A stretch of DNA of 64,000 bases from assembly GCF_030758315.1 (NCBI RefSeq), contig NZ_CP132336.1, positions 3,563,001-3,627,000 of the forward strand, in the 5' to 3' direction. The notes below the pieces were generated by a model, which was not told where the DNA came from, searched no databases, and saw nothing but the letters and a program-made list of their open reading frames with translations. The position numbers and the translations under genes are program-made. This document shows positions 1-64,000 of this stretch, piece by piece. The number at the start of each line of letters is the position of its first letter. Position 1 is the first letter of the stretch. This DNA is from Pararhizobium sp. IMCC3301 (GTDB lineage Bacteria; Pseudomonadota; Alphaproteobacteria; Rhizobiales; GCA-2746425).

Positions 1-144
1 GATCCAAGGCCATTTTTTTTGTTGTTTTTGGCGGCCTTGGAATCAGCGATGGTCTTTGTCAGATCCCGACGCCCGGCTCAGGGGCGACACTGTGGGGCGG
101 CGGGATCCTTTGCCGCAACAAACCAGTTGCTGCGTTTTCCCGGC

Positions 145-306
145 TTATTTGCCGGAAAGGTCTTTCGCCAGGCCTGTATAACCAGGGGTCATGGCGTCAG
201 GCGAGCTGTCATTGGCCGGATTGTAAACATTGGCACTGACAGCTGAGGCGCCAAGAACGATTGAACTGAGGATCAGAACGGGCGCTGCAATTTTACGAAA
301 AGTCAT
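145..306 (-). CDS. Small secreted protein with a single PDA-TPG motif (53 aa)
   Basis: Predicted short exported protein of unknown function. Residues 1-25 form a signal peptide: basic start MTFRKIAAPV, hydrophobic middle, and a cleavage-like ASAVSA. The remaining ~28 residues carry one motif (NPANDSSPDAMTPG) followed by YTGLA. The same motif appears three times in the protein at 919-1338, which also starts MTF and has a similar leader, so the two are paralogues. A good ribosome binding site (AAGGAAT) lies about 7 nt before the ATG. I know of no function for this motif. The signal peptide plus paralogy make it a likely real gene despite its size. Confidence 0.7.
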   Translation of the reverse strand: MTFRKIAAPVLILSSIVLGASAVSANVYNPANDSSPDAMTPGYTGLAKDLSGK

Positions 307-840
307 TTTCTTATTCCTTGTTATTGGTTTTCGTTTTCTCTCTGGTGCGAGGGGTGTGTGCCTCTCGATGAATACAAGTTAGGTGATACTGTCTGCGATT
401 TAAACGGGAACAATCCGTTCAACCTGGCTGAACATTCACAGCCCCGTGAGAGTGATCTGGCAAAGTGGCAGACTTCTGCGAATCTTGATTTCTGATCTCA
501 CGAAAACACAATGCAGCTTCACCAATGTGTGTAGTCTTGTGACAAGGCCGTGTCCGGGAAAGACCTGAAAAATCTGGGGAAACGGCCGGAATTACCGCCC
601 ATGAAGGCCAAATCCACATCATATTTTCCTGCTGACAGCCGAAGTTTCGCGGGCAGCGACTATCCGTGCATCAGGGTTGTGCGGCGCAAGCCAGTCTGTT
701 GGCAGTGTCTGCAATCACAGCGATAAGATGATCGGCAACCAGCCTTATCCGGTGCGAGATACAACGATGAGGGCATGAACGGCGTTAAAGCGTAGCCGGT
801 TTGGCACATCTCAACGGTGAGCCGCATCTGCCGCCACAAC
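307..840. other. Intergenic stretch without a supported gene
   Basis: Between the two small secreted genes. The part next to 306 must hold the promoter and 5' leader of the 53-aa gene; I could not assign clear -35/-10 boxes. Short reading frames here on the minus strand (419-622, 660-842) give Cys/Trp/His-rich translations with no family resemblance and are not called. Confidence 0.5.
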
Positions 841-876
841 AAAAAAGACGTATGGTGCGGAACACCATACGTCTTT
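841..876 (-). terminator. Rho-independent terminator of the repeat protein gene
   Basis: A 14-bp perfect inverted repeat (844-857 against 863-876, core GACGTATGGTG / CACCATACGTC) with a 5-nt loop. Read on the minus strand the hairpin runs straight into a T run (A at 841-846 on the plus strand). It sits 42 nt past the stop of the gene at 919-1338. The symmetric A/T flanks mean it could also work from the other side. Confidence 0.85.
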
Positions 877-918
877 CGCGTGTGAGAGGGCTGATCGTAA
901 TCAGCTGACGCTCATCTG

Positions 919-1338
919 TTAGTTTGTAGAGGCAGTACCGGTCTGACCGGGAGTCTGCGCATCAGGAGACGTTTCATTGGCCGGGTTAAACACGCCTGAC
1001 GATTCTTTGTCATCGTCTCCGGTCATTGCAGTTTCATTGTTTTCAAGAGCAATACCCGTGCAACCTGGTGTCATGGCATCGGGTGCAGTTTCATTGGCTG
1101 AATTGAACACGCCGGACGTTTCGCAATTAAGCATGGTTTCGCCTGTCACGGCTGTTGCATTGTTGGATTCTGCAAGACCGGTCTGACCAGGGGTCTGTGC
1201 ATCTGGCGAGGAGTCTGTTGCGGCGTTGAATGTGCCTGTAGACTCAGTGACAGTATCGCTCGTTGCGACGGCGGCTGATGCGCTCAGCGCCAGAAAGCTA
1301 GCAAGTGTAATAGGGGCAATTTTCTTAATAAAAGTCAT
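919..1338 (-). CDS. Secreted protein with three degenerate PDA-TPG repeats (139 aa)
   Basis: Predicted exported protein of unknown function. Residues 1-25 are a signal peptide (MTFIKKIAPI start, Ala-rich end SAAVA). The mature part is three imperfect repeats of about 39 residues at 33-73, 74-112 and 113-139 (last one short). Each begins with an FN-A-N/T-E/D-S/A-PDA-Q/M-TPG-TG core followed by an Asn/Thr-rich linker. The middle repeat holds two Cys (positions 72 and 93), which could pair. An upstream ATG 33 nt earlier is in frame, but this start is preferred: it matches the paralogue at 145-306 (both begin MTF) and has AAGGGA about 7 nt upstream. A strong terminator follows. The acidic, Ser/Thr/Pro-rich composition suggests an unfolded periplasmic or surface peptide; function unknown. 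Confidence 0.75.
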   Translation of the reverse strand: MTFIKKIAPITLASFLALSASAAVATSDTVTESTGTFNAATDSSPDAQTPGQTGLAESNNATAVTGETMLNCETSGVFNSANETAPDAMTPGCTGIALENNETAMTGDDDKESSGVFNPANETSPDAQTPGQTGTASTN

Positions 1339-1540
1339 ATCATTTCCCTTTTTGATTTCGCTGAAATTCAAATGGATCGTTTATACTCAGCATGTCAAAG
1401 TAACGATCCGGGTAGGGAAAAGTTTCAATTGCTTTGATTATTATAAGTTAACAGTTTGTTCACTGATGGCGGGGTTGAAAATCCATTTTTTGCGCTAGTG
1501 CGGCGCCGTGCCGCGGCCCGGAGATGCAGGCCGGTTTGAC

Positions 1541-1566
1541 AAAAAAGGCGGCCCGATGGCCGCCTT
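1541..1566 (-). terminator. Rho-independent terminator after groEL
   Basis: GGCGGCC (1547-1553) pairs with GGCCGCC (1558-1564) around a CGAT loop. On the minus strand it is followed by a run of six T (A at 1541-1546). It lies 27 nt after the groEL stop, the expected end of the groESL transcript. Confidence 0.9.
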
Positions 1567-1592
1567 CTTCAAGATCAGATTGATGCCGGACT

Positions 1593-3260
<1,668 letters not shown>

Positions 3261-3300
3261 TCAAGTCGTAAAAATCTGAAGTGGTGAACAGCGCTCTGGC

Positions 3301-3588
3301 TTAGCCAACCACGCCCATAATGTCGGATTCTTTCATGATCAGCAGGTCTTCGCCGTCAAGCTTGACTTCAGTGCCGGACCATTTGCCGAAAAGAACACGG
3401 TCGCCAGCTTTGACGTCGAGCGGCTGAACCTTGCCGGCTTCGTCGCGGGCGCCAGCGCCTACGGCAACGATTTCGCCTTCTTGCGGTTTTTCCTTGGCGG
3501 TATCTGGAATAATGATCCCACCTGCGGTTTTTTCCTCGGACTCTACGCGGCGAACAACCACACGGTCGTGGAGAGGACGGAATTTCAT
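3301..3588 (-). CDS. groES: Co-chaperonin GroES (10 kDa subunit)
   Basis: Heptameric lid of the GroEL chamber. The 95-aa length fits the family. It starts [14 protein letters not shown], has the mobile-loop region around [18 protein letters not shown], and ends ESDIMGVVG. The longest frame begins 72 nt upstream, but that extension lies in the leader between the CIRCE element and the AGAAGGA ribosome binding site, so the ATG at 3588 is chosen. First gene of the heat-shock operon. Confidence 0.97.
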
Positions 3589-3649
3589 CGTCTTCTTTTC
3601 CTTCTGCTTGGCATCCATGACGGATGCGAAACCTTGGTTTCGATATGAA

Positions 3650-3676
3650 TTAGCACTCACTCTGATAGAGTGCTAG
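3650..3676 (-). promoter_or_regulatory. CIRCE operator (HrcA binding site)
   Basis: TTAGCACTC, 9 nt, then GAGTGCTAG: the CIRCE inverted repeat, with only the last base differing from the TTAGCACTC-N9-GAGTGCTAA consensus. It lies 61 nt upstream of groES and just downstream of the promoter boxes, so HrcA bound here would block transcription in the absence of stress. No hrcA gene is in the window. Confidence 0.95.
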
Positions 3677-3687
3677 CGGACTGCCGG

Positions 3688-3716
3688 GAGATAGTGTTTG
3701 CCGGGCTTTGTGTCAA
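3688..3716 (-). promoter_or_regulatory. Probable groESL promoter
   Basis: On the minus strand TTGACA (3711-3716) and TATCTC (3688-3693) are 17 nt apart, directly upstream of the CIRCE repeat. The -35 is a perfect match and the -10 is weaker, as is common in alphaproteobacteria. The predicted start of transcription would fall at the edge of CIRCE. Confidence 0.65.
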
Positions 3717-3786
3717 CAGAGAAACACAATTCGCAGCCAGAATTTTTAAGGCCTCGCCCGCTTCTATTATCCAATTCCAGCATGCT

Positions 3787-4713
3787 TCAGGTCGCACGTG
3801 GCGGTTTGCTGCGGCCCGCCACCAGACAGGCCAGCACAACCAGCACGGCACCTGCCAGAGTGTGCAATGAAGGAAGTTCCTGAAAAAACAGGAATCCGAA
3901 GATCACCGCCCAAATCAGATTGGTATATTCAATCGGGCCAAGCCGGGACGCGCTTTCCCGCTTTAAGGCCCAGACAATCATCAAATGTCCGGCGGTACCG
4001 AGGAACCCGATGCCGCTGAACATCAACAGGATCTGCAGATCAGGAACGACAAGGTTCATCTGTGGCAGCGGTAGAAATCCGAAGGGCAGAGCCAGAACAA
4101 GCGCAAAGCCTGATTGCAGCATCACCATTTCTTCCGGTTGGGTGTGGGCAGTGTGTTTGCGCGACAACACGATGGACAGAGCATAAAAGATACTCGCCAG
4201 CAGGGCGCTGGCCATTGGAATCAGCGCACCGGCGAGGGGCTGAAAAAGCGCGTCGCCAAAAATCACCAGCACGCCGCCAAAGCCGAACGCGATGGCCGCC
4301 AGCGCTGCAGCCGGTATAGGCTCGCCCAAAATCAATCTGGAAAACAGCACCATAAACAGCGGGGCAGAGAAGACGATTGTCACAGTGCGCGCCAGCGGAA
4401 GCTGTGACAGGGCGAAGAAGAAACAGCTCGCCGTCAGCACGACAAACACCGAACGCAGCAGACTGGTCGCCAGCACCTGCCGCGACAATAGCCGCGCCAT
4501 CCTGTCTTTGAGGGACGTCCGGCGCGCCAGCAGCAGAAAATAGGCGGTGGCGAACAACCAGCCGAAGCCGTATCGCATGACGACAATCTGCCAGGTCTGC
4601 AAATCCGCCGATGCAGCCTTGATCCCGGCATCCAGCAATGACAGCGAAAAGATTGCAATCGTCATCGAGAAAAACGGCGCCAGATCATGTTTGCTGAGTG
4701 TGATGTCGGACAC
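3787..4713 (-). CDS. DMT-superfamily (EamA) transporter
   Basis: Inner-membrane carrier of the drug/metabolite transporter superfamily; substrate unknown. The 308-aa length and about ten hydrophobic segments arranged as two EamA halves fit the family (first segments near 13-30 and 43-61; second half from about 155 to 300). The conserved first-half patterns (TWQIVVMRYGFGW, SALLRSVF-like) and the second-half GPIEYTNLIWAVIFG pattern are present. It ends a minus-strand run, 10 nt after the GNAT gene at 4724-5257, so it is probably cotranscribed with it. Confidence 0.85.
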   Translation of the reverse strand: MSDITLSKHDLAPFFSMTIAIFSLSLLDAGIKAASADLQTWQIVVMRYGFGWLFATAYFLLLARRTSLKDRMARLLSRQVLATSLLRSVFVVLTASCFFFALSQLPLARTVTIVFSAPLFMVLFSRLILGEPIPAAALAAIAFGFGGVLVIFGDALFQPLAGALIPMASALLASIFYALSIVLSRKHTAHTQPEEMVMLQSGFALVLALPFGFLPLPQMNLVVPDLQILLMFSGIGFLGTAGHLMIVWALKRESASRLGPIEYTNLIWAVIFGFLFFQELPSLHTLAGAVLVVLACLVAGRSKPPRAT

Positions 4714-4723
4714 AGAGGACCTA

Positions 4724-5257
4724 TCAGGATGAAGCTTGAATGTGGCTCACAAACAGATATTCCCAACTGTCCGCAGCATCTCCCAGATAACGAATAAGCG
4801 GCTGTTTTGCGAATCCTGATTTTTCATAGAACCGGTGGCCACTTGCAAAACGGGTATCGGTCCACAACCGCATTGTGGTCATGCCACGCGCGGCAGCCCA
4901 CCCAACAGCCTCACCATAAAGCTGCTGTGCCAGACCAGTGCCCCGTGCCTCCCGGGCGACATACATCTTGAACAGCTCAAACACGCCTGCTTGCCGTGTC
5001 GGGATAATGGCAAGACAGCCGACAATGTGATCGTTGTCCGCCGGATCAGCAACGCTGTGTTCCGTCCGGCCTCTGGCGATCCAGATTTCCCCACCCACAG
5101 CATGATAATATTGCGACACGGCGGCAAGTTCGGAAAATTCACTTTCCACAAACGGGCAATCTTCATATTCACTGAAAACGGCGGCGATCAGCGTGGCAAT
5201 GCCATCGCCGGCCGCATCACTCGCTGTTTCGATGCGAAATTGCGTCGCCGCTGTCAC
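4724..5257 (-). CDS. GNAT-family N-acetyltransferase
   Basis: Predicted acetyl-CoA-dependent acyltransferase of 177 aa; substrate unknown. The acetyl-CoA site (motif A) is visible as YVAREARGTGLAQQLY, preceded by an acid/hydrophobic strand, and the C-terminal FYEKSGF pattern is typical. The start codon is GTG, whose GTGA overlaps the TGA stop of the upstream secreted protein gene, implying translational coupling. A transporter gene follows after 10 nt. Confidence 0.85.
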   Translation of the reverse strand: MTAATQFRIETASDAAGDGIATLIAAVFSEYEDCPFVESEFSELAAVSQYYHAVGGEIWIARGRTEHSVADPADNDHIVGCLAIIPTRQAGVFELFKMYVAREARGTGLAQQLYGEAVGWAAARGMTTMRLWTDTRFASGHRFYEKSGFAKQPLIRYLGDAADSWEYLFVSHIQASS

Positions 5258-5859
5258 TGTGCGCTCGGTTTCGCTTCCGCGACCCCGTCGATGCTGAAGC
5301 CAAGCGCGAATTGCGTGGCCTGACCGGAGGCCAGATCCCGCAGCGTGAATGCGGCCTGATATTCACCGTCCAGCAAGGCCGGCGTTGTCACGATCATCTG
5401 GATTGTGAATTCGCTCAACCGCCCCGGAACGGCTTCATTGATCTGGGCAAAATCGGCCATAGACGCCAGCACCCGGCCGCTTGAGTGACGGATATCGACG
5501 TCAACCGCGAAGGAGACCTTCAGGTCCTCTTCACTGCCCTCATAGCCGAAACCGCCCAGCGTCGCCGTCACGGTCAGATCGCCACCGGATTTCAGGCTCA
5601 TCGTCTGCACCGGGCGGTCTTCGACCACAATCGCCGCGTTGATGGTTTTCAGCTGTTGCAGGTCCCACAACGCATCAGCTGCCTGCTGCATCCGTTCCAT
5701 AGCTGCTTGCATGTTGCCTTCACGTGCCAGCGCTTCTGCCTCGGCAGCCAGATCGCTCGGGCTCGCCGCTTGTCCCACGGACCCGTAACATATGGCAAAA
5801 CTGGTGAGGGCGACCATCAGTGGCCGCAATTTGAAGGGTATGAACACGCCGTGAAACAT
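5254..5859 (-). CDS. Hypothetical secreted protein (201 aa)
   Basis: Not recognised. With the start at 5859 the protein begins with a signal sequence (basic/hydrophobic residues 1-30, ending VGQAAS). A short helical Ala/Glu-rich part (about 33-65, AEAEALAREGNMQAAMERM) follows, then a beta-rich domain with alternating hydrophobic strands (DLTVTATLGGF, KVSFAVDVDIR, FTIQMIVTTP). The longest frame begins at 6120 inside the sigma-54 regulator gene and its N-terminal 87 residues look like out-of-frame translation, so they are left out; the ribosome binding site at 5859 is weak. It overlaps the following GNAT gene by 4 nt. Confidence 0.65.
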   Translation of the reverse strand: MFHGVFIPFKLRPLMVALTSFAICYGSVGQAASPSDLAAEAEALAREGNMQAAMERMQQAADALWDLQQLKTINAAIVVEDRPVQTMSLKSGGDLTVTATLGGFGYEGSEEDLKVSFAVDVDIRHSSGRVLASMADFAQINEAVPGRLSEFTIQMIVTTPALLDGEYQAAFTLRDLASGQATQFALGFSIDGVAEAKPSAQ

Positions 5860-5951
5860 TGAGGAAATCCAGAACAGTGCCGCAGATAAATCGCCGTCCG
5901 GCAAGTCTTTTGTTCTCCAAAAATCCGCCCGACACATGCAGCCAACACGGC

Positions 5952-7490
5952 CTATGCGGCAGATATATGGCTTCCGTCCTTGCTCATCCAGGACTGGCGT
6001 TTGCGGTAAATCGTCGACGGGCTGATCTCCAGCGCTGCCGCCGCGCGCGATATGTTGCCGCCATAGCGCATCAAAGCCGTTTCGATGATGGATTGTTCCT
6101 GTTGCCAGAACGGCCGGCAATCCGGACTTCCGGGCCTGGCGCCTGACGTCAAAATCATATCCGTGGCACCGTGTGACCTTGCTGCGCGAACAGCAAGATC
6201 CTCGGTCTCAACCGAACTGGACTTCAGCGAGGCAGGCAGCATACCGCTCTCGATAGCACTGCCGTCATTCATCACGATGGTATGGCGCACCACATTCTGC
6301 AACTCACGGACATTTCCCGGCCAGTGGTAATGCCGCAGACAGGCTTCGGCCTGGGCTGAGAATGTCTTGAAGGCGCGGCCTTCCTCACGGGCATATCGGC
6401 GCAGAAACCTGTTGGCCAGAAGCAGAATATCATCGTTGCGCTGGCGCAAGGGCGGCACGAAAATTGGCAGCACATGCAGCCGGTAGAACAGATCTTCGCG
6501 AAATCGCTTTTCCGCGACCGCTTTGTGCGGGTCGTGATGGGTGGCACATACTATTCTGACATCAACCTGGCGCAAGCGGATATCGCCGATCCGGCGCACC
6601 GCACCGGTTTGCAGAAACCTCAGCAGCTTTGCCTGCAGTGCCATGTCCATATCGCCGATTTCATCGAGAAACAATGTACCGCCATCGGCCTGTTCCGCAG
6701 CACCGGGATGGTCGGCGACAGCGCCAGTAAAGGCCCCTTTGCAATGTCCGAACAGCTCGCTCTCCATCAGGTCTTTCGGGATGGCGCTGCAATTGAGTGC
6801 GACAAAGGGCTTGTTCTTGCGGCCCGAGCGCGCGTGGAGCGCTTCGGCACAGACTTCCTTGCCGGTGCCGCTCTCTCCGGTGATGAACACGGCTGCTGCC
6901 GAGGGTGCGACACGCTCTATTTGCCGGTAGAGTTCTGACATGCAGCCTGACCGACCGAAAAAACCTTCAAAGGCGGGGACATCATTCTGCTCACTGCCGG
7001 TATCGGCCGTGATATCAATGGGTTTTTCAGCGGCGGCAATACGCAGCGCCTGGGATGGAATCGATGCGTGCGTCTGCCTGTAATCCTTGCGATAAGCGAT
7101 GAACGCCTCACTGACGCGCTTTTGCAACGTGGATTTCCCGACCGGTTTGATCAGGAAATCCCAGGCGCCCGCCCGCATCGCATCGATTGCAGAAGACAAT
7201 GCACCCTGTCCCGACAGGCTGATGAGCTTCGCATCCGGTGCGGCAGATTTAAGGGCTTTGACCCCCTCAATGCCACCGACACTCTCCATATCCGCCAGAA
7301 ACAGGCAGGGCCTTGCCAGGTTGACCTGATTGAGGGCTGCCTCCAGATCGCAGACCGTGTCCAATTTGACAGTGCGCTTGAGATGCAGAGGCATATGGTC
7401 GCGGACAAGTGTTCCGATAACACGTTTTTGCCCGTCATCGCGCTCAATCAGCAGAATTGAATAGGGAGGTTCCTGCGCGGTTTGCTGCAT
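5952..7490 (-). CDS. Sigma-54-dependent response regulator (NtrC/LuxO-like)
   Basis: Transcriptional activator of sigma-54 promoters, controlled by phosphorylation. Three domains are seen in 512 aa. The receiver (about 10-130) has an acidic pocket, a phospho-acceptor Asp in LFLADMES, and a Lys in FLIKPVG. The AAA+ domain (about 185-420) has Walker A GESGTGKE, the sigma-54 contact loop GAFTGA, and Walker B GGTLFLDEIGD. The C-terminal Fis-type helix-turn-helix is GGNISRAAAALEISPSTIYRK. The longest frame adds 26 residues upstream (to 7568); the internal ATG is preferred because it sits just before the receiver domain, though neither start has a strong ribosome binding site. The partner kinase is not in the window. 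It heads a minus-strand run with a secreted protein, GNAT and EamA genes. Confidence 0.9.
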   Translation of the reverse strand: MQQTAQEPPYSILLIERDDGQKRVIGTLVRDHMPLHLKRTVKLDTVCDLEAALNQVNLARPCLFLADMESVGGIEGVKALKSAAPDAKLISLSGQGALSSAIDAMRAGAWDFLIKPVGKSTLQKRVSEAFIAYRKDYRQTHASIPSQALRIAAAEKPIDITADTGSEQNDVPAFEGFFGRSGCMSELYRQIERVAPSAAAVFITGESGTGKEVCAEALHARSGRKNKPFVALNCSAIPKDLMESELFGHCKGAFTGAVADHPGAAEQADGGTLFLDEIGDMDMALQAKLLRFLQTGAVRRIGDIRLRQVDVRIVCATHHDPHKAVAEKRFREDLFYRLHVLPIFVPPLRQRNDDILLLANRFLRRYAREEGRAFKTFSAQAEACLRHYHWPGNVRELQNVVRHTIVMNDGSAIESGMLPASLKSSSVETEDLAVRAARSHGATDMILTSGARPGSPDCRPFWQQEQSIIETALMRYGGNISRAAAALEISPSTIYRKRQSWMSKDGSHISAA

Positions 7491-7723
7491 ATAATGCGTT
7501 CCAGGCCTGTGCTGAACCGATGGGCAATTTCCGCTGCACCGGTACAAACCGGCAGGGCTGCAATCCATCAGTGCTGAAGATTACGTCTCATTTTTCGCGC
7601 AACAGGGTAAATAAACCGTTGCCAGCGGAAATTTGTATGAATGAATTGTGGGTTTGCCTTTCAATTGCCGGAATTGTCGACAAGTCGGCTTGGCAAAAAC
7701 GGCGATAGCATTATGGTCGGTAT

Positions 7724-9031
7724 ATGGATCGAATCATCGCCACATTGATTTTCTGTTTTATGCTGGCAACCGCGTTAGCCGTCGCGGTTGGCGCCAGAGA
7801 AATATTTGACCTTCCAATCATCCCGACCGTCCTGGTTGGCGGAGTTCTTTTACTGGTCTTCTCGCTGATGCACGGGCTGTCGGTACAGCGCCGCTATCAT
7901 ATTCGCCTGGAGACAGACATTGCCGATCTGGCAGATGAAGTTTCAGATGCGCACAAGAACTGGACGACCTGGAATTCGCGGCTCAAAGTGTGCGAGGAGC
8001 GCGTCGATCTTCTGGCCGAGGGGCTTGGTACTGCGTCGGATTATCAGGCACGCACCGATATCGCCGAATTGAGCGCGCTTATTCGTGACGTGGTCGATGC
8101 GATGGGGGATGTCGACATACGTCTTCAGAACCACGGCCGGCTTCTGACATCCTTGCCGAGCCAGCGCCAGGCAGAGGTGCCCGCTGCTAAACCGGCCCCC
8201 GATCCGGATCAATCTGCTGTGGATGCGATTGAAGACCGCAATGTCAACGCCACCAGGCTGTCCTCATTGCGGCGTGCGCTCAACGGCAATGCTGTGGCGT
8301 TCGATTATGAACCCGTGGTGCGGTTGCCGCGCCGCCAGATCTGGGCCAGCTTTACCCGGGCATCCGTTCAGGTGCCGGGCGAACGTGACCAGAAATCGTT
8401 GCGTCAACTGGCCGCTGACAACGGTTTGCTGCCATGCATCGACCTTCTGACCCTGTCGCAGGCGGGCAAAGGCTCGCCGGTCACACTGGCGAATGGCGAA
8501 AAGGCTCCGGTGATTTGCCAGCTGAATCTGGAAAGTCTGCTTCCCAATGCATTTTCTGACGCCTTTGAAGAAGCACTTGAAACCCAGCGTGACAATGCCA
8601 GCAATATCATCCTCGAATTTCCAGACCGCGCCATCACCGGCAAGCTGGCCGCCAATGCGCGCGACAGTGAAAGCACAGCTTTGCGCGCCAAGCTGCGGCG
8701 CTATGCCCGATGGGGTTATACTTATGCCCTGCACAAAAATACCAGAATTGGCCTTGCCGCGGATTACGGCATGTTTGCCGAATTGGGCTTTCGCTATATC
8801 CGCATTTCGGCAAAACCACTGATCGCAGCCCTGAACGCAATCGAAAAGGGCGAGAAGCCGCAAGTCGATCTGCACCCGGTCGATCTGGCGGGTCTGGTGT
8901 CACGCTATGGTCTGGAACTGATTATCGGTGACCTGGAAAACGAGGCGATGGTCCTGGAAGCCCTGGAACTCAACTCCGCGTTTGCCATGGGCTTCGCCTT
9001 TTCAGTCAGCCCTGCACGCCAGGCATCCTGA
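7724..9031 (+). CDS. Membrane-anchored degenerate EAL-domain protein (TipF-like layout)
   Basis: 435 aa. Two hydrophobic segments at the N-terminus (about 4-22 and 31-50) are followed by a helical, probably coiled-coil stretch (about 55-135), a Pro/Ala linker near 150-165, and a C-terminal EAL-like domain (about 175-430). The domain keeps the overall pattern (FDYEPVVRL near the start, FRYIRISAK, YGLELIIGDLEN near the end). The signature EAL-x-R is replaced by ASFTR and the DDFGTG loop is gone, so phosphodiesterase activity is unlikely. Two N-terminal helices, a coiled coil and a non-catalytic EAL is the layout of Caulobacter TipF, a c-di-GMP-binding flagellar positioning factor. That parallel is inference. 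It is transcribed divergently from the sigma-54 regulator. Confidence 0.75.
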   Translation: MDRIIATLIFCFMLATALAVAVGAREIFDLPIIPTVLVGGVLLLVFSLMHGLSVQRRYHIRLETDIADLADEVSDAHKNWTTWNSRLKVCEERVDLLAEGLGTASDYQARTDIAELSALIRDVVDAMGDVDIRLQNHGRLLTSLPSQRQAEVPAAKPAPDPDQSAVDAIEDRNVNATRLSSLRRALNGNAVAFDYEPVVRLPRRQIWASFTRASVQVPGERDQKSLRQLAADNGLLPCIDLLTLSQAGKGSPVTLANGEKAPVICQLNLESLLPNAFSDAFEEALETQRDNASNIILEFPDRAITGKLAANARDSESTALRAKLRRYARWGYTYALHKNTRIGLAADYGMFAELGFRYIRISAKPLIAALNAIEKGEKPQVDLHPVDLAGLVSRYGLELIIGDLENEAMVLEALELNSAFAMGFAFSVSPARQAS

Positions 9032-9095
9032 ACACGTATTTTTCTTTCCAGCCTGTCCTCGCTGACATGGCTTCTCTCCTGCTGGTATGGCGGGA

Positions 9096-10445
9096 TCAGC
9101 CCTTGATGTCTTCGGACGACTGCACGACTGGCGGCTGACCTACCATAATGGTGAGGAGCGGATTGGAAAAAATGCGCTTTGCGACACGCTTGGCGTCTTC
9201 CTGGCTCACCGATTCAATCATCTCATTGCGCACATTGATGTAATTGATATCTCTGCCCTGAATCTGAAGGCCGACCAGTTGCGTGGCAATCTTGTCCGAA
9301 GTGTCAAATCGCAATGCATAAGCGCCTTTCAGATAGTCCTTGGCAGAGCGCAATTCCGCCTTGCTCGGACCTTCCTCAGCCATTCGCTCCAACTCGGCGA
9401 TAATGACATCCTTCACTTCCGCTGCGCGGTCGCTGCGCGTGCCGACACCGACAAAGAAGAATCCCTGCTCGTCAAATGCGGAAAGATAACTGAACACGGA
9501 ATAGGCAAGGCCCCGCTTTTCGCGAACTTCCCTGTAGAGCCGTGAGGTGAAGCTGCCGCCACCCAGAATGTGATTCACCACATAGGCAGTGATGAAATCC
9601 GGGTCTTCAACCAGAATGCTGTTTCCACCCATTCGAATGGTGGTTTGTGGCTTGTCCAGTGGAATGAAAAGCGTGTCGCCGGCAATGGAGGCCGGCGCGG
9701 CGACTTTCGGCAGGACTTCTCCCTGCGGCAAAGCGCCGAAAGTGGCGTCAAGGAATTTGCTCGCTGTGGCGGCGTCAATATCTCCGACCACGGCCAGCTT
9801 GAGACCATTTTGCTTGAAAATCCCACCGTGAATCTGGCGCAGGTCATCACCAGTGATCCGGCCCAGCGATTCAATGGTTCCAGAATCCGGCGCACCATAG
9901 GGATGGCCGGCGAAAGCTGTGGCAAACCAGGTTTTGGCTGCAATACTGTCAGCGTCGGTGAGATCGCCGCGCAGCCGTGCCTGCAGCCGGGAGACCATCC
10001 GCTGTACCGGTTCTTCATCGAAACGCGGTTGCGACAAGGCCAGCCCCAGAAGATCAAACGCCACCGCCTGATTGGCCGACAGGGTCCGCATCACGCCGGA
10101 AAACCGTTCGGCGCGGGAATTGAATGACAGCCGCACCGCGGTTTCTTCAAGACGGGCCTGAAAGGCCTGACTGTCCAGATCGCCGGCACCTTCGTCAAGC
10201 GTTGCCGATAGCAAGTCAGCCAGGCCCTGCTTGTCCGCAGGATCCAGCACTGAACCACCGGTGAAAGAGAAGCTCACTGTAATCAGTGGCACGGTCTCAT
10301 CTTCAACCAGCCAGTAGTTGAGCCCCTTCGGTGTGGTGATGTCCTGGACGGTGACGGCCATTGAGGGCCGGATCAGAAAACTCGCTGCCAGAAGCGTCAA
10401 TGCGCAAATCAGCAGGGTTTTGACGAAGAATGTGCGTTTAAACAT
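9096..10445 (-). CDS. M16-family peptidase-like protein, inactive partner subunit
   Basis: Periplasmic insulinase/MPP-like protein, 449 aa. It has an N-terminal signal (MFKRTFFVKTLLICALTLL, ending PSMA). The M16 fold pattern is present (FSFTGGSVLDPADKQGLADLL, and GGGSFTSRLYREVREKRGLAYSV in the second half). The zinc motif HxxEH, expected where GLADLLSATLDEGAG lies, is missing, so the subunit should be non-catalytic; its Arg/Tyr-bearing second half is intact. It lies 23 nt after the active M16 gene, so the two probably form a heterodimer. The ATG at 10445 is chosen over a GTG 12 nt upstream. Confidence 0.9.
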   Translation of the reverse strand: MFKRTFFVKTLLICALTLLAASFLIRPSMAVTVQDITTPKGLNYWLVEDETVPLITVSFSFTGGSVLDPADKQGLADLLSATLDEGAGDLDSQAFQARLEETAVRLSFNSRAERFSGVMRTLSANQAVAFDLLGLALSQPRFDEEPVQRMVSRLQARLRGDLTDADSIAAKTWFATAFAGHPYGAPDSGTIESLGRITGDDLRQIHGGIFKQNGLKLAVVGDIDAATASKFLDATFGALPQGEVLPKVAAPASIAGDTLFIPLDKPQTTIRMGGNSILVEDPDFITAYVVNHILGGGSFTSRLYREVREKRGLAYSVFSYLSAFDEQGFFFVGVGTRSDRAAEVKDVIIAELERMAEEGPSKAELRSAKDYLKGAYALRFDTSDKIATQLVGLQIQGRDINYINVRNEMIESVSQEDAKRVAKRIFSNPLLTIMVGQPPVVQSSEDIKG

Positions 10446-10468
10446 GGTCAGATCCACTCAATCAGGGG

Positions 10469-11848
10469 TCAGGATGGGTTTTCAGCATCGGCGGACCGAA
10501 GATAACCGGTCATTGACTGCGCACCATTCAGATAGCGTTGAGCAGCATTCTGAATATCATCTGTGGTCAACGACTGCAGGTGCTCAGGCCAGCTCTGGAT
10601 GTCTTCAAGCGAAAGCCCGGTCATCATACCAACACCGATGATGCGGGCCAGGGAAGCCTGATTGTCCTGGGCATAAACCGTATCGGCAATCATGCGGTTG
10701 CGCGCCAGGTCGAGTTCGGCCTGGGTAACACCTTCGCTCTTGATAGCGTCGGCAACAGCCTGAACTTTCTCGATCAGGTCTTCAAGATCTTCTGCACCTT
10801 TCGGCACCGCATAGAATGAAAACCGGCCGCTATCGAGTTGCGTGCCCTGATACCAGCTGCCTGCAGCGGTGGCGGGCCCGTCATTCAGCACCAGCTCTGT
10901 GTAGAGCCGGCTGGTCGAACCGCCGCCGAGAATTTCCGCGAGCAGATCCAGCGCATAGGCCTCTTTTCCCTCGGCCGTACTATAGGACGGGGCCAGGAAC
11001 GAACGCCGCACCGAGGGTTGTTTCACCTGTTCATGACTTAGCGTGACAGTCAGAGCGGTCTCCACCGGAGGCTCGATAGGACGCAGACGCGGCAGCGCCT
11101 CGCCATTGCGCGGAACCGTTCCGTAGGTTGCCTGCGCCAGTTCATAAACGTCGGCAGGCACCACGTCGCCGGCAACAATCAAAATCGCGTTTTCCGGCGT
11201 GTAAAACTTCTTGTAGAAATTCAGAGCATCCATCCGGTTCAGCTGCCGGATTTCATGTTCCCAGCCAATCACGGGAAAGCGATAGGGATGATTTTTATAG
11301 AACGAGGCATCCATGGCTTCACTCAGCCGCGCCGAGGGATCATTGCCAGTGCGCGAACTGCGCTCTTCCAGCACCACATCGCGCTCTGGCAGCACAACTT
11401 CGTCGGTCAGCACCAGATTGCGCATCCGGTCGGCTTCAAGCGCCATCATTTCAGCCAGATGGGTCGGTGCAACCCGCTGAAAATAGCCGGTGTAGTCACT
11501 GGAGGTAAATGCGTTCTCCTGGCCGCCTATTTCGGCAATCCGATCAGAGAAAGCTCCGTCCGGATTGGCTTTTGTTCCCTTGAACAACAGGTGTTCGAGA
11601 AAATGCGCAATACCACTTTTACCCGGTGTTTCATCCGCGGAGCCCACCTTGTACCACAGCATATGCGTCACCACCGGTGCCCGGTTGTCGGGAATGACGA
11701 CAATCTGCAAGCCGTTATCAAGCATCTTCGATTGGGCGTTTGGCGCAATGCGGAATGATTGTGCCTGTGCGCCGGGACCGCTGAAAGGAACAAGCAGGGC
11801 TGCGAGAACTGTCACTGCACAAAGTCTGGAATTTAGCCAAAGGGTCAT
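10469..11848 (-). CDS. M16-family zinc metallopeptidase, active subunit
   Basis: Predicted exported protease of the pitrilysin/processing-peptidase family, 459 aa. The signal peptide ends GAQAQS. The zinc site HxxEH is seen as HFLEHLLFKG, with the third ligand Glu about 75 residues further in VVLEERSSR. The second half has the GGGSTSRLYTELV pattern. The ATG at 11848 is chosen; a GTG eight codons upstream is also in frame. It is followed directly by the inactive M16 partner. Paired M16 genes are common in alphaproteobacteria. Confidence 0.93.
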   Translation of the reverse strand: MTLWLNSRLCAVTVLAALLVPFSGPGAQAQSFRIAPNAQSKMLDNGLQIVVIPDNRAPVVTHMLWYKVGSADETPGKSGIAHFLEHLLFKGTKANPDGAFSDRIAEIGGQENAFTSSDYTGYFQRVAPTHLAEMMALEADRMRNLVLTDEVVLPERDVVLEERSSRTGNDPSARLSEAMDASFYKNHPYRFPVIGWEHEIRQLNRMDALNFYKKFYTPENAILIVAGDVVPADVYELAQATYGTVPRNGEALPRLRPIEPPVETALTVTLSHEQVKQPSVRRSFLAPSYSTAEGKEAYALDLLAEILGGGSTSRLYTELVLNDGPATAAGSWYQGTQLDSGRFSFYAVPKGAEDLEDLIEKVQAVADAIKSEGVTQAELDLARNRMIADTVYAQDNQASLARIIGVGMMTGLSLEDIQSWPEHLQSLTTDDIQNAAQRYLNGAQSMTGYLRSADAENPS

Positions 11849-12013
11849 AAGTATCGCTCTTGTCGGTTGCACCGCTGTGGTGTCCGGATCTGCATCCGGT
11901 CAAGAGTGAGACATAAAGCAGGCAGCATCTGCGGGCCACTTAACTTTATGTAAGCCAGCGGCCACCGGGTGGGTCACCACCTGCGCAGGACAGCTTCATT
12001 TTACGTCGAGATT

Positions 12014-12403
12014 TCAGGCAGCGTCCCCGAAAATACTCTCGATCTTGCCCTTCAAAGTCTGCGCATTGAACGGTTTGACGATATAATTGTTCACACCGGC
12101 TTTCTTGGCAGCAATCACGTTTTCGGTTTTTGATTCTGCGGTCACCATGATGAAGGGAATTTTTGACAGCCGTTCATTGCTGCGCACTTTGGTCAGCAAT
12201 TCATATCCGGTCATCGGCTCCATGTTCCAGTCAGAGATGATGAGGCCGTATTTTCGGTTTTCTATTTTCTTAAAGGCTTCCGTACCGTTTGCCGCATCAT
12301 CAATGTCCTGAAACCCAAGTTGCTTCAGCAGATTGCGGATGATTCTCACCATCGTGGGGTAATCATCGACAACGAGTACAGGCATGGAATGGTCTAGCGC
12401 CAT
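12014..12403 (-). CDS. cheY: CheY-like single-domain response regulator
   Basis: 129-aa receiver domain with no output domain. The acidic pair (VVDDYP), phospho-acceptor Asp (IISDWNMEPMTG), Thr (MVTAES) and Lys (YIVKPF) are all in place, and the sequence closely follows chemotaxis CheY, which binds the flagellar switch when phosphorylated. The ATG is preceded by GAGAT about 6 nt away. No other che gene is nearby, so the kinase lies elsewhere; a different single-domain regulator role cannot be excluded. Confidence 0.88.
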   Translation of the reverse strand: MALDHSMPVLVVDDYPTMVRIIRNLLKQLGFQDIDDAANGTEAFKKIENRKYGLIISDWNMEPMTGYELLTKVRSNERLSKIPFIMVTAESKTENVIAAKKAGVNNYIVKPFNAQTLKGKIESIFGDAA

Positions 12404-12656
12404 CTTGATCTCTTTGGGTTGGCCAGAATTTCAACCTGTAAAATAGACACCTAAGTTAAAACAATGGTTAAGGTGCCCCGGCGTGCGTCAGGGGTGACCG
12501 CCATCGACGGTTCCCAATGCGCTGTGCTTGCCGGTAACTCCGGCAAACGTGCCTTGACGGGAAATCGCCCGCGCTGCAGTGTGCGCCGCGTTTGCAATTG
12601 GAGTTCTCTGTTTGCAGATCGCATCTACACAGGACCTGCAATTCCGGAACGCCTCT

Positions 12657-13655
12657 ATGCTATTGCCCGATTCTGACACTGATTTTCGCCTGCTGGACGG
12701 CGGCACGACGATTCCTCCTGAATTGAAAGGTGCAATTGTCGTTATCGGCAATTTTGACGGTGTACATGCCGGGCACCGGGTCATTCTGCAACACGCAATG
12801 GATCTTGCTGCAGGTGCAGTTCCGGTTCTGGCCCTGACATTCGAGCCGCATCCAAGAACCGTATTTAATCCGTCAGACCCGGTATTCCGTCTCAGCCCAA
12901 AGCTGGAAAAAGCCTCATTGCTGCGCGCTTGCGGACTGCGCGGTGTGCTGAACTGGGATTTTTCGCGCGAATTTGCCGGTTTGAGCGCCCAGACCTTTGT
13001 CGAGGACATTCTGGTCGGACATCTGGCAGCCTCGCATGTTGTCGTCGGCTATGATTTTCATTTCGGCAAGAGCCGTGAAGGCAGTCCGGCCTTCTTGTTT
13101 GCCGCCGGACAATCGGCCGGATTTGGCGTCACTGTCGTTCCCCAGGTCAATCTGCCGGACGGTCTGGCGGTGTCTTCCAGCGCCATCCGTACTCATTTGA
13201 TGAATGCCGATATCCGGTCTGCCAATAATGAACTGGGCTATCACTGGTTTGTCCAGGCAGACGTGATTCATGGCGAAAAGCGCGGACGCGAACTCGGTTA
13301 CCCCACTGCCAATATGAAATTATCGCCCCATTGCAGACTGGCGCTGGGCATCTATGCGGTCAGCGTGCGCCGCCACAACGGCACGCTCCACCACAGCGTT
13401 GCAAGTTACGGGCGGCGCCCGCAATTCGACAATGGCGCAGCGCTTCTGGAAACCCATCTGTTTGATTTTTCAGACGATCTGTATGGTGAGACCTTGATGG
13501 TCACCTTTCATGAATTCCTGCGTGGCGAAGCCCGGTTTGACGGGGTCGATGCGCTTGTCGCGCAAATGGACAGGGACAGTGCCGCCGCCCGCAGGATTCT
13601 GCAAGCCGCCTTGCCACTGTCGCCACTGGATGCCCGCCTGTCGTTTCAACCCTGA
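12657..13655 (+). CDS. ribF: Bifunctional riboflavin kinase / FAD synthetase RibF
   Basis: Makes FMN and then FAD from riboflavin and ATP in the cytosol. The N-terminal nucleotidyltransferase domain (about 20-180) has GNFDGVHAGHR, VVGYDFHFGK and the SSSAIR motif. The C-terminal flavokinase domain (about 190-310) has the GRELGYPTANM motif, GIYAVSV and the ETHLFDF strand. The length (332 aa) is slightly above average. The longest frame starts 78 nt earlier; the ATG at 12657 is chosen because it places the domain at a normal distance. In many proteobacteria ileS follows ribF directly; here ileS lies 7.1 kb away, beyond an accessory cluster. Confidence 0.93.
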   Translation: MLLPDSDTDFRLLDGGTTIPPELKGAIVVIGNFDGVHAGHRVILQHAMDLAAGAVPVLALTFEPHPRTVFNPSDPVFRLSPKLEKASLLRACGLRGVLNWDFSREFAGLSAQTFVEDILVGHLAASHVVVGYDFHFGKSREGSPAFLFAAGQSAGFGVTVVPQVNLPDGLAVSSSAIRTHLMNADIRSANNELGYHWFVQADVIHGEKRGRELGYPTANMKLSPHCRLALGIYAVSVRRHNGTLHHSVASYGRRPQFDNGAALLETHLFDFSDDLYGETLMVTFHEFLRGEARFDGVDALVAQMDRDSAAARRILQAALPLSPLDARLSFQP

Positions 13656-13837
13656 TTTTGCCATCGCGCAACTGCTGCCTTCAGCGCTTTTACGAACTGC
13701 AGGATCAGGCTCTGGCGATCCGGTAGAACCACAGTTAACAAAACCTGCACTAAATCAACAAAAATTGCGCTGAATTATGTAAACCGAAATAAACGGAAAC
13801 ATTGTCATAGTCGCATCCCAACCGAGGGACGAGAATT
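13656..13837 (+). promoter_or_regulatory. AT-rich leader upstream of the RraA/ATP-grasp operon
   Basis: 182 nt between ribF and the first cluster gene. The part around 13735-13810 is clearly richer in A and T than its surroundings (repeated AACAAAA-like tracts), consistent with a promoter for the operon. I could not assign -35/-10 boxes with confidence. A GAGGGACGAG ribosome binding region precedes the ATG at 13838. Confidence 0.4.
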
Positions 13838-14680
13838 ATGAGCAATAAACCTGACACTGCAGGCCAACTGGATTGGCGCAAATTCCGCAACCCCAATAAT
13901 GTACGAGCATTCCGGGAAAGCGACAGAAACCCTGATATGGCGCCCATGCGGGCAGAGCCCGTGGCAGAGGGCGCTAATCTGCGGCCTGCTTCCTCGGAAA
14001 TACGTGGAGGTCCGGGATTTCGCGTCAACACCCAATTTGAATCCGTGTCAAAACGGCAGATTGAGCAATTATCCGAGTTCGAAACGCCTGAAATTTCGGA
14101 TGCGCTGAACAGAATGTTCACCATGGACCCGGCAATTCGAAATGTGGTGAACGAACAGTCACTGTATGGACCGGCCATTACCGTCAAGGTTTACCCCGGC
14201 GATAATCTTATGGTGCACAAGGCGCTGGATATTGCCAGGCCGGGTGATGTGATCGTGGTCGATACCAGTGGCCTGCCGCGTAATGCCTGTGTCGGGGATA
14301 TGATCGGCAACAAGGCAAAACACATTGGCGTCGCCGGGTTTGTCATTGATGGCCTGGTCAGAGATATTTCCGGGCTGCGCGAAATCGGACTTCCGGTCTA
14401 TGCCACCGGTATCACCGCATTTGGTCCCTTGCACAGAGGTCCGGGAGAACTTTGCCACGCCATTTCCTGTGGCGGCATTGTTGTCACTGCCGGTGACGCG
14501 ATTTGCGCCGATGCCAGCGGCATCGTCGTGGTCAACAAGAATTTCGTCGGGGAAACCATCAGCCATCTCCGGAACCAGCGCAAGAGCCTGGAAGAATACA
14601 CCGCGAATGTCAAAAAGGGTAAATTCTCAAATGAGTGGGTCGACAAGCAGCTGAGCCTTGATGGCTGTCTGTACGAATAG
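13838..14680 (+). CDS. RraA-family protein (aldolase/decarboxylase-like) with N-terminal extension
   Basis: 280 aa. Residues about 70-255 are an RraA/HMG-aldolase-like domain: TPEISDALNRM, the glycine-rich GDMIGNKAKHIGVAGFVIDG, and the GLVRD motif whose Arg and Asp are the substrate and metal residues in the aldolase branch, then GLPVYATG. Keeping RD suggests an enzyme (4-hydroxy-2-oxoglutarate-type aldolase or oxaloacetate decarboxylase) rather than an RNase E inhibitor. The first ~65 residues (DWRKFRNPNNVRAFRESD and on) are a polar, Arg/Asn-rich extension not normal for the family. It is the first gene of a tightly packed operon with two ATP-grasp ligases, an Ldh-like protein and a flippase, so its product or substrate (pyruvate or a 2-oxo acid) may feed the ligases; that is inference. 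Confidence 0.82.
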   Translation: MSNKPDTAGQLDWRKFRNPNNVRAFRESDRNPDMAPMRAEPVAEGANLRPASSEIRGGPGFRVNTQFESVSKRQIEQLSEFETPEISDALNRMFTMDPAIRNVVNEQSLYGPAITVKVYPGDNLMVHKALDIARPGDVIVVDTSGLPRNACVGDMIGNKAKHIGVAGFVIDGLVRDISGLREIGLPVYATGITAFGPLHRGPGELCHAISCGGIVVTAGDAICADASGIVVVNKNFVGETISHLRNQRKSLEEYTANVKKGKFSNEWVDKQLSLDGCLYE

Positions 14681-14696
14681 CTCAGGGCACCGCGCC

Positions 14697-15917
14697 ATGT
14701 CACCTCATGCAATTCAAAACCACAAAGCCCGGCTCTGGTCCCTCTGGTACCGGGTGCAATTCTTTACCGATGTTCGATCCATCATGAGGATTCTGAAATA
14801 TCGCAAACTGCGCGAGACCTATTATCGACAGTTCTGGACCGAGGCGGCGGCGAATTTCGAAGCCCAAATCGACACCCAAAGTGGCGGTCTGACGCAAATC
14901 AGCAAAGCCGGTTGGACGACCTTCGTCAGGCAGCACCAGATGATGTTTGACAGTCCCCTGATGCTCGACATCATGGGAGACAAGGCGCTGACCTATCAGC
15001 TCTTGCACAAACTGCAGGCACCTGTTGTGCCACATCTGCTGTTTTCAATGAGCGAACTGGATGATGCCCGGCGGTTTCTGCAGCGCCACCGCGAAATTGT
15101 TGTGAAACCGGCAAGCGGGACCGGCGGCGGCAGAGGTGTGACGACTGGTATTTTCACTGACCGGCAGCTCAGGTCTGCTGCCCGGCTTGCGGCCCGTTCG
15201 GGTCGCAAACTGATCGTTGAAAAGCAGGTTGAAGGCGAGTCGTACCGACTGCTGTTCATCAATGGCAGGTTTATCGATGCCATCAGACGCGATCCGCCCT
15301 GTGTAATCGGCGACGGCAGATCCACCATCCGGCAACTGATCAAAGCGGAGAATGCCCGGCGCGAAAACGAAACCCCGATACGGGCCTTAAGTCCGCTGGT
15401 CATCGACCGCGACATGCTGAACTTTATGAAATCCAGCCATCGGACCCTGTCTGATATTCCGGCCGCGAATGCGCTGGTTCAGGTCAAACGGGCAACCAAT
15501 GAAAACAATAAGCATGGAAATCTGAATGTGACGGACTTGGTCAGTCAGGTGATTGTATCGAAAAGCGCTGAACTGGTGCAAAAGCTCGGTGTGCAATTTG
15601 CTGGCGTTGATCTGATCTGCCGGGATATTGGCGGATCGTTCTCATCGGACAATTGTTATGTCGGGGAGATCAATACGACGCCTGGGCTTCACCATCACTA
15701 TCTCATAGCCAATCCGGCAGAGGGCAATCAGGTTGCTGAAATTGCATTGCAATATCTGTTTGCAAACAATATCGGCATTGTGAATTCCGGCTCGGGCCGT
15801 GGCAGCAACTTGTTTTCTGCTATGTCTGTTGGGCAGAACGAAGCATTCGCCGGAACACTGCCGCAGAACGCCATACAATCCATTCCCAAGAAAGCCCATG
15901 CTAATGCGCTACGCTGA
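14697..15917 (+). CDS. ATP-grasp ligase, cyanophycin-synthetase-like
   Basis: Predicted ATP-dependent carboxylate-amine ligase, 406 aa, forming an amide through an acyl phosphate. After a basic, helical N-terminus (about 1-75), the ATP-grasp fold shows the ATP-binding Lys and glycine loop (VVKPASGTGGGRGV) and an EKQVEGESYRLLFINGR strand. The RDPPCVIGDGRSTIRQLI region recalls cyanophycin synthetase and related ligases. The metal site is in GEINTTPGLHHHY. The Mur-ligase half of cyanophycin synthetase is absent. Start: the ATG at 14697, 16 nt after the RraA stop with AGGGC upstream; an ATG at 14658 inside that gene is possible. Its end overlaps the next ligase gene by 20 nt. Substrate unknown. 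Confidence 0.85.
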   Translation: MSPHAIQNHKARLWSLWYRVQFFTDVRSIMRILKYRKLRETYYRQFWTEAAANFEAQIDTQSGGLTQISKAGWTTFVRQHQMMFDSPLMLDIMGDKALTYQLLHKLQAPVVPHLLFSMSELDDARRFLQRHREIVVKPASGTGGGRGVTTGIFTDRQLRSAARLAARSGRKLIVEKQVEGESYRLLFINGRFIDAIRRDPPCVIGDGRSTIRQLIKAENARRENETPIRALSPLVIDRDMLNFMKSSHRTLSDIPAANALVQVKRATNENNKHGNLNVTDLVSQVIVSKSAELVQKLGVQFAGVDLICRDIGGSFSSDNCYVGEINTTPGLHHHYLIANPAEGNQVAEIALQYLFANNIGIVNSGSGRGSNLFSAMSVGQNEAFAGTLPQNAIQSIPKKAHANALR

Positions 15918-17157
15918 TCTGCAGGCATCGCTTTCAGGCTTTGATCTGACTGAAATGGACGTTTCTACCCCTGTGCTCATCCTTGGAGGTAAGGAAAATG
16001 CTCTGTCGCTGGTACGCCGCTTCGGCGCTGCCGGTATTGCAACCAGAGTGTCCGGCCCGGCGGATTGCTGGGGTATGCACTCGCATTACTGTCGCGAAAA
16101 ATTTCCCGTTCCGCGCGGGATTTCCAGCGCTCAATACTGGCACGATCTCCTGCTGTCGGGAAAAGATGCCGGTTTGCATGCCGGGTTGCATGCCGAGTTG
16201 CATGGAAGTCTGCTGATTGCCTGCAGCGATGAAGCAATCGATTTTCTCGCCCGCAACCGTACGGAGCTTGAAAGCCTGTATCAGTTCGACCATGGCGACC
16301 CGGACATGCAATTATCACTGCTGGACAAACGCGATACGCTGAAACTGGCGCAATCAGCCGGGGTGGCGACACCGCAATACTGGACCGTCAATAATGAGGA
16401 AGATCTGGCGGCGCTGCGACAGTCGGTCGAGTTTCCGGTGATGGTCAAGCCGATCATCTCGCACGAATTCATCAGCATCTTCGGGCTCAAGCTGTTCATC
16501 ATTGACAGTGAATTTGATGAATTGGCGGAAAAAGTACGATTGGCCTGGGCTAATAACGTCGAAGTCATGGTCATCGAGATGATTCCGGGGCCGGACTCCC
16601 AACTCAGCAGCTACTACACCTATATCGGTGCCGATCATCAGCCGTCCTTCGACTACACAAAAAGCGTTATCCGCAGATTTCCGGTAAATCGCGGCCTGGG
16701 CTGTTATCATAAAAGCGAATGGCTGCCGGAAACCGCCGAAGCGGGAAGCAAGTTTTTCCAGGGCATCGGCTTTACCGGTTTCGGCAACATCGAATTCAAA
16801 CGCGATCCGCGCGACCAAATACTGAAAGTCATCGAGTCGAACGCCCGCTTCACATCGGCTCAGGAACTGATTATCCGGGCCGGCGCACCGATTGATTTCA
16901 TTTACTACTGCAAGGCGACCGGACAGAAGGCGCCTGGCTTTGAGACATATGATCAGGATCTGACGTTGTGGTACGGCTTGCGGGATTTCCTGGCATTTGT
17001 GGAAATGCGCAGGGCGGGGTCAATTTCAACCGGGCAATGGTTGCGCAGCCTGTTTCCGTTCAAACATGTATCGCCGCTGCACAATATGTCTGATCCCTTT
17101 CCCAGCCTTGCCGCCCTGACGACGCGCATTGAAAAGACAGTGACGGGTTTGCTGTGA
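15898..17157 (+). CDS. Second ATP-grasp carboxylate-amine ligase-like protein
   Basis: 419 aa, unlike the preceding ligase in sequence. The N-terminal pre-ATP-grasp domain has a nucleotide-fold start (PVLILGGKENALSLVRRF, then GIATRVSG), as in D-aspartate-ligase-like and carboxylate-amine ligase-like proteins. The ATP-grasp part has PVMVKPI (ATP Lys), VIEMIPGPDSQLSSYYTYIG, and the metal-binding end FGNIEFKRD and VIESNARFT. The start at 15898 overlaps the previous gene by 20 nt; its last 4 nt overlap the GTG start of the next gene. Three 12-bp tandem repeats at 16169-16204 encode a GLHA-GLHA-ELHG stretch. It likely adds a second amino-acid-like unit to the product of the first ligase. Confidence 0.82.
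   Translation: MLMRYADLQASLSGFDLTEMDVSTPVLILGGKENALSLVRRFGAAGIATRVSGPADCWGMHSHYCREKFPVPRGISSAQYWHDLLLSGKDAGLHAGLHAELHGSLLIACSDEAIDFLARNRTELESLYQFDHGDPDMQLSLLDKRDTLKLAQSAGVATPQYWTVNNEEDLAALRQSVEFPVMVKPIISHEFISIFGLKLFIIDSEFDELAEKVRLAWANNVEVMVIEMIPGPDSQLSSYYTYIGADHQPSFDYTKSVIRRFPVNRGLGCYHKSEWLPETAEAGSKFFQGIGFTGFGNIEFKRDPRDQILKVIESNARFTSAQELIIRAGAPIDFIYYCKATGQKAPGFETYDQDLTLWYGLRDFLAFVEMRRAGSISTGQWLRSLFPFKHVSPLHNMSDPFPSLAALTTRIEKTVTGLL
16169..16204 (+). repeat. Three tandem copies of a 12-bp repeat within the second ATP-grasp gene
   Basis: CCGGTTTGCATG, CCGGGTTGCATG and CCGAGTTGCATG in direct succession. The unit is a multiple of three, so it keeps frame and encodes repeated G/E-L-H-A. It lies in a loop-like part of the N-terminal domain and probably arose by slippage. 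Confidence 0.85.
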
Positions 17158-18197
17158 GCGCGGATTTGATCAGCGCTGCCGATCTGCAGGCCTATCTTCT
17201 CAGACTGTTCGATGCTGTTGCCATCAACGATGCGCAAGCCCGCTCGGTGGTAAACAACATGGTCTGGAGCGAATTGGTCGGGCGTGCCAATTTTGGCGTC
17301 ATTCGCATCCCGGTTCATTTGCAGCGCCTCCAGCACGGAGTGTTGAATGCGGTGTGTCATCCGCAATTTACCAGATCGGGCACCGGGTCGGGCCTGCTGG
17401 ATGGTGACAACGGCTTTGGCTATTACGCTGGTGAATTGGCCATGAAACATGCCATTCAACTGGCTCGCGACAACGGCATTGGAATTGTTGGCGTCAGAAA
17501 CAGCAATTTCTTCGGCACGGGAGCCTATTTCGCTAATCAGGCCGCAGAGAGCGGCATGATCTCTCTGGTGACAAGCAATTCCTTCCCCAAGGTGGCCGCC
17601 CATGGCGGCTTGTCAGCCGTATTGGGGACAAATCCGTTTGCTTTTGGCGCGCCGCGCGCAAATGGCGATCATCTGCTGGTCGATTTCGCAACATCATCGC
17701 TGGCCGGGTCCACCGTGCGCGCCTATCTTGCCGAAAAAAAACAACTGCCCGAAGGTCTGGCCATCATGCCCGATGGCACGCCGGCGCGTGATCCGGCGCT
17801 TATCGGCGAGGCCACATTGCTGCCTTTTGGCGGCGCAAAAGGCTACGGGCTGTCTTTGATGGTGGAGATACTGTCCGGCATCCTCACAGGCGCGGGGTTT
17901 TCGCATCAGGTTAAATCCACCTACTCCAACTTTGCCGAAAAAAGTGACAGCGGCCACTGCATGATCGCCATTGATATCGAGAAATTCATGCCGCTGGCAG
18001 ACTTCTTGTCCCGGTTTGAGGCCCTGATCGCGCTGTTGAAGGCCTCCAATCCTGTGGATGAGGTCCTGCTGCCCGGTGAAATCCGCTGGGCCAATTTCCG
18101 CAGGAACAGTGAACGCGGCCTGGAAATACCGCAGCCGGTGAGGGCAGACCTCACCGCCCTGTCGGCCAATTTCCAGGTTCCGGTGCCATGGAAGTAG
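17154..18197 (+). CDS. Ldh/malate-dehydrogenase-family (type 2) oxidoreductase lacking the motif histidines
   Basis: 347 aa, the normal length of the AllD/DpkA/sulfolactate-dehydrogenase family, which uses NAD(P)H to reduce 2-oxo acids or cyclic imines. The nucleotide-binding patterns are kept (LGTNPFAFGAP, GGAKGYGLSLMVEILSG). From memory of the family, the first motif G-x-HSHG-xxR carries a catalytic His; here it reads GRANFGVIR. The second motif SNHFG reads SNFFG. Both histidines are therefore replaced. The start is GTG, overlapping the stop of the ATP-grasp gene (GTGA). It may be an altered reductase/dehydrogenase or a binding protein for the cluster's 2-oxo or imino acid substrate. Confidence 0.83.
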   Translation: MSADLISAADLQAYLLRLFDAVAINDAQARSVVNNMVWSELVGRANFGVIRIPVHLQRLQHGVLNAVCHPQFTRSGTGSGLLDGDNGFGYYAGELAMKHAIQLARDNGIGIVGVRNSNFFGTGAYFANQAAESGMISLVTSNSFPKVAAHGGLSAVLGTNPFAFGAPRANGDHLLVDFATSSLAGSTVRAYLAEKKQLPEGLAIMPDGTPARDPALIGEATLLPFGGAKGYGLSLMVEILSGILTGAGFSHQVKSTYSNFAEKSDSGHCMIAIDIEKFMPLADFLSRFEALIALLKASNPVDEVLLPGEIRWANFRRNSERGLEIPQPVRADLTALSANFQVPVPWK

Positions 18198-18205
18198 AGC
18201 CCGTC

Positions 18206-18316
18206 ATGTCTGGGCAGAACCTCTTGATAATCCGCCTCGCACCGACGCCGCTGACCGGCCTTCGCTTCGGACCTCCTTATGCGGCATTTCAACCTGAAAA
18301 CGCTCTGAGCCGATGA
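18206..18316 (+). CDS. Possible small peptide (36 aa) coupled to the flippase gene
   Basis: An ATG 8 nt after the Ldh-like stop opens 36 codons ending in TGA, which overlaps the ATG of the flippase gene in an ATGA junction. The peptide begins MSGQNLLIIRLAP, is basic and Pro/Leu-rich, and has no known family. TAGAG lies about 6 nt before the start. It could be a leader that couples translation of the flippase, a small functional peptide or substrate of the ligases, or chance. The other genes of the operon are joined by similar overlaps, which favours translation. Confidence 0.35.
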   Translation: MSGQNLLIIRLAPTPLTGLRFGPPYAAFQPENALSR

Positions 18317-19623
18317 TTGAAAAGCTGGTCAAATTTCTGTCCTCCCTGTTTGCCACGTCATTCCTGCTGACGCTGGCACGGCTGGCAGGGGCGGGCACTG
18401 GAATAATCCTGCAGATTCTGATCGCCCGCTATTATGGCGCGGGAGTGCTCGGCACCTATTATCTGGCGCTCAGCCTCGCGGGCATCCTCTCAATATTCAT
18501 GTCGATGGGATATCCATGGATCTTGGCACCGATTGTTGCCGCCAGCGAGATGGAAAAACCGGCCACGGTCCTTTCAGATTTCCTCAAGCTTGTACGCAAA
18601 GATGCTCTGCTCCTGTCGGTGGTGTTCGCAGTTCCCGCAGCGCTGCTGATCTGGCTTTATCCGGGCGCAGCCCTCGACCAACGCTTGGCGCTGCTGATTG
18701 GCGTTGCAACGGCCCCGGTCTATACCGCCATGCGCGTCTGCGGCAGCCTCGCCAATGCCATGAAGTTTTTCCGGCTGGCGAATTTGCCTGAACTGCTGGT
18801 GCGGCCCGTTCTGACACTGGTTTTTGTCGCCGCGGCCATCGCACTGGCGGTGCAGCTCAACGCAGTTTCGATTGTCGCCATCAACTTCTTCATAGCGCTG
18901 GCCCTGACGATCTGGATGGCATTTTTTCTGTCAAGAAATGCCGGGCTTGGCTTTGCGGCGCGCTCCGATGGCGGCCAATTATCAGCCCGTGAAACATCGA
19001 AGTTGAGACGGCTCGCTGTGCCGATGATTTTCTCGACCCTGTTCGTCAATATGTTTGCCGATGTGGATATATTGATGATCGGATTGATCTTGCCGGCCGG
19101 GGAGGCCGGCATTTTCGGCGTTGCCATGAAAATCGCAGCCCTGCTGGTTTTCGCCGTCCAGATAACCCATCAGATTTTATTGCGTGACGCTTCGAACGCC
19201 CATCTTGCTGCCGACCGCCAACAAATGCATCAGATCATGCGAAAGGCAAACCTGTTTACAATTGGCTCCAGCGTGGCATCGTTTGTACTGATGGTTTTGT
19301 TCGGCAGATTTCTGCTCGGCCTTTTTGGCACAGAATTTCAGGCAGCGTATTTTGCTCTGCTCGGATTGATCCTGGCGCAGATCATTCGCGCAGCCGCAGG
19401 TCCGGCCATTCAGATATTGATGATTACAGAAAATCAGCGGACCGGAATCCCGGTCTATATCTGCAGTGGTATCGTGCTGTTGCTCAGCAATCTGCTTCTT
19501 GTGCCGACATACAAATATGAGGGCGCGGCAGCCGCTGTTATCATCACCACACTGTTCTGGTCGCTGTGGCTCAATCATCTGGTCAGGCGGAAAACCGGCT
19601 ATCAGGTGTCGGTTTTCCGCTAA
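18313..19623 (+). CDS. Wzx-like flippase (oligosaccharide/lipid-linked precursor transporter)
   Basis: 436-aa inner-membrane protein of the MOP superfamily, with roughly twelve hydrophobic segments (first at about 13-38, 44-66, 102-120; last near 380-425). The N-terminal pattern LARLAGAGTGIILQILIARYYGAGVLGTYYLALS is that of polysaccharide-unit flippases and distinguishes it from the drug-exporting MATE protein at 41988-43463. Central features include MFADVDILMIG, the usual Asp-containing helix of Wzx proteins. It likely moves the product of the preceding enzymes, possibly lipid-linked, to the periplasm. It ends 8 nt before the convergent oxygenase gene. Confidence 0.85.
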   Translation: MIEKLVKFLSSLFATSFLLTLARLAGAGTGIILQILIARYYGAGVLGTYYLALSLAGILSIFMSMGYPWILAPIVAASEMEKPATVLSDFLKLVRKDALLLSVVFAVPAALLIWLYPGAALDQRLALLIGVATAPVYTAMRVCGSLANAMKFFRLANLPELLVRPVLTLVFVAAAIALAVQLNAVSIVAINFFIALALTIWMAFFLSRNAGLGFAARSDGGQLSARETSKLRRLAVPMIFSTLFVNMFADVDILMIGLILPAGEAGIFGVAMKIAALLVFAVQITHQILLRDASNAHLAADRQQMHQIMRKANLFTIGSSVASFVLMVLFGRFLLGLFGTEFQAAYFALLGLILAQIIRAAAGPAIQILMITENQRTGIPVYICSGIVLLLSNLLLVPTYKYEGAAAAVIITTLFWSLWLNHLVRRKTGYQVSVFR

Positions 19624-19631
19624 CGCAGATG

Positions 19632-20312
19632 TCAGGCGACGGCCATGGAAGTGGCAGCCGGGGTGTAGATGTTTTCACCCAGCGGATCATCGCCCTTGTC
19701 GTTTATCTTGATGTAGAGAACAGATGTTCCGGCCGCTTTGACCCGTTCATGAAATATCGATGAGCCGTTAAACAGGATCAGATCTCCGACAGACTCATTC
19801 AGCAACACTGCCTCGTTGGCGACATAGGCCTGCTGTGAATTGATGTTATCGGACTCGCTGATAAACATGGCTTTGTCGTTCGGATTCTCGGACTGATCGA
19901 GCGTTGGAAAGACCGCAACAGTCGAACCTTTGGAAAGTGCAATCGGGAGCCCGATCGAAATTTGTGACGCGCATCTGTCCTTGTGCGGTGATGGCCAGGG
20001 ATTGGCTTTTTCATCGTAGACCTTCAGATGGCGCTCGGAGATTGTGATCTTGTCCTCATCCATGGACGTCAGACAGGCAATTCCTTTTCGGAACTCAAGA
20101 GCTGTTTCGTCAGACGAGAACCCAAACACGAATTGCCGTTTCTTGCCCTTCACTTGTACCGATTTGTTTTCTTCAGCCGCCAGTGACATGGCCTTTTCGT
20201 TAAAGTCCTTGAGCTCGGCAACGAATGTGTCACTCAGCACATCTTTCAGGTGGACATAGCCATTTGTATGGAGTTCCGCTTTGAACGGGGTCAGATCATA
20301 TTTGAAACACAT
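19632..20312 (-). CDS. Putative Fe(II)/2-oxoglutarate-dependent oxygenase (PhyH-like)
   Basis: 226 aa. The start resembles phytanoyl-CoA-dioxygenase-type enzymes (TNGYVHLKDVLSDTFVAELKDF). An iron-binding HxD is visible as PSPHKDRCASQ, followed by the ISIGLPI strand, and the distal His as LILFNGSSIFHERV. The final basic residue that binds 2-oxoglutarate may be the Lys in VLYIKIND; this is uncertain. AGGAAC lies about 8 nt before the ATG. It is convergent with the flippase gene with only 8 nt between stops, so it probably belongs to the same locus, hydroxylating an amino acid or the finished product, under its own promoter. Confidence 0.65.
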   Translation of the reverse strand: MCFKYDLTPFKAELHTNGYVHLKDVLSDTFVAELKDFNEKAMSLAAEENKSVQVKGKKRQFVFGFSSDETALEFRKGIACLTSMDEDKITISERHLKVYDEKANPWPSPHKDRCASQISIGLPIALSKGSTVAVFPTLDQSENPNDKAMFISESDNINSQQAYVANEAVLLNESVGDLILFNGSSIFHERVKAAGTSVLYIKINDKGDDPLGENIYTPAATSMAVA

Positions 20313-20760
20313 CGGGATCGTTCCTGAAATTGAGCAAAGGCAGTTTTACCAATTTACATAGGCTACGAGGCACCCGGCAAGCAGCATTTAAGTCTTTGGT
20401 TAAGCAGAATGTTTAATGCCGCAAGCGCTGCTGCCTGTCGCGGGAACTGCAACTGCTTCCGCTGCGAAGATTCAAATACCGGCGGCCGGTATTTTCAATA
20501 CGCAGGGCTAAAATTGACGGCATTGGCAGCAAAAGCTTTATTCGGAGACAAAGCGCTGTTAAAAGCCCCAGCATATGGCAACCGGCACGGGTTCGATGAT
20601 CCACATATCCAGACGAACAATACGAATTACAGGCCCGGCCTCCCTTTGAGGCGCGGGCAGGTATGCGCGCGGGGAGCCGGGTTCCGAAAAACACTGCAGC
20701 GAAGAGCAGGCACCGGTCCGGAGCCAGCTCTGACGATTTCTCCTGATTTTAGAGTTGATA
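20313..20760. other. Intergenic region between oxygenase and ileS, no supported gene
   Basis: Must hold the divergent promoters of the oxygenase gene and ileS. A frame at 20409-20768 (+) exists, but its translation is rich in Cys, Arg and Gly without family resemblance, and it runs into ileS. No T-box or other riboswitch fold was recognised by eye. Confidence 0.5.
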
Positions 20761-23700
20761 ATGGCTGACAATCCCAACGCGCCATCGCGCGATTATTCCA
20801 AAACCCTGTTTTTGCCGAAGACAGATTTCCCGATGCGGGCCGGACTGCCCAAGAAGGAACCGCAAATTCTCGCTTTCTGGGACCGCGCCTCATTGCAGGA
20901 CAGAATTCTCGGCAAGACCACGAATGCGCCGCAGCAGGCCGGTGCAACGCCCGGCCAGCGGCCTAAATTTGTGCTGCATGACGGCCCGCCCTATGCCAAT
21001 GGCAATCTGCATATCGGCCATGCCCTCAACAAGGTTCTGAAAGACATCATCTGCCGCTCAAAACAGATGCAGGGATTTCATGCGCCCTATGTTCCAGGTT
21101 GGGATTGCCACGGTCTGCCGATCGAATGGAAAATCGAGGAACAATACCGCGCAAAGGGCAAGGACAAGGACGAGGTTCCGATCAACGAATTTCGCAAGGA
21201 GTGCCGTGACTTCGCCGACTACTGGATCGGTGAGCAATCCGCCGAGTTTCTGCGGCTGGGTGTTCAGGGCGATTTCAAGAACCCTTACAAGACGATGGAT
21301 TTTCATTCCGAGGCGCGCATTGCCGGTGAATTGATGAAATTTGCCACCACCGGTCAGCTTTACCGTGGTTCCAAACCGGTGATGTGGTCGGTGGTCGAGC
21401 GCACCGCGCTGGCCGAGGCCGAGGTTGAATATCACGTCTATGAAAGTGATACGGTCTGGGTCAAGTTTCCCGTTGTCAAAGGACCTGAAGCTCTGCTTGG
21501 AGCTTCGGTCGTAATCTGGACCACGACGCCCTGGACGATGCCCGGCAACCGCTGTGTGTGTTATTCGGACAGCGTTGCCTACGGGCTTTATGAAGTCGTG
21601 GAAGCAGAGCAGGATTTCGGCCCGCAGCCGGGTGAAAAATATATCTTCGCCGACGCGCTGGCAGCAGAAAGCGCGGCCAAGGCAAAGGTCACATTGTCGC
21701 GTCTGGACGCTGTCTCTGCCGACGATTTGAAAGGCATCATCCTGCACCATCCGTTGCGCGGGCTCGGGGTCGATGGATATCAGTTCCTGGTGCCGATGCT
21801 GCAGGGCGATCACGTCACCGCAGAGGCAGGCACCGGCTTTGTCCATACCGCGCCCGGTCATGGCCGCGATGACTTTGAGAACTGGGTGGCGAAACGCCGC
21901 GAAGTCGCGGCGCTTGGCATTGATACCGCGATTCCCTTCACCGTCGATGATGCCGGATTTTTCACCGCCGATGCACCGGGGTTCGGCCCCGATGCTGAGG
22001 GCGGTGCTGCCCGTATCATCGATGACAAGGGCAAGAAAGGCGACGCCAATCAGCGCGTTATCACTGCCCTGATCGGCCAGAACAATCTGTTCGCGCGGGG
22101 CCGCCTGAAGCATGATTATCCACATTCATGGCGCTCCAAAAAGCCGGTGATCTTCCGCAACACACCGCAATGGTTTGTCTACATGGATGAGGACATAGAA
22201 GGGCAGGCGGGCGATACTTTGCGCGCCCGCGCTCTGGCCGCCATTGATGCCACAAGGTTTTATCCGCAAGCTGGACAGAAGCGGTTGCGGGCGATGATTG
22301 AAAACCGTCCCGACTGGGTTTTATCGCGCCAGCGCGCCTGGGGTGTTCCCATCGCGGTGTTCGTTGATGAGGAGGGAAATCTGCTGAATGATGATGCGGT
22401 CAACCAGCGCATCCTCGATGCGTTTGAAGCCGAAGGTGCGGATGCCTGGTTTGAAGAGGGTGCCAAAGAACGCTTTCTCGGCAATGATCACGATCCGGCC
22501 AAGTGGCAGCCGGTTAGCGATATTCTCGATGTCTGGTTCGACAGCGGCTCGACCCATTCCTATGTGCTGGAAGACCGTCCGGAATTGAAATGGCCTGCCG
22601 ATCTCTATTTGGAAGGCTCCGATCAGCATCGGGGATGGTTCCATTCATCGCTGCTGGAAAGCTGCGGCACGCGCGGCCGCGCACCTTATGAAGCAGTGCT
22701 GACCCATGGCTTCACGATGGACCAGGACGGCCGCAAAATGTCCAAATCTCTTGGCAACACGGTGGTGCCGCAGGACATCATCAAGCAGTACGGTGCCGAT
22801 ATTCTGCGCCTCTGGGTGGCGTCGGTCGACTATTCCGAAGATCAGCGGCTCGGACCTGAAATTATCAAGACCAATGTGGAAGCCTACCGCAAGCTGCGCA
22901 ACACCATCCGCTGGATGCTCGGGGCGCTCAGTCATTTTGACCCGCAGACAGACCGCATCGAGCCGTCTGCGATGCCGGAGCTGGAGCGCTATATGCTGCA
23001 TCAGTTGCGCAATCTGGAGCAGACCGTCAATGACGGCTATGACGCCTATGATTTCAAAAAAGTGTTCAGCGCCTTGTCGCGTTTCATGAATCTAGATTTG
23101 TCCGCGTTTTATTTCGATGTGCGCAAGGACACGCTGTATTGCGACCCGATGTCCAGTGCCACCCGCAAGGCGGCGCTTACGGTGATCGATCAGATTTTTG
23201 ACAATCTGGTGCGCTGGCTTGCGCCGATCATCCCCTTTACTTGTGAAGAATCCTGGCTTTACCGCCAGAACCGGCTGGACGTGCTGGAAGATGACCGGGA
23301 GGAGCTGGATACCATACCGCCTTCAGTGCATCTGCAGGATTTCAATCCCCTGCCGCAAGCCTGGCAGGATGATGAACTGGCCGAAAAATGGCGTCGAATT
23401 CGCGCGGTTCGGATGGTTGTCACCGGCGCGCTTGAAATCGAGCGCCGCGAAAAACGCATTGGCTCTTCGCTGGAAGCCGCACCGCGCGTCTATCTGGACG
23501 ATGAGGCATATCAGGGCGTTGCGCAGCAGTCCGATTTTGCCGATATCTGCATCACCAGCGGAATTGACATGGAACCGGGCCCCGGTCCCGCTGCTGCCTT
23601 CCGACTTGGCGAAGTGCCCGGCGTTGCAGTGGAATTTGCCCGCGCCGAGGGGCAGAAATGTGCCCGGTCGTGGAAATTCTCCACCCGGATTGGCGAGGAT

Positions 23701-23778
23701 GCGGATTATCCCGATGTCACGCCGCGCGACGCACAGGCCTTGCGTGAACTGGCTGATGCCGGCCTTCTGGAGCAATAG
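20761..23778 (+). CDS. ileS: Isoleucyl-tRNA synthetase
   Basis: Charges tRNA-Ile with isoleucine; class I enzyme, 1005 aa. The HIGH motif is in [18 protein letters not shown], the CP1 editing domain carries [14 protein letters not shown], and KMSKS is in [11 protein letters not shown]. The C-terminal zinc knuckle of the E. coli enzyme is degenerate: only GQKCARSWK remains and the later Cys pair is absent, which I recall as usual in Rhizobiales. The start ATG at 20761 is used; a TTG two codons earlier is also in frame. Followed by lspA. Confidence 0.97.
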
Positions 23779-23817
23779 TCAGCTTTGGAACAACAGATAG
23801 ATGTGGAGCGCCAGCCA

Positions 23818-24339
23818 ATGACTGCCGGACAGAAATGGCCCCTTTGGAGCTCCAGCGCAGCCTTCATGCTGCGCTGGTCACTTGTGCTACTGGTGTTGGA
23901 TCAGGCAACCAAATTGTGGATCCTGTACGGGCTTCAATTGCAGGAAGGCGAGCGGATTGCAGTCACGCCATTTTTTGACCTGCTGCTGGTCTGGAATCGG
24001 GGTATCAGTTACGGCCTGTTGCAGCAACAAAGTGACATTGGCCGCTGGTTGCTGGTTATTGTCGGCATTGTTGCCTGCATTGCGCTTTGGATCTGGGCAA
24101 ACCGGGTTGAGACGCGCAGCTTCGTGCTGGGCGCCACGCTTGTCATCGGCGGGGGAATTGGCAACACAATCGACCGCGTCGTCTATGGTGCGGTGGCGGA
24201 TTTTGTTTCGCTGCACGCTTTTGATTTTTATTGGTATATCTTCAACATTGCTGACGTCGCAATCGTTGCAGGTTTCGTCGTGCTCCTGTATGAGATGATC
24301 TGGCCGGGGCAGCCTGCTCACAAACAGGATATGTCTTAA
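23818..24339 (+). CDS. lspA: Lipoprotein signal peptidase (signal peptidase II)
   Basis: Inner-membrane aspartyl protease that removes signal peptides from prolipoproteins. 173 aa with four hydrophobic segments. The two catalytic Asp lie in NTIDRVVYG and FNIADVAI; VLDQATKLW and FFDLLLVWNRGISYG are the other family signatures. The ATG at 23818 has GGAG about 9 nt upstream and is preferred to an in-frame TTG at 23785. It is 39 nt after ileS. A DUF3035 lipoprotein, a likely client, follows. Confidence 0.95.
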   Translation: MTAGQKWPLWSSSAAFMLRWSLVLLVLDQATKLWILYGLQLQEGERIAVTPFFDLLLVWNRGISYGLLQQQSDIGRWLLVIVGIVACIALWIWANRVETRSFVLGATLVIGGGIGNTIDRVVYGAVADFVSLHAFDFYWYIFNIADVAIVAGFVVLLYEMIWPGQPAHKQDMS

Positions 24340-24374
24340 TTGCGCCATCTTGGTTGCACAAAAGCAGCGGAGAG

Positions 24375-24404
24375 TTGAAGTTTATTTAAGGATTTCTGTA
24401 GAAT
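24375..24404 (+). promoter_or_regulatory. Possible promoter for the DUF3035 lipoprotein gene
   Basis: TTGAAG (24375-24380) and TAGAAT (24399-24404) are 18 nt apart in an AT-rich stretch between lspA and the lipoprotein gene. Each is one to two changes from consensus. Read by eye only. Confidence 0.35.
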
Positions 24405-24447
24405 ACAGGAGTTCAAAATTTCATTACGAGTTGAAACGGGTGTTGCA

Positions 24448-25068
24448 TTGATCGTCGTTAAGTCCTTCAAGAATGCCGCCAGGGCAATGAGCGCTTTCGG
24501 CCTGATGGCCTCAGTTCTGGCGTTGTCGGGCTGCGGTTCGCCGACCTACGGTACCGGGCGGGCACCTGAAATGGCAATGATTGAGGAGCTGACGGGCAAT
24601 CTGACCGGCTCCAAAAAGAAAAAAGATCCGATCGAATATAAGGCGCGCTCTGAGCTGGTTTTGCCACCAGATACGCAATTGCCGCCGCCGGAACAAAAAA
24701 CTGCCCTGGCGCAATCCGCCGCATGGCCCGATGATCCGGACCGCAAAAGAGCGGTGAATACCTCCGGCGAAATACCGGAAGAGTTTCGCCGCGGAAGACT
24801 TGCCCATGGCGCGTCGCAGCCGGACCCGAATGTCAGCCCGATTGATGTCACCGAAATGAACACGGCGCAACGGCTTGAAGCGCAACGCAAATTTCGCGAG
24901 CAGCGTGCCGCTATGAGCTCGGGCGATCCGACCAAACGCAAATATCTGACCGATCCGCCGGTGGATTACCGGACGCCATCGCCTGATGCGCCGCAGCCGG
25001 ACAGCTTTGAGGAAAATACGGAACCTCGGACGCTGTTTGGATCGCTGTGGAAACGCTTCCGCAACTGA
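24448..25068 (+). CDS. DUF3035-type lipoprotein
   Basis: 206 aa, probable lipoprotein: a basic start (VVKSFKNAARA), a hydrophobic stretch and a lipobox LSGC at about residues 26-29, after which the chain is hydrophilic, Pro/Lys/Arg-rich and probably largely unfolded. Family assignment to the alphaproteobacterial DUF3035 group rests on composition and on its position after lspA. The start used is TTG. An internal ATG at 24487 would remove all basic residues from the signal and is therefore less likely. Function unknown; sorted to the outer or inner membrane. Confidence 0.75.
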   Translation: MIVVKSFKNAARAMSAFGLMASVLALSGCGSPTYGTGRAPEMAMIEELTGNLTGSKKKKDPIEYKARSELVLPPDTQLPPPEQKTALAQSAAWPDDPDRKRAVNTSGEIPEEFRRGRLAHGASQPDPNVSPIDVTEMNTAQRLEAQRKFREQRAAMSSGDPTKRKYLTDPPVDYRTPSPDAPQPDSFEENTEPRTLFGSLWKRFRN

Positions 25069-25205
25069 TCGCCTCAATTTCTCTATAATAGGGTGACCGA
25101 ATCACCGGAATGCATTTGCACCGGACTGCATTTGAATGCGCTCCGGGGTGCAACCCATGGCCGTCCGGGTTGCTGCCCCTTGGCCCATCGTGCTGGGAGC
25201 CTTTC

Positions 25206-27050
25206 ATGACCATCCGGCATCTATCGGAAGGAACCATCAACCGTATCGCCGCCGGCGAGGTGGTGGAGCGCCCTGCCAGTGTCGTCAAGGAACTGGTCGA
25301 AAACGCTATCGATGCGCAGGCGACCCGTGTTGATATCGTCACCGCTTCCGGTGGCAAAACCATGATGCGCGTCAGCGATAATGGTGTTGGCATGACTGCT
25401 GCAGACCTTGCTCTGGCGGTCGAACGTCATTGCACCAGCAAGCTCAATGAGAATGATCTGTTCGACATTCAAAGCTTGGGGTTTCGCGGCGAAGCTCTGC
25501 CGTCCATTGGATCGGTCGCCGAATTATCCATCAAGAGCCGCCAGCAGGATGAGGACACCGGCTGGCAGATTACCATTGATGGCGGCCGCAAATCTGCGGC
25601 CACACCCGCAGCTCTGAACGTCGGTACCCAGGTTGAAGTCTGCAATCTTTTCTTCACCACGCCCGCAAGGCTGAAATTTCTCAAAAGTGACCGCGCCGAA
25701 ACTGCAGCCATAACCGATGTCGTCAAGCGGCTTGCCCTGGCGCATCCGCAGGTGCGGTTTTCGCTGAACGGCTCTGATCGTACGGCGCTGGATTACGGCT
25801 CTGCAACCGGCGATGACGCTTTGCTGGCGCGCATAACCCAGGTGATGGGCAAGGAGTTCCGCGACAATGCCGTGCCCATTGATGCTGTGCGCGAGGGCGT
25901 CCGGCTGACCGGTTTTGCAGCGCTGCCAACCTACAACCGCGCCAACACCTTGCAGCAATTCTTCTTCGTCAACGGACGGCCTGTCAGAGACCGGCAATTG
26001 CACGGCGCGCTGCGCGGTGCCTATGCCGATTTCCAGTCGAAACACCGTCATCCAGTCGCCGTGCTGTTTGTCGATCTTGATCCGCATCTGGTCGATGTGA
26101 ACGTCCACCCCGCCAAAGCCGATGTCAGATTTCGTGACGCTGCGCTGGTGCGCGGCCTGATTGTCGGTGCAATCCGTGAAGCCATGGCCGGGACAGGCCA
26201 CCGCTCGGCCACCACAGGGGGAACGGAAGCACTGGCACTGCTGGCGCGCCGTCCCCTGGCGAGGGCTGCCACGGCACCGCCGGCCGACTGGCGCCAGTCC
26301 GCTTTCAGACCCGAGCCGGATCTCGCCGCGCCGCCGCACACCGGCATGTCAGAACCGCAGCAGACACCTTATCAGCCGTCCTCCGGCAGCAGCAGCTTTG
26401 CAGCCTTCAGAAATCCGTCAGCTGACACCAGAGCGATGCAGGTGCCGGCGAGCGATCTGGCCGAAACCGATCTTCCTCTTGGTGTTGCGCGCGCCCAAAT
26501 TCATGAAAATTATATCGTCGCGCAAACCCGGGACGGTCTGGTCATTGTCGATCAGCATGCCGCCCATGAGCGGCTTGTCTATGAACGGCTCAAGGCCGCG
26601 CTGGCGAGCAAAAATGTGGCCACTCAGATGCTGTTGATCCCGGATATCGTTGATCTGCCGGAGGAAGACGTCGACCGGCTGGAAGCGCGCTCCGGGGAAC
26701 TTGCGGATCTGGGTCTGCATCTGGAACGCTTCGGTCCCGGCGCGATCTGCGTTCGCGAGACACCGGCCCTGCTGGGCGACACGGATATAACGGGTCTGGT
26801 GCGCGATATCGCTGATGATCTGGCCGATCTGGATGCCTCCACACGGCTGGCTGAGCGGCTGGATTACGTCGCTGCCACCATGGCCTGTCACGGCTCTGTG
26901 CGCTCTGGGCGGCGGCTCAGAGCCGAGGAAATGAATGCCTTGCTGCGGGATATGGAAGCCACACCCAATTCCGGCCAGTGCAATCATGGCCGCCCCACCT
27001 ATGTCGAGTTGAAACTCGCCGATATCGAGAAACTATTCGGCCGCCGCTGA
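25206..27050 (+). CDS. mutL: DNA mismatch repair protein MutL
   Basis: Couples MutS mismatch recognition to strand removal. 614 aa. The GHKL ATPase is N-terminal: [45 protein letters not shown], then [11 protein letters not shown] in the transducer domain. A variable Pro/Ala-rich linker (about 335-425) leads to the C-terminal dimerisation domain with [18 protein letters not shown]. The last part includes [10 protein letters not shown] and GRPT near the C-terminus, as in MutL proteins with endonuclease-type C-termini. GGGAG lies 7 nt before the ATG at 25206; the frame is open for 96 nt further upstream without family similarity. Confidence 0.96.
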
Positions 27051-27129
27051 TCGAAGGACTTCTGTCTGTCGAGGCCTTGCGTTCCGGCCATAGCTTCCGC
27101 TACACCGGGACAGCAATTGGAGAGCAGAT

Positions 27130-27906
27130 ATGGCAAACGGCGCGAAACAGAATACAGCACAGAAAACAGCACTCATCACCGGCGGCAGCTCCGGCATCGG
27201 ACGGGCAACCGCATTGACCCTGGCCGGCGCCGGGTATCAGGTCGCGGTTTGCGGACGGCGCCTGGAGGCTTTGGAAGAGACCATTGAAATGGGCTCGGAT
27301 CTCCCGGGAAAAATCATCGCTTCTGCTGCCGATGTGTCCGATCCGGCGTCAGTTGAAGCGCTGTTTGCTGATCTGAAGGCCCGCCTGCCAAGGCTCGATG
27401 TTCTGTTCAACAATGCCGGCGTCTCCGGCGGCTCAATCAATTTCGGCGATCTTGATTTCGAAGATTGGCGCAAGGTCATGGATATCAATCTCGACGGCAT
27501 GTTTCTCGTTGCAAATCAGGCCTATCGCTGGATGCGCGATCAGGACCCGCAAGGTGGCCGGATTGTCAATAATGGCTCCATTTCCGCCCATGTGCCGCGC
27601 CCCGGTTCGGCCTGTTACACCGCCTCCAAACATGCGGTGACCGGCCTGACCCGCACCATTTCCCTGGATGGCAGGGTGCACAATATCGCCTGCGGACAGA
27701 TTGATATCGGCAATGCCGCCTCCGACATGACGGCGCATTTCGCCAAGGGTTTGCCGCAGGCTGATGGTTCGGTCAAACCGGAGCCGACCATCAATGTGAT
27801 GCATATCGCCAACGCCATTCTGCAGATGGCTGAATTGCCGTTGGACGCCAATATTCAATTCATGAATATCATGGCAAGGGATATGCCATTTATCGGCAGA
27901 GGCTAA
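27130..27906 (+). CDS. Short-chain dehydrogenase/reductase (SDR)
   Basis: 258-aa classical SDR using NAD(P). The cofactor motif is GGSSGIGRATA (about 19-29), NNAGVSGG marks the central strand, and the catalytic Ser, Tyr and Lys are in NGSISAHVPRPGSACYTASKHA. Substrate unknown. The C-terminal part (DIGNAASDMTAHFAKG) contains a flexible substrate loop. It lies 79 nt after mutL and converges on ubiA with 8 nt between the genes. Confidence 0.9.
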   Translation: MANGAKQNTAQKTALITGGSSGIGRATALTLAGAGYQVAVCGRRLEALEETIEMGSDLPGKIIASAADVSDPASVEALFADLKARLPRLDVLFNNAGVSGGSINFGDLDFEDWRKVMDINLDGMFLVANQAYRWMRDQDPQGGRIVNNGSISAHVPRPGSACYTASKHAVTGLTRTISLDGRVHNIACGQIDIGNAASDMTAHFAKGLPQADGSVKPEPTINVMHIANAILQMAELPLDANIQFMNIMARDMPFIGRG

Positions 27907-27914
27907 CAGATACT

Positions 27915-28853
27915 CTAAATCAGCGTTTCCAGCACCAGGCCGGCAAACAGCAGCAGGCCGGCATTTCGGTTTGAGCGGAACTGCATCAGGCAGCGTTCGG
28001 CATTTCCCGGCTGCAGCGAAGCCACCTGCCAGCCCAGATGAACGGCAAAGCCGGTCAGGCCGAGTGCTGCATAGATGCCGCCTCCCGAAGCCATGATGGC
28101 AAGGGCGGCAAACAGCACCGCACCGGCGAAGAACAGCCCGATCATGATTTGCGAACTGGCACCGAAGGTCCGGGCAGTCGAGCGTACTCCGATCAGGGCA
28201 TCATCTTCCTGATCCTGATGGGCATAGATCGTATCGTAGCCGATGGTCCACATGATAGCGGCGGCATAAAGCAGATAGGGCGCGGCCTGGTCGAGCGCGC
28301 CAAAACGCGCGGCAAAACCCATCAATGCACCCCAGGAAAATGCCAGGCCGAGCACGATTTGCGGCCAGTCGGTGATGCGTTTCATGAAGGGATAGACCGC
28401 GACGATCGGCAGCGAGCCAAGCCCGAGCAGAATAGCAAAGCGGTTGAATTGCAACAACACCACCATGCCGGTGAGGGCCTGCAACAGCAGGAATATCCGG
28501 GCCTGCTTGACAGTTAGCTGTCCGGACGGCAAAGGCCGCGAACGGGTCCGCGCCACCTGGGCGTCAATATCCCGGTCGATCAGATCATTATAGGTGCATC
28601 CCGCGCCGCGCATCGCAACGGCACCGATCAGGAACAGCAACAAATGCCACAAATTCACGGCACCGCCAGCCAGATTTGCCGCCAGTGCAACCGACCACCA
28701 GCACGGCAGCAGCAGCAGCCACCAGCCGATTGGCCGGTCCCAGCGGGCCAGCCGTGCATAGGGCCGCAACCATTCCGGTGCTCTGGTGTCGACCCAGTGG
28801 CCACTGACCGCGTCGGCAACGCTTTTTTTCAGATGGTTTGTTGTCTCATTCAT
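27915..28853 (-). CDS. ubiA: 4-hydroxybenzoate polyprenyltransferase
   Basis: Integral membrane enzyme that attaches the polyprenyl tail to 4-hydroxybenzoate in ubiquinone synthesis. 312 aa, eight to nine hydrophobic helices. The two Asp-rich motifs are NDLIDRDID (about 98-106) and YDTIYAHQDQEDD (about 203-215), the Mg-diphosphate sites of the family. The N-terminal RPYARLARWDRPIGWWLLLLP is typical of UbiA. It stands alone on the minus strand. Confidence 0.95.
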   Translation of the reverse strand: MNETTNHLKKSVADAVSGHWVDTRAPEWLRPYARLARWDRPIGWWLLLLPCWWSVALAANLAGGAVNLWHLLLFLIGAVAMRGAGCTYNDLIDRDIDAQVARTRSRPLPSGQLTVKQARIFLLLQALTGMVVLLQFNRFAILLGLGSLPIVAVYPFMKRITDWPQIVLGLAFSWGALMGFAARFGALDQAAPYLLYAAAIMWTIGYDTIYAHQDQEDDALIGVRSTARTFGASSQIMIGLFFAGAVLFAALAIMASGGGIYAALGLTGFAVHLGWQVASLQPGNAERCLMQFRSNRNAGLLLFAGLVLETLI

Positions 28854-29018
28854 TTCGCTGAGACATGGCTTGCAATCAACAATCCGTCAAGGCTTTAACC
28901 GAGTTTGTGCTGGCTTTACCCGCATGGGTCTGCATGTTAGGCGCAGAACCGGACTGGAATCGGACCTGATGCAATTGTGGGCCGATGTCCGGCGGCAATA
29001 AAGGGATAGATCAGTGTC

Positions 29019-30281
29019 ATGAATGTTTTTCTTGTTGGCCATGGCGGCCGTGAACATGCGCTGGGCTGGAAATTGGCGCAGTCTCCGCTTTTGAGTTCGC
29101 TGTGGTCAACCGGGACCAATCCCGGATTGCTGGCCATCAGCCAGCCCAGTGACGTCAGTGCAGAAGATCAAGCCGCCATTGTGCAATTCTGCAAAGATCA
29201 GAGCATTGATCTGGTCGTGGTCGGTCCCGAAGCGCCCCTCGTCGATGGTCTGGTCGATGTACTGGGCGAGGCCGGCATTGCCGCTTTCGGCCCAAGCCAG
29301 GCCGCGGCACAACTGGAAGGCTCCAAATATTTCACCAAGGCGCTGTGCGAGGAAGCAGAAATTCCGACCGCCGGTTTTGGCCATTTTTCAGATTTGCAGC
29401 AGGCCAGAGCCTATGTTGCGGAAAAAGGTACACCGATTGTCATCAAGGCGGATGGGCTGGCAGCGGGCAAGGGTGTCACTGTAGCGATGACCAACCGCGA
29501 GGCGGAAGACGCACTGGAAGATTGCTTTGCGGGGCAGTTTGGCGATGCCGGTGCCAGTGTCGTGATTGAGGAATTTCTCGATGGCGAGGAAGCCAGCATC
29601 TTCATCCTTTGCGATGGCGAGAACATGCTGCCCTTGGCCAGCGCTCAGGACCACAAGCGCGTGGGTGAGGGCGACAGCGGACCCAACACCGGCGGGATGG
29701 GGGCTTATTCTCCGGCCCCTGTGGTGACAAACACTGTGCTGCAGCAGACTTTGGACCGCATCATTGCCCCGACATTGCAAACCCTGTCCGCGCGCGGCAC
29801 CCCCTATCGCGGCGTGCTGTATGCCGGTCTCATGATCAATGCCGATGGTCCCAAGCTGATTGAATATAATTGCCGGTTCGGTGATCCCGAATGTCAGGTT
29901 CTGATGATGCGGATGCAAAGCGATCTGCTGCCGTTGTTGCTGGCAAGTGCAACGGGCAGCCTCAAGGGGTCCACGATTGATTGGCATGACGCGCCGGCGC
30001 TGACGGTGGTCATGGCCGCAAACGGCTATCCGGGTCCCTATCAGAAGGGCAGCGTCATTTCAGGTCTTGAATTTCTCTCCAATCAGGATGATGTGATGGT
30101 TTTCCACGCCGGAACCCGGCAGCATGATGGCCGCATTGTTGCCGAAGGCGGCCGGGTTCTGGCAGTGACAGCGCGCGCAGGCACGATCAGCGCCGCGCAG
30201 CAACGCGCCTATCGCGCCGTTGACAGCATCGATTGGCCGCAGGGGTTCTGTCGCCGCGATATTGGCTGGCGCGCTGTCTGA
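29019..30281 (+). CDS. purD: Phosphoribosylamine-glycine ligase
   Basis: Second step of purine synthesis: joins glycine to phosphoribosylamine using ATP. 420 aa, ATP-grasp enzyme. It starts [19 protein letters not shown] and has [23 protein letters not shown], the family signature [11 protein letters not shown], and [18 protein letters not shown] lies upstream at slightly long spacing. A patatin-like gene follows after 20 nt, probably in the same transcript. Confidence 0.97.
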
Positions 30282-30301
30282 AACGGTTGATGAGGCCCGC
30301 A

Positions 30302-31144
30302 ATGCAGCAGACTGTTCCGGTTTCACTGGCTCTGGGCGGCGGAGGTGCCCGTGGTCTGGCACATATCGTAGTGCTCGAAGCGCTGGATGATCTTGCCATA
30401 AAGCCGGTTGAAATTGCCGGCACATCGATTGGCGCAATCCTTGGCGCGGGATATGCCGGCGGTCTCAGCGGCAAGGAAATTCGCGATGCTGTCCTCGCAT
30501 TATTTTCAAAACGCTCCAAAACTGCTCAACTGTTCTGGCAGATGCGCGGCAAGCGCGTTCTGCCGCGCCTGTCTTTCACAGACTTTGATCCCTCGGTGGT
30601 GCTTGAGACCTTCGTAGGAGATCTTATTCCAGCGAAATTTGAAGATCTGCAAATCCCGATGACTGTCGTTGCGACGGATTTTTACGGCTGGAGTGAGCGG
30701 GTTTTCCAGTCCGGTGACCTGCATCAGGCGGTTGCCGCGTCCTTTGCCATCCCGGTGCTGTTTTCGCCGGTGCGTGTGGACGGCCGCATTCTGGTGGATG
30801 GCGGCTTCGTCAATCCGCTGCCCTTCGATCATCTGTGCGCGGACAATATGTGCGTTGCGGTTGATGTGACCGGCGGGCCCAAGGCACCGGCAATGGAAAA
30901 TGACAGGCAGCAAGCCCCGATGCCCGCCATGCGGGAGATGATTTTCGGCGTCACACAATTGTTGATGCAGTCCATTGCGGCGGAAAAGCTGAAAAGTCGA
31001 CGACCCGATATCTTGTTTCGCCCCCAGATCGAGGAATTCGGCGTGCTGGAATTCATGAAGGCAAAAGATATTCTGCAGGCGGCGGACCGCGACCGGGACA
31101 TCATCAAACGTAGTATCTCCGACAAGCTTGAGAATATGCGTTAG
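30302..31144 (+). CDS. Patatin-like phospholipase
   Basis: 280 aa, predicted serine hydrolase acting on lipids. The oxyanion loop LGGGGARGLAH, nucleophile elbow GTSIG, and the DGGF segment holding the catalytic Asp are all present, and the spacing fits the RssA/NTE-like bacterial family. The ATG at 30302 is chosen because GAGG lies 6 nt upstream; the frame is open for 69 nt more, inside purD. Location probably cytosolic or membrane-associated; no signal peptide is seen. Confidence 0.9.
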   Translation: MQQTVPVSLALGGGGARGLAHIVVLEALDDLAIKPVEIAGTSIGAILGAGYAGGLSGKEIRDAVLALFSKRSKTAQLFWQMRGKRVLPRLSFTDFDPSVVLETFVGDLIPAKFEDLQIPMTVVATDFYGWSERVFQSGDLHQAVAASFAIPVLFSPVRVDGRILVDGGFVNPLPFDHLCADNMCVAVDVTGGPKAPAMENDRQQAPMPAMREMIFGVTQLLMQSIAAEKLKSRRPDILFRPQIEEFGVLEFMKAKDILQAADRDRDIIKRSISDKLENMR

Positions 31145-31198
31145 GATAAATTATTCCGGACCGAGCGATCGAACGGTTTCATGCCTCCATGAAGCGGT

Positions 31199-31642
31199 CT
31201 ATCGCCGCTGCTCGAAGAACTCTTTCAAAAGCGCCGCTGCCCGCAACGCTCCAAGTCCACCATACACCTCCGGCGCATGGTGACAGCTCGGGTGGGAGAA
31301 AAAGCTGACGCCGCTTTCCGCCCCTCCGGCCTTGATATCCTGTGCGCCATAATACAGCCGTCTGATGCGGGCGAAGGAAATGGCGGCGGCGCACATCGGG
31401 CAGGGTTCCAGCGTGACATAAAGATCGCAGCCGGTGAGGCGCTCACTGGCAAGTGTCTGCGCTCCGGCGCGAATGATCAGCATTTCTGCATGGGCGGTCG
31501 GGTCCCGCAATTCCAGGGTCCGGTTGCCGTCGCGGGCCAGAACCTGATTATCCTTGACAAGAACCGCCCCGACCGGCACTTCCCCGCGATCAGCAGCGCT
31601 CTGTGCTTCCTCGAAAGCCAATTCCATGTAACTGTTGAACAT
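31199..31642 (-). CDS. tadA: tRNA-specific adenosine deaminase TadA
   Basis: Converts A34 to inosine in tRNA-Arg. 147 aa. The zinc/catalytic motif HAE (DPTAHAEMLIIR) and PCPMC (LYVTLEPCPMCAAA) are intact, and the C-terminal tRNA-binding helix LLKEFFEQRR is present. It is divergent from rluB with 32 nt between starts, an arrangement common in alphaproteobacteria. Confidence 0.95.
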   Translation of the reverse strand: MFNSYMELAFEEAQSAADRGEVPVGAVLVKDNQVLARDGNRTLELRDPTAHAEMLIIRAGAQTLASERLTGCDLYVTLEPCPMCAAAISFARIRRLYYGAQDIKAGGAESGVSFFSHPSCHHAPEVYGGLGALRAAALLKEFFEQRR

Positions 31643-31674
31643 TGTTATTTCTCAACCTTAGAGCCCCGGCTGTT

Positions 31675-32724
31675 ATGACATCTGATCTTGAAAAAGGCGA
31701 CCGTATTGCAAAGGTCATGGCCCGGGCAGGACTTTGCTCGCGCCGGGACGCAGAGCGCTGGATTGCAGATGGACGGGTGTCGGTCAACGGCAGCAAGCTG
31801 ACCAGCCCGGCCTATAATGTGGCGCCGCAGGATTTGATCCTCGTCGATGAGAAACCATTGCCGCAAAAGGAACGCACCCGGTTGTGGCTGTACCATAAAC
31901 CCAAGGGTCTGGTGAGTTCAAACAAGGATGCGGAAGGCCGGCCCACCGTGTTTGCCAACCTGCCCAAAGATATGCCCCGTGTCATCAGTATCGGCCGTCT
32001 GGACATCAGCACTGAAGGTTTGCTGCTGCTGACAAATGATGGTGCTTTGGCGCGGCATCTGGAATTGCCCAGCACCGGCTGGCTGCGGCGCTATCGCGTT
32101 CGGGCATTCGGCAGGATTACGCAGGCTGATCTCGACAAACTTGCCGATGGCATTGCCATTGACGGCATTCTTTATGGTGGCATTGAAGCGCAGCTTGAAC
32201 GCGAGCAGGGGGCAAATGTCTGGCTGGTCCTGGGATTGCGGGAAGGCAAGAACCGTGAAGTCAAGAAAATCCTTGAACATCTTGGCCTGGCTGTGAACCG
32301 GTTGATCAGAATCTCTTATGGTCCCTTCCAGCTTGGTGATCTGGCGACGGGTTCTGCTCGGGAAATCAAAAGCCGCACCTTGCGCGACCAGCTTGGAGAG
32401 GCATTGGTAGCGGAAATCGGCCTCAGCTTTCATGGCCCTGAAACCGATTCAGAGCCTGCGGACAGTGCCGGACAGAAGCGCAGCAGCAGGGCAGCACCGG
32501 CTTCCGGCCGCAAGGCCGGTGCGCCCGGCAAAGCCGGATCCGGTCCCAGGCCACAGACGCGAAAACCCAAACCACGCGATCGCCAGGCTGAAGCGCTGGA
32601 ACGGCTGACGACCACCAAACCCGCAAAGCCCGCCGGAAAAAGGCCGGGTGCCGGCAAGGCTGGTCCGAACAACAGCCGGGGCGGAAAAACCGCAGGGGGC
32701 CCGCGTGCGGATCGTCGCCGGTAA
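31675..32724 (+). CDS. rluB: 23S rRNA pseudouridine synthase (RluB family)
   Basis: 349 aa. The S4 RNA-binding domain is N-terminal (IAKVMARAGLCSRRDAERWIADGRVSVNG). The synthase domain has the catalytic Asp in GRLDISTEGLLLLTNDG and the family's GKNREVKKILEHLG. From about residue 255 there is a long basic, Gly/Pro/Lys/Arg-rich tail that likely binds RNA; such tails are frequent in alphaproteobacterial homologues. The start at 31675 places the S4 domain near the N-terminus. Its last 20 nt overlap rsmD. Specificity (U2605-type) is inferred from family only. Confidence 0.88.
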   Translation: MTSDLEKGDRIAKVMARAGLCSRRDAERWIADGRVSVNGSKLTSPAYNVAPQDLILVDEKPLPQKERTRLWLYHKPKGLVSSNKDAEGRPTVFANLPKDMPRVISIGRLDISTEGLLLLTNDGALARHLELPSTGWLRRYRVRAFGRITQADLDKLADGIAIDGILYGGIEAQLEREQGANVWLVLGLREGKNREVKKILEHLGLAVNRLIRISYGPFQLGDLATGSAREIKSRTLRDQLGEALVAEIGLSFHGPETDSEPADSAGQKRSSRAAPASGRKAGAPGKAGSGPRPQTRKPKPRDRQAEALERLTTTKPAKPAGKRPGAGKAGPNNSRGGKTAGGPRADRRR

Positions 32725-33271
32725 GTTCAAGGGGCGGCGTCTGGCAGAACCGAAATCCGATGCCATCCGTCCCACCAGCGACCGTGCAAGGGAGACGATA
32801 TTCAACATTCTGCAACATGGCTGTGGCTTGTCGTTTGAGAATATCCGCGCCATCGACCTGTTTGCAGGAACCGGCGCGCTGGGTCTGGAAGCTCTGTCGC
32901 GTGGCGCCGCTTTCTGCCTGTTTGTCGAGGCCGCCGCTGAAGCGCGCGCCCTGATCCGTACCAATGTCGAGACATTCGGCCAGACCGGTAGCAGCAAGAT
33001 TTACCGGCGTGACGCCACCGCGCTTGGCGGCTCTGAAAGCCTTGGGGCGTTTGGTCTGGCTCTGCTCGATCCGCCTTATGGGAAGGGCTTTGGTGAAGCT
33101 GCTTTGAAATCATTGTCACAAGGCAACTGGTTGCTGCCCGGAGCCATCGCCGTTCTGGAAGAACGCCGCACCGTGGATATGGCGGTTTCGGCAGAATTTG
33201 AGCTCATCGACCGGCGCGAGATGGCCGACACACAGATTATCTTCCTGAAGCATCAGCCGATTGCCGACTGA
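32705..33271 (+). CDS. rsmD: 16S rRNA (guanine-966-N2)-methyltransferase
   Basis: SAM-dependent modification of small-subunit rRNA. 188 aa. VRIVAGKFKGRRL at the start, RPTSDRARETIFNIL, the SAM loop DLFAGTGALGLEALSRGA, and the catalytic motif DPPYGKG are all present. The start is GTG at 32705 with AGGGGG just upstream, overlapping the rluB end by 20 nt, so translation is coupled. Confidence 0.94.
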   Translation: MRIVAGKFKGRRLAEPKSDAIRPTSDRARETIFNILQHGCGLSFENIRAIDLFAGTGALGLEALSRGAAFCLFVEAAAEARALIRTNVETFGQTGSSKIYRRDATALGGSESLGAFGLALLDPPYGKGFGEAALKSLSQGNWLLPGAIAVLEERRTVDMAVSAEFELIDRREMADTQIIFLKHQPIAD

Positions 33272-33306
33272 CAAAGCAGACAAGCTGCAGGTTCGGATTC
33301 AGCGAT

Positions 33307-33942
33307 TCAGCATCGGGCAATGATCTCTGATGCAGGTGAGAACATCACCACATTCGAGCCGACCACGCCGGTCTGGCGATTGACTTGAAACCGGGTACGG
33401 CGCTTTGCAACAGGATTGCCGAACCGGCGCGGCAGCGGGTTCGATGTCGCCACATCCTGCGCGCCAGGTGGCGTTATGATGTCGCCGTCAAGCCCGATCA
33501 GCCGCAGCGGCAGATCCAGCAACTCGCTCCACTGGGACCAGTCTTCAGCCAGATGTTCGGGACATTCCGCCTCTGCCAGCACAATAGTCAGATCGGCATC
33601 GCAATGGACCAGTTCCAGCCGCGCGAAAATCCGGTGATCATCATCGTAACAGGACAGAATGCGAACGGCCACCATCTTATAGCTGCTGATCGCCGCATTG
33701 ACGTTCAGCTCCAGCCCGCAACTCAGGCGGTGCCGCAGGATGACGCGTTCGTAATCCAGATGCATCAGCCCCAGCCGGTCCATCGGACCCTTGTAGGGCA
33801 TGGCGCCCGGATCTATCCGGTTACGCAGCATGAATTGCGGTTTTGCGATCGGGTAATCCGGTTCGCCGAGGCCTTCACAGGCATTGTCGTTGGCATGCGC
33901 CTTGTCGACGGCAACAATACCAATGAAATTTCTTACGTTCAC
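33307..33942 (-). CDS. DUF6101-like hypothetical protein
   Basis: 211 aa, no signal peptide. Conserved-looking features are YKGPMDRLGLMHLDYERVILRHR, a central strand-rich part (MVAVRILSCYDDD, ARLELVHCDADLTIVLAEAE), and a basic segment NPLPRRFGNPVAKRRTRF. It resembles the rhizobial DUF6101 family by memory only; function unknown. The start is GTG at 33942, chosen because GAGGA lies 7-8 nt upstream; the frame is open a further 54 nt. Confidence 0.7.
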   Translation of the reverse strand: MNVRNFIGIVAVDKAHANDNACEGLGEPDYPIAKPQFMLRNRIDPGAMPYKGPMDRLGLMHLDYERVILRHRLSCGLELNVNAAISSYKMVAVRILSCYDDDHRIFARLELVHCDADLTIVLAEAECPEHLAEDWSQWSELLDLPLRLIGLDGDIITPPGAQDVATSNPLPRRFGNPVAKRRTRFQVNRQTGVVGSNVVMFSPASEIIARC

Positions 33943-34216
33943 AAGCGATCCTCGAATGAACAATTGTTGATTTTTCCGACACCAGAATTGCGCCAAAACT
34001 GTTCAGGTGTTGCTAAGTTTTCTGGTTAAAAAAATGTTGTTTTACAATAGGTTATCTGTCTATGTATGGAGTTTCTAAAATTGTACCGGTAATGTTGGGA
34101 AGTTGGGATGGTTGGCCTTGGGGCGTGCCCCATCGCTGGCGTGGTCTTGCAGTCATCCATCTGAGTCCCTAAAGACTAGCTGACAAATCACACCGCCAGA
34201 GAAGTGCTCCCTGCGC

Positions 34217-35581
34217 ATGAGCGAAATTGAAACGGTCGAGCCTGATCTTCGACAATTGACTGACGATGCCAACGCCCTCGTTGCAAAGTCTGTAAAGGCC
34301 GGTGCGGATGCGGCGGATATTGTCATCTCAAAATCCAGATCGTTCAGTATCACAGCGCGGTTGGGGCAGATCGAAAGCACCGATCAATCCGAGAATGACG
34401 GCGTCTCGCTGCGGGTTTTCTGCGGTCGGCGGGTAGCCTCAATTGCCACCAAAGCGGGACGTATCCGTGCCGAGGGTGACGCCCTGATTGAGCGTGCCAT
34501 TGCCATGGCGAAATCGGCCCCTGAAGACCCATTCGCGCAATTGATGGATACGGACCAGCTCGCCGATAGCTGGCCGGATCTGGATATGTTCGATTCCGCC
34601 CATCCCGGCGCTGATGCACTTTCCAAAGTTGCCCTGACGCTGGAACAGGCCGCTCTCGATACGCACGGCATCACTAATTCCAACGGGGCTTCCGCCGCTT
34701 TTGGCATGGGCGGCATGGTACTGGTGACCTCGAACGGCTTTTCCGGCGCATATCTTGGCACGCGGCATTCACGCTCGGTTTCGGTTGTTGCCGGGACAGG
34801 AACCGCCATGGAACGCGACTATGATTATGACAGTCGCACGCACCTGTCGGACATGCGCAGTGCGCAGGACATCGGCAAGGCTGCCGCGCGATACACATTG
34901 CAGCGTCTCAATCCACGTAAAGTAACAACCCAGAGCGTTCCGGTTCTGTTTGACAAGCGCATTTCCGCCAGCCTGCTGGGACACCTGGCAGGCGCTGTCG
35001 ACGGTGCCGCTATTGCGCGCGGCTCCAGCTTCCTGAAGGAGAGGCTCGGCCAGCAGATTTTCCGACCGGGGATTACCATCAGTGACAATCCGCGGCTGCC
35101 AAGGCGCAGCGGTTCGCGGCCATTTGACGCCGATGGTCTGTCGCAGGGGCATTTGAACCTGGTGGAAGATGGCGTTCTGAAAAGCTGGCTGCTGGACGGG
35201 TACAGCGCCAGGGAGCTGAACCTGTCATCCAATGGACGCGCTGCCGCTGCCGGCAGCGGCACGCGGCCATCTGCGACAAATCTGTGGATGGAGCCTGGCA
35301 AAGATTCACCGGCGGATATTATCAGCTCAATGAAAACGGGGCTGATTGTTACTGATTTCATCGGCCACGGGGCCAATCTTGTCACCGGGGATTACAGCCG
35401 GGGCGTCTCCGGGTTCTGGGTGGAAAACGGTGAAATCGCCTTTCCTGTCAGTGAGATGACCCTGGCCGGCTCTTTGCCCGCTATTTTTGCCGGGCTGATT
35501 CCGGCGACTGATCTTGAAATCAAGGGGGCGACCAACGCGCCGTCGCTTTATCTTGAAGGTCTGACCCTTGCAGGGCGCTGA
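34217..35581 (+). CDS. pmbA: TldD/PmbA family protein, PmbA-type (TldE) subunit
   Basis: 454 aa. Partner of the TldD metalloprotease, involved in peptide processing and turnover. The overall pattern fits PmbA: the N-terminal region EVSKSRS-like strand with VSLRVFCGRRVASIATKAG, and the C-terminal FDADGLSQGHLNLVEDGVLKSWLLD, TRPSATNLWMEPG, GHGANLVTGDYSRGVSGFWVENGEI. The zinc HExxxH of TldD is absent, as expected for this subunit. tldD itself is not in the window. It overlaps the following phosphatase gene by 14 nt and begins the lipid A operon run. Confidence 0.9.
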   Translation: MSEIETVEPDLRQLTDDANALVAKSVKAGADAADIVISKSRSFSITARLGQIESTDQSENDGVSLRVFCGRRVASIATKAGRIRAEGDALIERAIAMAKSAPEDPFAQLMDTDQLADSWPDLDMFDSAHPGADALSKVALTLEQAALDTHGITNSNGASAAFGMGGMVLVTSNGFSGAYLGTRHSRSVSVVAGTGTAMERDYDYDSRTHLSDMRSAQDIGKAAARYTLQRLNPRKVTTQSVPVLFDKRISASLLGHLAGAVDGAAIARGSSFLKERLGQQIFRPGITISDNPRLPRRSGSRPFDADGLSQGHLNLVEDGVLKSWLLDGYSARELNLSSNGRAAAAGSGTRPSATNLWMEPGKDSPADIISSMKTGLIVTDFIGHGANLVTGDYSRGVSGFWVENGEIAFPVSEMTLAGSLPAIFAGLIPATDLEIKGATNAPSLYLEGLTLAGR

Positions 35582-36386
35582 TACGACTACGCAGGACCTG
35601 GCTGACCTGGCACTTCTGGACACCACAGCCCGGGCAGCCGGGAAGGTTGCCCTGGCGTTTTTCGGCAAGGACCCGCAAGTCTGGATGAAACAAGGTGCCT
35701 CGCCGGTGACCGAAGCGGATTTCGCGGTAAATCACTATCTGCACGATACGCTCAGACCTGCCCGCCCTGATTATGGCTGGCTGTCGGAAGAAAGCGAAGA
35801 CAATGAGGCCCGCCTTGTGGCCGAACGGTTGTTTGTGGTTGATCCGATTGATGGCACACGAGGATTCATGGCGGGCTCTGAGGACTGGACCATCAGCGTG
35901 GCTGTGGTTGACCGCAAGGCAGACCGCCACGGCCGACAGGTGTGGCGGCCATCCAGTGCAGCCTTGTTCAATCCCTGCCGCGATGAAATGTATCTGGCTC
36001 AACAGGATGGCGGGGCTTTCCTGAACGGCACAAGGATTGCGGCTACACGCGAAACTGAAATTGCGGGCGCGCGGTTTTCCATTTCAAAGCCGATGTACAG
36101 AAGTCTTGAACTGGAGCAGTTGGGTGTGATCAGAACCCGCCATATTCCGTCATTGGCGTATCGTCTGGCACTGGTCGCATCGGGCCAGGTGTCGGCAGCC
36201 ATTGCGCGGCCGAATGCCCATGATTGGGACCTTGCTGCCGCTGATCTTCTGGTGCATGAAGCCGGTGGGCTGCTTTGGGGCGAGAATGGCGCGCCAATCA
36301 GCTATAATTCACAGATACCCAGGCACGGAGTGCTGTTTGCCTCCGGTGAACCGCTTGGCAGTCTATTATTGGCACTGATCAGATAA
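35568..36386 (+). CDS. Inositol-monophosphatase-family phosphatase (CysQ-like)
   Basis: 272 aa. Mg-dependent phosphatase fold: metal-site residues in SEESED, the core motif DPIDGTRGF, and the C-terminal WDLAAADLLVHEAGG. Position and sequence fit the 3'(2'),5'-bisphosphate nucleotidase (CysQ) branch, which recycles PAP, but inositol or histidinol phosphate cannot be excluded. The likely start is TTG at 35568 with AAGG 8 nt upstream, overlapping pmbA by 14 nt. It is followed by DUF4170. Confidence 0.85.
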   Translation: MQGADTTTQDLADLALLDTTARAAGKVALAFFGKDPQVWMKQGASPVTEADFAVNHYLHDTLRPARPDYGWLSEESEDNEARLVAERLFVVDPIDGTRGFMAGSEDWTISVAVVDRKADRHGRQVWRPSSAALFNPCRDEMYLAQQDGGAFLNGTRIAATRETEIAGARFSISKPMYRSLELEQLGVIRTRHIPSLAYRLALVASGQVSAAIARPNAHDWDLAAADLLVHEAGGLLWGENGAPISYNSQIPRHGVLFASGEPLGSLLLALIR

Positions 36387-36431
36387 ATGGCTGTTGCACT
36401 GGCACTGGAAACTGAAAAGGAACAACGCACA

Positions 36432-36662
36432 ATGGACGATACGAAAGAGCAATTGCTGCATCTCGTTTTTGGTGGCGAGTTGGAAGATTTAAGCGATGTG
36501 GAATTCAAAGATCTGGAAAACCTCGATGTGGTCGGCATCTATCCGAATTACGCGACCGCCTATGCCGCCTGGAAAACCAAGGCGCAAATGACCGTGGACA
36601 ACGCCCAGATTCGCTACTTCATCGTGCATCTGCACCGGTTGATGGATCCGGATACAGAGTAA
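36432..36662 (+). CDS. DUF4170 small protein
   Basis: 76 aa, cytosolic. LLHLVFGGELEDL at the start, VVGIYPNYATAYAAWKTKAQ and YFIVHLHRLMDP at the end are the DUF4170 pattern; function unknown. The ATG at 36432 has AAGGAA about 10 nt upstream and is preferred to the ATG at 36387, which directly follows the previous stop and lacks a ribosome binding site. It is widely placed between cysQ and LPS genes in Rhizobiales, so it may serve LPS assembly. Confidence 0.85.
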   Translation: MDDTKEQLLHLVFGGELEDLSDVEFKDLENLDVVGIYPNYATAYAAWKTKAQMTVDNAQIRYFIVHLHRLMDPDTE

Positions 36663-36700
36663 GCGCGGCTTAAGGTGCACAGCGCGGAACAGGTGTAGAT

Positions 36701-38593
36701 TTGGCTAAGACTGCAAAATCGAAAAAAAAGCAGGCAACCGCGGAACCTGTCGTGGATTTGCTGGCTCCCGCCCGCTTTTCCCGCGGAGTTGACGCGCTTG
36801 ACGCAGTTGATTTTACCGCAACCGAGTTGGTACAGCGCATTGCAAAGGTCTATCTGAAGCCGCTTTGGAAGGTTCTGATGGTCGCGCTTGGCGCGATGGT
36901 TTTTATGGCGGCAACTACTGGATCACTGCCTTTCCTGATGCAGCAGGTCATGGATAAGGTGTTTGTCGCAAAGGATGAGCGGCTGCTCTATATTCTGCCG
37001 GTCGCTGTCATGGGAATTATGCTTTTGCGCGCCGGTGCGGAATATGTCAGCCGTATTGCTCTGGCAAAAGTTTCCAACGAAGTGATCGGCGCACTTCGCG
37101 TGGATATGTTCCAAAGCCTCACCCGTGCGGATCTGGGCTATCTTGAGGCGATGCATAGCGGCCGCTTTGTCTCGGCCTTCATGGCCGATGTCGGGATGGT
37201 CAACAATGCGGCAGCAGGAACGCTGACATCGCTTGTCAAAAACGGCCTGACAGCTTTCTTTCTCGTTGGCGCGATGATCATACTCGATTGGTTTTTGGCG
37301 CTTCTGGTGTTGTTGGGCGCGCCGTTTGCGATTTATTTCATGGGTCGGCAGCGGGTCAAGATACGCCAATCTACACGCGGAATGCTGCGTGAAACCGGCG
37401 ATCTGTCCTCGATCATCGGCCAGATGCTGCGCGGCGTGCGGATTATCAAGGCCTACGGCCAGGAAGATCAGGAAGAAGCCCGTTTTTCAGAGTCGATCCG
37501 CAGAATCATCAGTCATTTGATGCGCAAGGCCCGCGCCCAGTCCGCCATGGGTCCTGTGACAGAAGCTCTGACCGGCGTCGGCTTTGCCGCAGCTATCCTG
37601 TATGGCGGCTGGCAGGGTATCAACGGGAATTTGACCCTCGGCAGCTTTTCCGGCTTCATGACGGCGGCGATGCTGGCCTATCAGCCGCTCAAAGCGCTGG
37701 CGGCGCTGCAGGGTCAACTGACCCAGGGCACGGAAGCCGCCAAACGTGTGTTCACGTTGATCGACCATGCACCGGAGATCAATGATGACAACAGCGCCGG
37801 GCCATTGTCCGTCAAACGCGGCGAAATCACCTTTGACAATGTCAGCTATTCCTATGATGGCGCCAATCTGGTTCTGAAAAATTTCTCGCTGACCATTCCG
37901 GCCGGCAAGAAAGTTGCCCTGGTGGGCCCCAGCGGATCGGGCAAGACAACCCTTATGAACCTTACCATGCGGTTCTTTGATCCGATCGAGGGCAGGGTGC
38001 TGGTGGATGGCCAGGATATCGCCACCAAAAGCATTTCAAGTGTCCGGGCAGCAACCGCATTGCTGACGCAGGACCCGATCCTGTTTGACGACACGGTACG
38101 CGCCAATATTGAATACGGTATGACGGACGTTACGGAAGAACAGCTGCGCGCCGCTGCCACCGCAGCTGCCGCACACGAGTTCATTGAGGAATTGCCGGCC
38201 GGATATGAAACCGCTGTTGGCGAGGCTGGTGCCTTGCTGTCCGGTGGCCAGCGTCAACGCGTGGCGATTGCCCGCGCTTTGTTGAAGTCTGCGCCCATTC
38301 TGCTGCTTGATGAACCGACAAGCGCGCTTGATCCCGGCAGCGAGAGCCAAATACAACAGGCTCTGGAAACCCTGTTTGTCGGGCGTACTGTTCTGATGAT
38401 CGCGCACCGGCTGACCACTGTGCGCGATGCTGATCTGATCTGTGTTCTGGATAAGGGTGAGTTGGTCGAAAGCGGCACCCATGCGGAACTGATCGAGGAA
38501 AACGGCCTTTATGCGGCTTTCTGCAACACCCAGTTGGACGAAACTTCTGCGGCAGCTACGCCCGGTTCGGACACTGAAAAAAGTGTATCCTGA
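36701..38593 (+). CDS. ABC exporter of the MsbA (lipid flippase) type
   Basis: 630 aa, membrane domain fused to ATPase. A Lys-rich N-terminal tail (KTAKSKKKQATA) precedes six hydrophobic helices (about 55-330). The ATPase domain has Walker A GPSGSGKTT, the signature LSGGQRQRVAIARAL, and Walker B ILLLDEPTSALD. Context (waaA, lpxK and DUF374 downstream) suggests it flips lipid A-core to the periplasmic face. The start is TTG with AGGTG 6-7 nt upstream; no better ATG lies nearby. Drug export is the alternative. Confidence 0.88.
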   Translation: MAKTAKSKKKQATAEPVVDLLAPARFSRGVDALDAVDFTATELVQRIAKVYLKPLWKVLMVALGAMVFMAATTGSLPFLMQQVMDKVFVAKDERLLYILPVAVMGIMLLRAGAEYVSRIALAKVSNEVIGALRVDMFQSLTRADLGYLEAMHSGRFVSAFMADVGMVNNAAAGTLTSLVKNGLTAFFLVGAMIILDWFLALLVLLGAPFAIYFMGRQRVKIRQSTRGMLRETGDLSSIIGQMLRGVRIIKAYGQEDQEEARFSESIRRIISHLMRKARAQSAMGPVTEALTGVGFAAAILYGGWQGINGNLTLGSFSGFMTAAMLAYQPLKALAALQGQLTQGTEAAKRVFTLIDHAPEINDDNSAGPLSVKRGEITFDNVSYSYDGANLVLKNFSLTIPAGKKVALVGPSGSGKTTLMNLTMRFFDPIEGRVLVDGQDIATKSISSVRAATALLTQDPILFDDTVRANIEYGMTDVTEEQLRAAATAAAAHEFIEELPAGYETAVGEAGALLSGGQRQRVAIARALLKSAPILLLDEPTSALDPGSESQIQQALETLFVGRTVLMIAHRLTTVRDADLICVLDKGELVESGTHAELIEENGLYAAFCNTQLDETSAAATPGSDTEKSVS

Positions 38594-38596
38594 GCA

Positions 38597-39304
38597 ATGC
38601 GCAAACGGCTGAAGCGGTTTACCAAGGCAAGGATCGTCCAGACCGTGCTGGGCCGGTGTGCCGGCACCTATCTGTTATTTGTCGGCCGGACCAACCGTAT
38701 CAGCACGGTACCGGACAATATTTACAGCCTGATTGAACATGACATGCCGGTGATCGTGACGATGTGGCATGGCGAGCATTTCATGCTGCCCTTCGCCCGC
38801 CGGAAAGACCACCGGGTCCAGGTTCTGATTTCCAACGCCCGCGATGGCGAGATCAATGCCATTGCCGCAAAAATGCTGGGAATGGAAATTATCAGAGGCT
38901 CGGGGGGGCGCTCTCAGGGTCGCAAAACCGAAGCAAAGGGCGGTGCCAAAGGGCTTCTCGCCATGGTCCGTTCGCTCAGCGCGGGAATCAGTGTCAGCAT
39001 GACGGCGGATATTCCAAGAGGCCGATCGCGCAAGGCCAGTCCCGGCATTATCACCCTCGCGCGCCTCTCCGGCCGGCCGGTTCTGCCGGTTGCGTTTGCC
39101 TCAACCCGGTTCAAACGGTTGAACACCTGGGACAGATCTGTGGTCACCCTTCCATTCGGCCGTGGCGTGTTCGTGGCAGGAGATCTGGTTCGGATCGCGG
39201 CGGATGCAAATGAGGAAACTCAGGAACAGGCAAGATTGGAATTGGAAAGCTCACTCAATCGCGCCTATGCTGAAGCATATCAGATTGTTGGAAGAAATTC
39301 TTGA
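38597..39304 (+). CDS. DUF374 family (lysophospholipid-acyltransferase-like) protein
   Basis: 235 aa. DUF374/LPLAT-type fold: VIVTMWHGEHFMLPF carries the His of the acyltransferase-like motif, SNARDGEINAIAAKMLGMEIIRGSGGR is the DUF374 signature, and MTADIPRGRSRKASPGIITLARLSGRPVLPV is the substrate region. Expected to act on lipid A or a related acyl acceptor; the exact reaction is unproven. It begins 3 nt after the exporter gene and overlaps waaA by one base (TGATG). Confidence 0.88.
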   Translation: MRKRLKRFTKARIVQTVLGRCAGTYLLFVGRTNRISTVPDNIYSLIEHDMPVIVTMWHGEHFMLPFARRKDHRVQVLISNARDGEINAIAAKMLGMEIIRGSGGRSQGRKTEAKGGAKGLLAMVRSLSAGISVSMTADIPRGRSRKASPGIITLARLSGRPVLPVAFASTRFKRLNTWDRSVVTLPFGRGVFVAGDLVRIAADANEETQEQARLELESSLNRAYAEAYQIVGRNS

Positions 39305-40635
39305 TGCGACTGCTTGGAGACCTGGCACTTCAGACCTATTGGCTTGCCATGCAGGCAGCACGGCCTTTTCTGCCGATGTTCATCGCCAGGCGGGAACGCG
39401 CCGGCAAGGAAGACGGACTTCGGCATCAGGAGCGGTTGGGCCTTACCGGTGCGGTACGGCCTGAAGGCCCGCTGGCCTGGGTTCACGCCGCCAGTGTCGG
39501 TGAGACAAATGCGGTGCTGCCGCTTTGCGTCGCGCTGACCGAGCGCGGCTTTACGGTGCTGATTACCACGGTGACGACAACCGCCGCGCAAACCGTTTCT
39601 GACAGAACCACCGAACGGCCAGGAATCGTGCATCAATATGCGCCGCTGGATGTGCCCTCGATTGTTCAGAAATTTCTCGATCACTGGCAGCCCAGTCTTG
39701 CCATTTTCGCCGAATCAGAAATCTGGCCGATGACCATCAAGGCCCTGTCGGACCGCTCGATTCCCTCCGCAATTGTCAATGGCCGCATGTCTGACCGCTC
39801 GTTCCGCCGCTGGCGCAAATTCAAATCGGCCACACCCTCGCTGTTCGGCCGGATCGATCAGGTTCTGGTCCGCGGCGAAGAAGACCTGTTGAGGTTTCAG
39901 GAACTGGGCGCAGGCAAGGTCGCGATCACCGGAAATCTGAAATACGATTCGCCGGCACCGAAAATTGATCCGGAGCAATTGTCTAGGCTGCGGCGCGAAA
40001 TTGGCCAAAGGCCAGTGTTCCTGGCCACCAGCACCCATCGTGGTGAGGACGAGATCGTTCTGCAGGCCCACAGCATATTGCAGCAATCCCTTCCCAACCT
40101 GTTGACCTGCATTGTCCCGCGCCATCCAAGGCGCGGTGAAAGTGTCGCGCAACTGGCCAGCCAGGAAGGCAGAAAAACCGAATTGCGCACTGTTTCCGGC
40201 AATCCCTCGCCATCCTGCGAAATCTACGTGGCGGACACACTGGGCGAATTGGGCCTGTTTTACAGCATCGCCCCTGTGGCACTTATCGGCGGATCGCTGC
40301 TGCCGGTTGGCGGCCACAATCCGATTGAGGCGGCGCAACAGGGATGTGCTGTTCTCAGCGGGCCTCACATTTTCAACTTCCGCGAAGTGTTCGGCGTGCT
40401 GGAAGGTGCCGCTGGCTGCCTGATCGTGACCGATGCAGCGCAGATTGCCGCCGCTGTGACGCGCTGCCTTGCAGATCCGCTCTATGCCAAATCGATGGCT
40501 GCCAATGCGACGAAATCGCTCGACAATGTCGGCGGCGCAGTGGCCCGCAGCCTGGCTGCCCTGGAGCCAACCCTGGCACGGGCGATCAGTCAGGGTGCAA
40601 ATCTTGTCGACCATCCCCGCAACACGGCTGCCTGA
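39304..40635 (+). CDS. waaA: 3-deoxy-D-manno-octulosonic acid (Kdo) transferase
   Basis: Adds Kdo to lipid IVA at the inner membrane. 443 aa, GT-B glycosyltransferase with an N-terminal hydrophobic segment. WVHAASVGETNAVLPL, ESEIWPMTIKAL, VNGRMSDRSFRRW, ATSTHRGEDEIVLQA and GGSLLPVGGHNPIEAA are clear WaaA signatures. It is translationally coupled on both sides: TGATG with DUF374 and TGATG with lpxK. Confidence 0.96.
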   Translation: MRLLGDLALQTYWLAMQAARPFLPMFIARRERAGKEDGLRHQERLGLTGAVRPEGPLAWVHAASVGETNAVLPLCVALTERGFTVLITTVTTTAAQTVSDRTTERPGIVHQYAPLDVPSIVQKFLDHWQPSLAIFAESEIWPMTIKALSDRSIPSAIVNGRMSDRSFRRWRKFKSATPSLFGRIDQVLVRGEEDLLRFQELGAGKVAITGNLKYDSPAPKIDPEQLSRLRREIGQRPVFLATSTHRGEDEIVLQAHSILQQSLPNLLTCIVPRHPRRGESVAQLASQEGRKTELRTVSGNPSPSCEIYVADTLGELGLFYSIAPVALIGGSLLPVGGHNPIEAAQQGCAVLSGPHIFNFREVFGVLEGAAGCLIVTDAAQIAAAVTRCLADPLYAKSMAANATKSLDNVGGAVARSLAALEPTLARAISQGANLVDHPRNTAA

Positions 40636-41681
40636 TGTCCTTGATTAAAATGTCCGCACCGGCATTCTGGTGGCAAACAACACCCTCATTGAGGGCGCGC
40701 ATGCTCGCCCCGCTGGGCTGGATTTACGGGTCTGTCACGGCGTGGCGCATGAAACGCCGCCCGAGGGGCAAAGCTGACAGGCCGGTTCTGTGTGTCGGTA
40801 ATCTTGTTCTCGGCGGCGCCGGCAAGACGCCAACCACTCTGGCGCTGGCCCGGGAACTTGGCGCCAGGGGTTACAAGACCGGCTTTCTGTTACGCGGCTT
40901 TGGCGGCGAACAGAAAAAACCACTCCTGGTCAATGCCGGTCATTCTGCCTCACAGGTGGGTGACGAGGCGCTGCTCTATGCCGAAGCCGGACCGACCGTT
41001 GTCGCCGCTGACAGGGTTGCAGGCGCAGCACTTTTGAGCAAGGCCGGGGTCGATGTCATCCTGATGGATGACGGCTTTCAAAATCCGGCACTGCACAAGG
41101 ACATGTCCGTTGTGGTGATTGATTCAGACACGGCCTGGGGCAATGGAATGTGTTTCCCCGCTGGCCCGCTGCGCGCTCCGGTAGACAGGCAGTTGCGACA
41201 GGCCAGCGCCGTAGTGGTGCTGGGTGACGGTGCACGTCTGGACGCCATCAGCACAGTGGCGCAGCGTAACCACGTCGAACTGTTTCACGGACATATCATC
41301 TCCCGGAAGCTGCCGGATGGCACTGGCGGGTCCCGGCTGCTGGCCTATTCGGGGATCGGGCGGCCGGACAAGTTTTTTGCCTCGCTGTCGGACACAGGCC
41401 GTCTGGTGGTCAAAACCCTGCCATTTCCCGATCATCACCTCTATACCGAAGCCGATGCCGAGAAAATCCTGTCACGCTGCTATTCCCTCAATGCCGTCCC
41501 AATTACCACGGAAAAAGATCACGCCCGTCTGCGGCACGCGCCGAAGGATTCGTATCGCGCCGAACTATGTCGGGTCTCCCTGGTTCTGAAAATCTCGGTG
41601 GATTTGTCGCAGGCCGAAGGCATCAGCCGGATGCTTCAGGACCTGATGCAAGAAGCAGCGCTGGACCCTGCTTCGGAGTAG
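40635..41681 (+). CDS. lpxK: Tetraacyldisaccharide 4'-kinase
   Basis: Phosphorylates the 4' position of the lipid A disaccharide. 348 aa. The P-loop is GNLVLGGAGKTPTTLAL, with RGFGG, DEALLYAEAGPTVVAADR, the DDGFQNPALHKD motif and FPAGPLRAP. The start ATG overlaps the waaA stop by one base; the frame is open much further upstream inside waaA but without similarity. DUF2093 follows on the other strand. Confidence 0.96.
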   Translation: MSLIKMSAPAFWWQTTPSLRARMLAPLGWIYGSVTAWRMKRRPRGKADRPVLCVGNLVLGGAGKTPTTLALARELGARGYKTGFLLRGFGGEQKKPLLVNAGHSASQVGDEALLYAEAGPTVVAADRVAGAALLSKAGVDVILMDDGFQNPALHKDMSVVVIDSDTAWGNGMCFPAGPLRAPVDRQLRQASAVVVLGDGARLDAISTVAQRNHVELFHGHIISRKLPDGTGGSRLLAYSGIGRPDKFFASLSDTGRLVVKTLPFPDHHLYTEADAEKILSRCYSLNAVPITTEKDHARLRHAPKDSYRAELCRVSLVLKISVDLSQAEGISRMLQDLMQEAALDPASE

Positions 41682-41705
41682 ACACACTGACCTGTGTAAC
41701 TGGGC

Positions 41706-41924
41706 TTAGCGCTGACGCCTCGCCAGTTCAGCCTGCAGAGAAGCTTCAATAGTCGCATAGGGTTCCTGGCGCTCGACGCTCCAGTATTTCAACTCGTCCA
41801 GCTCAATCAGCGTGCCGGTAATTGCACAGCGCACATGGCTGCCCGGACGCACGACCTGAAAATCATTATCCAGATAGCGCAGCTCCGCAAAAGCGCCGCC
41901 CATCGGGGTTAGCTGATCCAGCAT
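41706..41924 (-). CDS. DUF2093 small protein
   Basis: 72 aa. The whole protein matches the DUF2093 pattern as I recall it: RYLDNDFQVVRPGSHVRCAITG, then LDELKYWSVERQEPYA. Function unknown; commonly next to lpxK in Rhizobiales. It converges on lpxK with 24 nt between the genes. Confidence 0.85.
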   Translation of the reverse strand: MLDQLTPMGGAFAELRYLDNDFQVVRPGSHVRCAITGTLIELDELKYWSVERQEPYATIEASLQAELARRQR

Positions 41925-41987
41925 TGGGGGTCTCCTCTGGCCGGTTTCCTGACGTTGGTGATCACTGGCGATATAGCGGTTTGCCGG

Positions 41988-43463
41988 TCAGTTGTGAAGG
42001 GTTGCGCTCTTGGCGCTGGAAAATGCCGATGCTCCGCTGCGCCACAGAGGCGGCTTGCGCTGGTCGGGATCGCGTGTCTCCAAAGTGGCCATCACCCGGA
42101 AGCAGACAATCACCGACGCTACGCCGAACAGCAGCGCTCCCGCAGCCTGCCCCAGCAGCACGCCGGTTGCACCAAGCCACAGGCTGCCGACCCAGACGAA
42201 GGGAATTGTACCAAGCGTGGCCTTGCCCCAGTTGAACAGGGTCGACAGGGTGGGAAAGCCCAGATTGTTAAAGGCCGCATTGGCGACAAAAAGCCCGCCA
42301 TTGAAAAGGAAGCCGAACGCCGCAATCGTCGAGAAGAACGAAATCAGCTCTGCGGCTTCGTCCGTCGCATCAAAGATCGATATGACAAATCCCTGAGCCA
42401 GATACAGAATCGCCCAGACGATCAGGCAGTAGGCGATGGTCAGCACCAGCGCGTCGCGCATGGCCTGGCGCACGCGATCGTACTGGCGTGCGCCAAAATT
42501 CTGTCCGAGGATCGGACCAATGGCGCCCGACAGGGCGAAAATCGCACCGAAAGCGACCGGGATGATCCGCCCGATAACCGCCCATCCGGCCACCGCATCA
42601 TCACCATAAGGCGCAATGGTTCCAGTGATATAGGCATTGCCGACCGGCGTCGCGATGTTGGTCAGCACCGCCGGGACTGCGATGCTGGTCAGCGCGCCGG
42701 CATCCGCCTTTAGATTTTCAAGCGATGGTCTGCCCACCATGTCATGAACCATCACCGTTCCATAAAACCCGGTCGCAACCATCACAACACGCGAACACAC
42801 CGTGGCTATCGCCGCACCGGTGACGCCGAGGTCAAATCCGAAAATGAACAGCGGATCGAGCATCGCGGCTGCAAATCCGGCGCCAAGCGTCACATACATG
42901 GCGCGCTTGGCATCGCCTTGCGCCCGCAGCAGGCCACTGAGGCACATGCCGAGCCCGATCAGCGGCATCGAGGGCAGGACAATCAGCAAAAACCCTCTGG
43001 CAATCTCCAGCGTCTGACCGGTGGCACCGAGCAGCGCCAGGAAGGGCCCGACAATGCTCATCAGCACTGCGGCGACAACAATCGTCACCAGCACAATGAA
43101 GACCAGCGCCGATCCGGCCATCTGGCGCGCTTTTTGGTGGTCTCCCTGACCCAGATAGCGCGACACCAGCGCCGTAGCCGCAATGGTCACGCCGATACAG
43201 ATCGAAATGTTGAAAAACAGGATTGTGCCAGCATAGCCGATTGCTGCCGCCAGTTCCTGCTGCCCGAGTTGGGAGATGTAGAACAGATTGGCGAAGTCGA
43301 CCAGAAACACCGCGATCAGGCCGACGGAGCCGGTGCCCGTCATGACGATCACATGGCGCATCGTCGAGCCTTCGACGAAGCGGGCTTTGCCAGGTGCAGG
43401 AGCAGGGGCAGGTTCGGGGCCAGTTTTGTTGCTGCTCATTTGATGTCCATTTGTATTCGCCAT
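41988..43463 (-). CDS. MATE-family efflux transporter
   Basis: 491 aa, about twelve hydrophobic segments, multidrug and toxin extrusion type. FVDFANLFYISQLGQQELAA-like first helix, LVSRYLGQGDHQKARQ and GPILGQNFGARQYDRVRQAM are MATE hallmarks. A Pro/Ala-rich stretch (about 17-25) precedes the membrane part. Start at 43463; an ATG at 43439 is equally plausible. It lies 7 nt after the antiporter gene on the same strand, so cotranscription is likely. Substrate unknown. Confidence 0.9.
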   Translation of the reverse strand: MANTNGHQMSSNKTGPEPAPAPAPGKARFVEGSTMRHVIVMTGTGSVGLIAVFLVDFANLFYISQLGQQELAAAIGYAGTILFFNISICIGVTIAATALVSRYLGQGDHQKARQMAGSALVFIVLVTIVVAAVLMSIVGPFLALLGATGQTLEIARGFLLIVLPSMPLIGLGMCLSGLLRAQGDAKRAMYVTLGAGFAAAMLDPLFIFGFDLGVTGAAIATVCSRVVMVATGFYGTVMVHDMVGRPSLENLKADAGALTSIAVPAVLTNIATPVGNAYITGTIAPYGDDAVAGWAVIGRIIPVAFGAIFALSGAIGPILGQNFGARQYDRVRQAMRDALVLTIAYCLIVWAILYLAQGFVISIFDATDEAAELISFFSTIAAFGFLFNGGLFVANAAFNNLGFPTLSTLFNWGKATLGTIPFVWVGSLWLGATGVLLGQAAGALLFGVASVIVCFRVMATLETRDPDQRKPPLWRSGASAFSSAKSATLHN

Positions 43464-43470
43464 GCCGGAC

Positions 43471-45330
43471 TTAAAGCACCTTCGCCGGCTCGTCCGTGGC
43501 CGCCGGCTGATCGTCGACCAGCGCTCCGGTCTCCTTGGTCAGCGGTATGGCAGAGCGCTCCGGTGTCACAAGCGGCTCCGGCGTGACCGTATTGGTGTGC
43601 AGCGTGTCCAGCCCGGCCTGAAGATCGCCGCCGGATTGCATCTGCAGCCGCAACTCGTCGCGTTTTCGCACATCAGCCGCAATTTCTTCAATGCGCTCTG
43701 CCGGAACGCCGAGCCCTTTCAGCGCTTCCGTTCCCATCCGCATCGCGGATTCAACGGATTCGCGGATTTCAAAATCAACATGGTTCTGGCGCAGGGCAAT
43801 CGAATGCGGCCGGTCATAGCTGCGCACATAGACCTTGGCATGCGGCGCATGTTTCTGCACCATCCGCACCACTTGCGAGGTTGGCGCTGATCCATCGGTG
43901 CAGATGATCACCATTCGGGCGCGGTCCAGACCCGCCGCCCGCAGCACATTCAGCCGCCGACCGTCGCCATAATAGATTTTAAAGCCGAATTTCGCCGCAC
44001 TGCGAATCCGTTCCGCATTGTTGTCGATGATGGTGACATCAATCCGCTCTGCCAGCAGCAATTGCGAAACGACCTGCCCAAAGCGCCCAAAACTGATCAG
44101 GATGACATTGCCCGTCACATCGGAAAAATCATCCTCATATTCCTCGCCTTCAACCTTGGGAATCAACCTCGGCGCAAGGCTCAAGGCCAGCGGTGTCAGC
44201 GCCATGGTGATGGTCGCAATGGCGGTCAGGATGGAGGAGTCCGTGGGGCTCATCAGACCGGCCGCGACGGCGGCTGTGAACAGCACGAAGGCAAATTCGC
44301 CGTGCTGCGGCAACAGCATTGCAACGCGCACCGAGACGGCATGACCGAGCCGGAAAATCCGCCCCAGACCATAGAGGATGGCCCCCTTGATGATCATGAA
44401 CAACAGCGCCGTGCCGCCAATCAGCGCCCAGTTCTGATAGATGATGGCAAGATCGAGCGACATCCCGACTGCCATGAAAAACAGACCCATCAGCAGCCCG
44501 CGAAACGGCTCGATATCGGCTTCCAGTTCGTGGCGGAACGAGGATTCAGCCAACATCACACCGGCCAGGAAAGCCCCCATGGCGCTCGACATGCCGGCAA
44601 ATTCCAGCAGAGCGGCGGCACCGAACACCACCAGCAACGCGGCAACAGTCATGATTTCGCGGGCCTTGGAATTGGCCAGAATGCGAAACATCGGATTCAG
44701 CAAATGCCGTCCGATCAGCACCAGCGCGACAACACTGCCGGCAATGATGCCGAGTTCCATGAAGGCGCTGGTCCAGCCCAGGGGCTCGCCGCTTTCATTG
44801 CGGTACGGCGCAACGAAGGCGACCAGCGCCAGCAGCGGCACGATGGCAAGATCCTGCAGCAGCAGAATCGAAAAGCTTTTCTGGCCGTAGGGCTGGGACA
44901 ATTCGCCGCGCTCATTCAGGGTCTGCATCGCGATAGCGGTCGACGACAGCGCCAGTCCCAACCCGACGACAAGCGCAAACTGCCAGCTTTTGCCGAATGC
45001 ATAGATCAGCCCGAAAAGCGCCGCGCCGGTGAGCACAACCTGCGCGCTGCCAAGGCCGAATATGTCGCGCCGCATGCTCCACAGCCGCGATGGCTTCAGT
45101 TCCAGCCCGATCACAAACAACAGCAGAACCACACCAAGTTCTGCCACTTTGAGAATCGATTCGCTATCGGTGATGAGCTGAAAAAACGGACCGATGATGA
45201 CGCCCGCAGCGAGATATCCCAGCACCGAACCGAACCCCAGCCGTTTGAAAATCGGAACCGCCAGCGCTGCCGCACCAAGCAGGATAAGCGGCTCGGTAAA
45301 CAGCGATTCGCTTCCCGGTAGTGTGGCCAT
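43471..45330 (-). CDS. CPA2-type cation:proton antiporter (KefB-like)
   Basis: 619 aa. The N-terminal antiporter domain has about twelve helices (GYLAAGVIIGPF, ELGVVLLLFVIGLEL, GLGLALSSTAIAMQTL, SFSILLLQDLAIVPLLAL). The cytosolic RCK domain carries a nucleotide fold (ILISFGRFGQVVSQLL, IIDNNAERI, YYGDGRRLNVLRAAG). A C-terminal Pro/Thr-rich tail follows. It likely exchanges K+ for protons, gated by a ligand; the glutathione site of true KefB cannot be confirmed. The ATG at 45330 has AGGAGAG upstream. Confidence 0.92.
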   Translation of the reverse strand: MATLPGSESLFTEPLILLGAAALAVPIFKRLGFGSVLGYLAAGVIIGPFFQLITDSESILKVAELGVVLLLFVIGLELKPSRLWSMRRDIFGLGSAQVVLTGAALFGLIYAFGKSWQFALVVGLGLALSSTAIAMQTLNERGELSQPYGQKSFSILLLQDLAIVPLLALVAFVAPYRNESGEPLGWTSAFMELGIIAGSVVALVLIGRHLLNPMFRILANSKAREIMTVAALLVVFGAAALLEFAGMSSAMGAFLAGVMLAESSFRHELEADIEPFRGLLMGLFFMAVGMSLDLAIIYQNWALIGGTALLFMIIKGAILYGLGRIFRLGHAVSVRVAMLLPQHGEFAFVLFTAAVAAGLMSPTDSSILTAIATITMALTPLALSLAPRLIPKVEGEEYEDDFSDVTGNVILISFGRFGQVVSQLLLAERIDVTIIDNNAERIRSAAKFGFKIYYGDGRRLNVLRAAGLDRARMVIICTDGSAPTSQVVRMVQKHAPHAKVYVRSYDRPHSIALRQNHVDFEIRESVESAMRMGTEALKGLGVPAERIEEIAADVRKRDELRLQMQSGGDLQAGLDTLHTNTVTPEPLVTPERSAIPLTKETGALVDDQPAATDEPAKVL

Positions 45331-45398
45331 CAAGTCTCTCCTGAACAGGCTCCTTCACCGAGCCGGAATGATTGGTCTGGACGCCGCAGCGCGGCTTT

Positions 45399-45713
45399 TC
45401 AGAACAGGTCCGGACGCACCACTTCGACATCCGACAGCGTTACGATCCCGATCTGACGCGAGACAATACCATAGGCTGCGCTCAGCACGCTCTCCACCAG
45501 ACGTTCATCGAGAATGCAGACCAGAACCACCATATGCCCGGCGCGCGAAAGAGCGTTCTCGCGATGCCACGGTCCGGCTGAGCCATAGCCGCCCAGCGCC
45601 GGAACAATGGTGTATCCGGTGACGTTCTCGCGAATCAGCGCATCTGTCAGCCGCCCCAGAATGGGCTCCTCGACAATGATTTCCAGCCGCTTTTTGCGAA
45701 ATGTCTGTGTCAT
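45399..45713 (-). CDS. sbtB: SbtB-like PII-family regulator of the bicarbonate transporter
   Basis: 104 aa PII-like fold: KRLEIIVEEPILGRLTDALI and GYTIVPALGGYGSAGPWHRE (T-loop region), then VVLVCILDERLVESVLSAAYGIV. In cyanobacteria SbtB binds adenine nucleotides and controls SbtA. It starts 4 nt after the sbtA stop, which strongly supports the pairing. The ATG at 45713 is preferred to an in-frame TTG 15 nt upstream. Confidence 0.82.
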   Translation of the reverse strand: MTQTFRKKRLEIIVEEPILGRLTDALIRENVTGYTIVPALGGYGSAGPWHRENALSRAGHMVVLVCILDERLVESVLSAAYGIVSRQIGIVTLSDVEVVRPDLF

Positions 45714-45717
45714 GGTG

Positions 45718-46731
45718 TCATCCCGCAATCCAGGTCCCCATCAGATTGTACAAAGGTATACCAATTGTCAGGTTAAATGGGAATGTGACGCCCAGCGACA
45801 GGGTCAGATAGATGCTCGGCCGGGCTTCGGGCAGGGCAACGCGCATGGCGGCGGGCACGGCAATATAGGAAGACGACGCCGCCAGTGTGCAGAGCAGGGC
45901 AACGCCGCCTGCCGAAAGCCCGAGCAGCCAGCCGAAAGGTGCCGCGATCAGCGCTCCGATCACAGGCATCGTCATGGCGAACACCACCACCGGCAGGGTC
46001 AGCACCTTGCGGCTCTGGCGCAGGCCGCGCCCGGCAATGATGCCCATATCCAGCAGAAACAGGGCGAGCACGCCCTGAAACGGGCTGACGATGAAGCTTT
46101 CCATTTTGCGCAGACCCTCTGCGCCGGTCATCCAGCCGATGGCAAAGGCTCCGATCAGCATCACGATCGAGCCGTTCAGCAATATCTCGCGAAACGGCAT
46201 GCCCCCCATAGTGTTGTCCGGGGCAGCGCCGCCCGAGACAGTGGATTGATGCGGCCTGCGCCCGGCGCCTTTGGCGAGAAACAGACCGGCCAGTATCGCC
46301 GGGGCTTCCATGGTTGCGGCAACCGCAACCATATAGCCTTCATAGGGCATCGCCAGCAGGCGCAGCGCTTCGGTCGCGGCGACGAATGTGACAATCGAAA
46401 TCGAGCCGTAATGGGCCGCCACTGCCGCCGCATCGACTCGTGGCAGGCGGCTGATGGCGCGCAGATAGGCAAAGGCGACAAACGGGATCGCCGCCGACAG
46501 CACCAGACCGGTCAGCAGCGAACCGGCGAGCCGCGCATCAAGCCCGTGCGCGGCCATGCCTGCGCCGCCCTTGAAGCCGATCGCCAGCATCAGATACAGT
46601 GCAATGGTTTTCGCTACCTGCTCCGGAATTGCCAGATCGGAGCGCGCCAGGGCAGCCGCCAGGCCGAGCACGAAAAACAGCACGACGGGAGAGAGCAGGT
46701 TCTGGCCCGCCAGTGAAAAAATATCCGCCAT
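45718..46731 (-). CDS. sbtA: SbtA-type sodium-dependent bicarbonate transporter
   Basis: 337 aa, about ten hydrophobic helices in two inverted halves. Typical patterns are SPVVLFFVLGLAAALARSDL at the start, FKGGAGMAAHG, HYGSISIVTFVAA, and AASSSYIAVPAAMRVALPEA in the second half. It likely imports bicarbonate with sodium, supporting carboxylation reactions or pH balance. An SbtB-like gene follows directly. It is divergent from uvrB. Confidence 0.85.
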   Translation of the reverse strand: MADIFSLAGQNLLSPVVLFFVLGLAAALARSDLAIPEQVAKTIALYLMLAIGFKGGAGMAAHGLDARLAGSLLTGLVLSAAIPFVAFAYLRAISRLPRVDAAAVAAHYGSISIVTFVAATEALRLLAMPYEGYMVAVAATMEAPAILAGLFLAKGAGRRPHQSTVSGGAAPDNTMGGMPFREILLNGSIVMLIGAFAIGWMTGAEGLRKMESFIVSPFQGVLALFLLDMGIIAGRGLRQSRKVLTLPVVVFAMTMPVIGALIAAPFGWLLGLSAGGVALLCTLAASSSYIAVPAAMRVALPEARPSIYLTLSLGVTFPFNLTIGIPLYNLMGTWIAG

Positions 46732-46859
46732 GGTGCTTCACACAAAATTGGGAGTGGGATGCTCTCCCTATAACACCTATTGCCGCAGCCCCAAGCGCAA
46801 CCGGCCGAAATTCGGCCCGGACGCAATGTTTTCATCGGCTCAAACCAGCTGCCGGCCGA

Positions 46860-46885
46860 CATGCTGACACCTTGCTGTCAGCATG
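46860..46885. promoter_or_regulatory. 10-bp perfect inverted repeat upstream of uvrB
   Basis: CATGCTGACA, 6 nt, TGTCAGCATG, in the divergent gap between sbtA and uvrB, 70 nt before the chosen uvrB start. It could be an operator or a hairpin in the uvrB leader. It does not match the alphaproteobacterial LexA box (GTTC-N7-GTTC) and has no T run. Confidence 0.55.
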
Positions 46886-46954
46886 GCTGACAAACTTGCC
46901 GTAAATGCCGCCCGGCACCTTCACATCGGGCAGCAGGCACGCCATATTCCAGCG

Positions 46955-49537
<2,583 letters not shown>

Positions 49538-49852
49538 GGGGGGGGGTAAACTGACTCATAGCAATTAACTGAGTTACTGGACACCGCCTGAAAATTATAG
49601 GAAACGACAGGTATTATTCCTCGCGCAGAAAATCAATAGTCTCTTTGATGGTGGGCAAAGAAGGCTGTCTTCGGCTAAACTTTGATCTTCTTCGACAATC
49701 TCGAGTCGCCAGATAACCATTGACACAGACGGACCAGTTACCGAAGTCCGGACCCTAGCAACACTGCAACAGCGCGTAGAATTTGGATATCTAGACGAAT
49801 CTTGCGGAAAGACATCAGACTGCTTTCAGGAAACAAGAAGCCGGAACGGCAA
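49538..49852. other. Intergenic region holding one arm of a long inverted repeat
   Basis: 315 nt between uvrB and the convergent FkbH-like gene. Apart from the repeat arm at 49706-49758 no gene, hairpin or promoter was recognised. Base composition is visibly less GC-rich than the flanking uvrB end. Confidence 0.6.
49706..49758 (+). repeat. Left arm of 53-bp inverted repeat
   Basis: Matches the reverse complement of 52275-52327 at 50 of 53 positions without gaps, including 30 identical bases from the start TCGCCAGATAACCATTGACA onward. A weaker match (9 of 14) continues outward. The two arms enclose about 2.5 kb with the FkbH-like gene. Confidence 0.9.
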
Positions 49853-51676
49853 TCAGGCCGCCCCTTGCGTAGTGGACGACACGCAGAATTTATCTTCGAT
49901 GCTCAACCAGCCCGGTACGGTATTTGGACGTCCACCTTGGGACACCCAAACATCACCATCCAGCATAAACCCGTTTGCCGCAAAAACCTCATGGCAAGGG
50001 CCGTTTACGGGCGTCTTCACAAGCCGGGCGTTCACGGTCTGATCGGCGAAGCTGAGGAGGACACTTTGGAGCATCGCGTTCTCCACCCCAAAGCCAAAGA
50101 CACGGCAACTCAAGACGAAATGGGAGACGCTGGGTGAAGTTGGGTCGGTCACCACCAGCACGCCAATAATACCCATATCCCCAAATTTGTCCCGCGCTGT
50201 GGCGACCATGATTTTGCGACGCGGCTCAGGCTGGGTAATTTCGTACATCGTGGTTCTTAAGGCAGTGGTGTTGAATTGGTTCGTCCGGTTGATAAGCTCG
50301 ACGACGCGGTCCATGTCGGCGTCAGTGGCTTGGCGTAGGTTTAGTCGTAAGTCGAGCTTGCGATAGGCTTCATCGGCATCATCATCGCCTTCATTCTGGT
50401 CGTCCAGATAGCTTTGACGTTCTGCCCGCTCCTTGTACATTCCCGTCCGATCTTTGAGCGTGGCTTCACCGAGAATGCCTATCCATTCTTCCATCAACTT
50501 CCAAGTTTTAGGTTCGTTCGGATCCAGAGCAAGCAGGCCGGGCAGCTCGTCCATGACGGTCTCGCGTTCATCTGGACGGTCATCCAAGAAGACAAAGCTA
50601 TTAGGGTTCAGGTTCAGAGTGTCCGCGATCTTGCGAATATTCGATGCTTTCCGGCCCCAATTGATCTCCATCATGACGAAATCTTCAGGCGAGACCATGG
50701 CCTCGTTCCAGCGTACGTTGGCAGGATCATTCTTTGAGCTAACGGCAAGCAATACACCTTTGTCCTTGAGCCTCAAAATGGCTTTCTGTCGATCCGAATG
50801 CTGGTTGACCGGTCCATCACCGATCACACCGTCCCACAGCGTATTGTCGAGGTCGCAAACGATCAGCTTGCGTTTGTTCAGATGCGCCGTCGCTATTCCT
50901 GCCCGCAGGTAAGGGCCACTTGCCAATTCTCGGGCTAACGCTGTTGGATGTAGTTCGCCGGCATCGTACGTGGCCTGCCCGAGTTGCCCGAGTTTGTAGG
51001 AAGACACCCTGCTCAGCGGCTCTGCTTCGTCGATGCGTCGCAACGGGCGCTTGCCGCCAGCGGCAGCAAGACCATCGATGAATGCCGACAGTTGCATGTT
51101 CAGATAGGTAGCAGCCCCGCGTCGCGCAGGCCAAGAGGCGAGATTGATAGTCCAACCCAAAAAACCGGTTCTGTTCTGGCGCACCCCGGAAACATTATGG
51201 ATGTATAAAGGGCAGTCAAAATACCGATGCATCAGCCCAATAGACTTGTACGTCTCCTCAAGCGCCTCTTTTAACGGTGCAACACCTTTTACGACCGCAC
51301 TCAGCATGCGTCTTGGAGTAGTGTATTGTGCGTATTCCTCGGAGAACCCGAAGGAAAATGGGCTGTAGAAAATCAAATCGAACTGATCAGGGGTAAAGGC
51401 TCTGAGGGACCGTCGCAGATCGGCACCAACCCGCTTCGCGACTACTGTCGGTTCGATATCGAAATCACTGCCATGGGCCAGGATCTGGATCTGGGTGGCG
51501 ATATCCAAGACAAGGCAATCTCCGACAAAAAGAGCGCGTACCGTTTTTCCGCTGCGCTGCCCCAGCTTCTTGCCCATTTGCCCAATCAACGCGTCAACAG
51601 CGGAAAGCGCGATGTGTGTTGCCCCATCGGTCAGTAAGGCCTGCCAACGGTCTAGTATGGGAGAGAACTTTTTCAT
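49853..51676 (-). CDS. FkbH-like HAD-IIIC family protein
   Basis: 607 aa. The N-terminal part (about 1-260) resembles the SGNH-like region of long FkbH proteins (TVRALFVGDCLVLDI). The HAD-IIIC domain follows with the nucleophile motif VCDLDNTLWDGVIGDG (about 274-289), the SSKNDP motif II and FLDDRPDERE. A GNAT-like C-terminal domain contains NRTNQFNTTALR. FkbH proteins load or process glyceryl units in polyketide, capsule and surface-glycan pathways. No PKS, ACP or glycan genes lie next to it here, so the partner is unknown. The start at 51676 lacks a clear ribosome binding site; an ATG at 51577 is an alternative. Confidence 0.82.
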   Translation of the reverse strand: MKKFSPILDRWQALLTDGATHIALSAVDALIGQMGKKLGQRSGKTVRALFVGDCLVLDIATQIQILAHGSDFDIEPTVVAKRVGADLRRSLRAFTPDQFDLIFYSPFSFGFSEEYAQYTTPRRMLSAVVKGVAPLKEALEETYKSIGLMHRYFDCPLYIHNVSGVRQNRTGFLGWTINLASWPARRGAATYLNMQLSAFIDGLAAAGGKRPLRRIDEAEPLSRVSSYKLGQLGQATYDAGELHPTALARELASGPYLRAGIATAHLNKRKLIVCDLDNTLWDGVIGDGPVNQHSDRQKAILRLKDKGVLLAVSSKNDPANVRWNEAMVSPEDFVMMEINWGRKASNIRKIADTLNLNPNSFVFLDDRPDERETVMDELPGLLALDPNEPKTWKLMEEWIGILGEATLKDRTGMYKERAERQSYLDDQNEGDDDADEAYRKLDLRLNLRQATDADMDRVVELINRTNQFNTTALRTTMYEITQPEPRRKIMVATARDKFGDMGIIGVLVVTDPTSPSVSHFVLSCRVFGFGVENAMLQSVLLSFADQTVNARLVKTPVNGPCHEVFAANGFMLDGDVWVSQGGRPNTVPGWLSIEDKFCVSSTTQGAA

Positions 51677-51959
51677 TGAATGGAGGGTCTGCGAAGGCCT
51701 CTGGGTGCTGCAAGCTTACAAGACGGAGCCAGCCACTGACATGATCTCCAGCGGCCTCGGGGTCGCCCGTCCTGAGCTGCTGAACGAGAAGGCTCACCGC
51801 GGTATCGAATTGTTGCGCGACGATAGTGTCAGACGATCCGTCGCGTAGTAGATCGCCCAACGCAGCGGACAATTCTTCAAATGCACACTCTGCCTGAGCG
51901 GCTAGCCCGGTCGCTGCGGGAGAACTGTCTGTATAAGTGTCGATAGTCGAATGGATCAT
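51594..51959 (-). CDS. Possible small protein upstream of, and overlapping, the FkbH-like gene
   Basis: 121 aa from the ATG at 51959 (MIHSTIDTYTDSSPAATG). The translation has balanced composition with a helical part (ECAFEELSAALGDLLRDG, FDTAVSLLVQQLRTG) and no membrane segment; no family recognised. It would overlap the first 83 nt of the FkbH-like gene in another frame. If the FkbH start is really at 51577 the overlap disappears, leaving a 16-nt gap. Could be a helper protein or chance. Confidence 0.4.
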   Translation of the reverse strand: MIHSTIDTYTDSSPAATGLAAQAECAFEELSAALGDLLRDGSSDTIVAQQFDTAVSLLVQQLRTGDPEAAGDHVSGWLRLVSLQHPEAFADPPFNEKVLSHTRPLAGLTDRWGNTHRAFRC

Positions 51960-52457
51960 GGCATCACTCTGGTCTTTTGGCCAAATCAGCTGCGTAAGTC
52001 GCTCAACAACAGCTTTTGGTCTAGTCTCACGTCGCAACGTTTGTCAACGCCGATTGTAATTCCCCCGGAAGGATGCCCGATCAAAGGCAACATTTCAAAG
52101 AACGGCAGAATATACCACGCGCCATGGTCGCCTTGGTATACAGGTACGAAAATCAGCGTGAACAAAGGCGAACGCTGATTCTGCAACGAAGCCGAGGCAT
52201 TGGCGGCAGGGTGGCGGGCTCCTTATTGGGGCCGTTAAACAGGTTGCTTCTTATGCCAGCCCAAAGTGTGAAACCTAGAGTCAGGACTTCGGTAACGGGT
52301 CCGTCTGTGTCAATGGTTATCTGGCGACCGGAATTCGCCGACAGCGGCAGTTTCCGTCGTCGGTCCTTATGACAAGTCAGCGGGCGATTATTAAGCGCTG
52401 CTGTTTCGTGGTCCTTCGGTATGAGATCTTCCCCGGGTTCATGCCCCGATCCTGTGA
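51960..52457. other. Gene-poor region with the second repeat arm
   Basis: About 500 nt between the FkbH-like locus and the DJ-1/PfpI gene. Short frames (51986-52186 minus, 52073-52372 plus, 52153-52554 minus) cannot be supported. The minus frame through the repeat arm reads RQITIDTDGPVTEVLTLG and the left arm reads RQITIDTDGPVTEVRTL in its corresponding frame, so the repeat may be the relic of a coding sequence. Confidence 0.5.
52275..52327 (-). repeat. Right arm of 53-bp inverted repeat
   Basis: Reverse complement of 49706-49758 with three mismatches. The arms point inward like the ends of a mobile element, but no transposase lies between them and no flanking target duplication was recognised. 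Confidence 0.9.
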
Positions 52458-53132
52458 TTAAAGCAGCGCCAGCAACTTGCGCGCGGCTTCTTCGGACGAA
52501 GCCGGGTTCTGGCCGGTCACCAGCTTGCCGTCGGTGACCACGAAGGACGCCCAATCGTCGCCTTTTTTGTAAGTGCCGCCATTTGCTTTCAGCATGTCCT
52601 CGACGAGGAACGGCACGATGTCGGTCAGGCCGACGGCGTCTTCCTCGGTGTTGGTGAAGCCGGTGACCGTCTTGCCGGAGACGAGAGGTTTGCCGTCCGA
52701 CCCTTTTGGATGGCGGAACACTGCCGGGGCGTGACAGACCGCGCCGATGGGACGGTCGCTGGCGGCGAATGTTTCGATCAGCGCTGTGCTGTCGCCGTCT
52801 TCGGCAAGGTCCCAGAGGGGCCCGTGACCGCCGGGATAGAAGATCGCGTCGAACCCGTCCGCCGAGATGGTGGACAGAACAGTGGTGTTGGCCAGGTCCT
52901 TTTGCGCGGCGTCGTCGCTCTTGAAGCGTTTGGTCGCTTCGGTCTGGGCGTCGTCCGCGTCGCTTGAGGGATCAAGCGGCGGCTGGCCGCCCTTGGGCGA
53001 GGCCAGAGTTACCTCGGCACCGGCGTCCTTGAACACGTAATAAGGCGCGGCAAATTCCTCCAGCCAGAAGCCGGTCTTCTTGCCGGTGTCGCCCAGCTTA
53101 TCGTGTGATGTCAGAACCATGAGAATTTTCAT
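52458..53132 (-). CDS. DJ-1/PfpI family protein (type 1 glutamine amidotransferase-like)
   Basis: 224 aa, cytosolic. The nucleophile Cys is in GAVCHAPAVF, the family's acidic residue lies in GFWLEEFAAPYYVF, and IFYPGGHGPLWDL forms the oxyanion side. Long members of this type (Hsp31/HchA-like) act as glyoxalases or deglycases, or as stress chaperones. AAGGA is 8 nt before the ATG at 53132; the frame is open further upstream without similarity. It lies 26 nt after the MDR reductase gene on the same strand, so both may answer electrophile stress. Confidence 0.9.
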   Translation of the reverse strand: MKILMVLTSHDKLGDTGKKTGFWLEEFAAPYYVFKDAGAEVTLASPKGGQPPLDPSSDADDAQTEATKRFKSDDAAQKDLANTTVLSTISADGFDAIFYPGGHGPLWDLAEDGDSTALIETFAASDRPIGAVCHAPAVFRHPKGSDGKPLVSGKTVTGFTNTEEDAVGLTDIVPFLVEDMLKANGGTYKKGDDWASFVVTDGKLVTGQNPASSEEAARKLLALL

Positions 53133-53158
53133 TGAAGTGTCCTTCTTGTTGATAGAAA

Positions 53159-54190
53159 TCAGTTGTTCAGCTTGATGACGCGTTTGCCGAAAGCCTCGCC
53201 TCTCAGCAGGCCGATGAACGCTGCGGGGGCCTGTTCCAGACCGGCGATCATTTCTTCGCGGTAGTGGATTTGTCCGTCCTTTACCCATTCACCCATCTGC
53301 CTGGCGAACTCCGGGTAGAGATGGCCGAAATCATCGAACACGATGAAACCGCGCATCGTCATCCGCTTGCGCAGAATCTGCCCCATCAGATAGTTCATCC
53401 GGTCCGGCCCGTCGGGCAGCGATGTGGCATTGTACTGGGAGATGAGGCCGCAGACAGGGATGCGCGCGCGGGCGTTCAGCAATGGCAGAACCGCGTCGAA
53501 CACGGCACCGCCGACATTTTCGAAATAAATATCGATGCCGTCCGGCAGGGCTGTTTTCAGCGCGTCCGCAAAGCCGTCAGCCTTGTAATCGATGCAGGCA
53601 TCGAAGCCCAGCGTCTCCACCACATGGCTGCATTTTTCCGCGCCCCCGGCGATGCCGACGACACGCAGCCCGAGGAGCTTTCCGATTTGCCCGACTGTTG
53701 CGCCGACAGGTCCGCTGGCTGCGGCCACCACCAGGGTTTCACCGCTTTTCGGCTGACCGATCTGGGTCAGGCCGGCCCAGGCAGTCAGGCCCGGCATGCC
53801 CAGCACCCCGAGTGCCCAGGACGGGTTTTGCGGGCTTTGGCCCAGATTGATCACGCCCCTGCCGTCGGACAGCGCGTAGTCCTGCCAGCCGCCAAACGCC
53901 ACAACCCAGTCGCCCTCTGCGAAACCTTCGACTTCAGACCTCACCACCTGCGACACCGTCCCGCCGATCATCACCGCGCCGATCTCGACCGGCGCAGCAT
54001 AGGAAGGCGCATCGCTCATCCGGCCACGCATATAGGGGTCCAGAGACAGATATTCGTTACGCAGCAGCATCTCGCCTTTGCCGGGGTCCGGCAGCGCGCC
54101 GGTCTCCAGGCGCAGCGTATGGACGTCGGGTTCACCCTTCGGGCGCTCGGCCAGAACGAATTTGCGGTTTTTGGTCTCGGACTGGGTCAT
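53159..54190 (-). CDS. NADP-dependent MDR-family oxidoreductase (alkenal/one reductase-like)
   Basis: 343 aa. Zinc-free medium-chain reductase like leukotriene B4 dehydrogenase/CurA: EYLSLDPYMRGRMSD near the start, MPGLTAWAGL, the cofactor loop AASGPVGATVGQIGKLLG, GGAEKC, FENVGG and CGLISQYN. It reduces the double bond of alpha,beta-unsaturated carbonyls with NADPH in related enzymes. The 3' neighbour is the DJ-1-like gene, 26 nt away. Confidence 0.92.
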   Translation of the reverse strand: MTQSETKNRKFVLAERPKGEPDVHTLRLETGALPDPGKGEMLLRNEYLSLDPYMRGRMSDAPSYAAPVEIGAVMIGGTVSQVVRSEVEGFAEGDWVVAFGGWQDYALSDGRGVINLGQSPQNPSWALGVLGMPGLTAWAGLTQIGQPKSGETLVVAAASGPVGATVGQIGKLLGLRVVGIAGGAEKCSHVVETLGFDACIDYKADGFADALKTALPDGIDIYFENVGGAVFDAVLPLLNARARIPVCGLISQYNATSLPDGPDRMNYLMGQILRKRMTMRGFIVFDDFGHLYPEFARQMGEWVKDGQIHYREEMIAGLEQAPAAFIGLLRGEAFGKRVIKLNN

Positions 54191-54445
54191 AGAGGCTTTC
54201 TTTCTGGTTCGATGCCGGGCTTGTTCCGGTCACGGGAAAAATTACGGAGGCAGTGTGAAATTCAGCAACGGCAGTTAAATAAACTCTGTTTTTGCAGGAA
54301 CTTACCGTATTTGTCGGATTCAATTTGTTAAATAGGTCCATCCAAGAAATTGTGGACTGGCAAAGGTCTGCAAATTGGAATTTTCACACAGCCTCAGCCT
54401 GAACCAGTTATCCGAACACAACGTCCGAACACCAAATTTTCCTAG

Positions 54446-55072
54446 TCAGATGACGATTTCGATGCTTGCTTCGAGCCCTGAGTCACCTTCGACAAAATCC
54501 ATCGACACGGCATCGGCATCGGCTTCTGACATGCTGTTGAACAGCCCGTCGCGCGCATTGTCGGGATAGTCCTTGATATAGAACTGGGTGGTTAGCAGCT
54601 CGCGATCCCCGTCAAACACCTTCACATGAATGTGCGGCGTGCGCCCTGGATAGATCGCTGGTTTTATGGTGCGAAATACATAGCGTCCGGTATCGTCCGT
54701 GATGTCCTGGCCAAAGCCCTGGAAGGCCGGGTCGAAATTGGCGCTGCGGCGATCGCGCGGGTGCATGTAATTGCCGTCCATATCACATTGCCAGATCTCG
54801 ATGCGATGTCCGGCACGGGGTTGCCCGTTGCTGTCCAGGATGGTGCCGCGCAGGATAAAAATTTCACCGCCCGCTTCTTCAACCAGGCCGGTGATCTTGA
54901 CGAGATCATTGTCAACGTCAGGCGTCCGCATGGCGGGTGTGGGATAGTAGGGCCCTTCCGCAGCGCGCGGGGTCATGACGGCAGCGACAGCCCTGCCGGC
55001 GAGGCTGTTCACCCCAACCAGGCCCGCCACGCCTGCAAGCAGGCTGCGGCGCGATGTGTTGTGTTTCGTCAT
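54446..55072 (-). CDS. Tat-exported intradiol ring-cleavage dioxygenase-like protein
   Basis: 208 aa. The N-terminus has a Tat-like twin-Arg signal (TSRRSLLAGVAGLVG, ending AVAA). The catalytic domain shows AEGPYYP (first Tyr), GHRIEIWQCDMDGNY, and YPGRTPHIHVKVF, which supplies the Tyr and two His ligands of the non-heme Fe(III) centre. AGGAG lies 6 nt before the ATG at 55072; an upstream frame of 66 nt is ignored. The known cytosolic catechol dioxygenases are longer and multimeric; exported short forms like this have poorly known substrates (aromatic or lignin-like compounds). Confidence 0.87.
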   Translation of the reverse strand: MTKHNTSRRSLLAGVAGLVGVNSLAGRAVAAVMTPRAAEGPYYPTPAMRTPDVDNDLVKITGLVEEAGGEIFILRGTILDSNGQPRAGHRIEIWQCDMDGNYMHPRDRRSANFDPAFQGFGQDITDDTGRYVFRTIKPAIYPGRTPHIHVKVFDGDRELLTTQFYIKDYPDNARDGLFNSMSEADADAVSMDFVEGDSGLEASIEIVI

Positions 55073-55334
55073 GATATGCTCCTGCTTACAAAGGCCGGTC
55101 ATCTCTGCAACACATGGTTCTTTTTCGTCAGATGACAAGCACTGTGGCGCAATACAAACGCTTCACAGCATCGCTCAACCCGGCCAGCCGCTCAGTGCAT
55201 CAGGCGGAGCATTGCTGTTCGGTGCGCCGATGCGGGTCACTGGTTTGTGAACATTTAGCAGCGTTTTGCTCAGATCGATTAATGTTAAAAAAAGGTCGTT
55301 CCAATATGTTTCTCTCACCTGGGGAGACGCATCC

Positions 55335-57530
55335 ATGTTTGGTCGACTGCAAAATATACCGCTTCTATACCTCATTATAGCATCAATCAGCGTCGTGCTG
55401 TTGACGGTTCAGGTGCCCGGTATCGTATCAAATCTTTTAGACGGACGCGCAGAGATCGAACAGGCCGCAGTTCGCCAGGCCACCGCAGCAATAGATATGC
55501 TGGAAGCTGTGCATATCCAGTCGATGACTTTTAGAGGTCAAACACAGGACGGCGATCCTGCTATCGAAACCCTCAATGGCAGTATGGAGCAATTCTCGAA
55601 TGACAGCAAAGGTGTCCGGCTCTGGCTTTTTATGGGGCAAAAGGTCATTGACTACCAGATTGCAGCTGGCGAATCCGAAATAGAAAGACCTCTCGATTCA
55701 ATCGATGAGCTAACCATCTCCAGCGGTCAGGAGATACAGGCATTCGAGAACGCAACGTTTCGGCTCTCGCGACCTGTCATTATGGGAGAAGGGCATGCAT
55801 CCAGCCCACGATGCGCAGAGTGTCATACCGTCCTCATGAATATCCAGAAGGGCGAAATCATAGGTGGGTACAGTTCTGCGGTCGATCTATCGATTCCACT
55901 TGCCCATTGGCGCTCAAACATCATCCACAATTTGGCATGGGGCTTTGTGATATTCGCCCTCACGATCGCCGCAATTTTTGTGTTGCTGAAGACCTTCGCA
56001 CTGCGCCCGCTAAACCATCTGTCCTTGATCACCGAGAGGCTTGCGGCAGGAGATACCGAGGTCGAGATCGATCTTGACAAGCGGCAGGACTCCATCGGCT
56101 CCATGGCCCGCGCATTGCGGGTTTTTAGAGACAGTCTGAAGACCAACGGAAGGTTGGAGGCAGCCAACAAGGAAGCCCAAAACGAATTGCGCTTTCTTGC
56201 TCTGCACGACGCGTTAACAGGCCTTCCAAACAGGGCCTCATTCGGAAAAAAACTGGACGAGCTTCTTGTTCACTGCCGGGAAAACAACGAGAAGGTAACC
56301 GTCTTCTGCCTGGATATGGACTATTTCAAGGAAGTCAATGACACCCTTGGTCACGCAGCGGGTGACAAGCTGCTCTTGCACATCGGCGATCGTCTGCGCC
56401 TGCTCGCTGGAACAAACGGAATCGCGGCCCGCTTTGGCGGGGACGAATTCTCACTTGTGATCCCCGCAACCGCTGACACTAACCATGTCAAGGAAATTTG
56501 CGAAGGCATAGTTGCGATATCCAACGAACACATCGAACTTGACGGAAGACATGTGAAATCCACTTTCAGTATTGGCGTTGCGATGTGGCCAATCGATGGA
56601 GAAGATGCAGAGAAATTGTTGAGAAATGCCGACACGGCGCTTTATCAAGCCAAGGCCGATGGTCGAAACACCTATCGGTTTTTCTCGTCCGAAATGAATG
56701 CAGCTATCGAACAGCGACGTGAACTTGAATCCGAACTTCGGCAGGCTTTTGCAGCGCGGGAGCTGGAGTTGCATTATCAGCCTCTGGTTGATGTGAGGTC
56801 GCAACGCATTATTGGCGTCGAGGCCCTGATGCGTTGGAACCATTCGACGAAGGGGTGGATAGGCCCGGCAACCTTCATTCCTGTTGCAGAGGAATGCGGG
56901 CTGATCGGATCGATGGGCCGATGGCTCCTCGAAACATCGTGCCGTCAGGCCGCTCTTTGGCCGGATATCGTTTTGTCTGTCAATATTTCGCCTGTACAAT
57001 TCAAGGAGAAGGACTTCGCGGCTTTCATCAAGGCCACTCTTGAACAGACAGGGCTCCAACCAGAACGTCTGGAACTCGAAATCACCGAGGGCCTGCTTAT
57101 GGACACCAGTGCCAATGCCCTCGATATGTTGCTGTCCGTGAAACAGCTCGGTGTCAAGATCGCCATGGACGATTTCGGAACAGGCTATTCGAGTCTTGGC
57201 TATCTGCAGAGTTTTCCGTTTGACAAGATCAAAATTGACCGCTCCTTCGTGAGCGCCTTGACAGATGACCGGAGCGCTGCCGCCATTGTGCGCTCCGTTG
57301 TTGGCCTCGGGCAAAGCCTGGGGATAGCAACCACCGCTGAGGGTGTTGAAACCATCGAACAGCTATCATTTCTGCAAGCTGAAGGTTGCGATCAGGTTCA
57401 AGGATACTATTTCGCCAAACCGCAGGACCCTTTGCATATCACCGCGCTGCTTGGAACGTGGCAAGAAAAGAAGCGGCAAATAAAGCAATCTGAAACGCGC
57501 GCGCCCAAACGACGGGAAAAGCGCGCTTGA
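55335..57530 (+). CDS. Membrane GGDEF-EAL protein with periplasmic c-type heme motif
   Basis: 731 aa. Helix 1 (about 8-27), a periplasmic sensor domain of about 170 residues, helix 2 (about 198-220), HAMP-like linker (to about 275), GGDEF (about 285-450) and EAL (about 475-715). The periplasmic part contains CAECH (residues 160-164, nt 55812-55826), a c-type heme attachment motif, in the Tll0287/DUF3365-like context SRPVIMGEGHAS to GGYSSAVDLS. The GGDEF motif is intact (RFGGDEFS) without an obvious RxxD inhibitory site, and EAL is intact (GVEALMRW, DDFGTGYSSLG). Both c-di-GMP synthesis and breakdown are thus possible, probably tuned by redox state or a gas. Start: ATG at 55335 with GGGGAG upstream. 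Confidence 0.92.
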   Translation: MFGRLQNIPLLYLIIASISVVLLTVQVPGIVSNLLDGRAEIEQAAVRQATAAIDMLEAVHIQSMTFRGQTQDGDPAIETLNGSMEQFSNDSKGVRLWLFMGQKVIDYQIAAGESEIERPLDSIDELTISSGQEIQAFENATFRLSRPVIMGEGHASSPRCAECHTVLMNIQKGEIIGGYSSAVDLSIPLAHWRSNIIHNLAWGFVIFALTIAAIFVLLKTFALRPLNHLSLITERLAAGDTEVEIDLDKRQDSIGSMARALRVFRDSLKTNGRLEAANKEAQNELRFLALHDALTGLPNRASFGKKLDELLVHCRENNEKVTVFCLDMDYFKEVNDTLGHAAGDKLLLHIGDRLRLLAGTNGIAARFGGDEFSLVIPATADTNHVKEICEGIVAISNEHIELDGRHVKSTFSIGVAMWPIDGEDAEKLLRNADTALYQAKADGRNTYRFFSSEMNAAIEQRRELESELRQAFAARELELHYQPLVDVRSQRIIGVEALMRWNHSTKGWIGPATFIPVAEECGLIGSMGRWLLETSCRQAALWPDIVLSVNISPVQFKEKDFAAFIKATLEQTGLQPERLELEITEGLLMDTSANALDMLLSVKQLGVKIAMDDFGTGYSSLGYLQSFPFDKIKIDRSFVSALTDDRSAAAIVRSVVGLGQSLGIATTAEGVETIEQLSFLQAEGCDQVQGYYFAKPQDPLHITALLGTWQEKKRQIKQSETRAPKRREKRA

Positions 57531-57742
57531 GCCTACGCCCTTTCGAACCAAAGCTAGATTGATTTCAGTCTGGCCTGAAAAACCAGCGCTGCTCGAAGAC
57601 AGGCCGCAACTGGCGTGTTTCTGGAAAGTGTGCCTGTCAGATCCTGGGCTTCCTCAGTAAATGTCAGGTAACCGAGACCGAAAAAGTCGTAGCGCACGCC
57701 CGCCAGAACCCGGGGACCGCACCCAAATGCATCCACCCACAA

Positions 57743-57773
57743 AAAAGCGCGGCAGCCGCAGCTCCGCGCTTTT
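57743..57773. terminator. Bidirectional rho-independent terminator
   Basis: AAAAGCGCGG (57743-57752) pairs with CCGCGCTTTT (57764-57773) across 11 nt. A runs on one side and T runs on the other let it end both the GGDEF-EAL transcript (+) and leuC (-). The leuC side has the longer T run. Confidence 0.8.
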
Positions 57774-57814
57774 ATCATCCCTGCTGGCCCGCTGGCCCGC
57801 TGGCGAGCCGCCCG

Positions 57815-59221
57815 CTACTTCCACTCGCGAATATCGACGAAATGCCCGGCAATCGCGGCTGCGGCCGCCATCGTCGGCGACACCAGATGGGTGCGGCCTT
57901 TGAAGCCTTGGCGGCCTTCGAAATTGCGGTTCGAGGTCGAGGCGCAGCGTTCTTCCGGTTTCAGCTTGTCGGCATTCATCGCCAGGCACATCGAGCAGCC
58001 CGGCTCGCGCCAGTCAAAGCCCGCATCCTTGAAGATTTTATCCAGCCCTTCGGCTTCCGCCTGTTCCTTGACGAGGCCGGAGCCGGGCACGATCATCGCA
58101 TCAACGCTTTCGGCCACTTTTCGCCCGCCGATCACGGAGGCGGCGGCGCGCAGATCTTCAATGCGGCCATTGGTGCAGGAGCCGATGAACACCCGGTCAA
58201 GGGTGATGTCGGTCATCTTGGTGCCCGGCGTCAGGCCCATATAAGCCAGAGCGCGTTCCTTGGAGGTGCGTTTGTTGACGTCTGAAATATCGGCCGGGTT
58301 CGGCACCACGCCGGTGATCGAGACGACATCTTCCGGCGAGGAGCCCCACGAGACAATCGGCGGCAGGCTGGCCGCGTCGAGGGTGATGATCTTGTCGAAA
58401 TGTGCGCCATCATCGGATTTCAGAGTTTTCCAGTAGGCGACCGCCGCATCCCATTCGGCATCTCTCGGCGCGCGCGGGCGGCCTTTGAGATATTCGAATG
58501 TCTTTTCATCCGGTGCAATCAGCCCGGCGCGGGCACCGCCTTCAATGGTCATGTTACAGACCGTCATGCGGCCTTCCATCGACAGTGCGCGAATCGCCTC
58601 ACCGGCAAATTCGATGACATGGCCGGTGCCGCCGGCTGTGCCGATTTCACCGATGATCGCCAGAATGATGTCCTTGGCGGTAACGCCTTCGGGCAGGGTG
58701 CCATCGACCCGCACCAGCATGTTTTTGGCTTTTTTCTGGATCAGGGTCTGGGTCGCCAGCACATGCTCGACTTCCGATGTGCCGATGCCATGGGCCAGCG
58801 CACCGAATGCGCCATGAGTGGAGGTGTGGCTGTCGCCGCAGACAATCGTCGTGCCGGGCAGGGTGAAACCCTGTTCAGGTCCAATGATGTGGACAATGCC
58901 CTGGCGGATATCGCGTTCGGAGTAGTAATCGACGTTGAATTCGGCAGCATTCTGCGCCAGCGTGTCGACCTGCAGCTTGCTCTCCGGATCGTCAATGCCT
59001 TTGGAGCGGTCCGATGTCGGCACATTGTGATCGACCACCGCCAGGGTTTTCTCAGGCGCACGGACTTTGCGCCCGGTCAGGCGCAGCCCCTCGAAAGCCT
59101 GCGGGCTGGTCACTTCATGAACAAGGTGGCGGTCAATATACAGCAGGCAGGTGCCATCATCCTGTTCATGGACCAGATGGTCATTCCAGATCTTGTCATA
59201 AATGGTTGTAGCAGCGCTCAT
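57815..59221 (-). CDS. leuC: 3-isopropylmalate dehydratase large subunit
   Basis: Isomerises 2- to 3-isopropylmalate in leucine synthesis with LeuD. 468 aa, aconitase family. [32 protein letters not shown], the 4Fe-4S ligands (IGSCTNGR and GCSMCLAMN), and [12 protein letters not shown] are all present. leuD is not in the window. A terminator (57743-57773) follows; rplS lies upstream, ended by its own terminator. Confidence 0.97.
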
Positions 59222-59318
59222 ATCTGTCGTCTCCGAATGCGGGCTTTGTGTCTATATGTGGTTTATGGCCCCGGCCGGTCAAGCCGTTAGCGCCGGACCC
59301 GGCGATAAAATACAGCCA

Positions 59319-59345
59319 TAAAAAAGGCGGCCTGTGAGCCGCCTT
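59319..59345 (-). terminator. Rho-independent terminator after rplS
   Basis: GGCGGC (59326-59331) pairs with GCCGCC (59338-59343), extended by AA/TT. On the minus strand a T run follows (A at 59320-59325). It lies 45 nt past the rplS stop. Confidence 0.88.
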
Positions 59346-59389
59346 CATTCGTGTCTGCCGCCGGTAAACCGGACAGGCCGGGCACAGGC

Positions 59390-59866
59390 CTAATCTGCAG
59401 CGGTATCGGTTGCTGCAGTTTCCTTGGCGGCGGCCTTTTCAGCGGCAACAGCAGCCTTGGCGGCGGACGCCAGATTGCGCTGTTCCTCATTGAGGTTCTT
59501 GGCACGGGCATTGCCGGCCTCGACGATACGGGCCGATTTTCCGCGACGGTCGCGCAGATAGTAAAGTTTCGCACGGCGCACCTTGCCGCGGCGGACCACC
59601 TCAACGCTCTCAACGAGCGGAGAATAGACCGGGAACACACGTTCCACGCCTTCGCCGTAGGAAATCTTGCGCACAGTGAATGTTTCCTGGATGCCGCCAC
59701 CCTTGCGGGCAATGCAGACACCTTCATAGGCCTGGACACGGGTCCGGGTACCTTCGGTCACACGGACATTCACCTTGACGGTGTCGCCGGGCGAGAATGT
59801 CGGTAGCTTGCGCTGGGCTTCGATGGCCTCAGCCTGCTCTTTGTCGAGCTGTTCAATAATGTTCAT
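59390..59866 (-). CDS. rplS: 50S ribosomal protein L19
   Basis: 158 aa. [13 protein letters not shown] at the start, [29 protein letters not shown], and [19 protein letters not shown] are L19 signatures. After about residue 120 there is an Ala/Glu/Thr-rich extension not found in E. coli (about 115 aa) but common in Rhizobiales. AAGGTG lies 5 nt before the ATG at 59866. It is separated from trmD by an inserted gene on the opposite strand. Confidence 0.97.
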
Positions 59867-60289
59867 GAGAGCACCTTGTTGATTGCGATCTTGCTTTGGT
59901 TTGTCTCTTGTCCACACCCAGAGCGCCCGGCTGATCTGAAAACCTTACGGTTCAGGCCAGCTCACTTGCAGTGTTTTTTCAAATATCTACAAGCTTGTCG
60001 GGCGAATTCGCCACAGACTGGTTTCTTTGCACGTTTCAAAGATGGCCGCGATGTACACCAGTGTCGCGGCTTTGTCGAGACCAAAGGTAAGGATTCTGCC
60101 GCTTTACCAAACTTCTTGAGGACAGAGGATTCTCGGATTGACCGTCAGTTTTCAAAATTCCGCAATCCTTCACGGGCGCGAATCTGTGACATCGCACAAC
60201 CCACCGTCTTTGCAAGTGCAAGGGGAAGCTGGTAAATTACCCGCTAAGCCACACGAAACCCTTGTTTGCAAAATGGCCGGAGGCTCATC
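59867..60289. other. Intergenic region between rplS and the lyase-like gene, nothing recognised
   Basis: 423 nt with divergent genes on each side, so it must hold both promoters. No clear boxes, L19 autoregulatory fold or hairpin was identified by eye. Frames at 59876-60235 (+) and 60036-60221 (-) are not supported by composition. Confidence 0.5.
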
Positions 60290-61315
60290 ATGAAACTGGT
60301 TCTCGCTCTCATTGCACTGGTTTCGGTCCTGTTTCCGCATCTCGCATTGGCTGAACCATATCCGGCGGGGTTGAGCGGGAACCGGATGAATGGTTCGACA
60401 AAGCCCGTCACCGAAAATGGCATTACCACATTTCAGATTGCATCCCGTGAATGCTCCAATGCTAATTACAATAATGGCAGTGGCGAAAATGATTGTGTAA
60501 ACGGAAATGTCAGGTCCGTGATAGTTGGATCCTTCTCGGACAGGCTGGGAGACGCGGTTGAATACCGGTTTGACCTGCGAATACCCGATCCGGTCTCTTA
60601 CAAAGTATGGACCAATTCGCATGCTTTCGGCCACATTCCCCGCGGTGAGGACAGCCGACTTCACATTGCCCAGTGGCAGGGAAACGCAAGAAAATCTTTC
60701 GTCTATATGTTGAAACTCGACGGCACCAGGGGGGTCACCTTTCTGGGTCGCCCCTGTTTTTCAGCTGAGCGGATGAAGGGTTGGAACAGCTTCAGCCTCA
60801 AGACGCGCTGGGCCAATGATAATCGTGGCTGGGTGGTGGTTAAGTGCAATGACGACGTCATTTACGTAAAGGAAGGCGCGCCAACCAATCGCCCCGATTT
60901 CTGCTTCATCACCAATGAGTGCCAACCGGGCAAGATCATGAACCCGAAAAGGCTGCAATTCGCCATTGGCCCGGTCATGAAGGGGTTTGGTCCTGAATGG
61001 AAGAAATACAGTAAACCGTCACCATTCACCGATTTTTCCGATCCCATCAAAATGGAAATCCGGAATCTCTTTATCACCAAAGGGGTGCAACTTTATGGTC
61101 CCAAAGAGAAAACCCTGGTGGCGGAATTGCAAACCCATCTGGTAGAACTTGGGTGCGATCCGGGACCCGTCGATGGACAGATGGGAAACAAAACGCGGTT
61201 GGCGGCGCTGTCTTGCCGCAACTTTGCTGACGGCGAACTGCCTGAAACGGTTGATTTTCAAACGCTGCCGGGTGTTCTGACCGCTTACCGGGGCAGATTT
61301 CCGTTACAACAATGA
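60290..61315 (+). CDS. Secreted polysaccharide-lyase-like protein with peptidoglycan-binding domain
   Basis: 341 aa. Signal peptide MKLVLALIALVSVLFPHLALA. Residues about 22-265 have the beta-jelly-roll pattern of heparin-lyase-I-like polysaccharide lyases: VEYRFDLRIPDPV, HIAQWQG, then a WNSFSLKTRWANDNRGWVVV strand pair. The C-terminal ~60 residues form a peptidoglycan-binding-like domain (LQTHLVELGCDPGPVDGQMG, KTRLAAL). It contains several Cys that may form disulfides. GGAGG is about 7 nt before the ATG at 60290. It sits alone on the plus strand inside the trmD-rplS interval. Activity is inferred from fold only. Confidence 0.72.
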   Translation: MKLVLALIALVSVLFPHLALAEPYPAGLSGNRMNGSTKPVTENGITTFQIASRECSNANYNNGSGENDCVNGNVRSVIVGSFSDRLGDAVEYRFDLRIPDPVSYKVWTNSHAFGHIPRGEDSRLHIAQWQGNARKSFVYMLKLDGTRGVTFLGRPCFSAERMKGWNSFSLKTRWANDNRGWVVVKCNDDVIYVKEGAPTNRPDFCFITNECQPGKIMNPKRLQFAIGPVMKGFGPEWKKYSKPSPFTDFSDPIKMEIRNLFITKGVQLYGPKEKTLVAELQTHLVELGCDPGPVDGQMGNKTRLAALSCRNFADGELPETVDFQTLPGVLTAYRGRFPLQQ

Positions 61316-61340
61316 TTGATCCTGTCGAGACCCTGGAGCC

Positions 61341-62057
61341 TCAGGAGGTCCGACCGGTCGCATCATCATCCGTTAACAAATCGGGCCGTCTTTCGCGGGT
61401 CAACCGGAGCGCCTGATCATGCCGCCAGCGCGCCACTGCGGCGTGGTCGCCGGAGGTCAGAACCTCGGGAATGGCAGTGCCTTCCCACAGCGCAGGTCTG
61501 GTGTAATGCGGATATTCCAGCAAGCCGTTTTCAAAGCTTTCATCCTCGCCCGAGGCCTGTGTGCCCATCACTCCGGGGATCAGCCGAATGCAGGCATCCA
61601 GCACCGCCATCGCCGCCACTTCGCCGCCGGACAGAACATAATCACCAATCGAGACTTCCTCCAGTCCGCGCCCGTCGATGACGCGCTGGTCGACGCCTTC
61701 AAATCGGCCGCACACCAGCACAACGCCCGGACCTGCCACCAGCTCACGCACACGCCGCTGGGTCAGCGGCCGGCCGCGCGGGCTCATCATCAGGCGCGGA
61801 CGGGTGTCATTGTCCGGTGCCGCCGCATCAATGGCGCTGGCCAGAACATCGGCCCGCAACACCATGCCGGCCCCGCCTCCGGCTGGCGTATCATCGACCG
61901 TGCGGTGCCTGTCGGCGGCAAAACCGCGGATGTTGACGGTATCGCACTGCCACAGCCCGCTCTCCAGCGCCCGGCCGGAGAGGCTCAGGCCAAGCGGTCC
62001 GGGAAACATGTCGGGATACAGTGTCAGGATGGAGGCATGCCAGGCGGGCAAGGTCAA
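61341..62057 (-). CDS. trmD: tRNA (guanine-37-N1)-methyltransferase
   Basis: SAM-dependent SPOUT enzyme that methylates G37 next to the anticodon. 238 aa. [12 protein letters not shown] at the start, [28 protein letters not shown], and the knot region [14 protein letters not shown] are clear. The start overlaps the rimM stop (ATGA). Confidence 0.97.
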
Positions 62058-62623
62058 AGCTCCTTATCAGGATCGTCCGGACCATGATCGTCCGGATCAA
62101 CATCATCAAGCAGGCCCGGCAGATCCGCCAGTTGCACAAAACCGCCCGCAACATCGACCACCGGCACGGCTGCCAGGCTGAACGGGATCATCAGACTGTC
62201 ATCATCCGGCGTGGCGATTTCCAGAATATCTCCGGCACCGAAATCATGCATCGCCAGAACGGTGCCGAGTGTGTCGCCATCCGCCTGCCGCACATCCAGC
62301 CCGATCAGATCGATGTGATAGAACTCGTCTGAATCAGGTTCAGGAAGTCTGTCGCGATGGATGTAAAGCTGTGTCCGCGTCAGCGCTTCGGCTGAGGAGC
62401 GGTCATTGATGCCTTGCAGTGCGCAGACAAACACCGCTTTGACCGGCCGTGACCGTGTAACGCGGTAGGACGTCCCGGCAGCATCCTGCAAATCGCCATA
62501 GGCGGTCAGGGCTGCCGGGTCGTTTGAATACAGTTTGATACGCACTTCGCCCTTGATGCCGCTGGCGGCCCCGATCTCGGCGATCAGGACCATACCGTCC
62601 GGCGCTGGGCTGTGGTTGCGCAT
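62054..62623 (-). CDS. rimM: Ribosome maturation factor RimM
   Basis: Assists 30S head assembly by binding S19. 189 aa. [20 protein letters not shown] at the start of the RimM domain, [16 protein letters not shown], and the PRC-barrel part [13 protein letters not shown] to [16 protein letters not shown]. An acidic Asp/Pro-rich tail follows. It lies between rpsP (6 nt) and trmD (4-nt overlap). Confidence 0.95.
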
Positions 62624-62629
62624 CGTGCG

Positions 62630-63046
62630 TTATTCAGCGGCGGCTTCTTCAGCCGGTGCGTCTTCTGCGGGCGCTTCCTCGGCAGGAGCGGCGGCAGCGG
62701 CAGCAGCGGCTTCGGCAGCAGCTGCCTTGTCGGCGACACGCTCTTCAGCTTTCTTGCCGGGCTTGGCTTTGTTGGGATTGTTGCGGGCTTCGCGTTTCAC
62801 GACACCGGCTGCATCGAGAAACCGCAGAACGCGGTCTGTCGGCTGTGCGCCGTGCTCGAGCCAATGTTTGGCGCGCTCGACATCCATAATGATGCGGTTT
62901 TCGTCATCCTTGGCCAGAAGCGGATTGAAAGTGCCGATTTTCTCGATAAAGCGGCCATCGCGCGGCGCGCGGATATCAGCGATAACGATGGAATAGAACG
63001 GGCGTTTTTTGGAGCCGCCACGGGCAAGACGAATTTTAACGGACAT
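62630..63046 (-). CDS. rpsP: 30S ribosomal protein S16
   Basis: 138 aa. [33 protein letters not shown] and [15 protein letters not shown] are S16 signatures. From about residue 90 the C-terminus is a low-complexity Ala/Glu/Pro tail ([20 protein letters not shown]), much longer than the ~82-aa E. coli protein, as seen in other alphaproteobacteria. Confidence 0.97.
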
Positions 63047-63080
63047 GATGTTTCCTTGAGTGTTTTGGGGTGTTTTGAAA

Positions 63081-63614
63081 TTATGAAGTCAGAGCTTTTC
63101 TGAAATCCTGTGGAGAGCGATGCCGATAGATATCGGCGGTGAAAAAGCAAACGCGCTGGTGCGCTTCAAACTGCGCCCCCAGCCGTTCTGCAACGCGCCG
63201 CGAGGCGGCATTGTCGGGGGCGATGGCGCTTATGGCGGTGCTCCAGCCAAGCTCATCGTAAACATAGGACAGGCAGCGCTTGGCCGCTTCGGTAATCAGC
63301 CCCTTGCCCTGAAATTCGGGCATCAGCCCCCAGCCGATTTCCGGCTCGGGCCAGCCTTCCGGATACCACGGGCCGCACCACCCAGCGAATTTTTTCGATA
63401 CCTTGTCTTCCAGCGCAAACTTGCCGAAGCCGCGCAGCTGCCAATGGCCGATAAAGCTGGCCATCCGGCGCCAGACTTCCCACGGTTCCGAAACGCCGCC
63501 GAGAAAGCGGACACAATCTTCATTGCTGTAAAATGCCGCCAGCGGCGCAAAATCCGCTTCGGTCCATCCGCGCAGAACCAGCCGGTCTGTTTCAAGGCGA
63601 GGGATTGTTTGCAT
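63081..63614 (-). CDS. GNAT acetyltransferase (RimJ/RimL type)
   Basis: 177 aa. [17 protein letters not shown] at the start and the acetyl-CoA region [21 protein letters not shown], followed by [19 protein letters not shown], are typical of RimJ/RimL-like enzymes. Substrate unknown. It lies 6 nt after the chorismate mutase gene and 34 nt before rpsP, so it is in the same transcript. Confidence 0.9.
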
Positions 63615-63620
63615 CCGCTG

Positions 63621-63941
63621 TCAGCTCCTCAGCGCCAGATGTTTCTGGATCACTTCACGGACGATGAAGTTGAGAAATTTCTCGGCAAATTCCGCATCAA
63701 GGTCAGCTTCCACTGCCAGCGCGCGCAGCCGCTCGATCTGCTGCTGTTCGCGGTCCGGGTCGGAGGCCGGCAGGTCGTTTTCCGCTTTCAGAATGCCGAC
63801 CCGCTTGGTGCATTTGAAACGTTCCGCCAGCATGTGAATGACGGCGGCGTCAATATTGTCGATCGATCCGCGAATCGCTGCCAGTTCTTGCAGAGCCGCG
63901 ACCTTCGAAGCCTTAGGGTCGGCATGTGGTGTCGGTGTCAT
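63621..63941 (-). CDS. Chorismate mutase (AroQ class)
   Basis: 106 aa, all-helical. Converts chorismate to prephenate for Phe/Tyr synthesis. Active-site residues expected in AroQ are visible: Arg in AAIRGSIDNIDAAVIHMLAERF, the KRVGILKAEN helix, and DPDREQQQIERLR. The ATG overlaps the stop of ffh (ATGA), so the two are translationally coupled. Confidence 0.92.
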   Translation of the reverse strand: MTPTPHADPKASKVAALQELAAIRGSIDNIDAAVIHMLAERFKCTKRVGILKAENDLPASDPDREQQQIERLRALAVEADLDAEFAEKFLNFIVREVIQKHLALRS

Positions 63942-64000
63942 GATTTCTTCCCCTTGCCGGGTCCCGGCAGACCGGGCAATCCGCCAGACTTTCCAGCACC
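63938..64000 (-). CDS. ffh: Signal recognition particle protein Ffh, C-terminal end (partial)
   Basis: Only the last 20 codons are in the window. They read GAGKSGGLPGLPGPGKGKKS and stop, a Gly/Pro/Lys-rich end typical of Ffh from Rhizobiales. Position directly before the rpsP-rimM-trmD-rplS block supports the call. It continues beyond the window edge and overlaps the chorismate mutase start by 4 nt. Confidence 0.8.
   Translation of the reverse strand, partial: GAGKSGGLPGLPGPGKGKKS

Follow-up and report, generated by a model that had tools for sequence, protein, structure and literature searches.

A conserved ATP-grasp gene cassette between ribF and ileS that may build an amide-containing surface unit

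Several described systems resemble, in part, the six-gene cassette (genes A to F) analysed here. Exopolysaccharide and capsule loci of the Wzx/Wzy type that carry ATP-grasp amidoligases and GNAT_6/FemAB genes share a flippase and ATP-grasp ligases with it, and many relatives have their cassettes among genes for glycosyltransferases, Wzx, Wzy, Wzc, GNAT_6 proteins and polysaccharide deacetylases. In contrast to these loci, our cassette has no adjacent glycosyltransferase, polymerase or ligase gene, and we know of no Wzx/Wzy-type polysaccharide locus in which RraA, Ldh_2 or an oxygenase like F is found. ATP-grasp amidoligases were reportedly surveyed by Iyer et al. in 2009. The mycosporine-like amino acid pathway (mysC, mysD and mysH, with mysA for a sugar-phosphate cyclase and mysB for an O-methyltransferase) is alike in having two unrelated ATP-grasp enzymes and a PhyH-type oxygenase. 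It was rejected as an identity for the cluster since a Pfam scan of the interval found neither a sugar-phosphate cyclase (DDGS/EVS) nor an O-methyltransferase; in place of mysA and mysB, the cassette has RraA, Ldh_2 and flippase genes. Dapdiamide- and rhizocticin-type pathways also combine ATP-grasp amide formation, Fe/2OG oxidation and an exporter, and the rhizocticin pathway has a pyruvate-type aldolase as well. The six genes differ from those pathways in lacking a PEP mutase, an NRPS and an aminotransferase, in having two ATP-grasp enzymes of different kinds, and in their polysaccharide context elsewhere.

The window, the whole 64,000-nt stretch that was analysed (C1:3563001-3627000), comes from a closed genome of 4.58 Mb. 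Two housekeeping genes on the forward strand border the cluster: ribF on the left (12579..13655, start codon uncertain; Pfam FAD_syn 4e-44, Flavokinase 9e-37) and ileS on the right (20755..23778; tRNA-synt_1 4e-129). Genes A to E are on the forward strand, and F is on the reverse strand and convergent with E. ORF and Pfam/NCBIfam family checks agree with the gene content that an earlier note had claimed for A to F. The junctions it listed match the sequence exactly, with +16 nt for A-B, -20 for B-C, -4 for C-D, +8 for D and the small ORF that follows it, and -4 for that ORF and E. The most likely starts of B and C are 14697 and 15898, since both align with orthologue starts. The proposal of a coupled operon is supported in that the genes make up a conserved biosynthetic unit that could be co-transcribed. 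The sequence has neither a sharp step in GC content at the interval nor a tRNA gene anywhere in the window, and hence nothing that points directly to a mobile element. A plasmid search returned one distant record only.

The order and strand of A-B-C-D-E are identical in a species of the same genus (G003) and in two members of other families of the order (G010 and G024), and the cluster is at different genomic places in these genomes. To find more distant carriers, 84,980 species genomes were scanned with an alignment of C as the query, which gave 68 loci; a single-protein query found none. Profile matches were detected for B at 56 of these 68 loci, A at 47, D at 34, F at 25 and E at 10, and all of these counts are lower bounds since many contigs are short. 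This was a gene-neighbourhood search of the kind proposed earlier, with C as the seed, and the genes proved to be linked rather than scattered. By record title, the carriers (mostly MAGs) include Hyphomicrobiales, Rhodobacteraceae, Henriciella, Croceibacterium, Marinobacter, Planctomycetota, Myxococcales, Gemmatimonadetes, Ignavibacteriae, Bacteroidetes, KSB1, Calditrichia, Pseudonocardia and others. C was found in 14 of 397 sampled genomes of the order and, at a stricter cut-off, in 4 of 385 genomes drawn evenly from the class. The cassette is accessory and patchy in its distribution, and A-B-C-D is a real unit. By Mantel test (p 0.001), the pairwise distance matrices of A, B, C, D and F are correlated, which shared species ancestry alone could explain. 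Linkage that is kept from Hyphomicrobiales to Planctomycetota, Myxococcota, Ignavibacteria and Actinomycetota makes it likely that the product has a real function. One genome (G161) has C in triplicate (L027, L035 and L036), and two of the copies lie near each other along with B and D.

The class II pyruvate aldolase family, which contains RraA and HMG aldolase, has been described with oxaloacetate decarboxylase activity (PMC5065237). Gene A (13838..14680) encodes a 280-aa RraA-like homologue of this family (PF03737, 5e-42). D171, G172, R175 and D176 are invariant in 52 linked homologues, and in an alignment with the HMG/CHA aldolase 3noj the R175-D176 pair falls over the R-D pair that includes R123. 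A carries the metal/pyruvate signature of the class (an Arg-Asp pair and a GD motif), and this conserved signature is its likeness to HMG/CHA aldolase and RraA (PMC5065237). A differs from both in scoring below every NCBIfam cut-off, in its biosynthetic context and in an N-terminal extension of its own, 60-80 aa long in near relatives.

The two ATP-grasp enzymes are unrelated to each other. Gene B (14697..15917) encodes a stand-alone ligase of the cyanophycin synthetase/GshB type. It aligns with cyanophycin synthetase and NAGGN synthetase over the ATP-grasp region, matching positions 206-473 of the 862 in the NCBIfam profile cya_phycin_syn (4e-46); PDB matches were 7ta5 and 7lgm, and E336 and N338 are invariant in four orthologues. 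Cyanophycin synthetase itself was rejected for B because the Mur-ligase half of CphA is missing and the score, 157 bits, is far below the family cut-off of 850. The protein from gene C (15898..17157, 419 aa) has weak sequence matches to ATP-grasp enzymes of the CarB/CPSase and Ddl/VanA types. Its AlphaFold model (pLDDT 93) has an ATP-grasp fold, for which the nearest Foldseek matches were biotin carboxylase, PurK and the L-amino-acid ligase BL00235, and the Glu-x-Asn metal ligands E313 and N315 are invariant in 43 homologues. C is probably a carboxylate-amine (amide) ligase, although its fold is equally close to carboxylases. The prediction of amide ligation is helped by a distant relative of C in Acetoanaerobium, whose gene adjoins those of an apparent Mur-type ligase and an Asp/Glu racemase (both named by eye).

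Gene D (17154..18197) encodes an oxidoreductase of the Ldh_2 family (PF02615, 8e-98, 328 bits). In this family, two active-site histidines, His44 and His116 of AllD, are called invariant (PMC3527362). D shares the fold family and the cofactor residues with the dehydrogenases AllD, ComC, YiaK and DpkA, and T159, P161, D177 and K229 are invariant in 38 sequences. In contrast to these enzymes, D in the window has Phe at both histidine positions (F47 and F119). Among the 38 linked D sequences, the window's included, the residues at the two positions were FF in 17, HF in 10, QH in four, QF in two, QY in two and other combinations in the rest, with HH in none. Without both histidines, D would not be an ordinary malate or lactate dehydrogenase; its reaction may be of another kind, acting for instance on an imine or with assistance from the substrate. 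D keeps its cofactor residues, but for the redox step in the earlier note a plain lactate/malate-type reaction is doubtful. An Ldh_2 paralogue in the same genome (L133, G000:C1:2030483-2031451) keeps both active-site histidines. At the 68 loci, a DUF1932-type dehydrogenase is found at 10 and D at 34, never both (P 4.5e-4), a pattern that tracks taxonomy and so is not independent; this mutual exclusion suggests that one enzyme functionally stands in for the other at an NAD(P)-dependent step. Enzymes that may run the A and D steps in parallel form are encoded at two cassette-like loci (L058 and L093), which have genes for an HpcH/HpaI pyruvate aldolase and a D-2-hydroxyacid dehydrogenase as well as a Gfo/Idh-like gene. 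As a member of Ldh_2 without the family-invariant histidines, D is a useful target for enzymology.

Gene F (19632..20312, 226 aa) belongs to an undescribed sequence family: neither Pfam nor NCBIfam gave a match, and the PDB gave no confident one by sequence. H110, D112, H188, R190, K202 and N204 are invariant in 24 sequences. Foldseek matched the AlphaFold model (pLDDT 90) to SnoN, GriE, KanJ and EctD with TM scores of about 0.5-0.6. Because H110, D112 and H188 are invariant and the model is confident, F is predicted to be an Fe(II)/2-oxoglutarate-type oxygenase with the PhyH-type fold, a double-stranded beta-helix with an HxD...H triad. F moves around the cassette among the loci that have it. 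It is directly before A in six (L047, L049, L060, L064, L067 and L078), within the core in two (A-F-B-C in L073 and A-B-F-C in L090), after D in L089 (A-B-C-D-F), and convergent with E, as in the window, in L092 and L118. At the three nearest loci F is not adjacent to the cassette, and tblastn there missed it for that reason; its link to the set emerged from profile and ORF searches. Across the 397 genomes of the order, eight have F and 14 have C, and seven have both, where 0.3 would be expected by chance (hypergeometric 9e-11); the eighth F carrier, without C, is a 71%-complete assembly. These positions and the co-occurrence with C make F part of the system. An oxygenase family without a Pfam model is likewise a useful enzymology target.

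Gene E (18313..19623) encodes a 436-aa Wzx-like (MOP-type) flippase that matches PF01943 (Polysacc_synt) above the cut-off (1.4e-8). Its orthologues are in the same position at the nearest C-seeded loci and at L017-L019. Polysaccharide genes other than E occur at 36 of the 68 loci, a count that is conditional on C since the loci were selected by C. They encode glycosyltransferases, GNAT_6/FemAB proteins, MBOAT with SGNH, polysaccharide deacetylase, Wzx, Wzy and Wzc. At 10 loci a GINT1-type gene, which is rare, lies close to the cassette. Among 13 cassette genomes that were picked knowing that many had GINT1 in the locus, 11 carried it, ten of them as a single copy; it was not found in G000 (this genome), G003, G010 or G024. 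Neither the window nor the close relatives in Hyphomicrobiales have neighbouring glycosyltransferases; there the cassette stands alone with E, and the flippase is the sole hint of a surface product. Outside the close relatives the cassette is often among polysaccharide genes, which supports, without proving, an amide-bearing non-sugar substituent for a surface glycan or lipid-linked unit.

We put at about even the chance that A-F is one conserved cassette that makes an amide-containing non-sugar unit and delivers it to the surface, most likely as a substituent of a surface glycan or of another lipid-linked unit. This reading draws on the gene content, coupling and linkage, on active-site signatures that are intact in A, B, C and F, on the ATP-grasp and PhyH-type folds modelled for C and F, and on the polysaccharide context in other lineages. 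A, as a metal-dependent pyruvate-type aldolase or decarboxylase, would make or trim a short 2-oxo or hydroxy acid. D, as an NAD(P)-binding Ldh_2 relative, could act on that acid or on an imine formed from it. B and C would form amides one after the other, each by activating a carboxylate and coupling it to an amine. F might hydroxylate the acid, an amino acid or the finished unit, and E would flip the lipid-linked product or export it. The earlier note had suggested an amide-type metabolite or a lipid-linked surface unit; the context elsewhere favours a product of the surface or lipid-linked kind, and the exact chemistry given here is inferred. The note knew of no named pathway with this set, and our targeted searches of open-access papers found no matching description of A-F. 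We rate the cassette as a variant of ATP-grasp biosynthetic cassettes and not as a categorically new system. More tentatively, and with the balance tipped against it, it could represent a widespread undescribed pathway in which a new Fe/2OG oxygenase family and an Ldh_2 enzyme that works without the family's catalytic histidines equip surface glycans or lipids with amide-linked hydroxy-acid units of a new class. If the cassette does decorate surface glycans, this would account for the ATP-grasp and RraA genes that many polysaccharide loci have as orphans, and would offer a testable product. These proteins are prone to generic annotation or misannotation as RraA, malate dehydrogenase, ATP-grasp or hypothetical proteins.

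The product could instead be a small diffusible metabolite, such as a modified di- or tripeptide, a metallophore or an antimetabolite, with E as its exporter and not a flippase of lipid-linked units. A pair of unrelated ATP-grasp enzymes alongside a PhyH-type oxygenase is reminiscent of how small-peptide pathways are built, the cassette is alone in Hyphomicrobiales, and MOP-superfamily proteins are generally known to be able to export small molecules. However, E matches Polysacc_synt, the cassette is found repeatedly in polysaccharide loci with glycosyltransferases, GNAT_6 and Wzx/Wzy, and no NRPS, PKS or receptor genes were recognised among the annotated neighbour clusters. We consider this explanation doubtful.

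Modification of peptidoglycan or another cell-wall peptide is improbable. Here C would be similar to a D-aspartate-ligase-type enzyme that adds the unit to a wall precursor, in line with its weak likeness to Ddl/VanA, the Mur-type ligase and amino-acid racemase genes (again by eye) that adjoin its distant Acetoanaerobium relative, and the GNAT_6/FemAB genes near several loci. Beside A-F in the window and in close relatives, however, there is no Mur-type or racemase gene, an aldolase and an oxygenase are at odds with known wall-peptide chemistry, and the context elsewhere is mostly exopolysaccharide.

The small ORF between D and E (18206..18316, forward strand) had been offered as a possible small peptide, which did not hold up: it is not conserved, the gap between D and E is -4 to +16 nt in ten relatives, and we judge it to be outside the cassette. 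A graspetide-type RiPP with this 36-42 aa ORF, which overlaps the start of E, as the precursor has a negligible chance of being right and was rejected, since a conserved precursor peptide is missing (none of the ten relatives has room for the ORF) and neither ATP-grasp enzyme matched a graspetide model.

The cassette lies in an interval that varies between relatives. The ribF-ileS-lspA framing of the earlier note is right, as ribF and ileS adjoin in G010 and G024; the clusters of these two genomes sit elsewhere and their ribF-ileS region has no intervening cluster. Its description of the cluster as inserted is partly right: the contents of the interval differ among species of the genus, and some of them have other cargo there. 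In the comparison of this interval that had been proposed, two species of the genus have the whole cluster, one has it in decayed form and two lack it. G003 has an intact cluster in an interval of 21 kb, and G001 has about 8.5 kb of other genes between ribF and ileS and no cluster. The ribF-ileS site of G002 (L112, 9715-11733) has a decayed cassette in which A is truncated, B and C have been lost, D is reduced to its last 70 residues and E is intact. In G004 (L114, 13740-16535), a single 931-aa ORF fills the interval on the strand opposite to ribF and ileS. The interval is a site of gene turnover. A chance neighbourhood of unrelated metabolic genes would fit the different cargo in sister species, but conserved linkage (the same order at other places in other families and across phyla, and the co-occurrence of F and C within the order) refutes it.

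Upstream of ileS, a hairpin-forming leader element is present at 20618-20690 of the window. The leader region had no Rfam match, and its 44-nt core was absent from all 56 other genomes searched. In all five species of the genus, the core occurs once per genome with zero mismatches outside two free positions.
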